Assembly (NCBI RefSeq): GCF_018636735.1 | Contig: NZ_CP045200.1 | Span: 1,364,001 to 1,428,000 of the forward strand | Direction: 5' to 3' | DNA: 64,000 bases | Source: Erythrobacter sp. 3-20A1M | GTDB lineage: Bacteria > Pseudomonadota > Alphaproteobacteria > Sphingomonadales > Sphingomonadaceae | In this document: in pieces, positions 1-64,000 of the stretch | Numbering within the stretch: position 1 is the first letter of the stretch | Layout: the number at the start of each line of letters is the position of its first letter | The notes under the pieces: generated by a model | The model's database searches: none | What the model was told of the DNA's origin: nothing | Seen by the model: only the letters and a program-made list of their open reading frames with translations | Made by a program: the position numbers and the translations under genes

Positions 1-1480
1 CCGAATCGAACGCTACTTCGAACACCAGCGACTTGTCGGTTTCGCGCACCGGACCGAAGCGGTTGACGGTGTTGCGGCGCACATGCCGGTCCAGCTTCTT
101 CAGCTCGTCGTCCGTGAAGCCGGAATAGGCCTTGCCCACGGGTAGCAGCTCCGCGCCCTGGTCGGGATCGCCGTCCCAGCAGCCGAAGGTGTAGTCGGAG
201 TAGAAGCTCGATCGTTTGCCGCTACCGCGCTGGGCGTACATCAGCACGCAATCGATCAGCAGCGGGTCGCGCTTCCATTTGTACCACAGCCCGGTCTTGC
301 GCCCCGCGACATAGGGGCTGTCGCGGCGCTTCAGCATCAGCCCCTCGATCGCATCGTCGCGCGCACCCTCTCGGATTTCGCCCAGATGCGTGAAGTCGCT
401 CGCCTCGACCACGCGGGAGAGATCGAAGTGGCTCTCGGGCAGCTCGCCCATCAGCGCCTCCAGCCTGACGCGCCGCTCCGCCCATGGCAGCGCGCGCAGG
501 TCTTCGCCCCGCCACAGCAGCACATCGTACAGGCGCACGAAGGCCGGGCTCTCGCGCAGCATCTTTGGCGTCACGGTCTTGCGCCCCAGCCGCTGCTGCA
601 AGGCGTTGAAGCTGGCCGCGCCGCCCTGCGTTCGCTCGTTCGCTGCGCCGCCCTGTGCCTCACCGCGAACCAACAATTCGCCATCGAGCACGCCGGGGAT
701 CTGGAACGCCTCGACCATTTCCGGGAAGGTAGCAGAGATGTCATCGCCCGAGCGAGAAAAGACCCGCGTCTCGTCACCGGCGTGGACCAGTTGCACGCGG
801 ATGCCGTCCCATTTCCACTCCGCGACGTAGTCTTCCAGATCGATCACCGTCTCTTCCAGCGGATGGGCGAGCATGAAGGGGCGGAAGGTCGGCAGATTCT
901 CGGTATCGGGCGGGTCCTCGCCATCCGCGGCCCAGGCGAACAGTTCGGGATAGGGGGGTGTGAGGCCGTGCCAATATTCCTCGACGTCTTCGATCGTTAC
1001 GTCGAACGCCTGCGCGAAGGCGACCTTCGCCAGCCGGCTCGACACCCCGATCCGCATCGCTCCGGTGGCGAGTTTGAGCAGCGCGTAGCGGCCTGACGGG
1101 TCTAGCCGGTCGAGCAGCTTCGGCAGCTCTTCGAACACCGTCTTGCGGTTCATCGCCGATAGCAGCGCGACCGTTTCGCTGACTGTAGGCGGCGAGGGCG
1201 GGTGCTCTGGTTGCGGCCACAGCAGGCTGGCGGTTTCCGCCGTATCGCCCACGAAATCGCGGCTGAGCGACCACAGCACCGGGTCGATCCGGTCCTTCAT
1301 CGTGTTGCGGATGGTGGAGCTCTTGACCGCCGGAAAGTCGAGCCCATCGGATAGCGCCGCCAATGCCCAGCCGCGATCCGGGTCGGGTGTCGCGCGCAGA
1401 TATTCCGCGATCAGCCGGAGTTTCTCATTACGGCTGCGGGTGAATACCAGCGCGTCGATCAGGGCGGCGAATTCTTCCAC
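1..1480 (-). CDS. ATP-dependent DNA ligase (C-terminus cut by window edge)
   Basis: Seals nicked DNA through a covalent lysine-AMP intermediate. The reading frame opens with GTG three bases after the stop of the upstream exonuclease gene and stays open to the left edge (493 codons). The adenylated lysine lies in EWKWDGIR at about residue 223 (KxDG motif I). SRSG at about 242 to 245, LDGELL at about 265 to 270 and GLWYKWK nearer the C-terminus match later nucleotidyltransferase motifs. About 220 residues precede the catalytic core, as in bacterial ligases that have an N-terminal DNA-binding domain. Family members are a little over 500 residues, so only a short tail is missing. The tight pairing with a metallo-beta-lactamase exonuclease is the known ligase-associated repair cluster, which often also includes an Lhr-type helicase. 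It is an accessory repair ligase rather than the replicative NAD-dependent LigA. Confidence 0.93.
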   Translation of the reverse strand, partial: MEEFAALIDALVFTRSRNEKLRLIAEYLRATPDPDRGWALAALSDGLDFPAVKSSTIRNTMKDRIDPVLWSLSRDFVGDTAETASLLWPQPEHPPSPPTVSETVALLSAMNRKTVFEELPKLLDRLDPSGRYALLKLATGAMRIGVSSRLAKVAFAQAFDVTIEDVEEYWHGLTPPYPELFAWAADGEDPPDTENLPTFRPFMLAHPLEETVIDLEDYVAEWKWDGIRVQLVHAGDETRVFSRSGDDISATFPEMVEAFQIPGVLDGELLVRGEAQGGAANERTQGGAASFNALQQRLGRKTVTPKMLRESPAFVRLYDVLLWRGEDLRALPWAERRVRLEALMGELPESHFDLSRVVEASDFTHLGEIREGARDDAIEGLMLKRRDSPYVAGRKTGLWYKWKRDPLLIDCVLMYAQRGSGKRSSFYSDYTFGCWDGDPDQGAELLPVGKAYSGFTDDELKKLDRHVRRNTVNRFGPVRETDKSLVFEVAFDS

Positions 1481-1483
1481 GCC

Positions 1484-2491
1484 CTAGTCGTCCTCGTCCT
1501 CATACCCGACCATCGCCAAGGCACGCGCGCGGCGCTGGTGGAGCTGGCACCAGCGTAGCAGCGCTTCCTCGCGGCCATGCGTAATCCATGTTTCGGCGGC
1601 GTCGACCTCCTGGATTGTGCGGGTCAGCTCGCCCCAATCGGCATGGTCCGAGATGATGAGCGGCAGCTCGACGTTCCTTTGCCGGGCGCGCTGACGAACC
1701 CGCATCCAGCCGCTGGCCATCGCGGTGATGGGATCGGGCAGGCGGCGGCTCCAGCGATCATTCAACGCGGATGGCGGACAGACGACGATGCTGCCGCGCA
1801 TGTCATCTTTCGAATGGTCCGAAACCAGGCGCAGTTCGCCCAGATCGACCCCGTGCTCTTCGTAGAGGCGGCACATCTTCTCCATCGCGCCGTGGAGGTA
1901 GATCGGTTGCATGTGCCCCGCGGCGCGCAGTTCGGCGATCACCCGTTGCGCCTTGCCCAAGGCATATGCGCCGACGAGCACGCAGCTGTCGGGATACGCC
2001 GCCAGCCGGTCGAGCAGCTTCGTCATCTCTTCCGCGATCGGCGGGTGGGTGAAGACCGGCAGGCCGAAGGTCGCCTCTGTGATGAAGATGTCGCACGGCG
2101 TCACCTGGAAGGGTGGGCAGGTGGGATCCGCGCGGCGTTTGTAATCGCCGGTAACGACGACCCGCTCGTCCGCGTGCTCGAGCAGAATCTGTGCGCTGCC
2201 GAGCACATGCCCGGCCGGGATGTAGGTCGCATCGACGCCGCCCGGCAGCCGGATCGTCTCGCCATATTCCACCGGCTGCGCCCCGTCCGAAGTCGCGTAG
2301 CGCAACTTCATGATGTCGAGCGTTGCGGGCGTCGCGATCGTTTCGCCATGCCCGCCGCGCGCGTGATCGGCATGGCCATGGGTCACCAATGCGCGGTCGA
2401 CTGCCCGAGCCGGGTCGATCCACGCATCGGCGGGGACGACGTGGATGCCCCACGGTTCGGGCCGGATCCAGGAGAGGGGCGCGGTGGACAT
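1484..2491 (-). CDS. Ligase-associated DNA exonuclease (metallo-beta-lactamase fold)
   Basis: 335-residue protein of the SNM1/YSH1-like metallo-beta-lactamase nuclease family, predicted to process DNA ends for the adjacent ligase. The metal-binding HxHxDH signature is HGHADH at residues 38 to 43. GHVLGSAQI and TGDYKRR follow, as in beta-CASP-related enzymes, and SDHADW carries a later metal ligand. The ATG start at 2491 gives a normal family length. It is the first gene of a two-gene unit: the ligase starts three bases after its stop. The acidic tail (YEDEDD) is unremarkable. Its exact in vivo substrate is inferred from context only. Confidence 0.92.
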   Translation of the reverse strand: MSTAPLSWIRPEPWGIHVVPADAWIDPARAVDRALVTHGHADHARGGHGETIATPATLDIMKLRYATSDGAQPVEYGETIRLPGGVDATYIPAGHVLGSAQILLEHADERVVVTGDYKRRADPTCPPFQVTPCDIFITEATFGLPVFTHPPIAEEMTKLLDRLAAYPDSCVLVGAYALGKAQRVIAELRAAGHMQPIYLHGAMEKMCRLYEEHGVDLGELRLVSDHSKDDMRGSIVVCPPSALNDRWSRRLPDPITAMASGWMRVRQRARQRNVELPLIISDHADWGELTRTIQEVDAAETWITHGREEALLRWCQLHQRRARALAMVGYEDEDD

Positions 2492-2566
2492 CGTGCCGAT
2501 TCAAGCAAACGGGGCGCGAACCGTTCCCGGTCCGCGCCCCCGCTCATGTTCGATCCAATCGGGGGA

Positions 2567-4939
2567 TCACTCCTCCCCGCTGCCCTCGGGCTCGCTTTCG
2601 TCCGCGGGCTTCGCTTCCTTCGCGACCGGCTTCTTCTTCGCCGGCGGTTTGCGCTTGGCCTTTGGCGGGGCCGGGGTCAGCTCGAAGCTCGGCTTGCCGT
2701 CCTTGATGCTGACATGCACTTCGCCGCCATCGGCCAGCTTGCCGAACAGCAGCTCCTCGGCCAGCGGCTGCTTGATCCGCTCCTGCAGCAGACGACCCAT
2801 GGGGCGTGCGCCGTAGAGGCGATCGTAGCCCTTGTCGCCCAGCCACTCGCGCGCTTCCTTGTCGAACTGGATGTCGACATTCTGCTCCGCGAGCTGGAGT
2901 TCGAGCTGCAGGATGAACTTGTCGACAACACGGCCCACCGTGTCCTTGCCGAGATAGCCGAACGGCACGATCGCATCGAGGCGGTTGCGGAATTCGGGGG
3001 TGAACATGCGCTTCACCGCCTCCTCGCTCGCATCCTCCTTGCTGACATCGCCGAAGCCGATGCCCTGGCGCGCCATGTCGGCGGCGCCAGCATTGGTGGT
3101 CATGATCAGCACCACGTTGCGGAAATCGACCGTCTTGCCGTGATGGTCGGTCAGGCGGCCGTTATCCATCACCTGCAACAGGATGTTGAACAGGTCGGGA
3201 TGCGCCTTCTCGATCTCGTCGAGCAGCAGCACGCAATGCGGGTTCTGGTCGACCGCATCGGTCAGCAGCCCACCCTGGTCGTAGCCGACATAGCCCGGAG
3301 GCGCGCCGATCAGCCGGGAAACGCTGTGGCGTTCCATGTATTCGGACATGTCGAACCGCTTGAGCTCGATCCCCATGATGCTGGCGAGCTGGCGCGCGAC
3401 CTCTGTCTTGCCGACGCCGGTGGGGCCGCTGAACAGGAACGAGCCGATCGGCTTGTCCGGATCGCGAAGCCCTGCGCGGCTCAGCTTCATCGCGGTCGAC
3501 AGCTTCTTCACCGCCGCGTCCTGGCCGAACACGACATGCTTCAGATCGCGTTCGAGATTCTCCAGCGCACGCTTGTCGTCCTTCGACACCGATTTGGGGG
3601 GGATGCGCGCCATGGTCGCGATCACCGCCTCGATCTCCTTCGACGTGATCTTCTTCTTCCGGCGGCTGGGCGCGACCAGCATCTGCATCGCGCCGACCTC
3701 GTCCACCACGTCGATCGCCTTGTCGGGCAGCTTGCGGTCGTTGATATAACGGCTCGACAGCTCGACCGCGGTCTTCAGCGCATCGGCAGTGTATTTCACC
3801 TTGTGGTGATCCTCGAAAGCGCTCTTCAGCCCCTTCAGGATCTTGATCGTGTCCTCGATCGTCGGTTCGTTCACGTCGATCTTCTGGAAGCGGCGCAGCA
3901 GCGCGCGATCCTTCTCGAAATGGTTGCGGAACTCCTTGTAGGTGGTCGACCCGATGCAGCGGATCGTGCCGCCGGACAGCGCGGGCTTGAGCAGATTGGA
4001 CGCGTCCATCGCCCCGCCGCTGGTCGCGCCGGCCCCGATCACCGTGTGAATCTCGTCGATGAACAGGATCGCGTGCGGCAGCTTTTCCAGCTCGGATACG
4101 ACCTGCTTGAGCCGTTCCTCGAAATCGCCGCGATAGCGTGTGCCGGCGAGCAGCGCGCCCATGTCGAGCGAATAGATCACCGCCTCTTCCAGCACCTCGG
4201 GAACGTCCTTCTCGACGATCTTGCGCGCGAGGCCTTCGGCGATGGCGGTCTTCCCGACGCCCGGATCGCCAACATAGAGCGGGTTGTTCTTGCTGCGGCG
4301 GCACAGGATCTGCACCGTGCGGTCGACCTCGGGTCCGCGCCCGATCAGGGGATCGACCTTGCCCGCCTTCGCCTTCGCATTGAGGTCGACCGTAAATTGG
4401 TCGAGCGCCGTTTCCTTCTTGTTGCCCGTAGCGCCGTCGGCCTTTTCCTCGGCTGCGTCTTCTTCCGATCCTTGCGGATTGCGGCTTTCGATCTGGCGCC
4501 CGCCCTTGCCGATGCCGTGGCTGATAAAGCTCACCGCATCGAGCCGGCTCATGTCCTGTTGCTGCAGGAAATAGACCGCGTAGCTGTCGCGTTCGGAGAA
4601 CAGCGCGACCAGCACGTTGGCACCGGTGACGCTATCCTTGTCGCTCGACTGGACGTGCAGGATGGCGCGCTGGATCACGCGCTGGAACCCGGCCGTTGGC
4701 TGCGGTTCGCCCGCCTCGTCGGGACGCAGCGACTGATATTCCTGGTCGAGATAGGTCTGCACGACCGCGGCCAGTTCGGCGAGGTCGACCCCGCATGCGC
4801 CCATCACTTCCGCTGCATCCTCGTCGGCGATCAGGGCGAGCAGCAGGTGTTCGAGCGTTGCGTATTCGTGACGCCGCTCGCGCGCACTGTCGATCGCGGC
4901 ATGGAGGGTTCTTTCGAGGTTCTGGGCGAAGCTAGGCAT
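2567..4939 (-). CDS. clpA: ATP-dependent Clp protease ATP-binding subunit ClpA
   Basis: 790-residue AAA+ unfoldase that feeds substrates to ClpP in the cytoplasm. Residues 1 to about 145 form the ClpN double repeat. The first AAA domain has Walker A GDPGVGKT at 224 to 231. The second has Walker A GPTGVGKT near residue 505. An IGF tripeptide in MARQGIGFGD, near residue 625, sits where the ClpP-docking loop is expected and separates ClpA from ClpB, which lacks it. After the D2 domain there is an unusual low-complexity tail of about 40 residues, rich in Lys, Pro, Ala and then Glu. The adaptor gene clpS, often next to clpA, is not in the 147 bases upstream nor elsewhere in this window. Start at ATG 4939. 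Confidence 0.96.
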   Translation of the reverse strand: MPSFAQNLERTLHAAIDSARERRHEYATLEHLLLALIADEDAAEVMGACGVDLAELAAVVQTYLDQEYQSLRPDEAGEPQPTAGFQRVIQRAILHVQSSDKDSVTGANVLVALFSERDSYAVYFLQQQDMSRLDAVSFISHGIGKGGRQIESRNPQGSEEDAAEEKADGATGNKKETALDQFTVDLNAKAKAGKVDPLIGRGPEVDRTVQILCRRSKNNPLYVGDPGVGKTAIAEGLARKIVEKDVPEVLEEAVIYSLDMGALLAGTRYRGDFEERLKQVVSELEKLPHAILFIDEIHTVIGAGATSGGAMDASNLLKPALSGGTIRCIGSTTYKEFRNHFEKDRALLRRFQKIDVNEPTIEDTIKILKGLKSAFEDHHKVKYTADALKTAVELSSRYINDRKLPDKAIDVVDEVGAMQMLVAPSRRKKKITSKEIEAVIATMARIPPKSVSKDDKRALENLERDLKHVVFGQDAAVKKLSTAMKLSRAGLRDPDKPIGSFLFSGPTGVGKTEVARQLASIMGIELKRFDMSEYMERHSVSRLIGAPPGYVGYDQGGLLTDAVDQNPHCVLLLDEIEKAHPDLFNILLQVMDNGRLTDHHGKTVDFRNVVLIMTTNAGAADMARQGIGFGDVSKEDASEEAVKRMFTPEFRNRLDAIVPFGYLGKDTVGRVVDKFILQLELQLAEQNVDIQFDKEAREWLGDKGYDRLYGARPMGRLLQERIKQPLAEELLFGKLADGGEVHVSIKDGKPSFELTPAPPKAKRKPPAKKKPVAKEAKPADESEPEGSGEE

Positions 4940-5086
4940 GTAATGATGTGTCCCGAAGTGGCGGTCCCGCTATCGTTAAGTTGCATGCTGCAGCATGAAT
5001 GCGGGCTGAGGAAACTGGCGAATGGTGTCCATCGCCTTGCGTGGAATATGGGGAGCCGCCGGTCGCGTGTGAAGACCGGGGCGCGA

Positions 5087-5290
5087 TCACGAACCGCCCT
5101 TGCCGAACAGGGCGTCCGCCGCCGCGCGGTGGCTGGCGGCACGGTCGCGATGGGCCGCGACCCGTGCGATCTCCGCCTCCAGCAGCGCGATCCGCTCGGT
5201 CAGTTCGTCCTGAGAATAGGGCGCAAGGTCCTCCGCAACCAGTCGGCTGGCGGCGTCGCCCCGTGGGCGCGGACGGTCGTCCTCATCCAT
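5087..5290 (-). CDS. DUF1192 family small protein
   Basis: 67-residue protein. Residues 25 to 65 contain the DUF1192 signature: SQDELTERIALLEAEIARV followed by a charged helix ending in AAADALFGKG. The helix is heptad-like, so a short coiled coil is likely. No biochemical function is known for the family, which is largely restricted to alphaproteobacteria. It is divergent from the quinone oxidoreductase gene (85 bases between the starts) and lies 147 bases upstream of clpA on the same strand. The ATG at 5290 is the only plausible start. Confidence 0.85.
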   Translation of the reverse strand: MDEDDRPRPRGDAASRLVAEDLAPYSQDELTERIALLEAEIARVAAHRDRAASHRAAADALFGKGGS

Positions 5291-5402
5291 CGAGCCGCAG
5301 TCTTCCCCGCCACCCGCTTGCTGTCAATGCCGCAGCCCTGTAGTTGCGGCGAACCGTGCGGCGCGATAAGCCGCCATGGCCACACGGGGGACCGCGATCT
5401 CT

Positions 5403-6407
5403 ATGCCCACCGACCTGCCCGAAACCATGACCGCGATCGGCTTCGACGAGCCGGGCGGGCCGGATGTCCTTCGCCCGGAAACCGTACCGCTACCCAGCCC
5501 GGAAGCGGACGAGGTATTGGTTCGCGTGGCCTATGCCGGAGTCAACCGGCCCGATTGTATCCAGCGCGCGGGGCAATATCCGCCGCCGCCAGGCGCGTCG
5601 CCGATTCTGGGGCTGGAGATCGCCGGCGAAGTGGTCGCCGCCGCGCCGGGCGTGGGTGAAGCCATGGTGGGGCAGACGGTCTGCGCGCTCGCGCCGGGGG
5701 GCGGCTATGCCGAATACTGCGTGGTGCCGGCGGGCCATTGCCTGCCCGTACCCGAAGGGATGGACCTTAAAAACGCAGCGGCGATCCCCGAGACGCTGTT
5801 CACCGTATGGCACAACGTGTTCGAGCGTGGCTCGGCATGCGACGGGGAGACGCTGCTGATCCATGGCGGCACCAGCGGCATCGGCACGATGGCGACGATG
5901 CTGGGCAAGGCGTTCGGCCTGACCGTGATCGTGACCTGCGGCGACGACGCGAAATGCGCCGAGGCGGAAAAGGTCGGCGCCGACCTCGCGATCAATTACA
6001 AGACCAGCGACTTCGTGGAAGCGGTGAAGGATTTTACCGACGGGAAGGGCGCAAACGTCGTGCTCGACATGGTTTCGGGCGATTACGTCGCGCGCAACCT
6101 GCAATGTCTGGCGGAGGACGGGAGGCATGTCACCATTGCCGTGCTTGGCGGCATGAAGGCGGAAATCAACATGGCGGTCGTGATGAGCCGGCGGCTGACA
6201 CTGACCGGCTCCACCCTGCGCCCACGCTCGGACGCGTTCAAGACCGCGCTGGCGCAGGAAATCGCCGCTGAGGCATGGCCGCTGTTCGCCGACGGCACGC
6301 TGGCCCCGATCATGGACGAGACGTTCCCGCTCGCCGAAGCGGCGGTCGCGCATGCCCGGATGGAGGCAGGCGACCATATCGGCAAGATCGTGCTTGCGGT
6401 CGGCTGA
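5403..6407 (+). CDS. NAD(P)H-quinone oxidoreductase, zinc-free MDR family
   Basis: 334-residue medium-chain dehydrogenase/reductase of the QOR/PIG3 type, expected to reduce quinones or other alpha,beta-unsaturated carbonyls with NADPH. The N-terminal GroES-like domain begins MTAIGFDEPGG. The Rossmann domain has HGGTSGIGTMA near residue 153. The structural and catalytic zinc ligands of alcohol dehydrogenases are absent, as expected for quinone oxidoreductases. I prefer the start ATG 5403 (MPTDLPETM) because the family begins close to this point; an in-frame ATG at 5376 would add nine residues. It is divergent from the DUF1192 gene, so the 85 to 110 bases between them should hold both promoters. 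Confidence 0.92.
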   Translation: MPTDLPETMTAIGFDEPGGPDVLRPETVPLPSPEADEVLVRVAYAGVNRPDCIQRAGQYPPPPGASPILGLEIAGEVVAAAPGVGEAMVGQTVCALAPGGGYAEYCVVPAGHCLPVPEGMDLKNAAAIPETLFTVWHNVFERGSACDGETLLIHGGTSGIGTMATMLGKAFGLTVIVTCGDDAKCAEAEKVGADLAINYKTSDFVEAVKDFTDGKGANVVLDMVSGDYVARNLQCLAEDGRHVTIAVLGGMKAEINMAVVMSRRLTLTGSTLRPRSDAFKTALAQEIAAEAWPLFADGTLAPIMDETFPLAEAAVAHARMEAGDHIGKIVLAVG

Positions 6408-6545
6408 GCGGGACTTTTTCGCGCGAGGGACGCGTCGCATAACCGCAATTATGTCACCGATCGGACGCCGTACCGTGAATCGGACGTAACATTACTGTGC
6501 CATCCAGCCAGAAGGAGAATTCCAATTCTGGCGGGGGGTAGCACG

Positions 6546-7475
6546 ATGTTCGACGGCCCGATCGATCCGAAAGATGCGGCGAAACCCGGACTGGCTCCGG
6601 TGTTCGACAATATCGCCACGTTCATCCCAGCCGAGCCCAAGGTGCCCGAACCGGTCGACGGCAAGCGACGTCGCTATCGCACGATCTGGATCAGCGACGT
6701 GCACCTGGGCACCAAGGGATGCAACGCGGAGCTGCTGATCGATTTCCTCGACAGCACCGACAGCGAGACGATGTACCTCGTCGGTGACATCATCGACGGC
6801 TGGCGGCTGAAGAAGAAGGTCTATTGGCCCGCGGAGCACAACGACGTCGTGTGGCGCATCCTGAAACGGGCCAAGCGCGGCACCCGCATCGTCTACATTC
6901 CCGGCAATCACGACGAGATGGTGCGGCCCTTTTCCGGCATGCATTTCGGCGGGGTGGAGATCGCGCGCGCGGCCTTCCACACCACGGCCGACGGTCGGCG
7001 ATTGATGGTGCTGCACGGCGACGAGTTCGACACCATTATGCTCGCGCACCGCTGGCTCGCCTTCGTCGGCGACGCGCTCTACACCCTGATGATGGGGCTC
7101 AACCGCTGGGTCAACATGGTGCGCCAGCGGCTCGACCTACCCTACTGGTCGCTGAGCAAGATGGCCAAGCACAAGGTCAAGAACGCGGTCGAGTTCATCT
7201 CCCATTACGAGGAGGTGGTCGCCCGTGCCGCTGGTGAGCGCGGGGTCGACGGCGTGGTATGCGGCCATATCCACACCGCCGAATTCCGCGAATTCAGCCA
7301 CGACGGGCGCCGCATCGAATACTGGAACGATGGCGACTGGGTGGAAGGATGCAACGCGCTGGTCGAACATTTCGACGGGCGGATGGAAGTGCTCCACTGG
7401 CCCGACGAGATCGCGAAGCGCGAGAGCGGTGTCGCAAGCGAGGCCGGCGCCGCGACAGGCCGGGCCGCGGCGTGA
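6546..7475 (+). CDS. UDP-2,3-diacylglucosamine diphosphatase-like metallophosphatase
   Basis: 309-residue calcineurin-like phosphoesterase of the LpxH-related COG2908 group. The metal-binding motifs are in order: SDVHLG (50 to 55), GDIIDGW (80 to 86), GNHDE (120 to 124), HGDEFD (157 to 162) and GHIH (240 to 243). LpxH hydrolyses UDP-2,3-diacylglucosamine to lipid X in lipid A synthesis. This protein is longer than E. coli LpxH, with about 45 extra N-terminal residues, so the exact substrate is inferred. It is translationally coupled to the following glycosyltransferase (GTGA overlap), which suggests a shared role in envelope lipid modification. A small inverted repeat (CCAGAA/TTCTGG, 6508 to 6531) lies in the leader just before the ribosome-binding region. 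Confidence 0.85.
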   Translation: MFDGPIDPKDAAKPGLAPVFDNIATFIPAEPKVPEPVDGKRRRYRTIWISDVHLGTKGCNAELLIDFLDSTDSETMYLVGDIIDGWRLKKKVYWPAEHNDVVWRILKRAKRGTRIVYIPGNHDEMVRPFSGMHFGGVEIARAAFHTTADGRRLMVLHGDEFDTIMLAHRWLAFVGDALYTLMMGLNRWVNMVRQRLDLPYWSLSKMAKHKVKNAVEFISHYEEVVARAAGERGVDGVVCGHIHTAEFREFSHDGRRIEYWNDGDWVEGCNALVEHFDGRMEVLHWPDEIAKRESGVASEAGAATGRAAA

Positions 7476-8554
7476 ACGCCCCCCTCGACATGCGGGCGCT
7501 GGAGGGGGAGGCAACCGCGCGCCGCACCCCCGCTCCGGGCGCGAGCACCATCGCCATCGTCACCGATGCGTGGTTCCCACAGGTCAACGGCGTGGTGCGC
7601 ACGTTGTCGACCACGTGCGAGATGCTGCGCGCGGGCGGGCATGTGGTGCATGTGATCGCGCCCGACCGGTTCCGCTCCATTCCCTGCCCGACCTACCCCG
7701 AGATTCGGCTCGCGCTCGCTCCACCCGGCGCCATCCGGCACCGGCTTGCGGCGATCGCGCCCGATGCGATCCACATCGCGACGGAAGGGCCGCTGGGGCT
7801 GGCCGCGCGGCGCTATTGCCTAGGCGTAGGGAAGCCGTTCACTACCGCTTTCCATACCCGGTTTCCCGACTATCTCGCTCGCCGTACCGGCCTGCCTGCG
7901 GGGGCGTTCTGGCCCTACATCCGCTGGTTCCATCGACCGTCGGAAACGATCATGGTCGCGACCGAGAGCATTCGCGGCGAACTGCGCGAACAGGGGCTGA
8001 CCAACCTTCACCACTGGGGCCGGGGGGTCGATACCGCCTGCTTCACTCCGGACGCCCCGCCTCCGTCCGCATTCGAAGGGCTTGAACGCCCGATCCAGCT
8101 TTACGTCGGCCGCGTGGCGGTGGAGAAGAATATCGAGGCGTTCCTCGCCAACGGCTATCCCGGCAGCAAGGTGGTGGTCGGCGAAGGCCCGGCCCGCGCC
8201 GATCTCGCCAGGCGGTTTCCCGAGGCGCATTTCCTTGGACCCAGATCCGGCCGCGAACTCGCTGGCTGCTATGCCGGGGCGGACGTGTTCGTCTTTCCCA
8301 GCCGCACCGACACCTTCGGCCTCGTCATGATAGAGGCGCTCGCCTGCGGCACCCCGGTCGCCGCCTTCCCCGTCCCCGGCCCGATGGATATCCTGACCGA
8401 CGATTGCGGTGCCGTCTCGGACGATCTCGACCGCGCTATCGCGGCGGCGCTCTATTGCGACCGGAGCCGGTGCGCGGCCTATGGGGAGACCTTCGGCTGG
8501 GACGCGGCGACGGCGCAATTCGTCGAAGGACTTGCGATCCAGGCGCACCCCTGA
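7472..8554 (+). CDS. Glycosyltransferase family 4 protein
   Basis: 360-residue GT-B glycosyltransferase. The N-terminal domain opens with TIAIVTDAWFPQVNGVVRT, typical of GT4 enzymes related to mannosyl- and glucosyl-transferases acting on lipid acceptors. The C-terminal nucleotide-sugar domain has LYVGRVAVEKN and then FPSRTDTFGLVMIEALACG near residues 273 to 292, with the expected EX7E-type spacing. The GTG start at 7472 overlaps the stop of the metallophosphatase gene (GTGA); the frame is open further upstream but that part is a shadow. The pairing suggests modification of a membrane glycolipid, but acceptor and donor cannot be read from sequence. Confidence 0.88.
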   Translation: MNAPLDMRALEGEATARRTPAPGASTIAIVTDAWFPQVNGVVRTLSTTCEMLRAGGHVVHVIAPDRFRSIPCPTYPEIRLALAPPGAIRHRLAAIAPDAIHIATEGPLGLAARRYCLGVGKPFTTAFHTRFPDYLARRTGLPAGAFWPYIRWFHRPSETIMVATESIRGELREQGLTNLHHWGRGVDTACFTPDAPPPSAFEGLERPIQLYVGRVAVEKNIEAFLANGYPGSKVVVGEGPARADLARRFPEAHFLGPRSGRELAGCYAGADVFVFPSRTDTFGLVMIEALACGTPVAAFPVPGPMDILTDDCGAVSDDLDRAIAAALYCDRSRCAAYGETFGWDAATAQFVEGLAIQAHP

Positions 8555-8617
8555 GGTCTCGCGGCCCGAGCGGGGCTTGCCGCAGGCGGTCCGCTCGCCT
8601 AAGTGTGAGGGTGCAAC

Positions 8618-8650
8618 GGCCGCTCCGAAAGGGGCGGCCCTTCTATTTTC
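8618..8650 (+). terminator. Likely intrinsic terminator after the glycosyltransferase gene
   Basis: GGCCGCTCC pairs with GGGGCGGCC across a GAAA tetraloop (8618 to 8639) and is followed by CTTCTATTTTC. This is a nine-pair stem with one G-T pair and a U-rich tail. It lies between the glycosyltransferase stop (8554) and the trcR start (8663), so it probably ends the upstream operon; it may also form the 5' end of a separate trcR leader. Confidence 0.55.
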
Positions 8651-8662
8651 AAGAGGTGCCCG

Positions 8663-9394
8663 ATGGCCGACCAACCCAAACCGCTGATGCCGCACGCGAC
8701 CGCCACCTGGCTGGTCGACAACACCGGCCTGTCCTTCGAACAGATCGCCGAATTCTGCGGGCTCCATATCCTCGAAGTGCAGGCGATGGCGGACGATCTG
8801 GCGGGTAGCAAGTATACCGGCCGCGATCCCGTGCACGCGGGCGAGCTGACGCAGGAAGAGATCGAGAAGGGGCAGAAAGACAGCTCCTATTCGCTCAAGA
8901 TGCACAAGGCCCCGGTCGAAGTCACGCGGACCAAGGGACCGCGCTACACCCCGGTGTCGAAGCGGCAGGACAAGCCCGACGGCATCGCCTGGATTCTTCG
9001 CAATCATCCCGAGGTGACCGATGCGCAAATTGGCAAGCTGATCGGCACCACCCGCAATACCATCGGCGCGATCCGCGATCGCACCCACTGGAACATCCAG
9101 AACATCCAGCCCAAGGACCCGGTAACGCTGGGCCTGTGCTCGCAGCGCGAGCTCGACGCGGTGGTGGCGAAGGCGGCGAAGAAGGCCGGGACGACGGATG
9201 AAGGTCAACCGGTCCCCGTTGCCGATAACACCAGCGACAAGGACAAGCTGATCGCCGAACTGCGGGCCGAGCGCGAGGCGAACGAGAAGGCCGCCGCCGA
9301 AGCCGCGCAGGAAGCCGAAGCCGCCGCCTGGCTGGAAGCGAAGCGTGCCGCCGAAGCTGCCGGAACGTCCGGCGGGGGCGACGAACCAGTCTGA
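8663..9394 (+). CDS. trcR: Cell-cycle transcriptional regulator TrcR (DUF1013)
   Basis: 243-residue DUF1013 protein. TrcR was described in Caulobacter as a conserved alphaproteobacterial regulator that associates with RNA polymerase and influences cell-cycle genes. Residues 1 to about 175 match the family: an N-terminal helix-turn-helix-like part (TATWLVDNTGLSFEQIAEFC), then a second one (GIAWILRNHPEVTDAQIGKL, followed by GTTRNTIGAIRDRTHW). From about residue 185 there is an Ala/Glu-rich helical extension that looks like a flexible or coiled-coil tail. The start ATG 8663 has an AAGAGG ribosome-binding site about nine bases upstream. It appears to be transcribed alone, after the hairpin at 8618 to 8650. 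Confidence 0.88.
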   Translation: MADQPKPLMPHATATWLVDNTGLSFEQIAEFCGLHILEVQAMADDLAGSKYTGRDPVHAGELTQEEIEKGQKDSSYSLKMHKAPVEVTRTKGPRYTPVSKRQDKPDGIAWILRNHPEVTDAQIGKLIGTTRNTIGAIRDRTHWNIQNIQPKDPVTLGLCSQRELDAVVAKAAKKAGTTDEGQPVPVADNTSDKDKLIAELRAEREANEKAAAEAAQEAEAAAWLEAKRAAEAAGTSGGGDEPV

Positions 9395-9457
9395 TCCTGG
9401 CCGGGGCGGAGCGAAGCGCCCTTGCGAAGGGGCGCGGGAACGGGCATCCTTGCTTAC

Positions 9458-11134
9458 ATGGATGTCAGTAAGCTGCCCTATCACCACCCGGTCGCCTGGG
9501 ATTTTCCGCTAACGCCCAAGACCTTGCCTACGCTCCTCGCCGAAGCGGTGGCGCGCGCACCCGATGCGCCATTGGTGGAATTTCTCGGGCGGCGCTTCAG
9601 CTATCGGGAAATGCACGCAGAGGCGCAGGCGTTCGCCGCGGGATTGCGGGCCCGCGGGATCGGGCGGGGCGACCGCGTCGGTCTGTTCCTGCCCAATATG
9701 CCGATCTATGTCGCGGCCTATTACGGCGCGATGATGGCCGGCGCGACGGTGGTCAATTTCTCGCCGCTCTACACGGTGGAGGAGTTGTCGCAGCAGGTTG
9801 CCGATTCGGGGACGCGCTTTCTCGTCACCGCCGATGTCGCGGCACTCTATCCCACGGCCGAGAAGGTGCTGCGCGCCTCCGCGCTAGAGGCGCTGATCGT
9901 CGGGCGGCTGGGCGATGCTCTCCCCACCCTGAAGCGCTGGGCGCTCAAGTTGCTGGGCGGCTCGAAAATCAGCAAGCCCGATTACGGCGACCGTCAGGGC
10001 CACGGCGTGTGGCGTTGGAGCGACCTGTTGACGCATGGCAATGCCGAGCCCGTGGACCTGACGCCCGACGATCTCGCTTTGCTGCAATATACCGGCGGCA
10101 CGACCGGTCGGCCCAAGGGGGCGATGCTGAGCCACGCGAACCTGTCGCTGAACGCGCAGCAGGTCGATGCGATCGATCCGTTCGACGATGGCGACGACGA
10201 CATCATCATGGGCGCGCTGCCGCTGTTCCACGTCTTCGCCAACACCTGCGTGCTCAACCGCACGGTGGTGCGCGGCGGATGCATCGCGATGGTCCCGCGC
10301 TTCGACGCGAAACAGGTCATCGCGACGATCCGGCGCACGCGCGCCACCGCCTTCCCCGGCGTGCCGACCATGTACCAGGCGCTGCTCGACCATGACGATT
10401 TCAGCCGGGAGGCGCTTTCCTCGCTTAAGATCTGCATCTCGGGCGGCGCGCCCCTCCCGGGGCCGTTGCGCGAGGACTTCGAGGAGCGCAGCGGGGTGCG
10501 GCTGGTCGAAGGATACGGCCTGACAGAGAGTTCAGGCGTTGTGTCGACCAATCCCTATGACGGCACGCGCAAGCCCGGCACGATCGGACAAGTGCTACCC
10601 GGCACCGAGATCCTGCTGCTCGACAAGGAAGACCCGACGGTTATCGCCGAACCTGGCGAACCGGGCGAACTGGCGATCCACGGGCCGCAGATCATGCAGG
10701 GTTACTGGAACCGGCCTGACGCGGCGAAGAACGTGTTCGTCATGCATGGCGGGCGGCACTGGCTGCGTACCGGCGATGTCGCGACGCTGGACGAGGACGG
10801 CTTCCTGAAGATCGTCGACCGGATCAAGGACATGATCGCGGTCGGCGGGTTCAAGGTCTTCCCGAGCCAGGTGGAAGAGGTGCTGCTGGAAAACGACGCG
10901 GTGAAGGAAGCGCTCGTGATCGGCGTGCCCGACGATTACCGCGGCGAGAGCCCTCGTGCCTACGTGACCTTGCGCGAAGGTGCCGATGCGACCGGCGAGA
11001 CGCTGCACGACTGGTTGAATGCCCGCGTGGGCAAGCACGAGCGGGTCGATCGCGTGGTGGTGCGCGACGAGCTGCCCAAGACGATGATCGGGAAGCTCGA
11101 CCGCAAGGCGCTGCGAGCCGAAGTGCTCGGCTGA
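9458..11134 (+). CDS. fadD: Long-chain fatty acid-CoA ligase
   Basis: 558-residue ANL-superfamily adenylating enzyme that activates fatty acids to acyl-CoA. The phosphate-binding motif YTGGTTGRPKGA is near residue 211, the adenine-pocket motif GYGLTESSG near 352, and the hinge and signature region LRTGDVATLDEDGFLKIVDR near 440. The catalytic lysine lies in KTMIGKLDRKALR at the C-terminus. The start ATG 9458 (MDVSKLPYHHP) fits the family; an upstream TTG at 9422 would add an unconserved stretch. The gene converges on the bactofilin gene with 13 bases between stops. Confidence 0.92.
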   Translation: MDVSKLPYHHPVAWDFPLTPKTLPTLLAEAVARAPDAPLVEFLGRRFSYREMHAEAQAFAAGLRARGIGRGDRVGLFLPNMPIYVAAYYGAMMAGATVVNFSPLYTVEELSQQVADSGTRFLVTADVAALYPTAEKVLRASALEALIVGRLGDALPTLKRWALKLLGGSKISKPDYGDRQGHGVWRWSDLLTHGNAEPVDLTPDDLALLQYTGGTTGRPKGAMLSHANLSLNAQQVDAIDPFDDGDDDIIMGALPLFHVFANTCVLNRTVVRGGCIAMVPRFDAKQVIATIRRTRATAFPGVPTMYQALLDHDDFSREALSSLKICISGGAPLPGPLREDFEERSGVRLVEGYGLTESSGVVSTNPYDGTRKPGTIGQVLPGTEILLLDKEDPTVIAEPGEPGELAIHGPQIMQGYWNRPDAAKNVFVMHGGRHWLRTGDVATLDEDGFLKIVDRIKDMIAVGGFKVFPSQVEEVLLENDAVKEALVIGVPDDYRGESPRAYVTLREGADATGETLHDWLNARVGKHERVDRVVVRDELPKTMIGKLDRKALRAEVLG

Positions 11135-11147
11135 CCGGCCGAACGGG

Positions 11148-11582
11148 TCAGCTCGCTACGGTGAGCCTGGGCTCGCGCGGCAAATCTTCGCTTGCCTGTC
11201 CGGTCGCATCGCGCGGGGCGAACCGGCCCGCCACGCTGGCACCCTGTTCGATCGTCAGCGTGTCGTAGCGCGCATCGCCCTCGATCGTCGCGCTTTTCAG
11301 AATTACCAGCTCGCTCGCATCGACCGCGCCCTCGATTCGGCCCGCAAGCCGCGCGCTGTGGGCCTTGACCGCTCCGTTGATGACCCCGGTGTCCCCTTGA
11401 ATCAGCGCGGCACAGGAAATGTCGCCTTCCACGGTGCCGTCGATATGCAGTTCGGTCGAGGCGTCGATGTCGCCGGTGATGGTGACGTCGGACCCGATGA
11501 CCGAGAAGCTGCCCGAGCTTTGCGGCTTAGCCATGCTGCCGGTGCGTGCTGGGGTCGGCGCGGCGGGCTTCTTTGAGAACAT
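11148..11582 (-). CDS. Bactofilin (polymer-forming cytoskeletal protein)
   Basis: 144-residue bactofilin. A flexible Ser/Pro/Lys-rich N-terminus (MFSKKPAAPTPART) is followed, from about residue 28, by the right-handed beta-helix built from short repeats such as ITGDIDAS, LHIDGTVEGDI, VNGAVKAHSARLAGRIEGAVDAS and TIEGDARYDTL. Bactofilins polymerise without nucleotide into membrane-associated filaments that localise cell-wall enzymes. Its 5' end overlaps the 3' end of the M23 peptidase gene by 56 bases, the recurrent pairing of a bactofilin with an M23 peptidase that shapes the wall. It is downstream in the operon and probably translationally coupled. Confidence 0.94.
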   Translation of the reverse strand: MFSKKPAAPTPARTGSMAKPQSSGSFSVIGSDVTITGDIDASTELHIDGTVEGDISCAALIQGDTGVINGAVKAHSARLAGRIEGAVDASELVILKSATIEGDARYDTLTIEQGASVAGRFAPRDATGQASEDLPREPRLTVAS

Positions 11583-12767
11583 GGTTGGCCTTCTCCAGAA
11601 ACAGGCGCGGATTGACCGGCTGGTCGTTGATGCGGACTTCGAAATGAAGATGCGGGCCGGTCGAACGCCCGGTGCTGCCGATCGCGCCGATGCGGTCGCC
11701 CGCCTCCACCCGCTGGCCCACCTTCGCGCCGAATTTCGACATGTGCGCGTAGCGCGTCATCAGCCCGTTGCCGTGGCTGATCTCCACCACGTTGCCGTAG
11801 CCATGTCGCACGCCGACGAAGCTGACCCGGCCGGTCGCCGCGGCGAAGATCGGCGCGCCCATCGCGCCGCTGAAATCGGCCCGGCGTGGAAGGCCGTCGA
11901 TCCGTCGAACGGGTCGTGGCGATAGCCGAAGCTGGAGCTGATCGCCGCGCCCATGGTTGGCTTGAACTGCGGAATTCCTTCCAGCCCGGCCTCGAGCGCG
12001 TTCATCCGTACCAGGCTCGCCGCCAGACGCTCGAAGCGTGGATCGAGCGGATCGTCCTTGTTCAGCCCGATCTTTTCCAGCGGACCACCCATCGCCGCGC
12101 CGCGATCGGCGGTGGCGATGACCGTGCTGGGATTGAGGCCGAGCTGGCGAATCGCCTTCGCCGCGCGATCGGAGCGGCCATCGGCGAAGCGCGTCAGCCG
12201 GTCGACCAGGGCGAGCTGGCGCGCCTCGATCGCGACCAGTCCACGCGCTTCGGGAAGCGCGGCGCCTACCTTCGCGACGGTCTCGGTCGTCTCGCTGCCT
12301 TCTGCCGCCGCATCTTCGGTGCGGGCATCCTCGGGCAGGGTGGTGATCACGCTTTCGAGGAAATCCTGCCGCTTCTCGAGGTCATGGGCGACCGATTTCA
12401 GATCGTCGCGATAAGCACCGACACGGTCTTCCGCGGAGGCGATCTTCGCCTCGCGTTCCACCAGCGCCGATCGTTCCGACAAGGTGCGGTATTGCAGATA
12501 GCTCATCGCGCCGAGACTGGCGATGGATGCAACGATCAACGCGATCGCACCGGCGGCGATCATCTTCTGCAGCCGCGCGGAAAGCGTTACGAAACGAACC
12601 TGTCCGTGAGAGCGCATGAAAAACTCGCGCTCCACGAACAATCCGGAAAGCCGCTGGCGAAATCCGCCATCGGAGTGGTTAATAGTCAAGTCGACCCCCG
12701 ACCTGTAATTGGTGTCCAATGCGATCCGCGGGGCGGCTAGCAGCCACCCTGCGAGGGGTCGAATCAC
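11527..12767 (-). pseudogene. M23 family metallopeptidase, frameshifted as read
   Basis: Membrane-anchored LytM-type peptidoglycan endopeptidase split by a one-base frameshift. The first part (12767 to about 11880) has an N-terminal cytoplasmic stretch, one membrane segment (AIALIVASIASLGAMSYL), a periplasmic coiled coil and the start of the peptidase domain. The second part continues in another frame to 11527 and holds GPHLHFEVR with the HxH zinc ligands. The break, near 11878 to 11882, falls inside the other zinc motif, HxxxD: one extra G in the GGG run would restore FHAGADFSG. Everything else is conserved in place, so I read this as a sequencing or assembly error, or a very recent mutation. 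The start is uncertain: ATG 12767, TTG 12689 and ATG 12617 are all possible. It is paired with the overlapping bactofilin. Confidence 0.85.
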
Positions 12768-12772
12768 GATAA

Positions 12773-12784
12773 GCGGTTAACCGC
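12773..12784. promoter_or_regulatory. Perfect 12-bp palindrome between the M23 and nadD genes
   Basis: GCGGTTAACCGC is a perfect palindrome immediately upstream of the longest possible M23 reading frame. Two GAGTC sequences (GANTC, the target of the alphaproteobacterial methyltransferase CcrM) follow at 12786 and 12795. It could be an operator in the divergent promoter region; nothing identifies the regulator. Confidence 0.3.
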
Positions 12785-12899
12785 CGAGTCGAGTGAGTCG
12801 CGGGATGAAGCGACAAATATCTGTCCACCGAACCGATTTTTTTGGAACCAGCGAGCGTGGAGCGCGTTGCGCCCGATTCGTTTCAATGCCCAAGCTTGG

Positions 12900-12940
12900 C
12901 CAAAGCGAACGCTTGCCAGCGCAGCTCGCGTTCGCTTTGG
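12900..12940. repeat. Perfect 12-bp inverted repeat directly upstream of nadD
   Basis: CCAAAGCGAACG (12900 to 12911) and CGTTCGCTTTGG (12929 to 12940) are exact reverse complements separated by 17 bases. A second perfect palindrome, CCAAGCTTGG (12890 to 12899), abuts it. The right arm ends five bases before the GTG at 12946. As RNA it would hide or abut the nadD ribosome-binding site; as DNA it could be an operator. There is no T-run, so a terminator is unlikely. Confidence 0.6.
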
Positions 12941-12948
12941 TAGGCGTG

Positions 12949-13635
12949 GTGACACGCGCAATCCGCATCGGCCTCCTCGGTGGGAGCTTCAATCCGGCCC
13001 ATGGCGGGCATCGCAGGATCTCGCTGTTCGCGCGCGAGGCGCTAGGGCTGGACGAGGTGTGGTGGCTGGTTTCCCCCGGCAATCCGCTCAAGCCCGTGAA
13101 GGGCATGGCTCCATTGGCGGCGCGCTATCGCTCGGCTGTACGCCAGGCGCGCCGCGCACCGATCCGCGTGACCGCGATCGAGCGGGAATTCCATACGCGC
13201 TATACCCTCGATACGCTGCGGTCGTTGTTGCGGCGCTATCGCAAGCGGCGCTTCGTCTGGCTGATGGGCTCGGACAATCTGGCGATATTCCACCGGTGGA
13301 AGGGCTGGCGCGACATAGCGCGTCTGGTGCCGATTGCGGTAATCGCACGGCCGGGTTATGATGCAGCCGCTATCGCCAGCCCCGCGATGGCATGGCTCAG
13401 GCGGTATCGCACGACACCGGCGGCCTTTCGTAAACAGGGGCGGTGGAGGGCACCGGCGCTGGTGATCCTGCGATTTGATCCCGATCCGCGATCGGCCACG
13501 GCGATCCGCCGCGCCGACCCGGACTGGGCGGCCGACTTCGATACCGACGCCGCGCCCCAATGGAGCCTGCGCGATCAGGTGACTCACCGCCCGATTGCCT
13601 CCCTTTCTACATCAACAGCGAGCAAACCCGCGTGA
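12949..13635 (+). CDS. nadD: Nicotinate-nucleotide adenylyltransferase
   Basis: About 228 residues. Transfers AMP from ATP to nicotinate mononucleotide to form deamido-NAD in NAD synthesis. The nucleotidyltransferase fold is clear: GLLGGSFNPAHGGH carries the (H/T)xGH-type ATP site, WWLVSPGNPLK and WLMGSDNLAIFHRWK match NadD-specific stretches. The start is uncertain. GTG 12949 (VTRAIRIGLLGG) gives the usual family N-terminus; GTG 12946 and ATG 12886 are in frame, but the latter would require translating through the long inverted repeat at 12900 to 12940. It begins a plus-strand run with rsfS, rlmH and an EnvC-like gene, a common alphaproteobacterial order. Confidence 0.9.
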   Translation: MTRAIRIGLLGGSFNPAHGGHRRISLFAREALGLDEVWWLVSPGNPLKPVKGMAPLAARYRSAVRQARRAPIRVTAIEREFHTRYTLDTLRSLLRRYRKRRFVWLMGSDNLAIFHRWKGWRDIARLVPIAVIARPGYDAAAIASPAMAWLRRYRTTPAAFRKQGRWRAPALVILRFDPDPRSATAIRRADPDWAADFDTDAAPQWSLRDQVTHRPIASLSTSTASKPA

Positions 13636-13697
13636 GGACTGGCAATTTTCCTGGCGCTTCCCATTTTCAGACCATGACAGGAGTATCGCACTCGCCC

Positions 13698-14117
13698 ATG
13701 ACCAAGGCGCAACCCGCGTCGGCGGCCTCTGCCGACGACACGCTTCGTCCGCCTCTCGCCGATGCTGAGCCCGGCTCGCTGCACGCCCTCGTGCTGGAGC
13801 AGCTCGACGACGATCAGGCGCAGGACATCGTTTCCATCCCGCTGGAGGGCAAATCCTCGATCGCCGATCACATGGTGATCGCGTCGGGCCGCTCCACGCG
13901 GCAGGTTGCCTCGATCGCGCAGAAGCTGGCCGAGAAGGTGAAGCAGCAGGGGTTCGGCCCCGTGCGGCTCGAAGGTCTGCCCACCGCCGACTGGGTGCTG
14001 CTCGATGCCGGTGACGTGATCGTCCACCTGTTCCGTCCCGAAGTGCGCAGCTTCTATAATCTGGAACGCATGTGGGCGTTCGGCGATGCACCGCCGGTGG
14101 CTTCGGGCAACGCCTAG
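13698..14117 (+). CDS. rsfS: Ribosome silencing factor RsfS
   Basis: 139 residues from ATG 13698. RsfS binds ribosomal protein uL14 and blocks subunit joining when nutrients fall. The DUF143/Iojap domain covers most of the protein: LHALVLEQLDDDQAQDIVSI, then ADHMVIASGRSTRQVASIA, then EGLPTADWVLLDAGDVIVHLF and FYNLERMWAF. An in-frame ATG at 13674 is an alternative start; neither has an ideal Shine-Dalgarno. It lies between nadD and rlmH, the common arrangement linking NAD synthesis with ribosome functions. Confidence 0.92.
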   Translation: MTKAQPASAASADDTLRPPLADAEPGSLHALVLEQLDDDQAQDIVSIPLEGKSSIADHMVIASGRSTRQVASIAQKLAEKVKQQGFGPVRLEGLPTADWVLLDAGDVIVHLFRPEVRSFYNLERMWAFGDAPPVASGNA

Positions 14118-14177
14118 CACGTTATCGACCGGGCGGGGCGCGACGCCACCCCCGGAGTCCGACGGTACCGACAAATA

Positions 14178-14600
14178 ACGCTCCTCCACATCATCGCTCG
14201 GGGCAAGATCGCCCGTTCGCCCGAGGCGGAGCTGGTCGCGCGATACGAGAAACGGCTGACCTGGCCGGTGAAACTGACCGAGCTCCCCGAAACCGGTGGC
14301 CGCATTCCGGAACCGCAAAGCCCACACCGCACCGTGCTGCTCGACGAGCGCGGGCGCGACCTGTCGTCCGAAGAACTCGCCCAGCGCCTGGAGAAGTGGC
14401 GCGACGGCGGGATGCGAGAGATACGTTTCGTGCTCGGTGCCGCAGACGGGCATGCCGACGACGAGCGGGCCGGGGCCGATCTGCTGCTCGCCTTCGGCAG
14501 CGCGACCTGGCCGCATTTGCTGGCGCGCGCGATGCTGATGGAACAGCTCTATCGCGCGACCTCGATTCTTGCCGGACATCCCTATCATCGGGCAGGATAG
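14178..14600 (+). CDS. rlmH: 23S rRNA pseudouridine(1915) N3-methyltransferase RlmH, no canonical start codon
   Basis: SPOUT-class methyltransferase acting on helix 69 of 23S rRNA in 70S ribosomes. The C-terminal AdoMet-binding trefoil is present: TVLLDERGRDLSSEELA, then FVLGAADGHADD, AFGSATWPHLLARAMLMEQL and the terminal HPYHRAG. The conserved N-terminal strand LLHIIARGKIARSPEAELV is encoded from 14181, but between the in-frame rsfS stop (14115 to 14117) and this point there is no ATG, GTG or TTG. The codon where Met is expected is ACG (14178), preceded by ATA (14175). The first canonical start is GTG 14268, which would delete 30 residues of the core fold. Either ACG or ATA initiates weakly, or there is a base error. 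Confidence 0.85.
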   Translation, partial: TLLHIIARGKIARSPEAELVARYEKRLTWPVKLTELPETGGRIPEPQSPHRTVLLDERGRDLSSEELAQRLEKWRDGGMREIRFVLGAADGHADDERAGADLLLAFGSATWPHLLARAMLMEQLYRATSILAGHPYHRAG

Positions 14601-14604
14601 CGCC

Positions 14605-15840
14605 GTGACCCGCGCTGCCTACGCCCAAGTCCTACTCGGACTCGCCCTCGTCGGGGCGGTGGCCTTCGTGCCAGCGCTGGAGGCGCAGGAGGATGGCGTC
14701 GCCGGAACCGCGTCCGCTCCGCGTGCGATTCGCCAGGACATCACCCGTGCGCGGGCGGCGGCGCAGGCGGCGGCGGCGCGCAGCCAGCGGCTCGACAGCG
14801 CGGCGCGCCAGGCGCGCGAACAGGCCGATCGCACGCGACAGGAGGCGGCGGCGATCGCGGCGCGCATCCAGCAGTCCGAGGCGCTGATCGAGGCGAGCGA
14901 AAGCCGCCTCGCGTTGGTCGCGCGCCAGCGCGCCTCGCTCCAGCGGCGATTGGCCGAACGCCGGCAGCCGCTGGTAGAGCTGACCGCCGCGCTGCAGAAT
15001 TTCGCCCGGCGGCCGATCATCCTCTCGCTGTTGCGGCCCGGATCGCTGCGCGACACGGTCTATCTGCGCGCGGTGCTGGAAACCAGCATACCGCAGGTAA
15101 AGCTGCGCACCGCTACGCTGCGGCAGGAGATCGAGCGGGGCCGGGCTTTGCAGCAGGAAACGCGCACCGGCCTCGCTCAGTTGCGCAGACAGCAGCAGAC
15201 GCTGGGTGACCAGCGCAGGAAGCTTGCCGCGATCGAGGCGCGCCAGCGCTTCGCCTCGCGCCGCAAGAGCGGCGACGCAGCGCGCGAAACCGACCGGGCG
15301 CTGGCCCTCGCGGAGGAAGCGCGCGACCTGACCGGGCTGGTCGACCAGCTCGACGATGCCGCGGCGCTGCGCAAGCGACTGGCCGCGCTTCCCGGCCCCG
15401 TGATGCGTCCCGGAAATCCCGCCGCGGCGCGGGTTGCGACCGGCACGCCCGCGCCGCGCCTCTCCACCCGCGCGGCTCGGTTTCGCCTGCAACTGCCGGT
15501 GACGGGGCGCACCGTTCTGGGCTTCGGCAGCCCCACCCGGGGCGGCCAACGCAGCGAAGGGGTGACCATCGCCACCCGGATCGGCGCGCAGGTTACCGCG
15601 CCAGCTCCCGGCCGGGTCGCCTTCGCCGGGCCCTATCGCGGCTATGGGCGGATCGTGATCATCGACCATGGCGATGGCTGGACCAGCCTCGTCACCGGGC
15701 TCGGGCGCGCCGATGCCCGGGTGGGGGACGAGCTGGTTGCGGGCGCGCCGATCGGCGTGGCAGGCGCGACCGATCCGCAAGTCACGCTGGAGCTGCGCCG
15801 CGAAGGCGAACCGGTCAATCCGCTCGACCATATCGGATAG
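14605..15840 (+). CDS. EnvC-like murein hydrolase activator with degenerate LytM domain
   Basis: 411 residues from GTG 14605, four bases after the rlmH stop. An N-terminal signal peptide (LLGLALVGAVAFVPALEAQ) is followed by a long Arg/Gln/Ala-rich coiled coil (about residues 40 to 245) and a C-terminal LytM/M23 domain. The zinc ligands are lost: the HxxxD motif position reads SEGVT and the HxH position reads PQVTLELR. This is the situation in EnvC of E. coli, which does not cut peptidoglycan itself but activates amidases at the septum. A role as periplasmic activator is therefore inferred. An upstream in-frame ATG at 14569 would overlap rlmH. Confidence 0.85.
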   Translation: MTRAAYAQVLLGLALVGAVAFVPALEAQEDGVAGTASAPRAIRQDITRARAAAQAAAARSQRLDSAARQAREQADRTRQEAAAIAARIQQSEALIEASESRLALVARQRASLQRRLAERRQPLVELTAALQNFARRPIILSLLRPGSLRDTVYLRAVLETSIPQVKLRTATLRQEIERGRALQQETRTGLAQLRRQQQTLGDQRRKLAAIEARQRFASRRKSGDAARETDRALALAEEARDLTGLVDQLDDAAALRKRLAALPGPVMRPGNPAAARVATGTPAPRLSTRAARFRLQLPVTGRTVLGFGSPTRGGQRSEGVTIATRIGAQVTAPAPGRVAFAGPYRGYGRIVIIDHGDGWTSLVTGLGRADARVGDELVAGAPIGVAGATDPQVTLELRREGEPVNPLDHIG

Positions 15841-15942
15841 GGGCGGGCCCGGCGGTCGCGTGCGCGAAAGCCGTCCCAATCCTCATCTGGCATTCACACC
15901 TCTTGCGCGATACATACCCGCGCCATTCCAGTTGGAGCCGCC

Positions 15943-17289
15943 GTGCACATGAAATTCGCCGCTGTCGCCCGTTCCGCCGCCCTGGTCACCGCTGTCGCGC
16001 TGATCCCGGCGACGACCGTGGGCTATGCCCAGGTCGATGCGAGCGCGGGTCCCGAATTCGCCCGGCTGTTCCAGACCTACCAGCGGATCAAGGCGAGCTA
16101 TGTCGACAAGGTCGACGACGAGAAACTGATCCGCGGCGCGATCGACGGCATGCTGGCCAGCCTCGATCCGCATTCGGCCTATCTCGACGGGTCCGATCTC
16201 CAGCGGCTCGAGACCATGATCGACGGCAATTATTCGGGGCTTGGCCTGTCGGTCGTGATGGAAGACGATGCGGTCAAGGTGGTCAGCCCGTTCAAGGGTA
16301 GCCCGGCCGAGGCTGCCGGGGTGAAGGCGGGCGACTACATCACCCATCTCGACGGCGACCTGATCTACGGCGGGTCGCTGGACGAAGCGGTGCAGCGCAT
16401 GCGCGGCAAGGCGGGAACGTCGATCCGGTTGACGATCTTCCGCCCCGGGGCGGAAGAGCCGATCGAAACGACCGTGACGCGCGGCGTGATCGAGCTGGAG
16501 CCGGTCACCTCGGAGCTGCAGGATGGTGGAATTGGCGTAATTTCCGTCAACGAGTTCTCGCGCGATGTCGGGCGGGATGTGTTCACCGAATACGACAAGC
16601 TGCGCAAGCAGGCGGGGGGCAAGCTGAACGGCCTGATCCTCGACCTGCGGTCCAACCCCGGCGGGGCCCTGGACGAGGCGGTGATCCTGTCCGACCTGTT
16701 CCTCGACCAGGGGCAGATCGTGTCGCAGCGCGGCCGGGCGCAGAGCGAGAGCATCGAATACGACGCGGAAAGCGTGTTCCGGGGCGAAATCGCGGGAGGC
16801 GTGCCGATGATCGTGCTGATCAATTCCGGTTCGGCCTCGGCATCGGAGATCGTCGCCGGTGCCCTGCAGGATCACCATCGCGCTGTGATCATGGGCGAGC
16901 GCAGTTTCGGCAAGGGGAGCGTGCAGTCGCTGATCCCGCTGGGCAAGGATGCCGCGCTGAAGCTGACCACCGCGCGTTACTACACGCCGTCGGGCCATTC
17001 GGTGCAGGAAGGCGGGATCAAGCCCGACATCCGCGTGCCACAATTGTCGGACCCCGATTATCAGAAGCGCCAGAAATACGCCCTGCGCGAATCGGATCTG
17101 CGCCATCACTTGATCAACGAAGTGGCGATCAAGGACGAGGAACTGGAAAACGACGCCACCCCCGACCCCCGCTTTACCGCCACGGCGGAGGAGCTGGAGG
17201 CGAAGGGGATCGAGGATTTCCAGCTCGACTACGCGGTCAAAACGCTGCGTCGCACCGGCGGTGGGGCGATCGCCGCCGCCAAGCGCTGA
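15943..17289 (+). CDS. ctpA: S41 family carboxy-terminal processing peptidase
   Basis: 448-residue periplasmic serine protease. Signal peptide (AVALIPATTVGYAQ) in the first 30 residues; PDZ domain around 90 to 175 (YSGLGLSVVMEDDAVKVV, then GVKAGDYI); S41 catalytic domain with NSGSASASEIVAGAL carrying the nucleophilic serine and GERSFGKGSVQ carrying the general-base lysine. Family members trim C-terminal tails and control wall hydrolases, which fits the EnvC-like gene upstream. The start is GTG 15943 or ATG 15949; GGAG at 15934 favours the former. The C-terminal 90 residues are charged and less conserved. Confidence 0.93.
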   Translation: MHMKFAAVARSAALVTAVALIPATTVGYAQVDASAGPEFARLFQTYQRIKASYVDKVDDEKLIRGAIDGMLASLDPHSAYLDGSDLQRLETMIDGNYSGLGLSVVMEDDAVKVVSPFKGSPAEAAGVKAGDYITHLDGDLIYGGSLDEAVQRMRGKAGTSIRLTIFRPGAEEPIETTVTRGVIELEPVTSELQDGGIGVISVNEFSRDVGRDVFTEYDKLRKQAGGKLNGLILDLRSNPGGALDEAVILSDLFLDQGQIVSQRGRAQSESIEYDAESVFRGEIAGGVPMIVLINSGSASASEIVAGALQDHHRAVIMGERSFGKGSVQSLIPLGKDAALKLTTARYYTPSGHSVQEGGIKPDIRVPQLSDPDYQKRQKYALRESDLRHHLINEVAIKDEELENDATPDPRFTATAEELEAKGIEDFQLDYAVKTLRRTGGGAIAAAKR

Positions 17290-17298
17290 TCGTCTGAC

Positions 17299-17805
17299 GT
17301 GATAGGCGGGAAACCGGTGGAACTGCAGCCTTCGACACGGCTCGCGCGCATGCTGGCGCTGGGCATTCCCGCGCTGCTGCTGGGCGGCGCGTATCTCGGC
17401 CAGTACGGCTTCGGGCTCTATCCATGCGAGATGTGCTGGTGGCAGCGCTATCCCCATTTCGCGGCCGTTGCGTTCGGCCTGCTGGCCTTCGCGGCCGCGC
17501 CCAAGCGGCTCTGGATTGCGCTCGCAGCGGTGTCGATTCTCGTCTCGGGCGCGATCGGGGCCTATCACGCGGGCGTGGAATATGGCTGGTGGGAAGGGCA
17601 CACTGCCTGCACCGGCGTCGTTGCGGCGGGCGGCGATATCCTCAATACCTTGCAGGATATTCCCCTGGTCAGCTGCGGGCAGGCACAATGGACGCTGCTG
17701 GGCATTTCCCTGGCAGGATGGAACTTCATCGTCTCGACCATCGCCGGCCTCGCGATCCTGGGGCTGTTGCTGCGTCGTGGCGGGCAATCGCGGGGAATGA
17801 TATGA
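17299..17805 (+). CDS. dsbB: Disulfide bond formation protein B
   Basis: 168-residue inner-membrane protein that reoxidises DsbA and passes electrons to ubiquinone. Four hydrophobic segments are visible. The first redox pair is YPCEMC (Cys43, Cys46 from GTG 17299) and the second periplasmic pair is Cys104 (HTACTG) and Cys126 (VSCGQ). GTG 17317 is an alternative start six residues in. The stop overlaps the coq7 start by ATGA, so DsbB and the ubiquinone-synthesis enzyme are translated together, a sensible pairing because DsbB uses ubiquinone. Confidence 0.92.
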   Translation: MIGGKPVELQPSTRLARMLALGIPALLLGGAYLGQYGFGLYPCEMCWWQRYPHFAAVAFGLLAFAAAPKRLWIALAAVSILVSGAIGAYHAGVEYGWWEGHTACTGVVAAGGDILNTLQDIPLVSCGQAQWTLLGISLAGWNFIVSTIAGLAILGLLLRRGGQSRGMI

Positions 17806-18329
17806 GCGAACGACGCAACCACATCGAACGGATGATCCGGGTCGATCAGGCGGGTGAATTCGGCGCAACCCGGATCTATGCCGGTCAAATAGCGGTGATG
17901 GGCGATCGCGGGCCTCAATCGGGCGAGATCGCGGCCATGGCGCGGCAGGAAGAGGGGCACCGCGCTCAGTTCGACGCGCTGATGACGCGACGAGGCGTGC
18001 GCCCGACCGCGCTCCAGCCCTTCTGGCATGTCGCCGGCTATGCGCTGGGTGCCGCCACTGCCCTGATCGGCCCGAAGGCGGCGATGGCCTGCACTGCGGC
18101 GGTGGAGGAAGAGATCGACCGCCACTATTCCGACCAGCTCGATGCTCTGGCCGAAACGGGTGAGGACCCGGAACTGGCCGGCATGATCGAGGAATTTCGA
18201 GAAGACGAGCGCGCGCATCGCGATACCGCGCTGGCGGCGGGGGCCGAACAGGCACCTGCCTATCCCGTCCTGTCCGGCCTGATCCGGCTGGGCTGCAAGG
18301 CCGCGATCCGCATCAGCGAGCGCATTTGA
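17802..18329 (+). CDS. coq7: Demethoxyubiquinone hydroxylase, COQ7 family
   Basis: 175-residue diiron monooxygenase that adds the C6 hydroxyl in ubiquinone synthesis. The carboxylate and histidine ligands appear in the expected order: QAGEFGATRIY, ARQEEGHRAQF, AAVEEEIDRHY and FREDERAHRD. The ATG at 17802 overlaps the dsbB stop by four bases. Length and the two-fold four-helix pattern are those of bacterial COQ7 proteins. It probably ends the ctpA-dsbB-coq7 stretch, since about 100 bases separate it from the next gene. Confidence 0.93.
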   Translation: MSERRNHIERMIRVDQAGEFGATRIYAGQIAVMGDRGPQSGEIAAMARQEEGHRAQFDALMTRRGVRPTALQPFWHVAGYALGAATALIGPKAAMACTAAVEEEIDRHYSDQLDALAETGEDPELAGMIEEFREDERAHRDTALAAGAEQAPAYPVLSGLIRLGCKAAIRISERI

Positions 18330-18431
18330 GGGAACGGCCGGGAACCGCTCGCCCCGTTCGCCCGCTTCAGTATGGGTTCACGCCGCACGCGTCCTAATCG
18401 ATCATTCGAACGCCAGTACCCGGGAAGACAC

Positions 18432-19139
18432 ATGATGACCGCCTCCGCCCTTCGCTTCGCTACCGCTCTCGCCCTGCCGCTGGCAGGCACGGCAATGCTG
18501 CCCGCCGCGGCCGCGGCGCAGGATGATCCGGGCGACAAGGTCAACATGGTGATCGTCTACGGCGAGGACGCATGCCCGCCATCGTCCGATGGCGAGATCG
18601 TGGTCTGTGCGCGCAAGCCGGATTCCGAGCGTTATCGCATTCCGGATGACCTGCGTTATAGCGACGACCCGGCAAATACGTCGTGGACGCGCACCGTCGA
18701 ATCGATGGAGATGGTCGGCGCGTTCGGCATCGATTCCTGCTCGCCCGTGGGCGCCGGCGGTATCACCGGGTGCACCAAGCAATTGATCGACCGGGCCTAT
18801 GGCGAGAAGGCCAATTCGAGTTCGATCCGCTTCGGCCGCCTGATCGACGAGGCGCGGGCGGAGCGGCTTTCCACCATCGACGAGGAAGCGGCGGCGGAGC
18901 AGGAGCGCGTCGAGATGATCGAGCGTGAATACATGCAGCGGCTGGAGCGGGAACGCGATGCCGAGACGACCGGCAATTCCGCGGTGGATGCGAGCGCGCC
19001 GCCGGCGATTAACCAGGCCCGCCGCCAGCCGCCTGTCGTCCCCTCCAAGGAGACGCAGTTCGACGACGGGGAAGAGGGGCAGCGCCCGGCGACCGAGCCT
19101 TCGCTGGGCGATCCGACCGTTCCGTCGGACCCCGGCTAG
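18432..19139 (+). CDS. Secreted hypothetical protein, Sphingomonadales type
   Basis: 235 residues from ATG 18432, with a Shine-Dalgarno-like GGGAAGA just upstream. A clear signal peptide (FATALALPLAGTAMLPAAAAAQ) leads to a mature region with EIVVCARKPDSERYRIPDDLR. As I recall, this EIVVC...YRIP..LR pattern recurs in exported proteins of sphingomonads. Four cysteines (CPPSSDGEIVVC and CSPVGAGGITGC) could form disulfides. Residues 130 to 190 are a charged helix and the tail is low-complexity. Function unknown. An in-frame ATG at 18372 would put 20 residues in front of the signal peptide and is less likely. Confidence 0.75.
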   Translation: MMTASALRFATALALPLAGTAMLPAAAAAQDDPGDKVNMVIVYGEDACPPSSDGEIVVCARKPDSERYRIPDDLRYSDDPANTSWTRTVESMEMVGAFGIDSCSPVGAGGITGCTKQLIDRAYGEKANSSSIRFGRLIDEARAERLSTIDEEAAAEQERVEMIEREYMQRLERERDAETTGNSAVDASAPPAINQARRQPPVVPSKETQFDDGEEGQRPATEPSLGDPTVPSDPG

Positions 19140-19157
19140 TATCCTGTCTGGCCTCGC

Positions 19158-20159
19158 TCAATGGAGGCCGTGATACTCGCGATACCAGTCGACGAAGCGC
19201 GGAAACCCTTCGCCGGCAGGCGTAGTCGGTGCGTAGCCGTGATCGCGCGCCAACGCATCGATATCGGCGTAGGTGCGCGGCACGTCGCCCTGTTGCATGG
19301 GTAGCATTTCCAACTCCGCCTTGCGGCCGCATGCTTCCTCCAGAATGGCGATGACGTCCATCAGCCGCTCGGGACGATTATTGCCGATGTTGTAGAGCGC
19401 ATGCGGGGCTACGCTGCCGCCGGGTTTTGCGGAGCCATCGTCCTTGGGCGGGGCGTCGAGGCAGGCGACGATGCCGGTGACGATATCGTCGATATAGGTG
19501 AAGTCGCGGCTCATCTCGCCATGGTTGAACACCGGGATCGGCTCGCCGTTCAGGATCTTGCCCGTGAAGATCCACGGCATCATGTCGGGCCGCCCCCACG
19601 GGCCATAGACGGTGAAGAAGCGCAGGCCCGTCTGCGGTAAGCGATAGAGATGGGCGTAGGTCTCGCTCATCAGCTCGTCCGACTTCTTGGTCGCGGCGTA
19701 GAGCGAATAGGGGTGATCGACCCGGTCATCGACGCTGAACGGCACCTTGTCGTTGCCGCCATAGACCGAGCTGGAACTGGCATAGACCATGTGTTCGGTC
19801 CGGCGCGCGCGGGCGAGCTCGAGGAGGTTGAGGTGCCCCATCACGTTGGCGCGGACATAGGCGTGGGGATTTTCCAGCGAATAGCGCACGCCCGGCTGCG
19901 CACCGAGATGGACGATGCGATCGAAATCCTCGCCTTCCACGGTGGCCGAGAGGGCATCCATGTCCGCGAAATCGCAATGGCGGAAGGCGAAGGCGTCGTC
20001 CGCCGCCTGTGCTACCCGGGCCAGCCGCGCTTCCTTCAGCGCCGGGTCGTAATAGGGTACCAGATTGTCGATCCCGAGCACCCGGTCGCCGCGCGCGGCC
20101 AGCCGCTCGGTCAGGGCCGAGCCGATAAAACCGGCGGCGCCCGTTACCAGCACGCGCAC
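19158..20159 (-). CDS. NAD-dependent epimerase, UDP-glucuronate 4-epimerase-like
   Basis: 333-residue extended SDR enzyme. NAD-binding GAAGFIG at residues 7 to 13; catalytic triad with SSSSVYG and Y154-x3-K158 (YAATKK). FFTVYGPWGRPDMM and DFTYIDDIV are typical of the UDP-glucuronate/UDP-galacturonate epimerase group, so a role in surface polysaccharide precursors is likely, though substrate assignment within the SDR family is inference. It is the last gene of the dnaJ-yihY-fabI run, four bases after fabI, and converges on the hypothetical gene at 18432 with 18 bases between stops. Confidence 0.88.
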   Translation of the reverse strand: MRVLVTGAAGFIGSALTERLAARGDRVLGIDNLVPYYDPALKEARLARVAQAADDAFAFRHCDFADMDALSATVEGEDFDRIVHLGAQPGVRYSLENPHAYVRANVMGHLNLLELARARRTEHMVYASSSSVYGGNDKVPFSVDDRVDHPYSLYAATKKSDELMSETYAHLYRLPQTGLRFFTVYGPWGRPDMMPWIFTGKILNGEPIPVFNHGEMSRDFTYIDDIVTGIVACLDAPPKDDGSAKPGGSVAPHALYNIGNNRPERLMDVIAILEEACGRKAELEMLPMQQGDVPRTYADIDALARDHGYAPTTPAGEGFPRFVDWYREYHGLH

Positions 20160-20163
20160 CGGT

Positions 20164-20976
20164 TCAGCCCTTGTCGAGCGAGATGTCGGGCGCGTCTTCC
20201 TGCTTCATGCCGACGACGTGATAGCCCGCATCGACATGGTGGACCTCGCCGGTCACGCCGCTCGACAGGTCGGAGAGGAAATACAGGCCCGACCCGCCCA
20301 CATCCTCGATCGTGACGTTGCGCCGCAGCGGCGAATTCAGCTCGTTCCACTTGAGGATGTAGCGGAAATCGCCGATCCCGCTCGCCGCCAGGGTCTTGAT
20401 CGGTCCGGCGCTGATTGCGTTCACCCGGATGTTGGCGGGGCCGAGATCGTTGGCGAGGTATTGCACGCTCGTTTCCAGCGCGGCCTTCGCCACACCCATG
20501 ACGTTGTAGTGCGGAATGACCTTCTCCGCGCCGTAATAGGTCAGCGTCAGAATGCTGCCGCCGCTTTCGGGCATCATTTCCGCCGCGCGCTTCGCCACCG
20601 CGACCAGGCTGTAGGCCGAGATGTTCATGGTCATCAGGAAATTGTCGAGGCTCGTGTCGACATATTTTCCACGCAGCTCGCTCTTGTCGGAAAAGCCGAT
20701 CGCATGGACGACGAAATCGAGCGTGTCCCAGCGCTCTTTCAGCGTGTCGAAGGCGCGATCCAGCGCGTCCATGTCCGACACGTCGCATTCGAAGGTGAAG
20801 TCGCTGCCGAGCTGTTCGGCCAGCGGCACGACCCGCTTCTTCAGCGCCTCGCCCTGATAGGAGAACGCCAGCTCGGCACCCTGTTCGCTCAGCTTCTGCG
20901 CGATACCCCAGGCGAGCGATTTGTCGTTCGCCAGCCCCATGATGAGACCGCGCTTGCCTGCCATCAAACCCGTCAT
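20164..20976 (-). CDS. fabI: Enoyl-ACP reductase (NADH)
   Basis: 270-residue SDR-type enoyl-acyl carrier protein reductase, the last reduction in each fatty-acid elongation cycle and the target of triclosan. GLANDKSLAWGIA holds the cofactor-binding loop, and the catalytic pair is Y157 and K164 (HYNVMGVAK, YX6K spacing). HAIGF (91 to 95) matches the triclosan-contact region of sensitive FabI proteins. Its ATG overlaps the yihY stop by four bases (ATGA). Membrane protein and fatty-acid enzyme therefore appear translationally coupled. Confidence 0.95.
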   Translation of the reverse strand: MTGLMAGKRGLIMGLANDKSLAWGIAQKLSEQGAELAFSYQGEALKKRVVPLAEQLGSDFTFECDVSDMDALDRAFDTLKERWDTLDFVVHAIGFSDKSELRGKYVDTSLDNFLMTMNISAYSLVAVAKRAAEMMPESGGSILTLTYYGAEKVIPHYNVMGVAKAALETSVQYLANDLGPANIRVNAISAGPIKTLAASGIGDFRYILKWNELNSPLRRNVTIEDVGGSGLYFLSDLSSGVTGEVHHVDAGYHVVGMKQEDAPDISLDKG

Positions 20977-22010
20977 TCCAATTCCTCTTCAGTCGCCGCG
21001 GCGTCGCTGTCCGCATCCTTGCGCCGGCGATCGTCGGCCTGCCCGATCAGGTCGGCTTCTTCCGGCGTTTCCGCCAGCGCGGCATTCAGTTCGACGCCCA
21101 CGACCATCCCTAGCCCCACCAGCCAGAAAAAGAAAAGCGCCACCATCAGCCCGGCGAGCGAGCCGTATGTGAGGTCATAGCTGAAGAAGCTGCGCAGCAC
21201 CGGCGGCAGCGCAACAGTGACCGCGATCCACCACAGCGTCACCGCCAGCGCACCGGGCCATTTGGGATAGCGGCGCGATCGGTAGGTGGCCGGGGTCAGC
21301 GAATAGAACAGCAGGTAGATCGAACCGAACAGGCCGAGGCCCGGGACGAACCGGGCGAGCGAGAGATTGCGCAACAGATCGGTCAGCAGGGGGAAGAATG
21401 CGTCGACTACCTGCTGCACCGCGCCGATGACGACCTGCGCGATGAGCGAGAGCATGAGCAGCACGACCGCGCCCAGCACCACGCCGGCGGACAGCAGGCG
21501 GTAGCGCCAGAACGCCAGCGTCGGCTCCGTTCCGTAGGCCCGGCGCAGCATGTCGCGGATCGTTTCGACGAGGCTCCCCACGGTCCAGAAACCCACCAGC
21601 CCGCCGACCCACAACACCCAGCCGGATCGTGCGGAAACGACGTCGCGCGCCACCGGCTCGATCACGTCGGCGACCATCGGCGGCATGGCGAGCAGGAGGG
21701 CGTTGATCGTTGCCGCGCGCTCGCTTTCCTCCCCGACCAGGGAGAACAGGGCGGCGGCGGTGATAAAGAAGGGGAAGATCGTCAGCATCGCCAGATAGGC
21801 GAGATTGCCGGCGTAGATGAAACCGTCGTTGAACGTGCCGATGGCGACGCGCTTCAGGACCTTGAAGAAGCGGGTGCCGGGCCCGACGCGCTCCACGATC
21901 TCGCCGCGCAGAGTCTTCGCCTCGCGGCGCCGATCCTCCGGGGTGAGGGAGCGCAAGCGCCGCTTTTCGGGACTCGGCAAGGAGTTCGACACGCTACGCA
22001 GGGTCCCCAA
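20973..22010 (-). CDS. YihY/virulence factor BrkB family inner-membrane protein
   Basis: 345-residue integral membrane protein of the YihY/BrkB (formerly ribonuclease BN) family. After a charged cytoplasmic N-terminus of about 55 residues, six hydrophobic segments can be seen, beginning NLAYLAMLTIFPFFITAAALF and ending LMVALFFFWLVGLGMVVGVELNA. The family signature GGLVGFWTVGSLVETIR is present. The C-terminus is acidic. The biochemical role of the family is not established; the old RNase BN assignment was an error. Lies between dnaJ-like and fabI on the same strand. Confidence 0.9.
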   Translation of the reverse strand: MGTLRSVSNSLPSPEKRRLRSLTPEDRRREAKTLRGEIVERVGPGTRFFKVLKRVAIGTFNDGFIYAGNLAYLAMLTIFPFFITAAALFSLVGEESERAATINALLLAMPPMVADVIEPVARDVVSARSGWVLWVGGLVGFWTVGSLVETIRDMLRRAYGTEPTLAFWRYRLLSAGVVLGAVVLLMLSLIAQVVIGAVQQVVDAFFPLLTDLLRNLSLARFVPGLGLFGSIYLLFYSLTPATYRSRRYPKWPGALAVTLWWIAVTVALPPVLRSFFSYDLTYGSLAGLMVALFFFWLVGLGMVVGVELNAALAETPEEADLIGQADDRRRKDADSDAAATEEELE

Positions 22011-22038
22011 CGGCTTGGCGCCCGTGCGGTAGAAGTCG

Positions 22039-22995
22039 TCAGACCCCCAGTCCGGCGCGCGGATCGGTATCGTCCTGCCAACCTTCGAGCCGTTTGGCCA
22101 GTTCCGACGGGTCCTGCGGCAGCGCGATTTCCAGCGTCACCAGCTGATCGCCGCGCCCGCCGCTCTTCTTCGAAAAGCCCTTGCCGGTAAGCCGCATGGT
22201 CGTGCCGCCCGACATGCCCGGCTTGATCGTCAGCATCACCGGTCCATCGACGGTGGGTACGCGCACCTTGGCCCCGTGTACCGCTTCGCCCAGTGTTATC
22301 GGCAGGTCGAGCCGGACATTGTCGCCTTCGCGGCGGAAGAAGGAATGGGGATCGATGGCGATGGTCACGATGCCGTCGCCCGCACCGCCCGGCCCCTGTT
22401 CGCCTTTCCCCTTCAGCCGCATCTGCGTGCCGTCCTCGACCCCGGCGGGCAGTTTCAGGTCGATCGTCTTGCCGTCGGCCAGCGTGATCCGCTGGTCCTT
22501 GCGCGCGGCGGCATCGACGAAGGGAACGCGCAGGCGGTAGCCGATATCGGCCCCCTTGCGCGGGGGTGGCGGTGGCGGCCGTCGAAAGCCGCCGCCCGCC
22601 TGACTGCGGCCGCCCGCGCTTCGCCCGAACAGGTCGGAGAAGATATCGCCCAGATCGACTTCCTCGCCACCGAACCCCTGGAAATCCTGCGCGTTGAACC
22701 CGCGCGGGTCGCCGCCGCCGCCACGGCGGAAGCCGCCTGCACCGCCACCCATTCCGGCGAAGGGATTGGTCGGATTGCCCTCGCCATCGATCTCGCCGCG
22801 ATCGAATTGCGCGCGCTTGTCCTTGTCGGACAGCAGGTCGTACGCATTGGTTACCTGGCTGAACCGCTCGGCCGCCTTGGGATTGTCCTTGTTGCGGTCG
22901 GGATGCAGCTCCTTCGCAAGGGTCCGGTAGGCGCTCTTGATCTCCTTCTCGGAGGCGGAGCGTGCGACGCCAAGGGTTGCGTAGGGATCGGCCAT
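22039..22995 (-). CDS. DnaJ-like co-chaperone without zinc finger (CbpA type)
   Basis: 318-residue class B J-protein. The J domain covers residues 1 to 65 with the HPD tripeptide (ELHPDRNKD) needed to stimulate DnaK ATPase. A Gly/Phe/Arg-rich linker (about 70 to 145) follows, containing a run of prolines, then two beta-sandwich substrate-binding domains. The Cys-rich zinc-finger repeats of true DnaJ are absent, so this is a CbpA-like paralogue. First gene of the minus-strand run towards yihY and fabI, divergent from pdxH. Confidence 0.93.
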
Positions 22996-23188
22996 GGCGT
23001 GTTAGCTAGGCATAGCACCGATTTGGCGCAAGAACCCTGTCTTTCCTACGATCGCGCGAGGGGGTAAGGCCGCCGCCATGCAAAGCGCTCCCGCACAACC
23101 TGCCACCTTTCGCAGGAACTCCCGCGGAGCGTCCGTTTTTCCGCCCCTGGACACTGTTCCATGTGTTCCATCCTGTAGGAGTTCGTTC

Positions 23189-23800
23189 ATGGAAGCCGAG
23201 CGCAGCGCCATCCCCGAAAGCGATCCGTTCGCATTGTTCGACACCTGGTTTGCGCAAGCGCGAGAGAGCGAGCCGAACGATTCCAATGCGATGGCCCTCG
23301 CGACGGCGACGCCGGAGGGCGCGCCCTCGGTGCGGATGGTGTTGCTGAAGGGGCATGGGAGCGATGGCTTCACCTTCTACACCAACGCGCAAAGCCGCAA
23401 GGGCGAGGAAATCCGCGCCAACATGCAGGCCGCGTTGCTGTTCCATTGGAAGAGCCTGCGTCGCCAGATCCGGATCGAGGGCCCGCTTGCCGAGGTGAGC
23501 AGCAGCGAGGCGGACGATTACTTCCACTCGCGCGCCCGGGTGTCGCAGATCGGCTCGGCGGCGTCCGACCAGTCGCGCCCGCTGCCCGACAGGCAGGTCT
23601 ATCTCGATCGCGTCGCAGCGCTGGAGGATGAATACGAGGGCGCGGACGAGGTCCCGCGCCCGCCGCACTGGACAGGCTTCACGCTGACGCCCGAACGGAT
23701 CGAATTCTGGCTCGATCGGCCCAACCGGTTGCACGACCGGCGGCTGTTCACGCGCGATCGCGGCACCGGCGGCTGGACGAATACGCTGCTGTATCCATGA
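23189..23800 (+). CDS. pdxH: Pyridoxamine 5'-phosphate oxidase
   Basis: 203-residue FMN flavoprotein that oxidises pyridoxine or pyridoxamine 5'-phosphate to pyridoxal 5'-phosphate. FMN- and substrate-binding stretches are SVRMVLLKGH, FYTNAQSRKGEE, HWKSLRRQIRIEG and the C-terminal EFWLDRPNRLHDRRLF. I chose ATG 23189 because TAGGAG lies eight bases upstream and the family begins here; the longer frame back to 23078 is unconserved. The stop overlaps the CDF transporter start by four bases. Confidence 0.94.
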   Translation: MEAERSAIPESDPFALFDTWFAQARESEPNDSNAMALATATPEGAPSVRMVLLKGHGSDGFTFYTNAQSRKGEEIRANMQAALLFHWKSLRRQIRIEGPLAEVSSSEADDYFHSRARVSQIGSAASDQSRPLPDRQVYLDRVAALEDEYEGADEVPRPPHWTGFTLTPERIEFWLDRPNRLHDRRLFTRDRGTGGWTNTLLYP

Positions 23801-24729
23801 GCGAAAGGGCGACCTTGGCTCGCAGCGCGGCGTTTGCCTCGATCGGGGTCGCGGCGGTGCTCATCTCGCTCAAGACATGGGCGACGGTGCGCACCGGCTC
23901 GGCGGCGATGATGGGCAGCCTCGCCGATTCCTCGCTCGACTTGCTGGCCAGCATGGTCACGCTGGTCGGCGTATGGATCGCGGCCCAGCCCGCCGATCGG
24001 GACCACCGGTTCGGGCACGGCAAGGCGGAAGCGGTCGCCGCGATGATTCAGGTTCTGCTGATCGCGATCTCCGCCGCCGCCATCGCCTTCCGCTCGATCG
24101 ACGATCTGGTCTCTGGCGCGCGCGTAACCGCCGCGACCGACGGCATATATGTTTCCCTGTTCGCGATCCTTGCCACGCTCGGGCTGCTCGCCTGGCAGCG
24201 TTTCGTGATCGCGCGCACCCGCTCGGTCGCCATCCGGACGGACTTCGTCCACTACCAGTCGGACCTGTTGCTCAACCTCGCGGTGATCGCGGCGCTGGCG
24301 CTGGACCAGTATGCGGGTCTGTCGGGCGCGGACCCGCTGTTCGGCCTCGCCATCGCCGCGTGGCTGATCTGGGGCGCATACCGATCGGGCACCGAGGCGA
24401 TCGATCACCTGATGGACCGCGAGTGGGACGAGGCGAAGCGCCAGCGCTTCGTCGAGGCCGCCGCCGAGCACCACGAGCTGAGCAATCTGCACGATCTTCG
24501 CACCCGCACGGCGGGCAATCGCGATTTCGTGCAGTTCCACGTCGACATGCCCGCACGCATGACCGTGGGCGAGGCGCACGACATTCTCGAGAAAGTCGAG
24601 GAAGATCTGTGCCGCCGCTTCCCCGATACCGAATTGCTGATCCACATCGATCCGCGCGGTCATGTGGACGAGCCGGACAATCCGCTCGCCGAGGAAAACG
24701 AATTCGCAAAGCTGGAGAAGCGCCCGTGA
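23797..24729 (+). CDS. Cation diffusion facilitator (CDF) metal exporter
   Basis: 310-residue FieF-like transporter expected to export Fe(II), Zn(II) or related ions in exchange for protons. Six membrane segments are visible. Metal sites match the family: D-x3-D in DSSLD of segment 2 and H-x3-D in HYQSD of segment 5; the loop motif HRFGHGKAEA is also typical. The cytoplasmic C-terminal domain (after about 215) carries the extra His/Asp residues that regulate dimerisation. Starts with ATGA overlap after pdxH and ends with GTGA overlap into the PhzF-like gene. Confidence 0.92.
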   Translation: MSERATLARSAAFASIGVAAVLISLKTWATVRTGSAAMMGSLADSSLDLLASMVTLVGVWIAAQPADRDHRFGHGKAEAVAAMIQVLLIAISAAAIAFRSIDDLVSGARVTAATDGIYVSLFAILATLGLLAWQRFVIARTRSVAIRTDFVHYQSDLLLNLAVIAALALDQYAGLSGADPLFGLAIAAWLIWGAYRSGTEAIDHLMDREWDEAKRQRFVEAAAEHHELSNLHDLRTRTAGNRDFVQFHVDMPARMTVGEAHDILEKVEEDLCRRFPDTELLIHIDPRGHVDEPDNPLAEENEFAKLEKRP

Positions 24730-25547
24730 GCGATACCGCCACCACCATCCCCTACTGGCATGTCGATGCCTTTGCCGCGCGGCCCTTCGCCGGGAACCAG
24801 GCGGCGGTGATGGTGCTCGACGCCTGGTTGCCCGACGATGTCCTGCAGTCCATCGGCGAGGAGAACAATTTCGCCGAGACCGCCTTCGTGGTGCGCGACG
24901 CGACCGGCGCGGCGGACTGGGAACTGCGCTGGTTCACGCCGACCTGCGAGATCCGGCTGTGCGGCCACGCCACGCTGGCCAGCGGCTTCGTGCTGCTCGA
25001 CCCCGCGAACGGGTTCGGCGGTGGCGAGCGCGTAACTTTCCGCACGCGCAAGGCCGGAGTGCTGGAGGTGCGGCGGACGCAAGAGGGTCACGAGCTGGCG
25101 CTCCCCGCGATTCGCACCGGCCCGCACACCTGGCCCGAAGCGGTCGCGGCGCTGGGCGCGGAACCCGAACATATCGAGCGCAATGCCGATGGTTACACGA
25201 TCCTGCGATACGCCGACGAGGCGGCGATCCGTTCGCTCGATCCCGACATGCGCGCGCTGTTGGCGCTGGGCGACGACCAGTTCATCTGCACCGCGCCCGG
25301 AGACAAGACCGATGTCGTCAGCCGCGTGTTCGTGCCGGGCGGCGGAGTGGACGAGGACAGTGTAACTGGTTCCGCCCACGCCGCGCTGACGCCCTACTGG
25401 GCGGGACAGCTCGGGCGCGACAGCTTCACCGCGCATCAGGCCTCGGCGCGCGGTGGCGATCTCGCCTGTCGGCTCGACGGCGACCGGGTATGGCTCGGCG
25501 GCCCGTGCGTGACGGTGGTCGAGGGGCGTTTCCATCTGCCCGCCTAG
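24726..25547 (+). CDS. PhzF family isomerase-like protein
   Basis: 273 residues from GTG 24726, which overlaps the CDF stop. The fold is the two-domain diaminopimelate-epimerase type. The catalytic glutamate of PhzF falls in NNFAETAFV (residue 51). CEIRLCGHATLA and the C-terminal GVDEDSVTGSAHAAL (phosphate-binding-like) are family hallmarks. PhzF itself isomerises a phenazine precursor, but no other phenazine gene is nearby, so this is one of the many family members of unknown substrate. Its stop overlaps the stop of the converging serine hydrolase gene within CTAG. Confidence 0.9.
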   Translation: MSDTATTIPYWHVDAFAARPFAGNQAAVMVLDAWLPDDVLQSIGEENNFAETAFVVRDATGAADWELRWFTPTCEIRLCGHATLASGFVLLDPANGFGGGERVTFRTRKAGVLEVRRTQEGHELALPAIRTGPHTWPEAVAALGAEPEHIERNADGYTILRYADEAAIRSLDPDMRALLALGDDQFICTAPGDKTDVVSRVFVPGGGVDEDSVTGSAHAALTPYWAGQLGRDSFTAHQASARGGDLACRLDGDRVWLGGPCVTVVEGRFHLPA

Positions 25548-26683
25548 CGAGCGGGATAGAGGTCCACGACGTCGTTAATCCGGTTCAGCAACACGCGCCG
25601 TTCGGCCTCGTCCGAATGGCCCAGCCGGACCACGGTCAGCCGCTGCTTGGGCGAGACGATGATGTACTGCCCCATATGCCCGATCGCTGCGAAGATGCCG
25701 CTCGGCTGGGAGATGGGGTGCAGGGGATCGTCCTCCTGCGAGGCAGTGGTGTTGAGCCAGGTTTGCGCGCCGTAGTTCTTCTCGCGCGGGCTTGGGCTGG
25801 TCATGAAGGTAACCCACTGCCGCGGCACCAGCTGCGCGCCCTTCCACGACCCGCCATGGCGCAGGAATTCGCCGAAAGTCGCCCAGTCGCGGGCGGTGCC
25901 GTGGATCAGGCTGCCCCCGATCAGTGTGCCGTGCGCGTCGAACTCCGGCACCATGGACGTCATGCCGAGCGGGCCGAACAGCCGGTCGCGCAGGAACCCG
26001 GCGACCGCCTGTCTCCGGGTCTCCGGGTCGTCACTGTTACCGGTCAGAACCCGCGCGGCGATGTCGGCGAGGATCACCGTGGTGTTGCTCGAATATTCGA
26101 ACTTCGCGCCCGGCTCCGCCTCCAGCGGCTGCGATTCGGCATAGGCGGCCATGTTGTCGCGCCCGTCGAGAAACAGCATCCGCACTTCGGACGATTCGTA
26201 GGGCACCGGCCCGGCTTCGGTATGACGCAGGCCCGATCGCATCTGCAGCAGCTGGCGCAGCGTAATCTCGCCGCGCGGATCGCCGGGGCGCTGCCAGCGC
26301 GGGATCGGCGGCGACTGGTCGAGCCGCAATTGCCCGTCGGCGACCAGCATGCCGATCATCACGCCGGTCACGGTCTTGGCCATCGACCAGCTGATCATCC
26401 GCGTGTCCTTGTCGTAGCCCGGCGCATAGCGCTCGGCCGCGATCTTGCCGCCCTGCATCACCAGCACCGCGCGGGTTTCGCCCAGCTCCGGATCGGTGAA
26501 CAGGGTGTCGACCGCGCGCGCCAGATCCTCCGTTGGCGCGCCCGCATCCTTGGTCACCGCCCCCAGCGCCTTGCTGTCGAGCGGCGGCGGCGCGTCGGGT
26601 TGGGAGCTGCACGCGGCAAGGCTCGCTGCGGCACTTGCTGCAAGGGCCAGCGGCACGATAAGGGCGGGGCGAAAGCGGGGCAT
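25544..26683 (-). CDS. Serine hydrolase lipoprotein (beta-lactamase/esterase fold)
   Basis: 379 residues from ATG 26683. A lipoprotein signal (ALAASAAASLAAC, Cys25) suggests envelope anchoring. The catalytic SxxK is SMAK at 100 to 103; EYSSN supplies the Tyr-x-Asn element and GHMGQ the third motif. Similar to class C-like hydrolases and 6-aminohexanoate-dimer hydrolase relatives; the true substrate is unknown and there is no reason to call it an antibiotic-resistance enzyme. In-frame starts further upstream (to 26764) would overlap the divergent small gene and put extra residues before the signal peptide, so I reject them. Confidence 0.88.
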   Translation of the reverse strand: MPRFRPALIVPLALAASAAASLAACSSQPDAPPPLDSKALGAVTKDAGAPTEDLARAVDTLFTDPELGETRAVLVMQGGKIAAERYAPGYDKDTRMISWSMAKTVTGVMIGMLVADGQLRLDQSPPIPRWQRPGDPRGEITLRQLLQMRSGLRHTEAGPVPYESSEVRMLFLDGRDNMAAYAESQPLEAEPGAKFEYSSNTTVILADIAARVLTGNSDDPETRRQAVAGFLRDRLFGPLGMTSMVPEFDAHGTLIGGSLIHGTARDWATFGEFLRHGGSWKGAQLVPRQWVTFMTSPSPREKNYGAQTWLNTTASQEDDPLHPISQPSGIFAAIGHMGQYIIVSPKQRLTVVRLGHSDEAERRVLLNRINDVVDLYPAR

Positions 26684-26717
26684 ATCAGGCCCGCGCATCT
26701 CGCAACAGGAGCCGCGC

Positions 26718-27086
26718 TTGGCAACGGGAAAACGGAAGACCACGCGGCGGAAAGCCCGCTCCACCAGCCGCGGTGGACGGTGGTTGTGGGTGCTGCTGGT
26801 CGTCCTGCTGCTCGCGGCGGTCGCCTACGCCTTTTGGGGCGAGACGCTGCGTGGCTATGGGCGCGCGGGCACCGCCTATGGCGCGCGAGTCGCCTGCTCC
26901 TGCCGCTACGTCGAAGGGCGCACGCTGGCGGACTGCAAGAAGGACAAGCTCGCCGGGATGGAACTGGTCTTCTTGTCGGACGACGATACGGAGAAGAGCG
27001 TCACCGCGACCTTCCCCTTGGTCGCCAGCGATACGGCGCGCCTGCGAGACGGCTATGGCTGCGTGCTCGTCCCGTGGAAGCACTGA
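26718..27086 (+). CDS. Small single-pass membrane protein with four cysteines, unknown function
   Basis: 122 residues from TTG 26718, chosen because AGGAG lies about six bases upstream and no ATG fits. A basic N-terminus (ATGKRKTTRRKAR) precedes one membrane segment (WLWVLLVVLLLAAVAYAFW), so the rest should face the periplasm. That part holds CSC, then a lone Cys in ADCKKD and another in DGYGC, a spacing that could give two disulfides. Only 34 bases separate it from the divergent lipoprotein serine hydrolase, so the two may be co-regulated or act together. I do not recognise the family. Confidence 0.7.
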   Translation: MATGKRKTTRRKARSTSRGGRWLWVLLVVLLLAAVAYAFWGETLRGYGRAGTAYGARVACSCRYVEGRTLADCKKDKLAGMELVFLSDDDTEKSVTATFPLVASDTARLRDGYGCVLVPWKH

Positions 27087-27090
27087 TCCG

Positions 27091-28245
27091 TCACGCGGCG
27101 CGCTCGGTTTCCTCGATCCAGCCGCCGCCGATCACGCGCTCTCCGGCATAGATTACCGCCGCCTGTCCGGGCGCGACACCGAATTCGGCGTTCTCGAAAC
27201 GGATCGTCGCAGCCGCGCGATCGCCGAGCGAACCCTCCAGCGCGACCGGCACCGGCTTCGCCAGCGAGCGGACCTTGGCCGTCAGCGGCGCATCCGGCAG
27301 CGGACCGATGCGGTTGGTGCCGGATAGCCGCGCGGCGACCACCCCCAGCAGGCGCTTGGGGCCAACGCGCACTTCCGCCGCATCGGCATCGAGGCCGACG
27401 ACGTAGAGCGGCTCGGGCTGACCCCCGATCTCCAGCCCGCGGCGCTGGCCGACGGTGAAGTGGATCACACCCGCATGCTCGCCCAGCCGTTCGCCGCTTT
27501 CCGCATGGACGATCGTCCCGGGTCGCGCGCCTTCGGGCCGCAGCTTCTTCACCAGCTTCGCATAATCGCCATCGGGCACGAAGCAGATGTCCTGGCTGTC
27601 CGGCTTGGCCGCATTGCGCAGCCCGGCGTTCTCGGCAAGGTCGCGGACTTCGGCCTTGGGCAGTCCGCCGAGCGGGAAGCGCAGGAAGGCGAGCTGTTCC
27701 TCGGTCGTCGCGAAGAGGAAATAGGACTGGTCGCGCGCAGGGTCCGCCGCGCGGTGCAGCTCTGGCCCCGCCGCGCCTTCCACCCGGCGCACATAATGCC
27801 CGGTGGCAAGGCAGTCGGCCCCCAGCTCGCGCGCCATGCGCAGCAGATCGGTGAACTTGGGCCCCATATTGCAGCGGATGCAGGGCACCGGCGTGCGGCC
27901 GGAAAGGTAATCGTCGGCGAAACTGTCGACCACCTCTTCGCGAAAGGCGCTTTCGTGGTCGAACACGTAATGCGCGATACCGAGCCGGTCGGCCACCGCC
28001 TGAGCGTCGCGGATATCGTCGCCCGCGCAGCACGCACCCTTGCGGCCCGTGGCCGCGCCGTAGTCGTAGAGCTGGAGCGTGATGCCGATCACCTCCGCTC
28101 CGGTACGCGCGGCCAGCGCCGCGACGACCGAGGAATCCACCCCGCCCGACATGGCCACGACGATGCGGCATTCGCCGGCCGGGCGCGGCAGGTCGAACAG
28201 CGCGGCCGCGTCGGCCGCGGCATCGAGGGGGTCGGCTTTCATCAT
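27091..28245 (-). CDS. mnmA: tRNA-specific 2-thiouridylase
   Basis: 384 residues from ATG 28245. Thiolates uridine 34 of tRNA-Glu, -Gln and -Lys. The ATP-pyrophosphatase P-loop is [10 protein letters not shown] near residue 35; one catalytic cysteine lies in TPVPCIRCN and the second in [16 protein letters not shown] and FTVGQRRGL are family signatures. The frame is open for about 70 more codons upstream but that stretch is unconserved and runs into the divergent gene. Codes convergently with the small membrane protein, four bases between stops. Confidence 0.94.
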
Positions 28246-28349
28246 GGCGAGGTCGCCCCGATACCAATTCACGCCGTCTGCGCAAAGGGTCGGCATTTGG
28301 CAGCGATCGCGTTTACCCGATCTTGACCACGCGCCGCTACGCTGGCGCC

Positions 28350-28634
28350 ATGTTCGAGACAGCGATCCCCGTCCCGCACGATACGGAGTTGCCGCTGCGT
28401 GCGTTCGACTGGGTTGAGCTCGTCGCCCGGCTGGACGCACGACGGGAACTGCGCGCAAATCTCAATGCGGCTCGCCATGCCCGATCGAGCTTCGATCCGC
28501 AGGCTGCGCGACAATTGTTCGACCAGGTGGAAAGGAGCATTAACCATAATGCTTTAGAGCGCCGCAAATTCCACGGTAGCATACCCTCTTCATCGCCGAG
28601 AGGGCGAACCGTTCCCGACCGAGAGATGTCATGA
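28350..28634 (+). CDS. Small hypothetical protein upstream of sciP
   Basis: 94 residues from ATG 28350. The first 60 residues look like a genuine small helical protein ([20 protein letters not shown], then [18 protein letters not shown]). The last 30 are rich in Ser, Arg and Pro and overlie what appears to be the sciP promoter, so the tail may not be conserved. The stop overlaps the sciP start by ATGA, which supports coupling. Function unknown; its position next to a cell-cycle regulator is the only hint. Confidence 0.55.
28538..28551. promoter_or_regulatory. Putative CtrA half-site upstream of sciP
   Basis: TTAACCAT (28540 to 28547) matches the CtrA half-site consensus from alphaproteobacteria and lies inside the small inverted repeat CATTA-ACCA-TAATG, about 84 bases before the sciP ATG. 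In Caulobacter, CtrA activates sciP and SciP in turn blocks CtrA at its targets. The match is short, so this is suggestive only. Confidence 0.4.
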
Positions 28635-28930
28635 TTGAAAACCAGAAAATCCGTCCCGAACAGGTTATCGGGCCGCTTGGCGAACCTCTTACGCTGAACG
28701 ATCTGCCGAAGCAGAACACGAAGAGGTGGGTGGTACGCCGCAAGGCCGAGGTGGTCGCAGCCGTGAACGGCGGGCTTCTCACCATCGACGAGGTGCTGGA
28801 GCGCTACGGCCTGACGCTGGAGGAGTTCGCTTCCTGGCAGCGTGCGGTCGATAGGTCCGGGATGCAGGGCCTGCGCGTCACCCGTATTCAGCATTATCGC
28901 GAACTCTACGAGCGCCAGCTTAAATATTGA
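28631..28930 (+). CDS. sciP: CtrA inhibitor SciP (DUF1153)
   Basis: 99-residue helix-turn-helix regulator. In Caulobacter, SciP binds CtrA-controlled promoters and CtrA itself to stop transcription in G1. The conserved core is TKRWVVRRKAEVVAAVNGGL, then LTIDEVLERYGLTLEEFASWQ and GLRVTRIQHYRE. Length matches the family (about 90 to 100 residues). ATG 28631 overlaps the upstream small ORF. Expression from its own promoter is likely because an AT-rich stretch with a CtrA-like site lies about 84 bases upstream. Confidence 0.94.
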   Translation: MIENQKIRPEQVIGPLGEPLTLNDLPKQNTKRWVVRRKAEVVAAVNGGLLTIDEVLERYGLTLEEFASWQRAVDRSGMQGLRVTRIQHYRELYERQLKY

Positions 28931-28938
28931 GGATGGGC

Positions 28939-28970
28939 CGGGTCCCACCGCTATTTGCGGCGCGGACCCG
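28939..28970 (+). terminator. Strong two-step hairpin after sciP
   Basis: CGGGTCC pairs with GGACCCG, and inside it CCGC pairs with GCGG around a TATTT loop. It lies nine bases after the sciP stop. There is no clean T-run (CGTTCTTGG follows), so it may terminate weakly or protect the 3' end of the transcript. Confidence 0.4.
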
Positions 28971-29074
28971 CGTTCTTGGGCGCCGACTAACTTGGCGCTA
29001 ATGTTTCGGGGAACCCGCTTACACATTCGCACGTTTCCCGTCCCATACTCCCCACCGAACAGGAGGATTGGGAA

Positions 29075-29323
29075 ATGGGCTGGATTATCACTATTATTGT
29101 CGGCGGTATCGCAGGTTGGCTGGCCAGCATGGTCATGAACCGCGATGCGTCGATGGGTATTCTGTGGAATATCATCGTCGGTATCATCGGCGGCCTGATC
29201 GCCAGCGCGATCGGTGCGACGTGGTTCGGAACCGGCTGGATCGGCTATCTCATCACGGCCTTCATCGGCGCGGTCATTCTGCTCGCGATCGTGAATCTGG
29301 TCCAGCGCGGGCGCGTGCGCTAA
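29075..29323 (+). CDS. GlsB/YeaQ/YmgE family stress-response membrane protein
   Basis: 82-residue membrane protein with three hydrophobic, glycine-zipper-rich segments: IITIIVGGIAGWLASMVM, NIIVGIIGGLIASAIG and YLITAFIGAVILLAIVNLV. This is the transglycosylase-associated/GlsB family, typically induced in stationary phase or by stress; no enzymatic activity is established. AGGAGG lies 8 to 9 bases before ATG 29075, a very strong ribosome-binding site that suggests high expression. It is monocistronic, bounded by the sciP hairpin and by the terminator at 29351 to 29382. Confidence 0.92.
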   Translation: MGWIITIIVGGIAGWLASMVMNRDASMGILWNIIVGIIGGLIASAIGATWFGTGWIGYLITAFIGAVILLAIVNLVQRGRVR

Positions 29324-29350
29324 CCGCTCGCAAACTTACCGGAAAAAGAG

Positions 29351-29382
29351 AAAGGGGCTGCCCATCGGGCGGCCCCTTTTTT
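29351..29382 (+). terminator. Intrinsic terminator of the glsB-like gene
   Basis: AAAGGGGCTGCCC and GGGCGGCCCCTTTT form a stem with a three-base ATC loop, followed by six T residues (29377 to 29382). This is the clearest rho-independent terminator in the window. Confidence 0.8.
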
Positions 29383-29393
29383 GGTGCGTTCCT

Positions 29394-29440
29394 AAGGCAG
29401 GGCAGCCTGCCTTTCGTTGCCTCCATCCGGACAGCCGGAT
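29394..29440 (+). other. Two further short hairpins in the RND operon leader
   Basis: AAGGCAG/CTGCCTT (29394 to 29413, six-base loop) and ATCCGG/CCGGAT (29425 to 29440, ACAG loop) are perfect stems directly after the terminator and about 90 bases before the RND adaptor start. They may belong to the 5' leader of the pump mRNA or be remnants of a palindromic repeat. Function unknown. Confidence 0.4.
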
Positions 29441-29530
29441 AAGGCGCTGAGGAACGAGCGAAAACGCTTCGGCTTGCGCGAAGTGATCTATGCTCCTAAT
29501 ACAGCTCCAATTGAAGAGGCTGCATCGAGC

Positions 29531-30727
29531 ATGAACTATCAATCGCCAGGCGATCCGGGCACATCACCCCACGCAGACGATTTGCCCCCCGGCGCACAGA
29601 ACGGCGAATTCGAACCGGTGGCGAAAGACCGGCGCTGGCGCACGATCGCCGCCGTCGTGGTGGTCGTGGCGCTGCTGGCGCTGGCCTACTTCTGGTATCA
29701 TTCCGGCGATGGGGCCGCGGAAGATGCGGAAGGTGCGCAGAGCGCCCAGCGGGTGACCGTTACCGCGCCGGGTCGGTCGACCATCGCCGGCACGATCAGT
29801 GCCACCGGTACGCTCGCCGCTCGGCGCACCCTGCCCGTGGGCGTGGTGGGCGAGGGTGGCCGAGTGGTATCGGTCAACGTCGAACAGGGTGACTGGGTGC
29901 GTCAGGGACAGGTGCTGGTTTCGATCGACCGCTCGGTTCAGGATCAGCAGGCGCGCAGCGCGGCGGCCCAGATCGAGGTCGCGCGGGCCGATGCGCAACT
30001 GGCGCAGAACAATCTCGATCGCGCGCTCCAGCTTGTCGATCGCGGCTTCATTTCCAAGGCCGATGTCGATCGTCTCACCGCCACGCGCGATGCCGCCGTG
30101 GCGCGGGTGAAGGTGGCGCAGGCGCAGCTGGGCGAGTTGCAGGCACGCAATGCGCGGCTCAACATCTATGCGCCCGCCTCGGGGCTGGTGCTCGAACGCA
30201 ATGTCGAGCCGGGCCAGACCGTCAGTCCCGGTGGCCAACCGCTGATTACGATCGCGCAAGGCGGGGAGCTGGAATTGCTGGCCCAGGTCGGCGAGAGCGA
30301 TCTGGCGAAGCTATCCCCCGGGGTGGAGGCTCAGGTCACGCCCGTCGGCGGCACCCAAACCTTTACCGGGCAGATCTGGCAGATCGAGCCGACCATCGAC
30401 CCCCAGACCCGCCAAGGCATCGCGCGTGTTGCGCTGTCCTACGATCCCGCGCTCAAGCCCGGCGGGTTCGCCAGCGCGACGATCAGCAGCGGAACCGTGG
30501 TAGCCCCGCGCCTGCCCGAGAGCGCGATCCTGTCGGACGATGATGGCAGCTACGTCTATATCGTCGACAAGGAGAACAAGGTTCGTCGCCGGGGTGTGAC
30601 GACCGGAATCGTGACAGGCGAAGGTATCGCCGTCACCTCCGGTCTCGACGGCAGCGAACGGGTCGTGCTGCGGGCGGGTGGCTTCCTCAATCCGGGCGAC
30701 ACGGTGGAACCGGTGGTCGAGCGCTAA
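29531..30727 (+). CDS. RND efflux pump periplasmic adaptor subunit
   Basis: 398-residue membrane-fusion protein linking an RND permease to an outer-membrane channel. A single N-terminal membrane anchor (TIAAVVVVVALLALAYFW) at about residues 38 to 55, then a biotinyl-lipoyl-like half (GRVVSVNVEQGDWVRQGQVLVSID), an alpha-hairpin (ARADAQLAQNNLDRALQLVD), the second lipoyl half (APASGLVLERNVEPGQ) and a beta-barrel. I chose ATG 29531 because it starts just before the anchor; the frame is open to 29417. It is followed after four bases by the permease. No outer-membrane factor gene is present locally. Confidence 0.92.
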   Translation: MNYQSPGDPGTSPHADDLPPGAQNGEFEPVAKDRRWRTIAAVVVVVALLALAYFWYHSGDGAAEDAEGAQSAQRVTVTAPGRSTIAGTISATGTLAARRTLPVGVVGEGGRVVSVNVEQGDWVRQGQVLVSIDRSVQDQQARSAAAQIEVARADAQLAQNNLDRALQLVDRGFISKADVDRLTATRDAAVARVKVAQAQLGELQARNARLNIYAPASGLVLERNVEPGQTVSPGGQPLITIAQGGELELLAQVGESDLAKLSPGVEAQVTPVGGTQTFTGQIWQIEPTIDPQTRQGIARVALSYDPALKPGGFASATISSGTVVAPRLPESAILSDDDGSYVYIVDKENKVRRRGVTTGIVTGEGIAVTSGLDGSERVVLRAGGFLNPGDTVEPVVER

Positions 30728-30731
30728 GCCC

Positions 30732-33700
30732 ATGAATTTTCGCAACATGTCCGCGTGGTCGATACGCAACCCGATCATCTCGATCGTGTTCTTCATCGGC
30801 CTGACGATCGCTGGCCTGGTGTCGTTCAATCGCCTGGCGATCGTGAACACGCCGGAGGTGGAGTTCCCAGCGGTCACGGTCAGCATCAGCCAGCCGGGTG
30901 CGGCCCCCACCGAGATCGAGACGCAGATCACGCAGCGCGTGGAATCGGCGATCCGTTCCATCAATGGCGTCGAGGATATCCAGTCCACCGCCAGCGAGGG
31001 GAACAGCAGCACTTTCGTCAATTTCGCCATCGGCACCGACGTGAACGATGCAGTGAACGAGGTGAAAAACGCGGTCGACCAGATCCGCGGCGACTTGCCC
31101 GACGGCATCTTGGAGCCGCGCGTCTCCAAGGTGGAGATCAACGGCGGCGGCACCGTCGGCTTCTATGCCGTCAAAGCCGACGACATGACGCTGGAACAGC
31201 TGAGTTGGTTCGTCGACGACACGGTTTCGAAGCGGCTGCTCTCGGTCGAAGGCATGGCGCAGGTCAGCCGGGCCGGCGGCGTCGACCGCGAGATCCGCGT
31301 CATCCTCGATCCACAGCGCATGCAATCGCTGGGCGTGACCGCGCGCGACATCAACGCCGTCTTGCGCCAGGTCAATGTGAACGCCGCCGGCGGCCAGGCC
31401 GAAATCGCGGGTTCGCGCCAGTCGGTGCGCGTGCTCGGCAACGCCGCCGATGCCTATCAACTGTCGCAGGCGCAGATTCCGATCGGCGCCGGCCGGACGG
31501 TCAAGCTGTCCGATATCGCCACCGTAACCGATGGCAATTCGGAGCGGTCGCGCATTTCCCGCGTCGGCGACAACGAAGTCGTGACGTTCTCAATGTCCCG
31601 CGCAAAGGGCGTATCCGAAGTGTCGGTGTACGACGACGCGCAGGAGGTGATGAAGGAGATCGAGGCGGAGAACCCCGGCATCAAGTTCACCGAGCTGTTC
31701 ACCCCGGTTCCCTATACCAAGGGCCAGTATGAAAGCTCGATGGCGGCGCTGGTCGAGGGCGCGATCCTGGCGATCGTGGTCGTGTTCTTCTTCCTGCGCG
31801 ACTGGCGCGCGACGCTGATCAGCGCGATCGCCATTCCGCTCTCGGCGATCCCGACCTTCTGGTTCATGGACCTGCTGGGCTTCAACCTGAACTTCCTCTC
31901 CCTGCTCGCGCTCAGCCTGGTGGCGGGCGTGCTGGTCGACGATGCCATCGTGGAAATCGAGAACATCGTGCGGCACATGCGCATGGGCAAGAGCGCCTAT
32001 CAGGCATCCATCGACGCGGCGGACGAAATCGGCCTCGCCGTTGTCGCCACAACATTCTCCATCGTCGCCGTCTTCCTGCCCGTGGGCATGATGCCGGGCA
32101 TTCCGGGGGAGTTCTTCAAGCCGTTCGGACTTACCGTGGTGGTGGCGGTGTTGATCAGCCTGTTGGTCGCACGCCTCATCACCCCGATGATCGCGGCCTA
32201 CTTCCTGAAGGCGCACGGCCATGCGGAACATGGCGAGGGCCGCGCCATGGATTACTACATGAAAGTGCTCGCCTGGACGCTGGACGACCGCAAGAGCAAG
32301 GCGATGCGCGCGAACATCGAACGCGTTCAGGGCAGGTGGTATTACTATCCGTTCGTCGTACTTGCCGTAATCGCGCTTATCGTGGCGACGGTGGTGATGG
32401 GCTGGTTGGTCGGGCAACAGCTCATGGGTGTGGGCCTGCCGCTGCTGGTGGTCGCGCTGGTCGCACCGATCATCGCCGTCGCTCTGGGTGTGCTGCTGGG
32501 AAAACTGGTCAAGCTCATCCTCGGTCTGCTCGGCGGCTTCGGCCGTTACTATCGCAGCTTCTCCGAACGTTTCCGCGCCCGCAGCCGCGACCACCGCTTC
32601 TGGGCGTTCTGTATAGGGGTCTATGCCCTGATCCTGACCGGTGCCTTGCTGGCCGGTCTGCCGCAGCAGTTCCAGCCCACCGTCAACGAGGACACCAGCC
32701 GGGTAAACATCGAAATGGTGCCGGGCACCACGATCGATCAGACCGCGCGAATGACCGCGCAGGTCAAGAAGCTGGTCGAGGATCAGCCTGAGGTGCAACT
32801 GGTGACCGAGGCCATTCGCGAAGGGAGCGCGACTCTCTATATTGATCTCGTGCCGGCCGACCAACGCGATGCCACCAGCACCGAGTTCGAGCGCCGGATG
32901 GGCCCGCGTCTTGGTGCGGTGTCCGACGCGCGGGTCAGCGTGGCGTCGCAAAACGGCGGCTTCGGTACCGGGCGCGATATTTCCGTCATGCTGGCGGGCA
33001 GCAATCCAACGCTACTGAACGAAACCGCGCAGACGCTGGCTCAGCAGATGCGGTCGATCAAGGGGGTGGTCGCGCCCCGGATCGCGGCCGATCTCCAGCG
33101 GCCCGAGCTGCTGATCGTCCCGCGCGAGGATCTCGCCGCGCAGCTCGGTGTGACCACCGCGGCGCTCAGCAGCGCGATCCGTATCGCCACCCTGGGCGAG
33201 ATCGACCAGAACGCGGCCAAGTTCTCTCTGCAGGACCGCCAGGTGCCGATCCGCGTCATGCTGCCGCGCTCCTCGCGCCGCGACCTCTCCACGATCGAGA
33301 ACCTGCCGGTGAGCACCAGCTCCGGCGGGTCGGTCCCGCTCAAGCTGGTCGCGGACATCCGCTTCGGCGCGGGTCCGACGCAAATCCAGCGCTACAACCA
33401 GTCGCGTCGCGTGTTCGTCGGTGCCGATCTGGGCGAAGGCGTGGTCAAAGGCCCCGTCATGGAGGAAATCCAGAAGCTGCCGATCATGCAGAACCTCCCG
33501 GCGGGCGTCAGCAACGATGCCGTGGGTGAGGACAAATGGCAGGCGGAGATGATCAACAGCTTCATCATCGCGGTGATCAGCGGCATCTTCCTGGTCTTCG
33601 GCGTGCTCGTGTTGCTCTATCGTCGCTTCGTATCTCCGCTCGTCAACATGACGTCGCTGTTGCTGGCCCCGCTTGGCGGGCTGATCGCGCTGATGATCAT

Positions 33701-34142
33701 CGGGCAGCCGATTTCGATGCCCGTCTATATCGGCATGCTGATGCTGCTGGGGATCGTCGCGAAGAACTCGATCCTGCTGATCGACTTCGCGCTGGAGGAA
33801 ATGCATGCCGGTGTGCCGAAGCGCGCGGCCATTCTTGACGCCGGGCACAAGCGCGCGCAGCCGATCGTGATGACGACGGTCGCGATGACGGCGGGCATGG
33901 TGCCGACCGCCATCTCGCTGGCGGGCGATTCCGCCTGGCGCGCGCCGATGGGCACGGTGGTGATCGGTGGTCTGATCCTCTCGACGCTGCTGACGCTGGT
34001 CCTGATCCCGGCAGGCTTCAGCCTCGCCGACGGGTTCGAGAAGCGGCTCGGACCGTGGCTGCGCGACAATATCCTGACCTATCGCCCGGGCGACGACCGC
34101 TCGCCGGGTGAGAGCCGGGGCGACGTCGCCCCCGCCGAGTGA
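30732..34142 (+). CDS. RND efflux permease, HAE1 family, with enlarged central linker
   Basis: 1136-residue proton-driven inner-membrane efflux pump. The N-terminal segment (IISIVFFIGLTIAGLVSFNRLA), porter domains, LLALSLVAGVLVDDAIVEIENI in TM4 with the proton-relay aspartates, and the C-terminal repeat ending GGLILSTLLTLVLIPAGF match the family. It is roughly 90 residues longer than AcrB. The excess lies between the two halves: residues about 536 to 605 contain two additional hydrophobic segments (VVLAVIALIVATVVMGWLV and LLVVALVAPIIAVALGVLLG) where AcrB has only a short amphipathic linker. The substrate is unknown. ATG 30732 has an appropriate position four bases after the adaptor stop. Confidence 0.93.
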   Translation: MNFRNMSAWSIRNPIISIVFFIGLTIAGLVSFNRLAIVNTPEVEFPAVTVSISQPGAAPTEIETQITQRVESAIRSINGVEDIQSTASEGNSSTFVNFAIGTDVNDAVNEVKNAVDQIRGDLPDGILEPRVSKVEINGGGTVGFYAVKADDMTLEQLSWFVDDTVSKRLLSVEGMAQVSRAGGVDREIRVILDPQRMQSLGVTARDINAVLRQVNVNAAGGQAEIAGSRQSVRVLGNAADAYQLSQAQIPIGAGRTVKLSDIATVTDGNSERSRISRVGDNEVVTFSMSRAKGVSEVSVYDDAQEVMKEIEAENPGIKFTELFTPVPYTKGQYESSMAALVEGAILAIVVVFFFLRDWRATLISAIAIPLSAIPTFWFMDLLGFNLNFLSLLALSLVAGVLVDDAIVEIENIVRHMRMGKSAYQASIDAADEIGLAVVATTFSIVAVFLPVGMMPGIPGEFFKPFGLTVVVAVLISLLVARLITPMIAAYFLKAHGHAEHGEGRAMDYYMKVLAWTLDDRKSKAMRANIERVQGRWYYYPFVVLAVIALIVATVVMGWLVGQQLMGVGLPLLVVALVAPIIAVALGVLLGKLVKLILGLLGGFGRYYRSFSERFRARSRDHRFWAFCIGVYALILTGALLAGLPQQFQPTVNEDTSRVNIEMVPGTTIDQTARMTAQVKKLVEDQPEVQLVTEAIREGSATLYIDLVPADQRDATSTEFERRMGPRLGAVSDARVSVASQNGGFGTGRDISVMLAGSNPTLLNETAQTLAQQMRSIKGVVAPRIAADLQRPELLIVPREDLAAQLGVTTAALSSAIRIATLGEIDQNAAKFSLQDRQVPIRVMLPRSSRRDLSTIENLPVSTSSGGSVPLKLVADIRFGAGPTQIQRYNQSRRVFVGADLGEGVVKGPVMEEIQKLPIMQNLPAGVSNDAVGEDKWQAEMINSFIIAVISGIFLVFGVLVLLYRRFVSPLVNMTSLLLAPLGGLIALMIIGQPISMPVYIGMLMLLGIVAKNSILLIDFALEEMHAGVPKRAAILDAGHKRAQPIVMTTVAMTAGMVPTAISLAGDSAWRAPMGTVVIGGLILSTLLTLVLIPAGFSLADGFEKRLGPWLRDNILTYRPGDDRSPGESRGDVAPAE

Positions 34143-35410
34143 CGCAAGCGCGCTCAGCGACCCCACAAGCGGGCAATTTGCCGCCCGATCGCGCGCGGCG
34201 AATGCGGATCGTCGCGACCTCCATGCTGGTCGCGATGGCGGGGCTGTTCGTGCTTTCCGGCCGGTTCCTCACCCTCCATCCCGCCTGGGGTTTCGTCCAT
34301 GCCTTCGCGGAGGCGGCGATGGTGGGCGGGTTGGCCGACTGGTTCGCGGTAACCGCGCTGTTCCGCCATCCGCTGGGCCTGCCGATCCCACACACCGCGA
34401 TCATTCCGCAGAACAAGGACCGCATCGCGGACACCATGGCGGGGTTCTTGCGCAGCAACTTCCTCACGCCCGTCGTGGTCGCGCGGCGCATGCGGGGAAT
34501 GAACCTTGCCGGGGCGCTGGGCGAGTTCCTGTCTCATCCGGGCGGAGAAACACAGTCCCGCATCACCGCTGGCGGGGCGGAGCTGTTCGCCGAAATCCTC
34601 GAATCGCTCGATCCGGAACGGCTGGGGACCCAGGTGCGCGCCGGCCTGGCCGCGCAACTGGCGAAGATCGAACTCGCGCCCCTGCTGGGCCGGATGCTCG
34701 AAAGCGCCATCGCCGATGGCAAACATCGGCCGTTGCTGGATGGGCTGATCCGCTGGGCCGGTCTTGCACTCGAAGACAACGAGGAAATGGTGCGCGAGAT
34801 GATCCGCGCCCGTGCGAACGCGGTCCTGCGCTGGACCGGCCTCGACTCGCGCATCTCGACCTCGGTGCTGGACGGGCTTTACCGGTTGCTGGCCGAGGTG
34901 CTTGTCGATCCCGACCATCCACTGCGTAACAAGGTGGAGGAAGGGCTGAAGAGCCTCGCACACGACCTGCAGCACGATCCCCAGATGCGCGCGCGGGTGG
35001 AGCAGACCAAGCTCGACCTGATGGAGAACCCCGCCGTCGCAGATTGGTGGATGGGGGTGTGGGAGCGGATGCGGGCCTCCCTGATTGCGCGGGTTCGCGA
35101 TCCCGCAGGCGGCCTGGGCGGCGAACTGCGCAAGGCGCTGGCCGAACTTGGCACCGCGCTACAGGGCGACGCGCGCCTGCAGACGCAGATCAACCGCTTC
35201 ACGCGCCGTACCGCCGTTGGCGTCGCAACGCGCTACGGCGAACAGATCGTGCGACTGGTGTCCGAGACCGTGAAGCGCTGGGACGCCACCACGGTCACCG
35301 CGCGGATAGAGGGAGCCGTGGGCCGCGACCTGCAGTTCATCCGGATCAACGGCACGCTGGTAGGTGGGCTGGTCGGGGTGGTGATCCACGGACTGGATTG
35401 GGCGTTCTAG
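34139..35410 (+). CDS. DUF445 family membrane protein
   Basis: 423 residues from GTG 34139, which overlaps the permease stop (GTGA). DUF445 proteins have an N-terminal membrane segment, a conserved GGLADWFAVTALFRHPLGLPIPHTAIIP block (seen near residues 62 to 90), a long helical middle part and a C-terminal membrane segment (GTLVGGLVGVVIHGLDW). Function is unknown. Co-translation with an efflux pump is suggestive but could be chance; the gene could also simply use the operon's promoter. Confidence 0.9.
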   Translation: MTQARSATPQAGNLPPDRARRMRIVATSMLVAMAGLFVLSGRFLTLHPAWGFVHAFAEAAMVGGLADWFAVTALFRHPLGLPIPHTAIIPQNKDRIADTMAGFLRSNFLTPVVVARRMRGMNLAGALGEFLSHPGGETQSRITAGGAELFAEILESLDPERLGTQVRAGLAAQLAKIELAPLLGRMLESAIADGKHRPLLDGLIRWAGLALEDNEEMVREMIRARANAVLRWTGLDSRISTSVLDGLYRLLAEVLVDPDHPLRNKVEEGLKSLAHDLQHDPQMRARVEQTKLDLMENPAVADWWMGVWERMRASLIARVRDPAGGLGGELRKALAELGTALQGDARLQTQINRFTRRTAVGVATRYGEQIVRLVSETVKRWDATTVTARIEGAVGRDLQFIRINGTLVGGLVGVVIHGLDWAF

Positions 35411-35425
35411 CGCGCGCCCATATCC

Positions 35426-36337
35426 TCACGGTATCTGGAACCGTACGGTGTTCGTGTAGAAGGATGCCACCGGCGCTCCGTCGGCTGCCAGCGCCGGTTT
35501 GAACCGGGCGCGCTTCAGCAGATTATCGCAGGTCACGTCTTCGAAACCCGCCGGTTTGGTCGCACCTTGGATGATACAATCTGTCGGTTTGCCGGTCGCA
35601 TCGATCATAAGGCGAAAATGGACCATGCCTTGCTGCCCGGAATCCAGCGCATTTTTCGGGTAATCACCGGGTCGTATCCAGCGCCCCGGGCTCTCCAGCG
35701 GGACCGCCGGTCGTTCCTGCGCCGCTACCATGGCAGGATCGAAGCCCCACGATTCTACCAGTGAGTCGAGACACTTATCCATCGCGGCGAATGCTTCTCC
35801 AAGCGATCCTGTTTCCAGGATGACGCGATCGTCCTTACCCTTGCCCAGCACCAGCCGACTGGCGGCGTTCCGCCGCTCGGCGGAAACTTCGGGGGGATCC
35901 TGATAATCCCAGTCCGTGTCGTAATCGACATCATCGAAGAAGCCCTCCGGAAGGGGGTCGAGCCGAGTCGTCCCGAAGATCAGGGCCGGTTTGAAATCCC
36001 CTAGAGTGCCGATATTTACGAACGTATCCGTGGGTTGCCCGTCGGGATCGAACCGGACGCTCAATTCCGCGTTGCTCGCTGACCTAGGCGTCAGCGCGCG
36101 CAGAGGTTTGCCGGCCACGATCATGCTGAAGCTGTCGCCGGGCGCGTATTCCGCGATGACCAGCACGACGGGGTCGTCCGCCTCGCCAAAGGAGCGCGTA
36201 AGACGGCAAGCGCTTTCGGCGTAGTCCAGTTGCCAGGGCGAATTCGGCTTCAACACGACGGGCTCGCGCGCCAGCGCAGCGGGTGACTGCGTGGCCAGGC
36301 CCAGGGCGGCAAGTCCGAGAACGATACAGTTCTTCAT
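35426..36337 (-). CDS. Secreted protein with TonB-like C-terminal domain
   Basis: 303 residues with a signal peptide (IVLGLAALGLATQSPAALA). The last 80 residues (DYPKNALDSGQQGMVHFRLM to FYTNTVRFQIP) resemble the C-terminal domain of TonB energy transducers, including the short periplasmic versions. There is no N-terminal membrane anchor or Pro-rich spacer, so it cannot work as a standard TonB; the domain may bind envelope partners. Residues 25 to 220 match nothing I recognise. Convergent with the DUF445 gene, 15 bases between stops. Confidence 0.8.
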   Translation of the reverse strand: MKNCIVLGLAALGLATQSPAALAREPVVLKPNSPWQLDYAESACRLTRSFGEADDPVVLVIAEYAPGDSFSMIVAGKPLRALTPRSASNAELSVRFDPDGQPTDTFVNIGTLGDFKPALIFGTTRLDPLPEGFFDDVDYDTDWDYQDPPEVSAERRNAASRLVLGKGKDDRVILETGSLGEAFAAMDKCLDSLVESWGFDPAMVAAQERPAVPLESPGRWIRPGDYPKNALDSGQQGMVHFRLMIDATGKPTDCIIQGATKPAGFEDVTCDNLLKRARFKPALAADGAPVASFYTNTVRFQIP

Positions 36338-36399
36338 CGCCCCAAGTTATTGGGACCGTGTTTCTCCGTCAATCCAGCGCCCGTCTTATCGGCCCGCAC

Positions 36400-37332
36400 C
36401 TACAACTTCTCGGTCAGCTCCGGCACGATCTTGTAGAGATCGCCAACCAGGCCAATGTCAGCGACCTGGAAGATCGGGGCGTCCTCGTCCTTGTTGATGG
36501 CGATGATGGTCTTGGAATCCTTCATGCCGGCGAGGTGCTGGATCGCGCCCGAAATGCCGATCGCGATATACACGTCGGGGGCCACGATCTTGCCGGTCTG
36601 GCCGACCTGATAATCGTTCGGCACGTAGCCTGCGTCGACCGCCGCGCGTGATGCACCCACGCCCGCGCCCAGCTTGTCGGCCAGCGGCATGATGTATTCC
36701 TGAAACGTTTCGGCGTCCTTCAGCGCGCGCCCGCCCGACACGATGACGCTGGCGCTGGTGAGTTCGGGGCGATCGCCGCCTTCGGCCACGTCCTGGCTGA
36801 CGAAGCTGGAAATCCCCGCATCGCCGGGGCCGGAGACATCCTCCACGCCCGCCGAGCCGCCTTCGGCCTCCGCCTTGTCGAACGCGGTGCCCCGCACGGT
36901 GATGACCAGCTTGGGATCGGAGGATTCAACCGTCGCGATCGCATTGCCTGCATAGATCGGACGCTTGAACGTCTTGTCGCCTTCGACCGAGATGATGTCG
37001 GACAGCTGCATCACGTCGAGAAGGGCGGCGACACGGGGCGCGATATTCTTGCCGGTGGTGGTGGAAGGCGCGAGGAACGCGTCGTAGCCATCCATCAGCT
37101 TGGCGACGAGCGGCGCGACATTCTCGGGCAACTGGTGCTCGTAGGCGGCGTCGTCCGCCTTCAGCACCTTCGAGACGCCCGCGATCTTCGCCGCGGCATC
37201 GGCGGCCCCGCCGCAATCCTTCCCCGCGACCAGCAGCGTCACATCGCCGAGCTTCGCGGCAGCGGTGACGGTGGAGAGCGTCGCATCGGCGACGGCGGTG
37301 TTGTCGTGTTCGACCAGAACGAGTGTGTTCAT
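36400..37332 (-). CDS. etfA: Electron transfer flavoprotein subunit alpha
   Basis: 310-residue subunit that binds FAD and passes electrons from acyl-CoA and other dehydrogenases to ETF-ubiquinone oxidoreductase. The C-terminal FAD domain has [32 protein letters not shown] and [20 protein letters not shown], all family hallmarks. It lies downstream of etfB on the same strand, separated by 122 bases that hold an inverted repeat, an unusually long gap for these two obligate partners. Confidence 0.95.
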
Positions 37333-37353
37333 AATTATAACCCTACCTCAAAT

Positions 37354-37442
37354 CCGTTCGGGCTGAGCTTGTCGGAGCCCTGTCCTGCTTTCCGCCACGC
37401 CCCGGAAGAAGAGCGGCCCTTCGACAAGCTCGGGGCGAGCGG
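37354..37442. repeat. REP-like inverted repeat between etfB and etfA
   Basis: Two arms, 37354 to 37380 (around GAGCTTGTCG) and 37416 to 37442 (around CGACAAGCTC), are imperfect reverse complements with an exactly matching ten-base core and flanking similarity (CCGTTCG/CGAGCGG). The core CTTCGACAAGCTC strongly resembles, from memory, a palindromic element dispersed in sphingomonad genomes. The predicted RNA hairpin sits between the two ETF cistrons and could stabilise or attenuate the mRNA. Confidence 0.6.
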
Positions 37443-37454
37443 ATGGAAAATAGT

Positions 37455-38201
37455 TCAAGCGATGCCGAGCGCCTTGATCTTCGCGACGAGCGCATCGACA
37501 TCTTCCACCTTCTCGCCCGCCTGGCGGACCGGCGGTTCGGAGACATTGGTGGTAGTCAGGCGCGCCGCGATATCGACGCCGTAATCGGCGGGCGTCTTGG
37601 TATCGAGCGGCTTCTTCTTCGCCTTCATGATGTTGGGCAGGCTGGCATAGCGCGGCTCGTTCAGCCGAAGATCGGTCGTGACGATCGCGGGCAGGGTCAG
37701 CTTGACCGTTTCCAGCCCGCCGTCGATCTCGCGCTTCACGGTCACGCTGTCGCCATCCACCTCGACCGTATTGGCGAAGGTGCCTTGCGGACGTTCCATC
37801 AGTGCGGCCAGCATCTGGCCGGTCTGGTTCGAATCGTCCGAAATCGACTGCTTGCCCAGCATGATCAGGCCGGGCTGTTCCTCCTCGGCGATCTTCTTCA
37901 GGATCTTCGCGACGGTGAGCGGCTCGACCTCCTCGTCGGTCTCGACCAGGATCGCGCGGTCCGCACCCATGGCGAGCGCGGTGCGCAGCGTCTCCTGCGC
38001 CTTGGCCGGGCCGATCGACACGGCGACGATCTCTTCCGCCTTGCCCGCTTCCTTCAGGCGAATGGCTTCTTCCACCGCGATCTCGTCGAACGGGTTCATG
38101 CTCATCTTGACGTTGGCGAGATCGACGCCCGAGCCATCGGACTTGACCCGCGGCTTCACGTTGTAATCGATCACCCGTTTGACGGGGACGAGGATTTTCA
38201 T
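37455..38201 (-). CDS. etfB: Electron transfer flavoprotein subunit beta
   Basis: 248-residue partner of EtfA, which binds AMP. It begins [19 protein letters not shown]; the ETF-beta signature [20 protein letters not shown] and the C-terminal [16 protein letters not shown] are present. Upstream (38247 to 38262) lies a 16-bp inverted repeat that may be an operator. Divergent from the DUF6265 gene. Confidence 0.95.
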
Positions 38202-38246
38202 AGGGACTCCTTCCTCTCGAAACTTTCAGGCGGGACCTAACTTGCG

Positions 38247-38262
38247 CTTACGTAAACGTCAA
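38247..38262. promoter_or_regulatory. Inverted-repeat operator candidate upstream of etfBA
   Basis: CTTACGTAAACGTCAA consists of two seven-base half-sites, CTTACGT and ACGTCAA, separated by AA. The halves match at five of seven positions when inverted, with the ACGT core exact. It lies 45 to 61 bases upstream of the etfB start. It resembles the MerR-family LiuR type of operator that governs branched-chain amino acid and acyl-CoA catabolism in proteobacteria, a regulon that commonly includes etf genes. The match is from memory of the consensus. Confidence 0.45.
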
Positions 38263-38385
38263 CTTGGGTGTTGGCCTTCGCGCTGAATACGGGTGGACCG
38301 ACCGAGCCGTTCCCACATCGCGCATGCGTCTTTACGGTATCGCCGGGTTGGAGCAAGATCGCGCCGGTTCTGGGGAGAACGACCG

Positions 38386-38892
38386 ATGTTCCTGCGTGTG
38401 TTTGCCGTTGCCGCGCTGCTTTCGCTCGCCCAACCTGCATGGGGCGGAGAAACCCGATCGGCCGAGCCGGGGCAGGTTATCGCGCATGCGAGCCTGTCGG
38501 ACCTCGCATGGCTGGAGGGGCGCTGGCTCGGGCCGGGCATTGAGGATTTGCCCGCGCAGGAGGCTTGGCTGCCGCCGACTGGCGGAGTGATGGTCGGCAC
38601 TTTCATCCAGCAGGACCCTGATGGCGGCGTCATGTTCACCGAACACATGTATCTGATGCGCGAGGGCGACGGTCTGGTCCTGCGCCTCAAGCATTTCGGC
38701 CCTGAGCTCGAGGGCTGGGAGGACAAGAGCGAGAGCGTATCCTTCCCGCTTCTGGCGGTCGAGGGAACGACGGCGTATTTCGACGGCATGACCTATCGCC
38801 GCGAGGGCGACACCCTGCATGTCTTCGTCAGGATGGAAGAGGAAGGCGAGCCCGCGGGGGAACTCGCCTTCCACTTCTCCAGGGCCGACTAG
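38386..38892 (+). CDS. DUF6265 family secreted protein
   Basis: 168 residues from ATG 38386. A signal peptide ([16 protein letters not shown]) is followed by [13 protein letters not shown], the opening of the DUF6265 beta-barrel-like domain, and by [20 protein letters not shown] and [17 protein letters not shown]. Members are exported proteins of unknown function, perhaps lipocalin-like. An in-frame ATG at 38293 would place a long basic stretch before the signal peptide and is unlikely. It converges on sucC with 16 bases between stops. Confidence 0.8.
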
Positions 38893-38908
38893 CGGCAGGC
38901 GCTGCCGG

Positions 38909-40108
38909 TCAGGCGGCCTTCTTCACTTCGGCGACGATCTTCTTCGCCGCGTCCCCCAGATCGTCGGCGCTGACGATCGGCAGGCCGGAATTCTCCAGGA
39001 TATCCTTGCCCTGCTCGACATTCGTGCCTTCCAGGCGGACGACCAACGGCACCGAGAGGTTCACGTCCTTCGCCGCCTGGACGATGCCGTTGGCGATGAC
39101 GTCGCATTTCATGATCCCGCCGAAGATATTGACGAGGATGCCCTCGACCGCCGGGTCCTTCAGGATGATCTTGAACGCGGCGGTGACCTTCTCGGTCGTC
39201 GCCCCGCCGCCCACGTCGAGGAAGTTGGCCGGGAACGCGCCGTTCAGCTTGATGATGTCCATCGTCGCCATGGCGAGCCCGGCACCGTTGACCATGCAGC
39301 CGATATTGCCGTCGAGCTTGATGTAGGCGAGGTCGTATTCGCTCGCCTCGACTTCGGAGGCGTCCTCCTCCGTCTCGTCGCGCATCTCTTCGACATCCTT
39401 GTGACGATAGAGCGCATTCGAATCGAAGCTCATCTTGGTGTCGAGGACCAGCAGGTTGCCGTCTTCGGTTTCCACCAGCGGGTTGATCTCCAGCATCGCG
39501 CAGTCGAGGTCGACGAAGGCGGTGTAGAGCTGTTTGGCCAGCTTCTGCGCCTGCTTGTTGAGATCGCCCGACAGCTTCAGCGCGAAGGCCACCGCGCGGC
39601 CATGATGGGGCATGAAGCCCTGCGCAGGATCGATGGTGATGGTGGTGATCTTCTCCGGCGTGTCGTGCGCGACGCTCTCGATATCCATGCCGCCTTCGGT
39701 CGATACCACCATCGCGACCTGCCCGCTGGCCCGGTCGACGAGCAACGAGAGGTAGTATTCCTTGGCGATGTCGACGCCGTCGGTGACGTAGAGGCGGTTG
39801 ACCTGCTTGCCCTCGTCCCCGGTCTGGACGGTGACCAGCGTATTGCCGAGCATGTCGGTCGCATCCGCTTTCACGTCGTCGATCGACTTCGCCAGCCGTA
39901 CGCCGCCCTTCGCACCTTCGCCCAGTTCCTTGAACGTGCCCTTGCCCCGCCCGCCGGCGTGGATTTGCGCCTTCACGACGTAGAGCGGCCCGGGCAGCTT
40001 CTTCGCGCCCTCCACCGCTTCGTCCACGCTCATCGCGGGATAGCCGGTCGGAATGCCGATGCCGTATTTCGCGAGCAGTTCCTTGGCCTGGTATTCGTGA
40101 ATGTTCAT
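38909..40108 (-). CDS. sucC: Succinyl-CoA ligase (ADP-forming) subunit beta
   Basis: 399-residue ATP-grasp subunit of the TCA-cycle enzyme that converts succinyl-CoA to succinate with ATP formation. [24 protein letters not shown] (ATP-grasp), [21 protein letters not shown] and the C-terminal [14 protein letters not shown] are diagnostic. ATG 40108 is the standard start. The alpha-subunit gene sucD is not adjacent and is not elsewhere in this window, so the two subunits are encoded apart in this genome. Confidence 0.95.
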
Positions 40109-40221
40109 GGGGGAGCCGTCCTGTGGTCTCGAAAAGGGAAAAGAGCGGGTTTGCCGCGCGCCTTTGCATGGATAGGGCGGCTTGAAAAGTGTGCAGGGCG
40201 CGCGCAAGTGCTGGCGGACCC

Positions 40222-41013
40222 ATGATCGATCATCAGCGCCTCCAGGCGATCGTCCGCGAAGCGGGGCGGATCGCGCATTCCCAATGGCCGGGCGCGGGCC
40301 ATTCCGTGAAGAGCTGGGACAAGGGCACGAACGACCCCGTGTGCGAGGCCGACATAGCGGTCGATGCCTTCCTGAAACGCGAACTGGGCGCGCTGCTACC
40401 CTCGGCCGGCTGGCTGTCGGAGGAGACCTCCGACCGGGCGGAGCGGCTCGACCACCGCCTGATCTGGCTGGTCGATCCGATCGACGGCACACGCGACTTC
40501 CTGCGCGGGCGAACGGGCTGGGCGGTGTCGGTCGCCCTGATCAGCGAGGGACGCCCGCTGATGGGCCTGCTGAGCGCCCCGGCCCGAGACGAGGAATGGC
40601 TGGCGGTGGCGGGGCGCGGCGCGACTCGCAACGGCGCGGCCGTTTCGGTTTCGGACCGGGATACGCTCGACGGCGCGCGGGTGCCGATCGATTCGCTGCC
40701 GAAGGCGGACCGGATGATGGTCGCGGTGGACAAGCCCAACGGCATCGCGCTGCGCGTGGCGATGGTGGCCGCAGGCGAGGCGGACCTGGTGGCGACCATG
40801 CGCTGGGGCTTCGAATGGGACATCGGTGCCGCGACGCTGATCGCGCGCGAGGCGGGCGCGGCAGTGAGCGACGCGTTCGGCCAGCCGCTCAATTACAACA
40901 AGCGCGATCCGAGGAGCTTCGGCGTGCTGGTCACGGCCCCGCGGCTCCACGGCGCGGCGGTCGCGCATATCGCGGAACGGGCCCGGGATTTCGCGATCCG
41001 CCTGCCGCGCTAA
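40222..41013 (+). CDS. Inositol monophosphatase family protein, CysQ-like
   Basis: 263 residues from ATG 40222. Metal-dependent phosphatase fold with the family motifs WLSEETSD (metal-binding Glu), [13 protein letters not shown] (DPIDGT) and WEWD-type FEWDIGAA near the C-terminus. The short form and the sequence [15 protein letters not shown] fit 3'(2'),5'-bisphosphate nucleotidase (CysQ), which removes phosphoadenosine phosphate, better than a true inositol phosphatase; the substrate remains inferred. Divergent from sucC with 113 bases between starts. Confidence 0.87.
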
Positions 41014-41029
41014 GCGTAAATCGACCTCC

Positions 41030-41064
41030 AAAAGGAAAAGGGGCGGCCCTCGCGGACCGCCCCC
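41030..41064 (-). terminator. Intrinsic terminator of the OmpA lipoprotein gene
   Basis: GGGGCGG (41040 to 41046) pairs with CCGCCCC (41057 to 41063). Read on the minus strand the stem is followed by TTTTCCTTTT, so it fits a terminator for the minus-strand OmpA gene; on the plus strand no T-run follows. Confidence 0.65.
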
Positions 41065-41103
41065 ATGCCAGCCGAATGGCTTTTTCCTATGCGGCAGCTC
41101 CGA

Positions 41104-41796
41104 TCAGTATCCCGAGCGGGCCGCCGATACGTCGTCTTGGCTGATCGGCGTGATCTTGATCTCGACCCGGCGGTTGAGCGGTTCGTTGACGTTGTCGCCG
41201 GTCTGAACGCGCAGGTTGGTCTCGCCGTAACCGCGCGTCTCGATCCGCGAGCGGGCAACGCCGCGCGAGGCGAGGTAGTCGGCGACCGCCTGCGCGCGCT
41301 GCTGCGACAGCTGCATGTTGTAGGAGGCGGAGCCGGTGGTATCGGTGAAGCCGTACACGTCGATCAGGCTGTTGGGGTATTTGATCATGCTCTGCGCGAC
41401 CGAATCGAGCGTGTTCTGAAAGCTCGGGCTGATTCGCGCCGAATCGGTCGCGAAGGTCACGCCGTCGGGCAGGCGGACCAGGATCGCCTGCTGGTCGCCG
41501 ATCTCCTCGACATCGACGCCGGTTCCGGCGGTCGCCTCGTCAAGCTCGCGGATCTGGTCGTCGAACTGCTTGCCGAGCACCGCGCCCGCGGTACCGCCGA
41601 TGCCCGCACCGATGACGCGCGCCGCGGTGCCGCCCAGCACGCCGCCGAGCAGATAGCCGAGCGTACCGCCCACGCCCGCGCCGATCGCGGTGCGCGAGAC
41701 CTTGCGCTCGCCGGTGTTGGGATCGGTGACGCAGGCCGAAAGGCTGACGAGCGATACGGCGGCAAGCGCCGTTCCAAGTACGCGGGTATTTCTCAT
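41104..41796 (-). CDS. OmpA family outer-membrane lipoprotein
   Basis: 230 residues. The lipobox LSAC places the lipidated cysteine at residue 22. A glycine-zipper region follows (GAGVGGTLGYLLGGVLGGTAARVIGAGIGGTAGAVLG, quoted in shortened form elsewhere as two zipper repeats at about 38 to 75), then the peptidoglycan-binding OmpA domain with FATDSARISPSF, DVYGFTDTTGS, LSQQRAQAVADYL and NEPLNRRVEI. It anchors the outer membrane to the wall, similar to Pal/YiaD proteins. Divergent from the CNNM gene across 172 bases that should hold both promoters. Confidence 0.92.
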   Translation of the reverse strand: MRNTRVLGTALAAVSLVSLSACVTDPNTGERKVSRTAIGAGVGGTLGYLLGGVLGGTAARVIGAGIGGTAGAVLGKQFDDQIRELDEATAGTGVDVEEIGDQQAILVRLPDGVTFATDSARISPSFQNTLDSVAQSMIKYPNSLIDVYGFTDTTGSASYNMQLSQQRAQAVADYLASRGVARSRIETRGYGETNLRVQTGDNVNEPLNRRVEIKITPISQDDVSAARSGY

Positions 41797-41968
41797 GCTG
41801 GGTATCCTTCCTCAATGTGCGGGAATTCTCTTTCCTCCCGCGAAATCGTTGACGGTGCGCCCACCCGCGCCGTGTGCCCCCCAAACTGCCGACGACGCGG
41901 CCTAGTTCCTGCGCGCTCGCAGCCACCGGCTGGCAGGCCCGCCGTTTTGTGCTAGCGCTGGCGCCATC

Positions 41969-43264
41969 GTGACACCCTTCCCCTGGACAGACCTTCTCAT
42001 CATCGCCGGGCTCATCGTGCTCAACGGCGTCTTCGCGATGTCGGAGCTGGCGATCGTATCCGCCCGCACGCCCACGCTCCGCAGCCGGGCGGAGAAGGGC
42101 AGCGCGACCGCTCAGATCGCGCTCGATCTGGCGAGCAATCCGGGCAAGTTCCTTTCGACCGTGCAGATCGGCATCACGCTGATCGGGATCGTGGCCGGTG
42201 CCTATTCCGGCGCGAGCCTGGGCGGGCCGGTTGGTGAGCGGCTGACGGGTACGTTCGGCCTCGATCCGGAAACCGCGGCGACGGTGGGCTTCGTGCTCGT
42301 CATCGTGCTGACCACCTATTTCAGCCTGGTCATCGGCGAGCTGGTGCCCAAGCAGCTGGCCCTGCGCGCCGCCGTGCCGCTGGCGCTGGTGATGGCGCGG
42401 CCGATGAAATGGCTCGCCCGCATCGCCGCGCCGCTGGTATGGATCCTCGATACCTCGTCGGGCGCGCTGATCCGCCTGTTCGGCATCCGCCCCGGCGGCC
42501 AGTCGGCGGTGACGGCGGAGGAGCTGCACATGCTGTTCGCGGAGGCGACGCGGTCGGGCGTGCTGGAGGAAGAGCAGAGCGCGATCCTGACCGGCGTCGC
42601 CCGCCTGCACGAGCGCCCGGTGCGCGAGGTGATGACCCCGCGCACCGATCTCGACTGGATCGACCTGGCCGCCGGGCCGGAAGAGATCGCGCGGATGGTG
42701 GCGGAAAGCCCGCATTCGCTACTGCCGGTGGCCGAAGGGTCACCTGACAAGGTACAAGGGGTGGTCAAGGTGCGCGACGTGCTGGCGTCGCAGGTCGCCG
42801 GGCAGCCTGTCGATCTGGCCTCGCTGATGAAGAAGGCGGAGGTCATTCCCGATCAGCTCGACGCGATGGATGCGCTGCGCGTGCTGCAACAGGCCGACAT
42901 CGCGATGGCGATGGTGCATGACGAATACGGTCATCTCGACGGGATCGTCACCCCGATCGACCTCCTCACCGCGATCGTGGGCCAGTTCGCCAGCGATCAG
43001 GACCAGGGCGAGATCCCGCAAGTGATAGAGCGTGAAGACGGCTCCCTGCTGGTCTCGGGCGCGCTGTCGGCGGATGCGCTGGCCGACCGGCTCGGCCTCG
43101 ATTACGGCGAGGACCGGGATTTCGCCACCGCCGCCGGTTTCGCGCTCGCGATCATGAAGAAGCTGCCCGTGGAAGGGGAGCATTTCGTCACGCAAGGATG
43201 GCGCTTCGAAGTGGTCGACATGGACGGGCGCAAGATCGACAAGCTGCTGGTGAGCGAAGAGTAA
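41969..43264 (+). CDS. Hemolysin-family CNNM/CorC-type membrane protein
   Basis: 431 residues from GTG 41969. An N-terminal DUF21/CNNM transmembrane domain (LLIIAGLIVLNGVFAMSELA, IGITLIGIVAGAYSG and others) is followed by two CBS domains (from about 205 to 330, starting RPVREVMTPRTDLDWID) and a C-terminal CorC/HlyC domain ending FEVVDMDGRKIDKLLV. Relatives transport or sense Mg(II) and Co(II); the historical label hemolysin is not a functional claim. Followed by a 212-base convergent gap with palindromes. Confidence 0.91.
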   Translation: MTPFPWTDLLIIAGLIVLNGVFAMSELAIVSARTPTLRSRAEKGSATAQIALDLASNPGKFLSTVQIGITLIGIVAGAYSGASLGGPVGERLTGTFGLDPETAATVGFVLVIVLTTYFSLVIGELVPKQLALRAAVPLALVMARPMKWLARIAAPLVWILDTSSGALIRLFGIRPGGQSAVTAEELHMLFAEATRSGVLEEEQSAILTGVARLHERPVREVMTPRTDLDWIDLAAGPEEIARMVAESPHSLLPVAEGSPDKVQGVVKVRDVLASQVAGQPVDLASLMKKAEVIPDQLDAMDALRVLQQADIAMAMVHDEYGHLDGIVTPIDLLTAIVGQFASDQDQGEIPQVIEREDGSLLVSGALSADALADRLGLDYGEDRDFATAAGFALAIMKKLPVEGEHFVTQGWRFEVVDMDGRKIDKLLVSEE

Positions 43265-43273
43265 GAGGGAGGC

Positions 43274-43461
43274 CGCTGGTCGAGTGAACTGCGAGGCTGC
43301 GTTTTTGCTCGCGCACGGATCGTCGCCACCCGATCTTTTCCCGGCCATGGCCGTATCGCACTCGATCGATCCCCGACCAGCGAACCGCAAGGCCGACCGC
43401 GGGTGCCCCGTAGCGTAGCGAAGGGAACAGCGCCGAGGACGCGAGTGCGGATGCACTCGCG
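43274..43461. repeat. Palindromic elements in the 212-base convergent gap
   Basis: The stretch 43265 to 43476, between the CNNM gene (plus) and the DUF3035 gene (minus), has no convincing ORF. CGCTGGTCG (43274 to 43282) is repeated inverted at 43374 to 43382. A perfect nine-base hairpin CGCGAGTGC-GGAT-GCACTCGCG lies at 43440 to 43461. No T-run adjoins it on either strand, but such a hairpin between convergent genes may separate the two transcripts. Confidence 0.5.
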
Positions 43462-43476
43462 CAGGACAGGAAAACC

Positions 43477-43887
43477 TTACCCTTGCGGGATAACGGTCTG
43501 CGCCGACTGCCCGTCGCCTTCGGGGGCGGCGACGATATCGCGGGTCACCGCACCCTTCGCCACCGTATTGGTTTCCGGATCGCCCACTTCGGAGCGAATG
43601 CCGGGATCGGCTGTGCCGGCGCGGCCGATCACGCTCGATTCGACCGCGCTACGCTGCGCCGGACCGCCGAAGATGGCGTCGAGCGCCTGCTGGCTCGCCG
43701 TGTCGTCCGCCGGGCGGGGCGCGCCGGGGCTGGGCGGGACCAGGCTGAAATCGGGCGGCACCACCAGCGGGGCCTGCCGCTGCACCGCGAACTCGTCGGG
43801 CCGGTTGCGATCGAACAGCCCGCCGGTGCTGCAGCCGGCCAGCGACATCGCGGAAACGGCGAGGAGGGATAGGGTGGTCTTGCGCAT
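43477..43887 (-). CDS. DUF3035 domain lipoprotein
   Basis: 136 residues from ATG 43887. Lipobox LAGC (residues 17 to 20 or so) in MRKTTLSLLAVSAMSLAGC. The mature part has APLVVPPDFSLVPPSPGAPRP, the Pro-rich DUF3035 signature, and SQQALDAIFGG. DUF3035 proteins are alphaproteobacterial envelope lipoproteins of unknown function. Located five bases after lspA, the gene for the peptidase that would process its own signal peptide. The frame is open much further upstream within lspA, but that is a shadow. Confidence 0.85.
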   Translation of the reverse strand: MRKTTLSLLAVSAMSLAGCSTGGLFDRNRPDEFAVQRQAPLVVPPDFSLVPPSPGAPRPADDTASQQALDAIFGGPAQRSAVESSVIGRAGTADPGIRSEVGDPETNTVAKGAVTRDIVAAPEGDGQSAQTVIPQG

Positions 43888-43892
43888 CTGTC

Positions 43893-44417
43893 TCAACTCT
43901 CCGCCGGGCGCACGCCCGGCTCTTTGTCGCCCCGTTTCTCGCGCATGAGAAACGAACGGGCAAGGATAATCAGAACGCCGATGGTGATGGCCGCATCGGC
44001 GACGTTGAAAATCAGGAACGGGCGGAACGCGCCGAAATGCAGGTCGGCGTAATCGATCACGTAGCCGTAGCTGTAGCGGTCGTAGATGTTTCCCAGCGCG
44101 CCGCCCAGGATCAGCGCCAGGCCGAAAATGTCGCCCAGCAGCTTCTCGCGCATGATCCACACGAACACCCCCAGCGCGATCAGCGCGGTGACGCCGACCA
44201 GGATCCAGCGCATGTCCTCGCTATCGGCCTCGAACATGCCCAGCGACACGCCGTAATTGCGGGTGAAGCGCAGGGCGAAGATCGGCAGCACGTCGATATG
44301 CTCGCCGACCTTGTCGATCCCCAGCGTGCGGGTGACGAAGACCTTCAGCCACTGGTCGACCGCGCATACGAGAGCGGCGATGCCGATACCGGCGAGGCGC
44401 GCGCGCAGCGGGCTCAC
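43893..44417 (-). CDS. lspA: Lipoprotein signal peptidase (signal peptidase II)
   Basis: 174 residues from GTG 44417, which overlaps the ileS stop (GTGA). Four membrane segments. The catalytic aspartates lie in GNIYDRYSYGYV and FNVADAAITIG. It cleaves prolipoproteins after lipidation. The order ribF-ileS-lspA is conserved widely in proteobacteria; here an EcsC gene is inserted between ribF and ileS. Confidence 0.93.
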   Translation of the reverse strand: MSPLRARLAGIGIAALVCAVDQWLKVFVTRTLGIDKVGEHIDVLPIFALRFTRNYGVSLGMFEADSEDMRWILVGVTALIALGVFVWIMREKLLGDIFGLALILGGALGNIYDRYSYGYVIDYADLHFGAFRPFLIFNVADAAITIGVLIILARSFLMREKRGDKEPGVRPAES

Positions 44418-47250
44418 GCCAGCACCGCTTCGCAGCGATCGCACAGCGCGCCGTCTTCCGGAACGGAGGGCAGCAGACGCCAGCAGCGGCCGCATTTGTC
44501 TTCATCGGTGCGCGAGACGGTCACCGCGTCGCCATCGCCGCGGGTCACTGACGCGGTGATGAACAGCTCGGCCAGATCGGCGTCCGAAAAGCCCTCCGGC
44601 ACGGCGGCGGCGGGCACGGATACCTCGGCCTCCAGGCGGATCGGATCGTCTTGTCGCGCCGCAGCGGCTCGATCGCCTCGGTCACCCGTTCGCGCAAGTC
44701 GCGCAGCCCGGCGAAGCGTTCCGCCAGCGCCGGGTCGCGCCAGCCATCGGGTAGCGGACGCCACTGGTGCAGGTGAATGCTGCTCTCGTCCGGGAAGCGG
44801 GTCTGCCACACCTCCTCTGCGGTGAAGACCAGCACCGGCGCGGCATAGCGGACCAGCGACTGGAACAGCGTGTCGAGCACGGTGCGATAGGCGCGGCGGG
44901 CGGGGTCGGCCGGATCGTCGCAATAGAGCCGGTCCTTGCGCACGTCGAAGAAGAAGGCGCTGAGGTCCTCGTTGCAGAAATCGACCAGCGCGCGCACGTA
45001 GTCGTCGAAATCGTACGATGCGATCGCGGCGCGCAGGCGCGTGTCGAGCTCGCCCAGGAGGTGGAGCACATACCGCTCCAGCTCCGGCATGGCGGCGTGA
45101 TCCTCCACGCCCTCGCGCTCCCACTCGAACCCGTCGAGCGCGCCGAGGAGGTAGCGGAAGGTGTTGCGCAACCGGCGATACTGGTCGGCCACGCCCTTCA
45201 GGATTTCGTCGCCGATGCGGTGATCTTCGGTATAGTCGACGCTAAGCGCCCACAGCCGGATGATGTCGGCACCGAACTGCTCCATCACCTTGCCCGGATC
45301 GACCGTGTTGCCGAGCGATTTGGACATCTTGCGCCCATCGGCGGCCATGGTGAAACCGTGGGTCAGCACCTGGTCGTAGGGGGCGCGGCCGCGGGTGAGG
45401 CAGCTTTCGAGCAAGCTCGACTGGAACCAGCCGCGATGCTGGTCCGACCCCTCGAGATACAGGTCGGCGGGCCACCGCAAGGCGGGCCAGCGCCCCGATT
45501 CGAGCGTGAAGACATGGGTGCAGCCCGAATCGAACCACACGTCGAGAATGTCGGTGACCATCTCGAATTCGTCCGGTTCGTGCTCGTCGCCCAGGAATTC
45601 CGCCTTGCGTTCGGCGCGCCAGGCATCGACGCCTTCCTCCCGCACCGCGGCGACGACGCGCGCGTTGACTTCGGCGTCCTGCAGATACGAACCATCGGGC
45701 CGCACGAACAGTGTGATCGGCACGCCCCAGGCGCGCTGGCGGGAAAGCACCCAGTCGGGCCGCCCCTCGACCATCGATGCGATCCGCCGCCGCCCGCGCT
45801 CGGGCACGAAGCGCACCCGCTCGATCTCGGCGAGGGCGGTTTCGCGCAGCGTGCCGCTATCCTGGCCCAGGTCGCGGTCCATCGGCACGAACCATTGCGG
45901 GGTGCAGCGATAGATGACCTTGGCCTTCGATCGCCACGAATGCGGGTAGGAGTGCTGGTAGTCCTGGCTGGCGGAAAGCAGCGCACCAGCTTCGCGCAGG
46001 TCCGAACAGATCGGCCCGTCGGGCGCGTTGAAATTGGGGTTGATGACCGCGCGGCGGCGCTCGTCCGCACCGCCCAGCCACGGCCAGTCGTCGCGATAGC
46101 GCCCGTCGTCCATCACCGCGAAGACCGGCTCGATCCCCACCGTCTTGCACAGCGCGAAATCGTCCTCGCCATGGTCTGGCGCCATGTGGACGAGCCCGGT
46201 GCCGCTGTCGGTGGTGACGAAATCGCCCGCCAGCATCGGCCGCGGCTTGGCATAGAACCCGCCGAGATGGTGCATCGGGTGGCGCACCTTTGTCCCGGCG
46301 AGGTCGGAGCCTTTGAGTGTCATCCGCTCCCCGACAGGGAGCGCGAATTGCAGCGAAGAGCGCTTCTCGAATGCTTCGATCAGCGGTTTGGCAATCAGAA
46401 ATTTTTGCCGAAGGCGGCCCTCTTGGGGGGACTGGTCACTCGCATCCACCTGAACTTCAAGAAGCGCATACTCAACCTCCGGCCCGTAAGCCAAAGCCTG
46501 GTTCACCGGGATCGTCCACGGCGTCGTGGTCCAGATCACCGCATGCGCGCCGACCAGCTCTTCGATCGGCGATTCGACGATCTCGAACGCCACGTCGATC
46601 TGGGTCGAGGTGATGTCCTCGTATTCGACCTCGGCCTCGGCCAGCGCGGTCTTCTCCACGGGCGACCACATGACCGGCTTCGCGCCGCGGTAGAGGTTGC
46701 CCGCTTCGGCGACCTTCATCAGCTCGGCGACGATGGTCGCTTCGGAGGCGTAGTCCATCGTCAGGTAGGGATGGTCCCAGTCGCCCATCGTGCCCAGCCG
46801 TTTCAGCTGTTCGCGCTGCACATCGACCCAGTGTTGGGCGTAGGCGCGGCATTCGGCGCGGAATTCGGCCGCGGGCACCTCGTCCTTGTTCAGCTTCTTC
46901 TTGCGGTACTGCTCCTCCACCTTCCATTCGATCGGGAGGCCGTGGCAGTCCCAGCCGGGCACGTAGGGCGCATCCTTGCCCAGCGCGCTCTGCGTGCGCA
47001 CCACCATATCCTTCAGGATGTGGTTGAGCGCATGGCCGATATGCATGTCGCCGTTCGCATACGGCGGGCCGTCGTGGAGGATGAACTTCTCTGCCCCCGC
47101 GCGCTCTTCGCGCAGGCGGTCGTACAGCCGCTCCTCCTGCCAGCGGGCAAGGATGGCCGGCTCCTTCTGCGGCAGGCCGGCCTTCATGGGAAAATCGGTC
47201 TTCGGCAGGAAGACGGTGTCCCGATAATCTTTTTTCGCAGTCTCGCTCAT
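44414..47250 (-). pseudogene. ileS: Isoleucyl-tRNA synthetase, frameshifted near the 3' end as read
   Basis: Class I aminoacyl-tRNA synthetase of about 946 residues if repaired. HIGH motif at 70 to 73 (DMHIGHALNHI), editing domain in the middle, KMSKS at about 640 to 644, anticodon-binding domain after it, and a C-terminal zinc-binding CGRCW...CDRC element. The first frame runs from 47250 and ends wrongly at 44545. From about 44637 the conserved sequence (LEAEVSVPAAAVPEGF to CDRCEAVLA) continues in another frame to 44414. Adding one C at TCCGCC-TGGAGG (44634 to 44637) restores RRDKTIRSALEAEV. Because ileS is essential and no second copy is seen here, an assembly or sequencing error is far more likely than real inactivation. 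Confidence 0.93.
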
Positions 47251-47323
47251 CGCGCGCGGCGCTTAACCCAAAGGGGGAGGCGTGGAAAGCGCGGCGTGGC
47301 GGGTACCACGCACGAGCGGCGGA

Positions 47324-48058
47324 TCAGTCCATCCGGCGCAGCCGCCGTTCCTGGAAGGCGAAGCGCGCCGCCGCCGCGACGTCGCCCTGGAAGGAGGCGT
47401 TTACGATACCGCCCACGGCCGAGCCCACCACCGGCATCACCATGCCCGCCCGCTTGCGGAACGAAGCGAAGGCGATCGCGCGCGACACGCGCTCCACCGC
47501 CTGGTCGACCAGCGCGCCGTGGCGGTCGGGGTCCGCCTCCACCAGCTCGCCATCCGGCCCGATCGCCGCCTCGATCCCGGCGATCGCGCGCTGGCGCTGG
47601 TCGGGATCGTTGAGCGCGCTCAGTTCCAGAATCTGCATGCGAAACAGCTGTTCGGCGGTCCCCACCCCGGCGAAGCCGTAGGCGCGGCCCGTGTCGCGGA
47701 TGGTGCGCACCGCCACCGCGATGGTCGCGGGAATGTCTGCCCCGGCGGTCAGCGCGCCGCCGAAACCCGCCGCGACGCCGGATGCACCGTTGATCGCCTT
47801 GGCGCGCGCCTCGACCTTCTTCGCCGCCTGCTTGCACGCGGTGATGTCGCCGGAATCGTGATCGAACCGCGTCAGTTCGGGCGCGCTCGCGGCGCTGTCG
47901 ATACCGCGCACGACGCGTTCCATCAGCCAGTCGGGCACGACGCTGGCGATCGCTTTGGCGAAGGGGTTGGTCAGCCGCTCGATCCCGCGGCCCAGCATCG
48001 ACGGGCGGCTGTTGCGGTAGGTGCGCTGATCGCGTTCGATCCGGGTGCGGTCACTCAT
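47324..48058 (-). CDS. EcsC family protein
   Basis: 244 residues. The EcsC domain includes GASGVAAGFGGALTAGADIP, RDTGRAYGFAG and the C-terminal GMVMPVVGSAVGGIVNASF, hydrophobic Gly-rich stretches that may associate with membrane. Bacillus EcsC belongs to the Ecs ABC transporter locus, but in proteobacteria the protein occurs alone and has no known role. Here it sits between ribF and ileS on the same strand (82 bases after ribF, 73 before ileS). Confidence 0.85.
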   Translation of the reverse strand: MSDRTRIERDQRTYRNSRPSMLGRGIERLTNPFAKAIASVVPDWLMERVVRGIDSAASAPELTRFDHDSGDITACKQAAKKVEARAKAINGASGVAAGFGGALTAGADIPATIAVAVRTIRDTGRAYGFAGVGTAEQLFRMQILELSALNDPDQRQRAIAGIEAAIGPDGELVEADPDRHGALVDQAVERVSRAIAFASFRKRAGMVMPVVGSAVGGIVNASFQGDVAAAARFAFQERRLRRMD

Positions 48059-48140
48059 CGGCGGGTTCCTGTTCTATCCATCTGATTCGAACAGCGAACG
48101 TTCCGTGTGCGCGGTGCGTTCCGCCCGCAGGGCGATCTTG

Positions 48141-49067
48141 TCAGGCGAGCAGGCGGCGCGCCTCCTCGCAATCGCGCTCCATCTGCTCGGTCAGCGCGTC
48201 CAGCGTATCGAACTTCGCCTCGGGCCGGATGAAGTGGCGCAGTTCGACCTCGATCTCCTGCCCGTAGAGATCGCCGGAAAAGTCGAAGAAATAGGGTTCG
48301 AGCAGCTCCTTGGGCGGTTCGAACTGCGGGCGGATGCCCAGATTGGCCGCGCCCTTCAGCCGCTCGCCGGTCGCCAGCACCCGCGCGGTGACGGCATAGA
48401 TGCCGTATTGCGGGCGCAGATAGCTTTCGAGGCCGAGATTGGCCGTCGGATAGCCGATGGTCCGCCCGCGCTTGTCGCCATGTTCCACGATGCCGCGAAT
48501 CGCGAAGGGGCGGGTCAGCAGGCGGGTGGCGGTCTCGCAATCGCCCTGGCGCAGCGCCTCGCGGATGCGGCTGGAGGAGATCGTCGCTCCGCCTTCCTCC
48601 ACCGCGCCGACCGCGCGGGTCTGCATGCCGTGGGCGGCAGCCAGCTCGGCCAGGATCTCGCGATTGCCCGCGCGCCCCTTGCCGAAGGTGAAATCCTCGC
48701 CGGTCACGATCCCGCCCGCGCCCAGATGACCGTGTAGCAGGTCGTCGACGAACTGGCGGGGCGTCATCGCCGCCATCTCGGCCCCGAAATGCAGCACCAG
48801 CATCGCGCTCGCCCCGGCGGCGAGATAGAGTTCGCGCCGCTGCTCCAGCGTGGTCAGGCGGAAGGGTGGCACGTCGGGCCGGAAGAAGCGGACCGGATGC
48901 GGATCGAAGGTGGCGATCATCGCCGGGCGCTCCTCGGCCCGCGCCCAGCGGATCGCCTCGCCCGCCACCGCCTGGTGCCCGGCGTGGAAGCCGTCGAAAT
49001 TGCCGAGCGCGATGATCGCGCCCTTCAGCGCCTCTGGCACGGGCGCGCGGTGATCGAGCCAGCGCAT
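48141..49067 (-). CDS. ribF: Bifunctional riboflavin kinase/FAD synthetase
   Basis: 308 residues from ATG 49067. The N-terminal nucleotidyltransferase domain has GNFDGFHAGH and adenylates FMN to FAD; the C-terminal kinase domain has GRTIGYPTANL and phosphorylates riboflavin. GEDFTFGKGRAGN and SSSRIREAL are typical of RibF. The start shares one base with the folA stop (TGATG). The frame upstream of 49067 is a shadow over folA. Confidence 0.94.
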   Translation of the reverse strand: MRWLDHRAPVPEALKGAIIALGNFDGFHAGHQAVAGEAIRWARAEERPAMIATFDPHPVRFFRPDVPPFRLTTLEQRRELYLAAGASAMLVLHFGAEMAAMTPRQFVDDLLHGHLGAGGIVTGEDFTFGKGRAGNREILAELAAAHGMQTRAVGAVEEGGATISSSRIREALRQGDCETATRLLTRPFAIRGIVEHGDKRGRTIGYPTANLGLESYLRPQYGIYAVTARVLATGERLKGAANLGIRPQFEPPKELLEPYFFDFSGDLYGQEIEVELRHFIRPEAKFDTLDALTEQMERDCEEARRLLA

Positions 49068-49549
49068 CAGCGCCGCACCAGCGTGACGAAGGAGAAGGCG
49101 GGACGGTCGCCATCCGCCGGATGATCCTCGCGCGCCATTTCCCGCCAGTCGTCGCCGAGAGGCGGGACGGTGGTGTCGCCTTCGGGCGCGGCATGCACTT
49201 CGGTCAGCTCGACCCGGCTCGCGCGGTCGCGGAACCGGGCGAAGATTTGCGCGCCGCCGATGATCCACACGGTGCCGTCACCCGCCATCTCCAGCGCCTG
49301 TGCGGGATCGTGCGCGACTTCCGCTCCATCGGCCGACCAGCCGGTATCGCGCGTCAGCACGATATGGCGGCGGCCCGGCAGCGGGGCGGGGAAGCTGTCG
49401 AAGGTCTTGCGACCCATCACCATCGGCGCGCCCATGGTCAGCGCCTTGAAATGCTTCAGGTCCGCCGGGATATGCCAGGGGAGGCCGCCATCGCGCCCGA
49501 TCACGCCGTTGTCGGCGCGCGCATAGATCAGCGCGAGGGTTTGCGTCAT
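49067..49549 (-). CDS. folA: Dihydrofolate reductase
   Basis: 160 residues from ATG 49549. Reduces dihydrofolate to tetrahydrofolate and is the trimethoprim target. LIYARADNGVIGRDGGLPWHIPADLKHF carries the active-site acidic residue region, GRKTFDSFP binds NADPH, and WIIGGAQIF is the later cofactor motif (quoted here in three separate pieces; residues about 5 to 32, 43 to 51, 96 to 104). ATGA overlap with purK upstream and one-base overlap with ribF downstream. No thymidylate synthase gene adjoins it. Confidence 0.94.
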   Translation of the reverse strand: MTQTLALIYARADNGVIGRDGGLPWHIPADLKHFKALTMGAPMVMGRKTFDSFPAPLPGRRHIVLTRDTGWSADGAEVAHDPAQALEMAGDGTVWIIGGAQIFARFRDRASRVELTEVHAAPEGDTTVPPLGDDWREMAREDHPADGDRPAFSFVTLVRR

Positions 49550-50601
49550 TCCCAGCCCAGCCGGGTCGCGTGGCCCATCTTGCGCCCCTCTCGCGCTTCC
49601 GCCTTGCCGTAGAGGTGCAGGTGCGTCGCGGGATCGGCCAGCCATTGCGCCGCGCCATGCGCCGCCTCGCCGATGATGTTGGTCATGGTCACGCGCGGGG
49701 TCAGCGTACGGGTATCGCCCAGCGGCAGGCCGCAGATCGCGCGGATGTGGTTCTCGAACTGGCTCGTCGCCGCGCCCTCGATCGTCCAGTGGCCCGAATT
49801 ATGGACGCGCGGGGCCATCTCGTTGAACACCGGGCCATCGGCGGTGGCGAAGAATTCCAGCGTCAGCACGCCGACATATTCCAGTCGGTCGGCCACCCGG
49901 CGGGCCAGCGCGCGCGCTTCGCCCATCTGTGCGGCGATCGCATCGCCCGCGGGCAGGCTGGAGGTCGCGAGGATGCCGTCGACATGGGTATTGGCCGGGC
50001 TGTCCCAGAACACGACCTCACCCAGGTGCCCGCGCGCGAGAATCACCGAGAACTCGACTTCGAAATCGACGAACCCCTCGTAAATCAGCGGGCTGCCTTC
50101 GATTTCGAGCGCGTCGCCCGCCTCCCGCTCGTCGATACGCCACTGGCCCTTGCCGTCATAGCCGTCGCGCCGGGTCTTCAGGATGCCGGGCGTGCCCACC
50201 CGGGCCATCGCGGCGGACAAATCCGCCTTCTGGTCGACCTGCGCGTATTGCGCCGGTCGCCCACCGAGCTTCTCGACGAACTGCTTTTCGAACAACCGGT
50301 CCTGCGCGATTTTCAGCGCGCGCGGATGCGGGGCGAGCTTTGCCTCGATCGGGCCGAGCGGGGCGACCGGCACGTTCTCGAATTCCCAGGTCACGACGTC
50401 GCAGCGCGCGGCGAAATCGGCCAGCGCCTGTTCGTCGTGCCAGTCGGCGGTGACGAAATCGGCGCAGGCACCGCCGCTGACATTGTCGCCTTCGGGCGCG
50501 TAGCCGATGCAGGCGTACCCCATCTGACCCGCCGCTACGGCCATCATCCGGCCGAGCTGCCCGCCGCCCATGATCCCGATCGTGCCGCCCGGTTCGATCA
50601 T
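49546..50601 (-). CDS. purK: 5-(Carboxyamino)imidazole ribonucleotide synthase
   Basis: 351-residue ATP-grasp enzyme that makes N5-carboxyaminoimidazole ribonucleotide from AIR, bicarbonate and ATP in purine synthesis. IGIMGGGQLGRMMA at the N-terminus, TRRDGYDGKGQW (ATP-grasp), EVEFSVILAR and NEMAPRVHNSGHWTIEG are diagnostic. Follows purE after three bases and overlaps folA by four. Confidence 0.95.
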   Translation of the reverse strand: MIEPGGTIGIMGGGQLGRMMAVAAGQMGYACIGYAPEGDNVSGGACADFVTADWHDEQALADFAARCDVVTWEFENVPVAPLGPIEAKLAPHPRALKIAQDRLFEKQFVEKLGGRPAQYAQVDQKADLSAAMARVGTPGILKTRRDGYDGKGQWRIDEREAGDALEIEGSPLIYEGFVDFEVEFSVILARGHLGEVVFWDSPANTHVDGILATSSLPAGDAIAAQMGEARALARRVADRLEYVGVLTLEFFATADGPVFNEMAPRVHNSGHWTIEGAATSQFENHIRAICGLPLGDTRTLTPRVTMTNIIGEAAHGAAQWLADPATHLHLYGKAEAREGRKMGHATRLGWE

Positions 50602-50604
50602 GGC

Positions 50605-51102
<498 letters not shown>

Positions 51103-51106
51103 GGTC

Positions 51107-51793
51107 TTACGCGTCCTTCAGATAGCGCCGCTCGCCCGGCTTCATGTTCTCGTCGAACTCGTAGACGATCGGCTGGCCGGTCGGGATTTCGAGCCCGGTG
51201 ATCTCGTCGTCGGCGATGTTCGACAGATGCTTCACCAGCGCGCGCAGCGAGTTGCCGTGGGCGGAAATCAGCACCGTCTCCCCGGCGGCGAGTTGCGGCA
51301 GGATGGCGCTCTCCCAATAGGGCAGCACGCGTTCGATCGTCAGTTTCAGGCTTTCCGTGCGCGGCACGTCGATCCCGGCATAGCGCGGATCGGCGGCGAG
51401 ATCGTAATCGCTTCCCGCGTCCATCTCGGGCGGCGGGGTGTCGAAGCTGCGGCGCCAGACATGCACCTGCTCCTCGCCGTGCTTCTCGCGCATCTCGTCC
51501 TTGTTGAGGCCGGTCAGCCCGCCATAGTGCCGCTCGTTGAGGTGCCAGTCCTTCGTTTCCGGGATCCACAACCGCCCGCATTCCTCCAGCGCCAGATGCA
51601 GCGTGCGAATCGCGCGCGTCTGGAGCGAGGTGAAGGCGAGGGTGGGCTGCACATCCTTTTCCGCCAGCAGGCGCCCGACGGCGCGCGCCTCGTCCACCCC
51701 CTTGTCGGTCAGGTCGACGTCCCACCATCCGGTGAAGCGGTTGGCGAGGTTCCATTCGCTCTGTCCATGGCGAACGAGGATCAGCGTGGGCAT
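51107..51793 (-). CDS. gpmA: 2,3-Bisphosphoglycerate-dependent phosphoglycerate mutase
   Basis: 228-residue glycolytic enzyme. The phosphohistidine motif is [10 protein letters not shown] (His9), followed by [23 protein letters not shown] and the second catalytic histidine in [11 protein letters not shown]. Starts the coding part of a long minus-strand run towards purE, purK, folA and ribF, an uncommon association of a glycolytic gene with one-carbon and purine genes. Confidence 0.95.
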
Positions 51794-51831
51794 CGGATGT
51801 CGCTCCTGTCGGCGGTGTGCGAGGGGGCGGC

Positions 51832-51987
51832 CTAGCGGTCGGGGCCGGGTTTGGGAAGCGTCGCGCTGCCCTGGGGCTCACCCGAATCGCCCGCACGGCT
51901 CTGCGCCTTGCGTCGCCGCAAGTTCTCGCGCAGCTTCGCGGCCAGTCGTTCCTCGCGGGTCGGGGTATCGGATGCGGGCTTGCTCAT
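51832..51987 (-). CDS. 51-residue Arg-rich protein upstream of gpmA
   Basis: ATG 51987 to TAG 51832. The product begins MSKPASDTPTREERLAAKL and continues with RENLRRRKAQSRAG, then a Pro/Gly tail. The TREERLAAKLRENLRRRKAQ helix recurs, from memory, in short annotated proteins of sphingomonads, which suggests a real gene. A purine-rich GGTGAGG lies about five bases upstream. Function unknown; the basic helix could contact nucleic acid or membrane. It lies 38 bases before gpmA. Confidence 0.6.
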   Translation of the reverse strand: MSKPASDTPTREERLAAKLRENLRRRKAQSRAGDSGEPQGSATLPKPGPDR

Positions 51988-52081
51988 TTCGCCTCACCCA
52001 TGCCGCGAAGCGCGCATCGGCTCAAGCTTGGCTTGACATTGGCGGGGCGCTTGGACAAAGCGCGCGCCTGCCCCGACCAGT

Positions 52082-52156
52082 GCTGCTGTAGCTCAGAGGT
52101 AGAGCACTCCCTTGGTAAGGGAGAGGCCGAGAGTTCAATTCTCTCCAGCAGCACCA
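52082..52156 (+). tRNA. tRNA-Thr(GGT)
   Basis: Complete cloverleaf. Acceptor arm GCTGCTG pairs with CAGCAGC (52146 to 52152), discriminator A and encoded CCA (52154 to 52156). The anticodon stem CTCCC/GGGAG encloses the loop TTGGTAA, with anticodon GGT for threonine ACC/ACT codons. T-loop TTCAATT. No integrase or direct repeat of its 3' end is seen, so it does not look like an integration site here. Confidence 0.95.
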
Positions 52157-52197
52157 TTCTCCTTGAATACGGCGCGTGTTATCGGCATAACACACCC

Positions 52198-52695
52198 ATG
52201 GGCGGGACAGACGACAGCGCGATCGAACAGGTGGACGAAGAGGCGCTGGCCCACGTCCATCCCAACCACGAGAAGCTGGTCCGCGCGCAACTCCTCATCC
52301 TCGCGGTTCCCATCGTCATAGGCGCGATTATAGCGATGATAGCAGGCGGCACGATCGGATTGATCGCCGGCCCGCTCGCGATCCTGATCGCCGCGTTCTT
52401 TGCCTGGTACATGCCGCATCGCCGCTTCCTCGCCCGCGGGTTCGCGATGGGCACGGACCGCCTGCGCGTGGTGCGCGGCTTGCTGTTCCGCTCCGACACC
52501 GTCGTACCCTTCGGCAGGGTCCAGCATATCGACGTCGATCGCGGCCCGCTGGAACGCTATTACGGGCTCGCCACGCTGACGCTGCACACCGCCGGCACGC
52601 ATAACGCTTCGGTCGCGCTGCCCGGCCTGCTGCACGAGGACGCGCTGGCCATGCGCGAGGAGATTCGCGCCCATATCAAGCGCGAGACGCTGTGA
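52198..52695 (+). CDS. PH domain-containing membrane protein (YdbS-like)
   Basis: 165 residues from ATG 52198. Two hydrophobic segments (LILAVPIVIGAIIAMIAGG and LIAGPLAILIAAFFAWYM) followed by a bacterial PH-like domain (bPH2/DUF304) with FGRVQHIDVDRGPLERYYGLATL, the family's most conserved segment. Translationally coupled to the larger paralogue (GTGA overlap), as in the ydbS-ydbT pair of Bacillus, which is implicated in antimicrobial peptide resistance there; the role here is unknown. Confidence 0.88.
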   Translation: MGGTDDSAIEQVDEEALAHVHPNHEKLVRAQLLILAVPIVIGAIIAMIAGGTIGLIAGPLAILIAAFFAWYMPHRRFLARGFAMGTDRLRVVRGLLFRSDTVVPFGRVQHIDVDRGPLERYYGLATLTLHTAGTHNASVALPGLLHEDALAMREEIRAHIKRETL

Positions 52696-54266
52696 ACGCG
52701 GTTTCGGACATCGACCGGTCCGAGCCGCGGCGGACCGATCCCAAGAGCTTCATCGTCAGCACGCTGTCGGCCGTGCCGCGCATGGTGCTGCCGATCCTCG
52801 CGGGTTTCTATGGTATCGCGCAGGGCGGGAAAGCATGGGGCCTCGCGGTCCTCGCTCTGTTCGCGCTGGGCGGAATAGCCATCAGCGTGCTCGTTGCCTT
52901 CCTCCAGTGGCGGCGCTTCACCTATCGCGTCGGCGAGGCGGACATTCGTGTCGAGAGCGGGGTGCTATCTCGCGCCGCGCGCTCGGTGCCTTACGAGCGG
53001 ATTCAGGATGTCAGCCTCGAACAGGGGCTGGTCGCGCGCATATTCGACCTCGTACAGGTAAAGTTCGAGACCGGCGCCGGCGGCAAGGACGAGCTCGCGC
53101 TGGCCTATCTGCCCGCCAGCGAGGGCGAGGCCCTGCGCGAACTGGTGCGCGAGAGGCGCGAAGGGGAACTTGCGTCTGCCGAGACTGAGGACGCGCTTGC
53201 GCCAGCCACCGCCGAATCGTCAGGCGACGCCAACGCCAACGCCCAAACCCTCTTCGCCATGGGCCCGCGCCGCATCTTCACCTTTGGACTGTTCGAATTT
53301 TCGCTGACCGTCGTCGCGGCCGCTGCCGGTGCGGCGCAACAATTCGACCAGTTCATTTCCTTCGACATCTGGGATGTCGACACGTGGCAGCGGCTGCTCA
53401 CAGGCCCGGGGGAGCGGCTGCTCCATATCGGCCTGGCCTGGCAGGTCATCGCAGCCATCGGTGCGATCGTCAGCCTCGCCGCGATCGGTCTCGTCACCGG
53501 GCTGGTCCGCACGGCCTTGCGCGAATGGGATTTTCGGCTCGACAAGACACCGCGCGGGTTCCGCCGACGGCGCGGGTTGTTGACCCGGACCGATCTGGTC
53601 ATGCCGGTCCACCGCGTTCAGGCGCTGTCCTTCACCACCGGCATCATCCGCCGCCGGTTCGGGTGGGGCGGGCTCTCCTTCATCAGCCTGGCGCAGGATT
53701 CGGGTAAGGGAAACCATTCGGTCGCGCCGTTCGCGAAGGACGAAGAGCTGGAGCCGATCGTCCGCGCCGCGCAGTTCGCCAGTCCGGACGCCTCGACCGA
53801 ATGGCACCGCAGCAGCACCGCCTACCATGCGGTGAGGGCGCTGGTGGAAAGCCTTCTCTTTATCCCGGTCACTATCGGCACGGCGCTCGGCATCGCTCTC
53901 GCTGGCGATGGAGGCGCGATCGTGGGGGGATGGGCTCTCCTGCTGGCACCCGTAGCGCTGTGGGGCTTTTTGATGGTGCGCCGCTACATGCTGTGGCGTC
54001 ACCATCGTCATGCGCTCGATCATCGGCAAGTGTATCGCCGCACCGGCTGGCTCGCACCCAAGTTGCTGGTCGGCAGCCGGATCAAGCAGCAATCGGTCGA
54101 GATCGCGCAGGGGCCGCTGGCGCGCCGCTATGGCTATGCCACGCTCGCGCTGGGGCTGGCTGGGGGTAAGTTCGACCTCCACGGCGTGCCGGTGGCAGAG
54201 GCGTATCGAATGCGAGGCGCGATCCTTTCCAGCATTGCCGGGACCGACTTTTCCGAACTGCTCTAG
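52692..54266 (+). CDS. PH domain-containing membrane protein (YdbT-like)
   Basis: 524 residues from GTG 52692. Contains repeated membrane pairs and bPH2 domains: SRAARSVPYERIQDVSLEQG (about 94 to 113), TRTDLVMPVHRVQALSF (about 298 to 314) and SRIKQQSVEIAQGPLARRYG (about 460 to 480). It is a larger partner of the preceding gene. The conserved short motif after each membrane pair suggests membrane-proximal protein binding. Stop is three bases from the stop of the converging GNAT gene. Confidence 0.88.
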   Translation: MNAVSDIDRSEPRRTDPKSFIVSTLSAVPRMVLPILAGFYGIAQGGKAWGLAVLALFALGGIAISVLVAFLQWRRFTYRVGEADIRVESGVLSRAARSVPYERIQDVSLEQGLVARIFDLVQVKFETGAGGKDELALAYLPASEGEALRELVRERREGELASAETEDALAPATAESSGDANANAQTLFAMGPRRIFTFGLFEFSLTVVAAAAGAAQQFDQFISFDIWDVDTWQRLLTGPGERLLHIGLAWQVIAAIGAIVSLAAIGLVTGLVRTALREWDFRLDKTPRGFRRRRGLLTRTDLVMPVHRVQALSFTTGIIRRRFGWGGLSFISLAQDSGKGNHSVAPFAKDEELEPIVRAAQFASPDASTEWHRSSTAYHAVRALVESLLFIPVTIGTALGIALAGDGGAIVGGWALLLAPVALWGFLMVRRYMLWRHHRHALDHRQVYRRTGWLAPKLLVGSRIKQQSVEIAQGPLARRYGYATLALGLAGGKFDLHGVPVAEAYRMRGAILSSIAGTDFSELL

Positions 54267-54269
54267 CTG

Positions 54270-54596
54270 TCAGGCGCGCAGATCGCTCCAGTCCGGATGG
54301 CGCTGGAACTGCGCCTCGACATAGGAACAGCGCGGCACGATCTTGAAGCCCTGCTCGCGGGCATCGGAGACGAAGCGATCGACCAGCTGCGCGGCGACCC
54401 CGCGGCCGCCGATAGCAGGCGGCACGACGGTATGGGTGGCAATGCGGACATCGTCGTCGCCCCCGGTCTTGCCGCTACCTTTCGGTTCCCATTCCAGATA
54501 GCCGCTGGTGTCGCCGCCCGCGACGTCGGCGACATATTTGCCGCCCTGGCCCACCGCGTGATGGGTGATGGAAACTTCCGCTCGTTCTTCGGCCAT
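54270..54596 (-). CDS. GNAT-family N-acetyltransferase-like protein (YidJ/COG2388 type)
   Basis: 108 residues. Short GNAT fold with YLEWEP, then IATHTVVPPAIGGRGVAAQLVDRFV, the acetyl-CoA pyrophosphate-binding R/Q-x-x-G-x-A pattern (residues 56 to 80), and a terminal RCSYVEAQFQRHPDW. This mini-GNAT family has no settled substrate. Divergent from the threonine aldolase gene (55 bases between starts). Confidence 0.87.
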   Translation of the reverse strand: MAEERAEVSITHHAVGQGGKYVADVAGGDTSGYLEWEPKGSGKTGGDDDVRIATHTVVPPAIGGRGVAAQLVDRFVSDAREQGFKIVPRCSYVEAQFQRHPDWSDLRA

Positions 54597-54651
54597 GGTC
54601 TGATCCCTTGCTGGTTCTTGCGCTCAACGCCGTGCGCGCTAGGGGCGTTCC

Positions 54652-55647
54652 ATGCGTTTCCTCTCCGACAATGCCGCCCGCGTTCATCCCCAGGTGTGGG
54701 AGGCGATGCGCGCTGCCGACGCGACGGACACGCCATACGATGGCGATGCTATCTCGCAGCGGCAGGATGCAGCGTTCGGCGCACTGTTCGGGCGCGAGGT
54801 CGCGGTGCTGTGGGTCGCGACCGGGACCGCGGCGAACTGTCTCGCGCTGTCGGCCATGGTGCCGCCGCATGGCGGCGTCGTGTGCCACCGCGAGGCGCAT
54901 ATCGAGGCGGACGAGGGCGGCGCGCCCGGCTTCTACCTCCACGGTGCGAAGCTGATGCTGGCCGAAGGAGAGGGTGCAAAGCTCACGCCCGAGACGATCG
55001 CACAGGTGATCGACCCCATCCGCAACGATGTGCATCAGGTTCAGCCCCATGCGATCTCGGTCACCCAGGCGAGCGAGTACGGGCGCGCCTATCGTCCGGA
55101 AGAACTCGCGGCGATCAGCACCCTGGCGCGGGACCGGAATTTGCGTCTGCACGTCGATGGCGCGCGGTTCGCCAATGCCGTCGCCTTCCTCGATTGCACA
55201 CCCGCGGAGGCTGCGGGGCCGGCCGATGCGCTCAGTTTCGGCTGCGTAAAGAACGGTGCGATGAGCGCGGAGGCGATCGTGTTCTTCGACCCCGCGCTCG
55301 CCGATGTGGTACGCTATCGCCGCAAGCGGGCGGGGCATCTTCAATCGAAGGGGCGCTTCCTAGCCGCGCAATTGCTGGCCATGGTCGAGGACGGGCTGTG
55401 GCTGGAGAATGCGCGTGCGGCCAATGCGGCGGCACAGGCGATTGCGGGGGAAGCAAGCGAGCGCCTGCTCCACCCGGTCGAGGCGAACGAGGTGTTCGTG
55501 ACGCTGACCCCTGCCGAGCGTGAAGAGCTGCGCGGGCAGGGCTACGAATTCTACGACTGGGGCGTCGACGCCGCGCGCTTCGTCGCGGCGTGGGACAGCG
55601 ACCAGGAGGCTGCCCGCGCGCTCGGTCGAGCGATCGCTGCGCTGTGA
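54652..55647 (+). CDS. Low-specificity L-threonine aldolase-like PLP enzyme
   Basis: 331-residue fold-type I PLP enzyme of the threonine aldolase/beta-eliminating lyase group, which cleaves L-threonine or L-allo-threonine to glycine and acetaldehyde. MRFLSDNAARVHPQVWEAM is the usual opening; LHVDGARFANA binds PLP; the Schiff-base lysine is in SFGCVKNGAM (about residue 199). GAGMRQ-like residues of the longer form are replaced, so stereospecificity cannot be judged. Coupled to the transporter by GTGA overlap. Confidence 0.88.
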   Translation: MRFLSDNAARVHPQVWEAMRAADATDTPYDGDAISQRQDAAFGALFGREVAVLWVATGTAANCLALSAMVPPHGGVVCHREAHIEADEGGAPGFYLHGAKLMLAEGEGAKLTPETIAQVIDPIRNDVHQVQPHAISVTQASEYGRAYRPEELAAISTLARDRNLRLHVDGARFANAVAFLDCTPAEAAGPADALSFGCVKNGAMSAEAIVFFDPALADVVRYRRKRAGHLQSKGRFLAAQLLAMVEDGLWLENARAANAAAQAIAGEASERLLHPVEANEVFVTLTPAEREELRGQGYEFYDWGVDAARFVAAWDSDQEAARALGRAIAAL

Positions 55648-56600
55648 CCTCCCAACGGGCGCATCCGCCCTTTCTCAGCTGGCGGGTGCTGGTCCCGTTT
55701 CTGCTGACCGGCACCATCTGGGGCTCCACCTGGCTCGTCATTACCGGGCAGATCGACGGGGTCGCGGCCAGCTGGTCGATCGCGTGGCGGTTCCTGCTCG
55801 CGACCCCGGCGATGTTTCTGGTCGCCATTGTGATGCGACGCAGCCTGTCCATCGGGCGGCAGGGGCAGATGCTGGCGCTGATGGTCGGGCTGGCGCAGTT
55901 CTGCATGAATTTCAACTTCGTCTATCGGGCGGAACTGCACCTGACCTCCGGCATCGTCGCGGTGATGTTCGGCATGCTGATGGTGCCGAACGCGGTATTC
56001 GGCCGCGTGATGCTGGGGCAGAGGATCACGCGCGGCTTCGTGATCGGCAGTCTGGTCGCGGGCGCGGGCATCGCCCTGCTGCTGATCCATGAAGGGCGCA
56101 CCGCGCCGCCATTCTCGGATGTAGGAGGCGGCATATGGGTCGGCATCGCGCTGGCGGTGGGCGGGATGCTGTCGGCCAGCTTCGCCAATGTGGTGCAGGC
56201 GAACGAGGCGGGGCGGCGGTTGCCGATGGTCAGCCTGCTCGCCTGGTCGATGCTCTACGGCACGATCCTCGACTTCGCGCTCGCCTGGGCGACGGCCGGT
56301 CCACCGACTTTCCCGACCTCGGCGGGCTACTGGGGCGGGATCGCGTGGCTCGCGCTGGCGGGATCGGTCGTAACCTTCCCGCTTCATTACAATCTCGTAC
56401 GCCAGATCGGGGCGGGCAAGGCGGCCTATAACGGGATCGTGACGGTGACTGTGGCGATGGTGCTGTCGACTCTGTTCGAGGACTATCACTGGAACCCGGT
56501 CACCATCAGCGGGGCCATTCTGGCGCTGGTCGGGCTCGTCATCGCACTGCGCTCGCGCCATTCGGTACCGCCGCGCCCGGTCGCGGCGGGCGGGGAGTAG
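55644..56600 (+). CDS. DMT/EamA family transporter
   Basis: 318 residues from GTG 55644, overlapping the aldolase stop. Ten hydrophobic segments in two EamA repeats (FLLTGTIWGSTWLVITGQ at the start, and SGAILALVGLVIALRS at the end). The motif FCMNFNFVYRAELHLTSG is typical of metabolite exporters in this superfamily. Given coupling to a threonine/glycine enzyme, an amino-acid or related metabolite may be the substrate, but that is inference. Confidence 0.87.
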   Translation: MTSQRAHPPFLSWRVLVPFLLTGTIWGSTWLVITGQIDGVAASWSIAWRFLLATPAMFLVAIVMRRSLSIGRQGQMLALMVGLAQFCMNFNFVYRAELHLTSGIVAVMFGMLMVPNAVFGRVMLGQRITRGFVIGSLVAGAGIALLLIHEGRTAPPFSDVGGGIWVGIALAVGGMLSASFANVVQANEAGRRLPMVSLLAWSMLYGTILDFALAWATAGPPTFPTSAGYWGGIAWLALAGSVVTFPLHYNLVRQIGAGKAAYNGIVTVTVAMVLSTLFEDYHWNPVTISGAILALVGLVIALRSRHSVPPRPVAAGGE

Positions 56601-57383
56601 TTAGATCAAATTGCGCAATCCCTCGCGAAAGGTCGGATAGCGCGGCCGCCAGTCCAGCACCCGCTTTGCCTTGCCGTTCGAGACGCGGCGGTTCTCGGCG
56701 TAGAAACCGCGCGCCATTTCGCTCAGCCCGGCCTCGTCCATCGTCTGCAGCGGCGGCGGGTCAAGCGCGAGCAGGCGACACGCCTCCTCGGTCACGGCGT
56801 TGTGGCTGGCAGGCAGATCGTCGCCGAGATTGTAGGCACCGGCGGGCGCATCGCCCGTCAGCGCCGCGATCACGCCGCTAACGATATCCTCGACATGGAT
56901 GCGGCTGAACACCTGGCCCGGCAGGTCGATGCGATGCGCCTTGCCCGCGCGGACCCGGTCGAGTGCGCTGCGCCCAGGCCCGTAGATGCCGGGCAGGCGA
57001 AAGACACGTGCGCCGCGATCGATCCATGCCGCGTCGCATTCGGTCCGCGCGCTGCGCCGTCCGCCGCCGACAGGCGTGCCCTCGTCCACCCAGGCGCCCT
57101 GCGCATCGCCATAGACCCCGGTCGACGACAGATAGCCGAGCCAGTCGTGCGACAGCGAATCGCCATACCGCTCCAGCACCGGATCGCCGCCGGTGTCGCG
57201 GTCCGGCGGAACCGATGAAAGAACCGCCGCCGATCCGGCCAGCGCATCGCGCACCGCGGTCTCGTCGTCGAACTGCAGGGTTCCGTCCGAGCCGGTCGAC
57301 CCTACATCCCAGCCGAGCCCCTCTGCCGCATCCGCGATTCGCTTCGCGGTGTAGCCGAGGCCGAAAATGAACAATTGCGCCAT
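56601..57383 (-). CDS. NAD(P)-dependent SDR protein, YeeZ-like atypical epimerase
   Basis: 260 residues from ATG 57383. Rossmann start LFIFGLGYTAKRIADAA with the shortened GxGY-type glycine motif; SSTGVYGD, then FRLPGIYGPGRSALDRV, and SRIHVEDIVSGV. The catalytic YxxxK is not evident, as in YeeZ-type members, so binding or an unusual reductase role is possible. Divergent from pepN with 54 bases between starts. Confidence 0.85.
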   Translation of the reverse strand: MAQLFIFGLGYTAKRIADAAEGLGWDVGSTGSDGTLQFDDETAVRDALAGSAAVLSSVPPDRDTGGDPVLERYGDSLSHDWLGYLSSTGVYGDAQGAWVDEGTPVGGGRRSARTECDAAWIDRGARVFRLPGIYGPGRSALDRVRAGKAHRIDLPGQVFSRIHVEDIVSGVIAALTGDAPAGAYNLGDDLPASHNAVTEEACRLLALDPPPLQTMDEAGLSEMARGFYAENRRVSNGKAKRVLDWRPRYPTFREGLRNLI

Positions 57384-57437
57384 GCTGCGCATTCTAGCCT
57401 ATCGACCGCTTCGCGAAAGGGAGTAACCGACACCGCC

Positions 57438-60092
57438 ATGGATATCTCCCGCACCCCATCGACTCCCGACGGCAACCCGCAGCTGGCCGATGCGCCACCC
57501 GAACCCAAGCAGCCGCCGATCATCCGGCGGAAGGACTACACGCCCTTCGCTTGGCTCGTGCCTGAGACGCGGCTGGAGTTCGATCTGGGGCTGGATCGGA
57601 CGAAGGTGCGCAGCATCCTGACCGTCGAGCGCAATCCGGCGGCGGCACCGGACAGCGTGCTGCGTCTCAACGGCGATGGCCTCACTCCCATTTCTATTAC
57701 GGTCGACGGGAATGCAGTGAACGATTTCGCTATGGTCGGCGACGATCTGGACGTCCCGTTGACGGGCAAGGCGCACACGGTTGCGATAGAGACCGAGATC
57801 GACCCGTCCGCCAATACCCAGCTGATGGGGCTTTATGCCTCGAACGGGATGCTGTGCACGCAGTGCGAGGCGGAAGGGTTCCGTCGGATTACCTTCTTCC
57901 CCGACCGTCCCGATGTCCTTTCCACCTATACCGTGCGCATGGAAGGGCCGGCGAAAACCTTTCCCGTCCTGCTCGCGAATGGAAACCGCACGGATGCGGG
58001 CGAGGCGGAGGGTGGATACCACTGGGCCGAATGGCACGATCCGTGGCCCAAGCCGAGCTATCTGTTCGCCTTGGTCGCGGGCCAGTTGGAGGCGCGGCGT
58101 GACCGCTTCACCACCATGGGCGGGCGAGAGGTCGACCTCGCCATCTGGGTGCGCGCCGAGGATCTGCCGCGCACCGAACATGCCATGGAATCGCTCAAGC
58201 GCTCGATGAAGTGGGACGAGGAAGCGTTCGGGCGCGAATACGATCTCGACGTGTTCAACATCGTCGCGGTGTCCGATTTCAACATGGGGGCGATGGAGAA
58301 CAAGGGGCTCAACGTCTTCAACACCAAATACGTGCTGGCGGACTACGAGACCGCGACCGACGGCAATTTCGAGGCGATCGAGGGCGTGATCGGCCACGAA
58401 TATTTTCACAACTGGTCGGGCAACCGCATCACCTGCCGCGACTGGTTCCAGCTGAGCCTGAAGGAAGGCTTCACCGTGTTGCGCGACCAGCTGTTCAGCC
58501 AGGCGATGCAGGGCGAGGCGGTGAAGCGGATCGAGGATGTGCGGGTGCTGCGCAGCGTCCAGTTCCCCGAGGATTCGGGGCCGCTGGCCCACCCGATCCG
58601 GCCCGACAGCTACCGAGAGATCAGCAATTTCTACACCGCCACGGTCTACAACAAGGGGGCCGAGGTCATTCGTATGATGCGGACCATGGCGGGTCCCGAG
58701 CGGTTCCGGGAAGGCACCGACCTCTATTTCGAGCGGCACGACGGCGAGGCGGCGACGTGCGAGGATTTCGTGAAGGCGATCGAGGATGGCGCCGGGCTCG
58801 ACCTCGACCAGTTCCGCCTGTGGTATTCGCAGGCCGGCACGCCCCGCGTCGACGTCGCGCTCCGGCATGAAGGCGACATCGCGATCCTCTCGCTGCGGCA
58901 GAGCGTGCCCGCCACCCCGGACCAGCCCGAGAAAGAGCCGATGCCGATTCCGCTCAAGCTGGCGCTGTTCGACCGTGAAACCGGTGCCCATCGGGGCGAG
59001 CAATTGCTCGTGCTCGACGAAGCCGAGGCGGAAATCCGCTACGACGGATTTGCGCAGCCGCCGGTTCTGTCGATCAATCGCGGCTATTCGGCACCGGTGT
59101 CGATCCATCGCAGCGTCTCGCCCGCCGACCTCGTTTTTCTCGCCGCGAAGGACGACGATTCCTTTGCGCGCTACGAGGCGATGCAGGAACTGCTCGTCGG
59201 TCATCTGGTCGCGGCGGTCGAGGGCCGACTGTCCGATACCGAACGCGGTAGCGGGCGCGAGGCGATCGGCGAAGCGTTCGGAGCGATCCTGGCCGACGAC
59301 CAGCTCGACGATTCGATGCGCGGCGAACTCATCAGCCTGCCTACACAATCCTACCTCGCGGAGCAGATCGAGATCGCCGATCCGGGCCTCATTCACGAGG
59401 AGCGAGAGGCGCTGAAGGCTTGGCTGGGGGAGCGATTTGCGACCCAGCTCGGTGCGCATCACGACCGCACGAGCGCGGTTCCGTTCGGTCTGGATGCCGC
59501 CGCCAAGGGTGCGCGCAAGGTGAAGGGGCAGGCGCTCGTCTATCTCGCCGCGGCCGATCCGGCCGGTTCGGCCAGACGCGCGATGACGCAGTACGAGCGC
59601 GCCGACAACATGACCGACCGCCAGAGCGCGCTGCTGGTGCTGGCGGGCCTCGATGTGCCGGAACGCCAGGCCGCGCTGGACGATTTCTATCGGCGGTTCG
59701 AAGGCGATGCGCTGGTGATCGACAAATGGTTCACGCTCCAGGCGATTTCGACGCACCCCGATGTGCTCGAACACGTGGAAACCCTGGCGAGCCACCCCGA
59801 CTTCACCCTGCGCAATCCGAATCGGGTGCGCGCGCTCTACATGGCCTTCGCGGGCAACCCCCACGCCTTCCATTCCGCCGATGGCCGGGGCTATCGCATG
59901 ATCGCCGACCTCATCCTAGCTCTCGACCCGATCAACCCGCAAACCGCGGCGCGCTTCGTACCCTCGCTCGGTCGCTGGCGCCGGATCGAGCCGGGTCGCG
60001 CGGCACTGATGCGCGGCGAACTGGAGCGGATCGCGGCGGCGCCGAACCTGTCGCGGGACACTTTCGAGCAGGTCACCCGCAGCCTTGGTTGA
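57438..60092 (+). CDS. pepN: Aminopeptidase N
   Basis: 884 residues from ATG 57438. M1-family zinc aminopeptidase. The GAMENKGLN substrate-binding motif and the HEYFHNW zinc motif, with the third ligand 18 residues on in LKEGFTV, are intact (nucleotides about 58290 to 58470). C-terminal helical domains match E. coli PepN. The in-frame ATG at 57375 is less likely. Its 3' end overlaps pgeF by eight bases. Confidence 0.95.
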   Translation: MDISRTPSTPDGNPQLADAPPEPKQPPIIRRKDYTPFAWLVPETRLEFDLGLDRTKVRSILTVERNPAAAPDSVLRLNGDGLTPISITVDGNAVNDFAMVGDDLDVPLTGKAHTVAIETEIDPSANTQLMGLYASNGMLCTQCEAEGFRRITFFPDRPDVLSTYTVRMEGPAKTFPVLLANGNRTDAGEAEGGYHWAEWHDPWPKPSYLFALVAGQLEARRDRFTTMGGREVDLAIWVRAEDLPRTEHAMESLKRSMKWDEEAFGREYDLDVFNIVAVSDFNMGAMENKGLNVFNTKYVLADYETATDGNFEAIEGVIGHEYFHNWSGNRITCRDWFQLSLKEGFTVLRDQLFSQAMQGEAVKRIEDVRVLRSVQFPEDSGPLAHPIRPDSYREISNFYTATVYNKGAEVIRMMRTMAGPERFREGTDLYFERHDGEAATCEDFVKAIEDGAGLDLDQFRLWYSQAGTPRVDVALRHEGDIAILSLRQSVPATPDQPEKEPMPIPLKLALFDRETGAHRGEQLLVLDEAEAEIRYDGFAQPPVLSINRGYSAPVSIHRSVSPADLVFLAAKDDDSFARYEAMQELLVGHLVAAVEGRLSDTERGSGREAIGEAFGAILADDQLDDSMRGELISLPTQSYLAEQIEIADPGLIHEEREALKAWLGERFATQLGAHHDRTSAVPFGLDAAAKGARKVKGQALVYLAAADPAGSARRAMTQYERADNMTDRQSALLVLAGLDVPERQAALDDFYRRFEGDALVIDKWFTLQAISTHPDVLEHVETLASHPDFTLRNPNRVRALYMAFAGNPHAFHSADGRGYRMIADLILALDPINPQTAARFVPSLGRWRRIEPGRAALMRGELERIAAAPNLSRDTFEQVTRSLG

Positions 60093-60855
60093 CGCCGAAC
60101 AGCTAGAGCCGCTGCGCGCCGCGGTGCTCGGGAATGTCCCGCACGGGTTCCTGACTCGCCGCGGCGGCGTGTCCGCCGGAGAGCTGTCCGGGCTGCAATT
60201 CGGTACGGGGGCGGGGGACGATCCGGAGGCGGTCGCGGAAAACCGGCGTCGCGCGATCGCCGCCATCCTTCCTGGGGCCGAACTTGCCATGCCTTATCAG
60301 GTGCATTCTCCCGACGCCGCACTTGTCGAGAGTCCTGTCGGCGGGGACGATCGGCCGCGTGCCGATGCCCTGGTCACGGCGACCCCGGGCCTGTTGCTGG
60401 GTATCGTGACCGCCGATTGCGCGCCGGTGCTTCTCGCCGACCCAGGCGCGGGCGTGGTCGCCGCGGCGCACGCCGGATGGCGCGGCGCGCTCGGTGGCGT
60501 AATCGGCAACACGGTGGCGACAATGGTCCGCCTGGGCGCGCGCAAATCCGACATTCGCGCCGCGGTCGGCCCGTGCATAGCGCAGGCGAGTTACGAGGTC
60601 GGCCCGGACATGCGGGCAGCCTTTCCCGACGATGCGCACCGGTTCTTCGAAACAGGGGAGGAAGACCGGTGGCAATTCGATCTGTCAGGTTTCGTGGCCG
60701 ATCGCCTGGAGCGATCCGGTGTCGGTCGGGTCGAGGTCATCGGGCGTGACACCTACGCCGAACCGGCACTGTTTTATTCCTATCGCCGTGCCACCCATCG
60801 CGGAGAGGCGAGCTACGGGCGGCAGGGGTCTGTCATCGGTCTGCCACCGGCCTAG
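60085..60855 (+). CDS. pgeF: Peptidoglycan editing factor PgeF (YfiH/laccase-domain family)
   Basis: 256 residues from TTG 60085, inside the end of pepN. Multicopper-oxidase-like DUF152 family; in E. coli YfiH (PgeF) prevents incorporation of serine instead of alanine at position 1 of the peptide stem. Zinc-binding and catalytic residues are in YQVHSPDA, TADCAPVLL and HAGWRGAL. VGPCIAQASYEVG and FYSYRRATHRGE complete the signature. Other reported activities (purine nucleoside phosphorylase) apply to some members. Confidence 0.9.
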   Translation: MVDAEQLEPLRAAVLGNVPHGFLTRRGGVSAGELSGLQFGTGAGDDPEAVAENRRRAIAAILPGAELAMPYQVHSPDAALVESPVGGDDRPRADALVTATPGLLLGIVTADCAPVLLADPGAGVVAAAHAGWRGALGGVIGNTVATMVRLGARKSDIRAAVGPCIAQASYEVGPDMRAAFPDDAHRFFETGEEDRWQFDLSGFVADRLERSGVGRVEVIGRDTYAEPALFYSYRRATHRGEASYGRQGSVIGLPPA

Positions 60856-60859
60856 CCAC

Positions 60860-60888
60860 TTGACGGTCAAAAGGCGGTTGGCTTAGCG
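60860..60888 (+). promoter_or_regulatory. Possible promoter of the petABC operon
   Basis: TTGACG at 60860 to 60865 is followed after 17 bases by TTAGCG, a strong -35 but poor -10 hexamer. It lies in the 143-base gap between pgeF and petA, the only non-coding space before the operon. Confidence 0.3.
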
Positions 60889-60998
60889 CCCTCTAGCAGC
60901 TAGTAGCGCCCGCAAAGCGGCGGTCCGGGTTCTCCATCCGCAGCCGTTATGGGTAAGATCACGGGCGCATTTTTCGCGCCGAGGGCAAGGCAGAACTG

Positions 60999-61583
60999 AT
61001 GGTTGAGACTTCGGGAACCGCCGCGGCGGACCAGGCGACCGACATTTCCGAAACGCACGGCGACACGTTCCGTCGCCGCGATTTCATCAACATCGCCGCG
61101 ATCAGCGCAGGCGGTGTCGGTGCGCTCGCGGTGGTCTATCCGCTGGTGAGCCAGATGGCACCGTCCGCCGACGTGCTGGCCGAGGCGAGCACCGAGGTGG
61201 ACGTTTCCAAGATCGAGGCCGGGCAGGCGATCAAGGCGGTTTTCCGTAAACAGCCCCTGTTCGTGCGTCGCCTTACGCCCAAGGAAATCGCCGAGGCGAA
61301 CGCGGTGCCGTTGTCCGCGCTGCGCGATCCGCAGACCTTGGCCGAGCGGACCAAGGAAGGGCATGAGGACATGCTCATCACCATGGGCGTCTGCACCCAT
61401 CTCGGCTGCGTTCCGCTGGGCGCGGGCGAGGGCGAGAACCGCGGCGAGTTCGGCGGCTATTTCTGCCCCTGCCACGGCTCCAGCTACGACACCGCCGCGC
61501 GCATCCGGAAGGGGCCGGCACCGAAGAACCTCGAGGTTCCGGATTACGAATTCACCTCCGACACGACCGTCACCGTCGGGTAA
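60999..61583 (+). CDS. petA: Ubiquinol-cytochrome c reductase iron-sulfur (Rieske) subunit
   Basis: 194-residue Rieske protein of the bc1 complex. The N-terminal twin-arginine-like RRRDFINIAAISAGG plus a hydrophobic stretch target and anchor it; the 2Fe-2S ligands are in CTHLGC (about 131 to 136) and CPCHGS (about 156 to 161). Flanking Gly and Ser residues are intact. First gene of petA-petB-petC, with 18 bases before petB. Confidence 0.95.
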   Translation: MVETSGTAAADQATDISETHGDTFRRRDFINIAAISAGGVGALAVVYPLVSQMAPSADVLAEASTEVDVSKIEAGQAIKAVFRKQPLFVRRLTPKEIAEANAVPLSALRDPQTLAERTKEGHEDMLITMGVCTHLGCVPLGAGEGENRGEFGGYFCPCHGSSYDTAARIRKGPAPKNLEVPDYEFTSDTTVTVG

Positions 61584-61601
61584 GGCAGAGAAAGACCGAC
61601 C

Positions 61602-62894
61602 ATGAGCTTCGCCTGGGCCAAGGAATACACTCCGTCCAATCCGCTGATGCGGTATCTCGACGAGAAGCTGCCGCTGCCGCGCCTCGTCTATGGTGCGGTG
61701 GGCGCCGGCTATCCTGTGCCGCGCAACCTCAATTACATGTGGAATTTCGGCGTCCTGGCCGGGTTCTGCCTGATGCTGCAGATCGTTACCGGCGTGGTCC
61801 TGGCGATGCACTATGCCGCCAACGCCAACGTCGCCTTCGCCTCGGTCGAGCACCTGATGCGCGACGTCAACTGGGGCTGGATGCTGCGCTATGCGCACGC
61901 GAACGGGGCAAGCTTCTTCTTCGTGGTGATCTATCTCCACATCTTCCGCGGATTCTTCTACTCCAGCTACAAGGCGCCGCGCGAGATGATCTGGCTGCTC
62001 GGCGTGGTCATCTTCCTCCTTACCATGGCGACCGCCTTCATGGGCTACGTCCTGCCTTGGGGCCAGATGAGCTTCTGGGGGGCGAAGGTCATCACCGGCC
62101 TGTTCGGCGCGATCCCGCTGGTGGGCGAGCCGATCCAGGTCTGGCTGCTCGGCGGCTACGCGCCCGACAACGCCGCGCTGAACCGCTTCTTCTCGCTGCA
62201 TTTCATGCTGCCCTTCGTGATCGCGGGCGTCGTGATCCTGCACATCTGGGCGCTGCACATCCCCGGGTCGTCCAACCCGACCGGCGTTGAGGTAAAGAGC
62301 GAAGCGGACACCGTGCCGTTCCATCCGTACTACACGGCGAAGGACGGGTTCGGGCTCGGCATTTTCCTCATTATCTACACGCTGTTTGTGTTCTTCCTGC
62401 CGAACTATCTCGGCCACCCGGACAACTATATCGAGGCGAACCCGCTTTCGACGCCGGCACACATTGTGCCCGAATGGTACTTCTGGCCGTTTTATGCGAT
62501 CTTGCGCGCCTTTACCTTCGACTTCATCCTGCCGGCGAAGCTGTGGGGTGTGCTCGCGATGTTCAGCGCGATCTTGTGCTGGTTCTTCCTGCCCTGGCTC
62601 GACAAGTCGCCGGTGCGCAGCGGCCACTACCGCCCACTGTTCCGCAAGTTCTTCTGGTTCGGGCTGATCCCCGCGATGGCCGTGCTGTTCTATTGCGGCG
62701 GCGCGCCGGCGGAGGAGCCCTATGTGATGCTGAGCCAGATCGCGACCGCGTATTATTTCCTCCACTTCCTCGTGATCTTGCCGATCGTATCGTCGATCGA
62801 GCGGCCCGAGCCGCTGCCGCTATCCATTACCGAGGCGGTGCTGGGCTCCGACAAGACGCCGGTGAAGGGCGAGAACGCCTCTCCGGCGGTATGA
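61602..62894 (+). CDS. petB: Cytochrome b of the bc1 complex
   Basis: 430 residues. Membrane protein carrying hemes bL and bH and the Qo and Qi sites. [20 protein letters not shown] and [19 protein letters not shown] hold the paired heme-ligating histidines. The Qo-loop PEWY motif is present as [11 protein letters not shown]. Fused form (not split b6/subunit IV), with the long C-terminal extension usual in alphaproteobacteria. Confidence 0.96.
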
Positions 62895-62916
62895 CGCGAC
62901 AGGGAAAGACCACACG

Positions 62917-63804
62917 ATGATCCGCCTATTTGGTATCGCCGCAGGGCTCGTATTTACACTTGTCGTGCTGCTGGCCTTCATATCCGGCGCATATACCGCC
63001 GCGACCGATCCGACGCCCGAAAGCGTCGACCACGTATTCCATCTGCATCCGCACGAGCCGGAGGGCGGCTATTCGTTCACGGGGCCGGTCGGCACCTGGG
63101 ACCTGGCGCAGCTCCAGCGCGGGTACAAGGTGTACAAGGAAGTGTGCGCCGCCTGCCACTCGATGAAATTCGTCGCGTTCCGCGATCTGGGCGAGCTCGG
63201 CTACGACGAGGGCCAGGTGAAGGCGATCGCGGCAAGCGTGCAGGTTCCCGGTGTAAACCCGGACACGGGCGAGGAAACGAGCCGGGCCGCGACCCCGACC
63301 GACTATTTCCCGTCGCCTTATCCGAACGAGGTCGCTGCCAAGGCGGCCAATGGCGGGAAGGTGCCGCCCGATCTCTCGCTGATCACCAAGGCGCGCGAGG
63401 ACGGCACGGATTACGTTTATTCCCTGCTGACCGGCTACCGCGATCCCGCGACCTTCAAGCTTGAGAACGGCGAATCCCTCCACGAGGCGTTCCCGGACTG
63501 GTCGGTTCCGCCGGGGACCTATTTCAATCCCTACTTCTCGGCGCTGGCGATCGGCATGCCGCCGCCGCTGACGAGTGAAGGCCAGGTGACCTACGACGAC
63601 GGCACCAAGGCGACCATTCCCCAGATGTCGAAGGACGTTTCAGCATTCCTGACTTGGACTGCGGAGCCGAAGCTGGTGAAGCGCAAGCAGACCGGCTGGC
63701 CGGTGGTCCTGTTCCTCATCTTCGCCTCGGTTCTGGCCTATTTCGCCAAGAACCACGTCTGGGCGGCGGTGAAGCCGAAGAAGAAGGCGAGCAGGACTGA
63801 CTGA
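62917..63804 (+). CDS. petC: Cytochrome c1 of the bc1 complex
   Basis: 295 residues. Signal/anchor (LVFTLVVLLAFISGAYTA), heme-c site CAACH at residues 77 to 81, and a C-terminal membrane anchor (VVLFLIFASVLAYFAK). The axial methionine is expected in the SALAIGMPPPLTSEG region. Passes electrons from the Rieske centre to cytochrome c. Followed after 19 bases by apt. Confidence 0.95.
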   Translation: MIRLFGIAAGLVFTLVVLLAFISGAYTAATDPTPESVDHVFHLHPHEPEGGYSFTGPVGTWDLAQLQRGYKVYKEVCAACHSMKFVAFRDLGELGYDEGQVKAIAASVQVPGVNPDTGEETSRAATPTDYFPSPYPNEVAAKAANGGKVPPDLSLITKAREDGTDYVYSLLTGYRDPATFKLENGESLHEAFPDWSVPPGTYFNPYFSALAIGMPPPLTSEGQVTYDDGTKATIPQMSKDVSAFLTWTAEPKLVKRKQTGWPVVLFLIFASVLAYFAKNHVWAAVKPKKKASRTD

Positions 63805-63823
63805 CGCTGGTCCTGCGCCGGGC

Positions 63824-64000
63824 ATGACGCTGGCGGAACTGGAGCGCCATGTGCGCACCGTTCCCGACTTTCCGAAGCCGGGTATCCAGTTCCGCGACAT
63901 CACCACGCTGTTGTCGAATGGCGAGGCGCTCGCGGCATCCGTTGCGCTGCTTGCCGAACGCGCGCGGGCGCATCAGGCGGAATTGATCGCCGGGATCGAG
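63824..64000 (+). CDS. apt: Adenine phosphoribosyltransferase (start only, cut by window edge)
   Basis: The first 59 codons from ATG 63824: MTLAELERHVRTVPDFPKPG, then IQFRDITTLLSNGEALAASV and LLAERARAHQAELIAGIE. VPDFPKPGIQFRDIT is the highly conserved opening of bacterial Apt, which salvages adenine to AMP. The rest lies beyond the window. Apt directly after petC is a gene order seen in alphaproteobacteria. Confidence 0.9.
   Translation, partial: MTLAELERHVRTVPDFPKPGIQFRDITTLLSNGEALAASVALLAERARAHQAELIAGIE

Follow-up and report, generated by a model that had tools for sequence, protein, structure and literature searches.

The window analysed here, a stretch of 64,000 nucleotides from the single contig (3,116,220 bases) of the Erythrobacter sp. 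3-20A1M genome, contains the genes for both ETF subunits together with a short palindrome upstream of etfB (Table 1). The etfB gene is the sole match to itself in the genome, with no second copy. Homologs of the divergent DUF6265 gene are found between etfB and sucC in five other genomes (G011, G021, G031, G032 and G034), and no evidence pointed to this gene as a target of the regulator discussed below.

Table 1. Features of the etfBA locus, in window coordinates.
Feature	Position	Strand	Basis or remark
etfA, ETF alpha subunit, 310 aa	36400..37332	-	Pfam ETF and ETF_alpha domains
etfB, ETF beta subunit, 248 aa	37455..38201	-	Pfam ETF domain
Probable etfB ribosome-binding site, AAGGAG	38207..38212	-	Sequence
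Proposed -10 element, TAGGTC	38234..38239	-	17 nt past TTGACG; 2 of 6 letters match TATAAT
Predicted LiuR-type operator box, TTGACGTTTACGTAAG read towards etfB	38247..38262	-	Sequence; 25.9 bits; kept before etfB in relatives
Proposed -35 hexamer, TTGACG, within the operator	38257..38262	-	Sequence; TA 17 nt on in relatives
DUF6265 gene, divergent, sharing the intergenic region with etfB	38386..38892	+	Upstream GTG at 38293 also open

A palindrome upstream of etfBA

The preliminary description of this DNA had reported a 16-bp inverted repeat at 38245-38264, 45 to 60 bases before etfB. The repeat is indeed present, at 38247-38262 (CTTACGTAAACGTCAA in forward-strand letters), and the distance was right, with 45 nt counted between it and the etfB ATG (38201, minus strand). 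The palindrome is imperfect, as CTTACGT and ACGTCAA pair at 5 of 7 positions while ACGT-AA-ACGT is perfect, and a repeat search found an overlapping 9-nt palindrome that is 89% complementary. On the minus strand the order is TTGACGTTTACGTAAG (38262 to 38247), CGCAAGT, TAGGTC, AAGGAG and an ATG ending at 38201.

Such a palindrome could have formed by chance around a -35-like TTGACG, with no regulator involved, and several counts agree with this explanation. Searching the window for TTKACGTNNACGTMAA with up to two mismatches retrieved one match as compared to 0.19 expected, a number that 18 of 100 shuffles also reach and that is not significant; across the genome the same threshold gave 20 matches, as compared to 21 with a reversed control pattern, and hence no excess; and nine congeners have no site before etfB. 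With up to one mismatch the genome contains two matches and the control none, and overall the crude pattern is only weakly significant in this genome.

Weight-matrix scores argue against chance. The matrix was built on sites from other genomes, 32 in all; one (before merR of G034) is letter-identical to the etf site. The etf site scores 25.9 bits, while nine other stretches of the same genome, 72,874 positions together, reach 5.9 at most. The other scored sites in the genome lie before an SDR gene (430808; 24.7 bits), before the regulator gene merR (3102069; 21.9 bits), at 2479748 (19.0 bits) and at 2843002 (16.6 bits), so that four sites of at least 19 bits are known. In 60 Mb of simulated dinucleotide-matched sequence, scores of at least 24.6, 21.8, 18.9 and 16.5 bits appeared 0, 2, 5 and 12 times, which scales to 0, 0.10, 0.26 and 0.62 occurrences in a genome of this size. 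Ten other genomes, each with a MerR ortholog, retain a near-identical site before etfB, and the same motif precedes merR itself. Matrix scores, simulation and the conservation of the etf site thus rule against a chance origin, which we find hardly credible. The palindrome alone is unremarkable, and the case for a real operator comes from the comparison across genomes: very probably it is a real binding site, as predicted, for a LiuR-type MerR regulator.

With up to one mismatch and within 200 nt of etfB, the site was found in 11 of 39 family genomes (the present one included), all 11 of which carry a merR ortholog. Split by presence of the ortholog, the count is 11 of 23 genomes with it, versus 0 of 16 without (Fisher p = 0.0009). 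Speaking against a simple link, 12 of the 23 ortholog-bearing genomes lack such a strict site. With a threshold of 16 bits, the figures are 12/23 and 1/16 (p = 0.0047). One genome, G028, has an 18.2-bit site before etfB, yet no merR ortholog was found there. Within the genus only the present genome, out of ten, has the etf site. The sequence TTGACCTTTACGTAAA is present in all nine congeners, and in G001 it was located before merR. Within the stretch seen, sucC is a neighbour of etfB in eight of the nine congeners, so that loss of the etf site in them, or its gain here, probably left the locus where it was. Aligning the region pairwise with one congener yielded nothing further.

We also observed that the etfB upstream regions without a LiuR box (L053 and L108-L115, which are the nine congeners, and L049 and L054) contain TTGAC and, after it, CCGGAACGCAA or a close variant, 60-130 nt before etfB. 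This element may be a replacement promoter.

The merR gene and its relatives

The merR gene lies at 3101597-3102058 on the minus strand of the genome (G000:C1), with the motif 10 nt before its start; the gene immediately after it encodes an acyl-CoA dehydrogenase of 601 aa. It is one of five MerR genes (PF13411) in this genome. Its product passes the cut-offs for PF13411, PF00376 and PF09278, identifying it as a MerR-type DNA-binding protein, and all NCBIfam metal models score it far under their cut-offs.

Among the 39 family genomes, the motif (up to two mismatches) precedes merR in 23 of 23 orthologs with at least 46% identity, while seven more distant family homologs, below 46%, have no upstream motif even with three mismatches allowed. 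The 46% cut comes from the first comparison; shorter alignments put two homologs, L101 and L107, at 48% and 46%, and their upstream regions score 12.0 and -3.2 bits, meaning that they have no site of the usual strength. Three weak second MerR matches without a locus stand outside these family-locus counts. Named genomes gave 578 confirmed matches, of which the best 80 all have a site of at least 16.0 bits (79 of them with up to two mismatches), and in 79 an acyl-CoA dehydrogenase gene lies next to merR on the same strand, the remaining one being at a contig end with 14 nt of flank; these 80 are the most similar matches and are silent on distant relatives. Among the matches listed, the closest named relatives belong to Tsuneonella, Qipengyuania, Erythrobacter and other Sphingomonadales.

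The preliminary description had called the repeat LiuR-like, and this was right: an identical 16-mer stands before the liuR of Vibrio campbellii, and the MerR protein encoded here groups with the Vibrio protein. The V. campbellii MerR is 45% identical to it, has TTTACGTAAACGTAAA and TTGACGTTTACGTAAG upstream, and is encoded between an isovaleryl-CoA dehydrogenase operon and a divergently oriented operon that includes a thiolase and another acyl-CoA dehydrogenase. In that species, liuR is located between liuABCDE and ivdABCDEFG (PMC3858670). In a 32-row tree, the Vibrio, Aeromonas, Azospirillum and Sphingomonadales proteins are split from two paralogs of the present genome and L106 at 100/99, with long branches flagged and with two further paralogs (L025 and L026) absent from the tree. 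Another Sphingomonadales clade (L101-L105, L107 and L334), which lacks the motif, falls into this group as well, so that the tree alone is no proof of orthology. In this motif-free clade, the region upstream of L101 contains TTACCCTATAGGTAAA instead, and the gene before L334 encodes a long-chain fatty acid-CoA ligase.

The position of the motif before merR suggests that its product recognises the LiuR box TTKACGTNNACGTMAA, and the regulator class named in the preliminary description, LiuR-type, was correct. In the gammaproteobacterial LiuR of Vibrio and Shewanella we find the same protein family and, in Vibrio, the identical upstream 16-mer TTGACGTTTACGTAAG; LiuR is called a repressor in PMC3223726. 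It differs in its targets, as LiuR controls branched-chain operons there (PMC3223726 and PMC3858670), whereas here merR is followed by an acyl-CoA dehydrogenase gene. Also alike is Azospirillum sp. B510, with genes for MerR, a thiolase, a 3-hydroxyacyl-CoA dehydrogenase/enoyl-CoA hydratase and an acyl-CoA dehydrogenase in a row, the motif upstream, and an acyl-CoA dehydrogenase 58% identical to the one adjacent to merR here. Kazakov et al. reportedly assigned fatty-acid genes to LiuR orthologs in alphaproteobacteria in 2009.

As a separate observation, a cysteine at position 116 of this MerR is conserved in 90% or more of the family proteins in an alignment of 21 of the 23 orthologs (without L087 and L089), and is absent in the Vibrio, Aeromonas and Azospirillum relatives. 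Cys116 could be part of a lineage-specific effector site.

Genes next to the sites

Sites of this type are enriched in relatives. The exact pattern occurs 24 times, versus once for the control, in 15 family genomes selected because they carry the ortholog; with up to one mismatch the counts are 73 versus 12 in nine of those 15 genomes, 90 versus 39 in 21 relatives, and 19 versus 14 in the ten genomes of the genus, where the motif is hardly enriched. Of 75 sites in relatives, 56 are intergenic where non-coding DNA makes up 12.5% (sites less than 12 nt apart were taken once, and the loci had been fetched for holding sites).

Within 150 nt of these sites we counted 65 genes, considering only genes of at least 240 nt. 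They include 8 with Acyl-CoA_dh_N, 9 SDR, 4 enoyl-CoA hydratase, 2 thiolase, 3 ETF and 4 MerR genes, and also 2 AMP-binding (acyl ligase), 2 MaoC, 4 zinc alcohol dehydrogenase and 2 TonB plug genes. The gene calls rest on a simple codon score and are sometimes wrong (in L118, and for one acyl-CoA dehydrogenase in L211). Among 20 site-linked proteins picked by eye were an ETF-QO, an acyl-CoA thioesterase and a malate synthase. In the control set of 54 window genes, no acyl-CoA dehydrogenase appeared among the 25 of 74 families listed. Sites in relatives thus precede beta-oxidation genes, as a predicted fatty-acid regulon should, and the enrichment before branched-chain or fatty-acid genes anticipated in the preliminary description holds in relatives outside the genus and hardly within it.

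In the present genome, the 20 matches with up to two mismatches comprise four intergenic ones (SDR, etfB, 2479748 and 2843002), 15 inside called genes, and the merR site, also intergenic. The link to acyl-CoA dehydrogenases is narrow here: the only one of 11 acyl-CoA dehydrogenase matches with a site is the gene behind merR, and no score above 5.9 bits was found in the stretches read for the other 10, or for any of the 7 enoyl-CoA hydratase matches. The expectation that ETF is induced together with the acyl-CoA dehydrogenases is compatible with the sites for the one behind merR, and finds no counterpart at the remaining ten. The regulon of this genome would consist of the merR-acyl-CoA dehydrogenase unit, the SDR gene, etfBA, and perhaps a TonB receptor/KAS III pair. 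The last of these was noted at the 19.0-bit site (G000:C1 2479748; L019:2749-2764), which lies between genes for a TonB-dependent receptor and a 3-oxoacyl-ACP-synthase-III-like protein; since TonB receptors follow sites in relatives too, it may be a further target.

Two other candidates were set aside. The 16.6-bit site at 2843002 lies in an apparent polysaccharide gene cluster and was taken as chance. The ETF-QO locus of this genome scores 5.5 bits at best; the ETF-QO gene of G045 does have a site. Thirty ETF-QO loci were scanned whole, and the start finder read all but nine. In four loci from other genera (L317, L322, L326 and L329) we noted a looser palindrome, TTGAC-N6-GTCAA, about 93-103 nt before ETF-QO, which is perhaps the box of another regulator.

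Control by leucine or isovalerate, as the preliminary description had proposed, is the point on which our analysis departs from it. The classical LiuR role would have the regulator answer to branched-chain amino acid breakdown, with etfBA induced for the sake of isovaleryl-CoA dehydrogenase. This enzyme is indeed among those that ETF serves, and the identical 16-mer in V. campbellii stands before a liuR-type gene between an isovaleryl-CoA dehydrogenase operon and an ivd-type operon. LiuR is placed under branched-chain amino acids in PMC5343134 and PMC3223726, and the listing in the former favours the earlier proposal in general, not for this genome. In the alphaproteobacterium Rhodospirillum rubrum, an 'ILV box' precedes a LiuR homolog and an ivd cluster, and that LiuR, different from the regulator described here, is tied to branched-chain genes and butyrate growth (PMC7238569). 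However, neither the isovaleryl-CoA dehydrogenase of the present genome (60% identical to the Vibrio one) nor its isobutyryl-type acyl-CoA dehydrogenase (50% identical to the Vibrio counterpart) has a site in the stretch read, the best score there and in the seven enoyl-CoA hydratase stretches being 5.9 bits. In addition, the neighbour of merR is the 601-aa acyl-CoA dehydrogenase, whose Azospirillum relative follows thiolase and 3-hydroxyacyl-CoA dehydrogenase/enoyl-CoA hydratase genes annotated for fatty acids. The site-free branched-chain stretches weaken leucine-only control, and we consider the classical role unlikely in this genome; the target pathway is more likely fatty-acid than leucine degradation, judging by the genes that the sites precede in relatives. 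As the stretches read show no site at liu/ivd branched-chain genes, we file the regulator as LiuR-type, and not as LiuR in the strict sense. PsrA, FadP and FadR are alike in regulating fatty-acid degradation genes and differ in belonging to the TetR and GntR families, not MerR (PMC5343134); the likeness drawn here is one of role.

Promoter layout and the proposed gate on ETF

The proposed -35 hexamer of etfB lies within the operator, and promoters of relatives show TAGxxx or TATxxx in the place of TAGGTC. Across 26 etf and merR promoters, TA occurs 17 nt after the first motif hexamer in 21, with 13 the next commonest spacing (n = 6), and at 19 nt in 3 and at 20 nt in none; the count covers 9 of 11 etf and 17 of 23 merR promoters, in the rest of which the motif is weak or in another register. 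The location of TTGACG within the operator, together with TA at 17 nt in most promoters, suggests repression by occlusion; an operator that extends over the -35 and most of the spacer would, on the simplest view, block RNA polymerase. This agrees with LiuR being called a repressor (PMC3223726). Two findings count against it: the -10 element of etfB is a poor one, and scanning 38100-38500 for consensus promoters called neither a sigma-70-type promoter nor TAGGTC.

The same regulator could instead act as an activator that untwists the promoter, as metal-responsive MerR proteins classically do across 19-20-bp spacers (PMC5045206). CueR, MerR and ZntR share the DNA-binding family of the protein encoded here and differ in activating across such spacers, the spacing here being 17. 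The 17-nt spacing in 21 of 26 promoters, with few at 19 and none at 20, speaks against activation across a long spacer. Moreover, if the promoter is made up of TTKAC and TA, the operator lies over the -35 and is not centred in a 19-20-bp spacer. We regard activation as improbable.

Our preferred interpretation, to which we assign a probability of roughly 0.7, is that the palindrome is the operator of a LiuR-type repressor, encoded by merR, that gates etfBA and is released by an acyl-CoA-type ligand. The site, its conservation, the accompanying merR gene, the spacing and the classes of target gene in relatives are computed results; for binding, repression, ligand and promoter we infer the following course. 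The MerR protein from 3101597-3102058, a regulator whose own gene is preceded by a site in Erythrobacteraceae-like and other Sphingomonadales, as are beta-oxidation genes, would bind the palindrome before etfB. Since the operator would cover the -35 TTGACG and the first 10 bp of the 17-bp spacer, the bound dimer should exclude RNA polymerase from the etfBA promoter. An acyl-CoA-type ligand would release MerR, and the cell's only ETF would then be made together with the merR-acyl-CoA dehydrogenase unit and the SDR (of the 3-oxoacyl reductase/3-hydroxyacyl-CoA dehydrogenase kind).

The etfBA site adds a sound new case to a type of gene control that is already known; in the open-licence literature we found LiuR together with etfB for Vibrio only, which is no proof of absence. 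The interpretation names a single candidate regulator, one of five PF13411 MerR genes, for the electron-transfer step common to acyl-CoA dehydrogenases, and shifts the inducer to be expected away from leucine and closer to fatty acids. It is tentatively conceivable, if rather doubtful, that this lineage has turned a LiuR-type repressor into a gate through which fatty acids control the only ETF. The other ETF-dependent dehydrogenases, including the operator-free branched-chain ones, would then depend on fatty-acid status via etfBA, and closely related genomes would have lost or acquired the gate, which one of the ten in the genus has. The promoter layout, with the operator over the -35, is an aid to recognising this regulon elsewhere in the Sphingomonadales, and the case would illustrate how a small regulon is rewired among close relatives.
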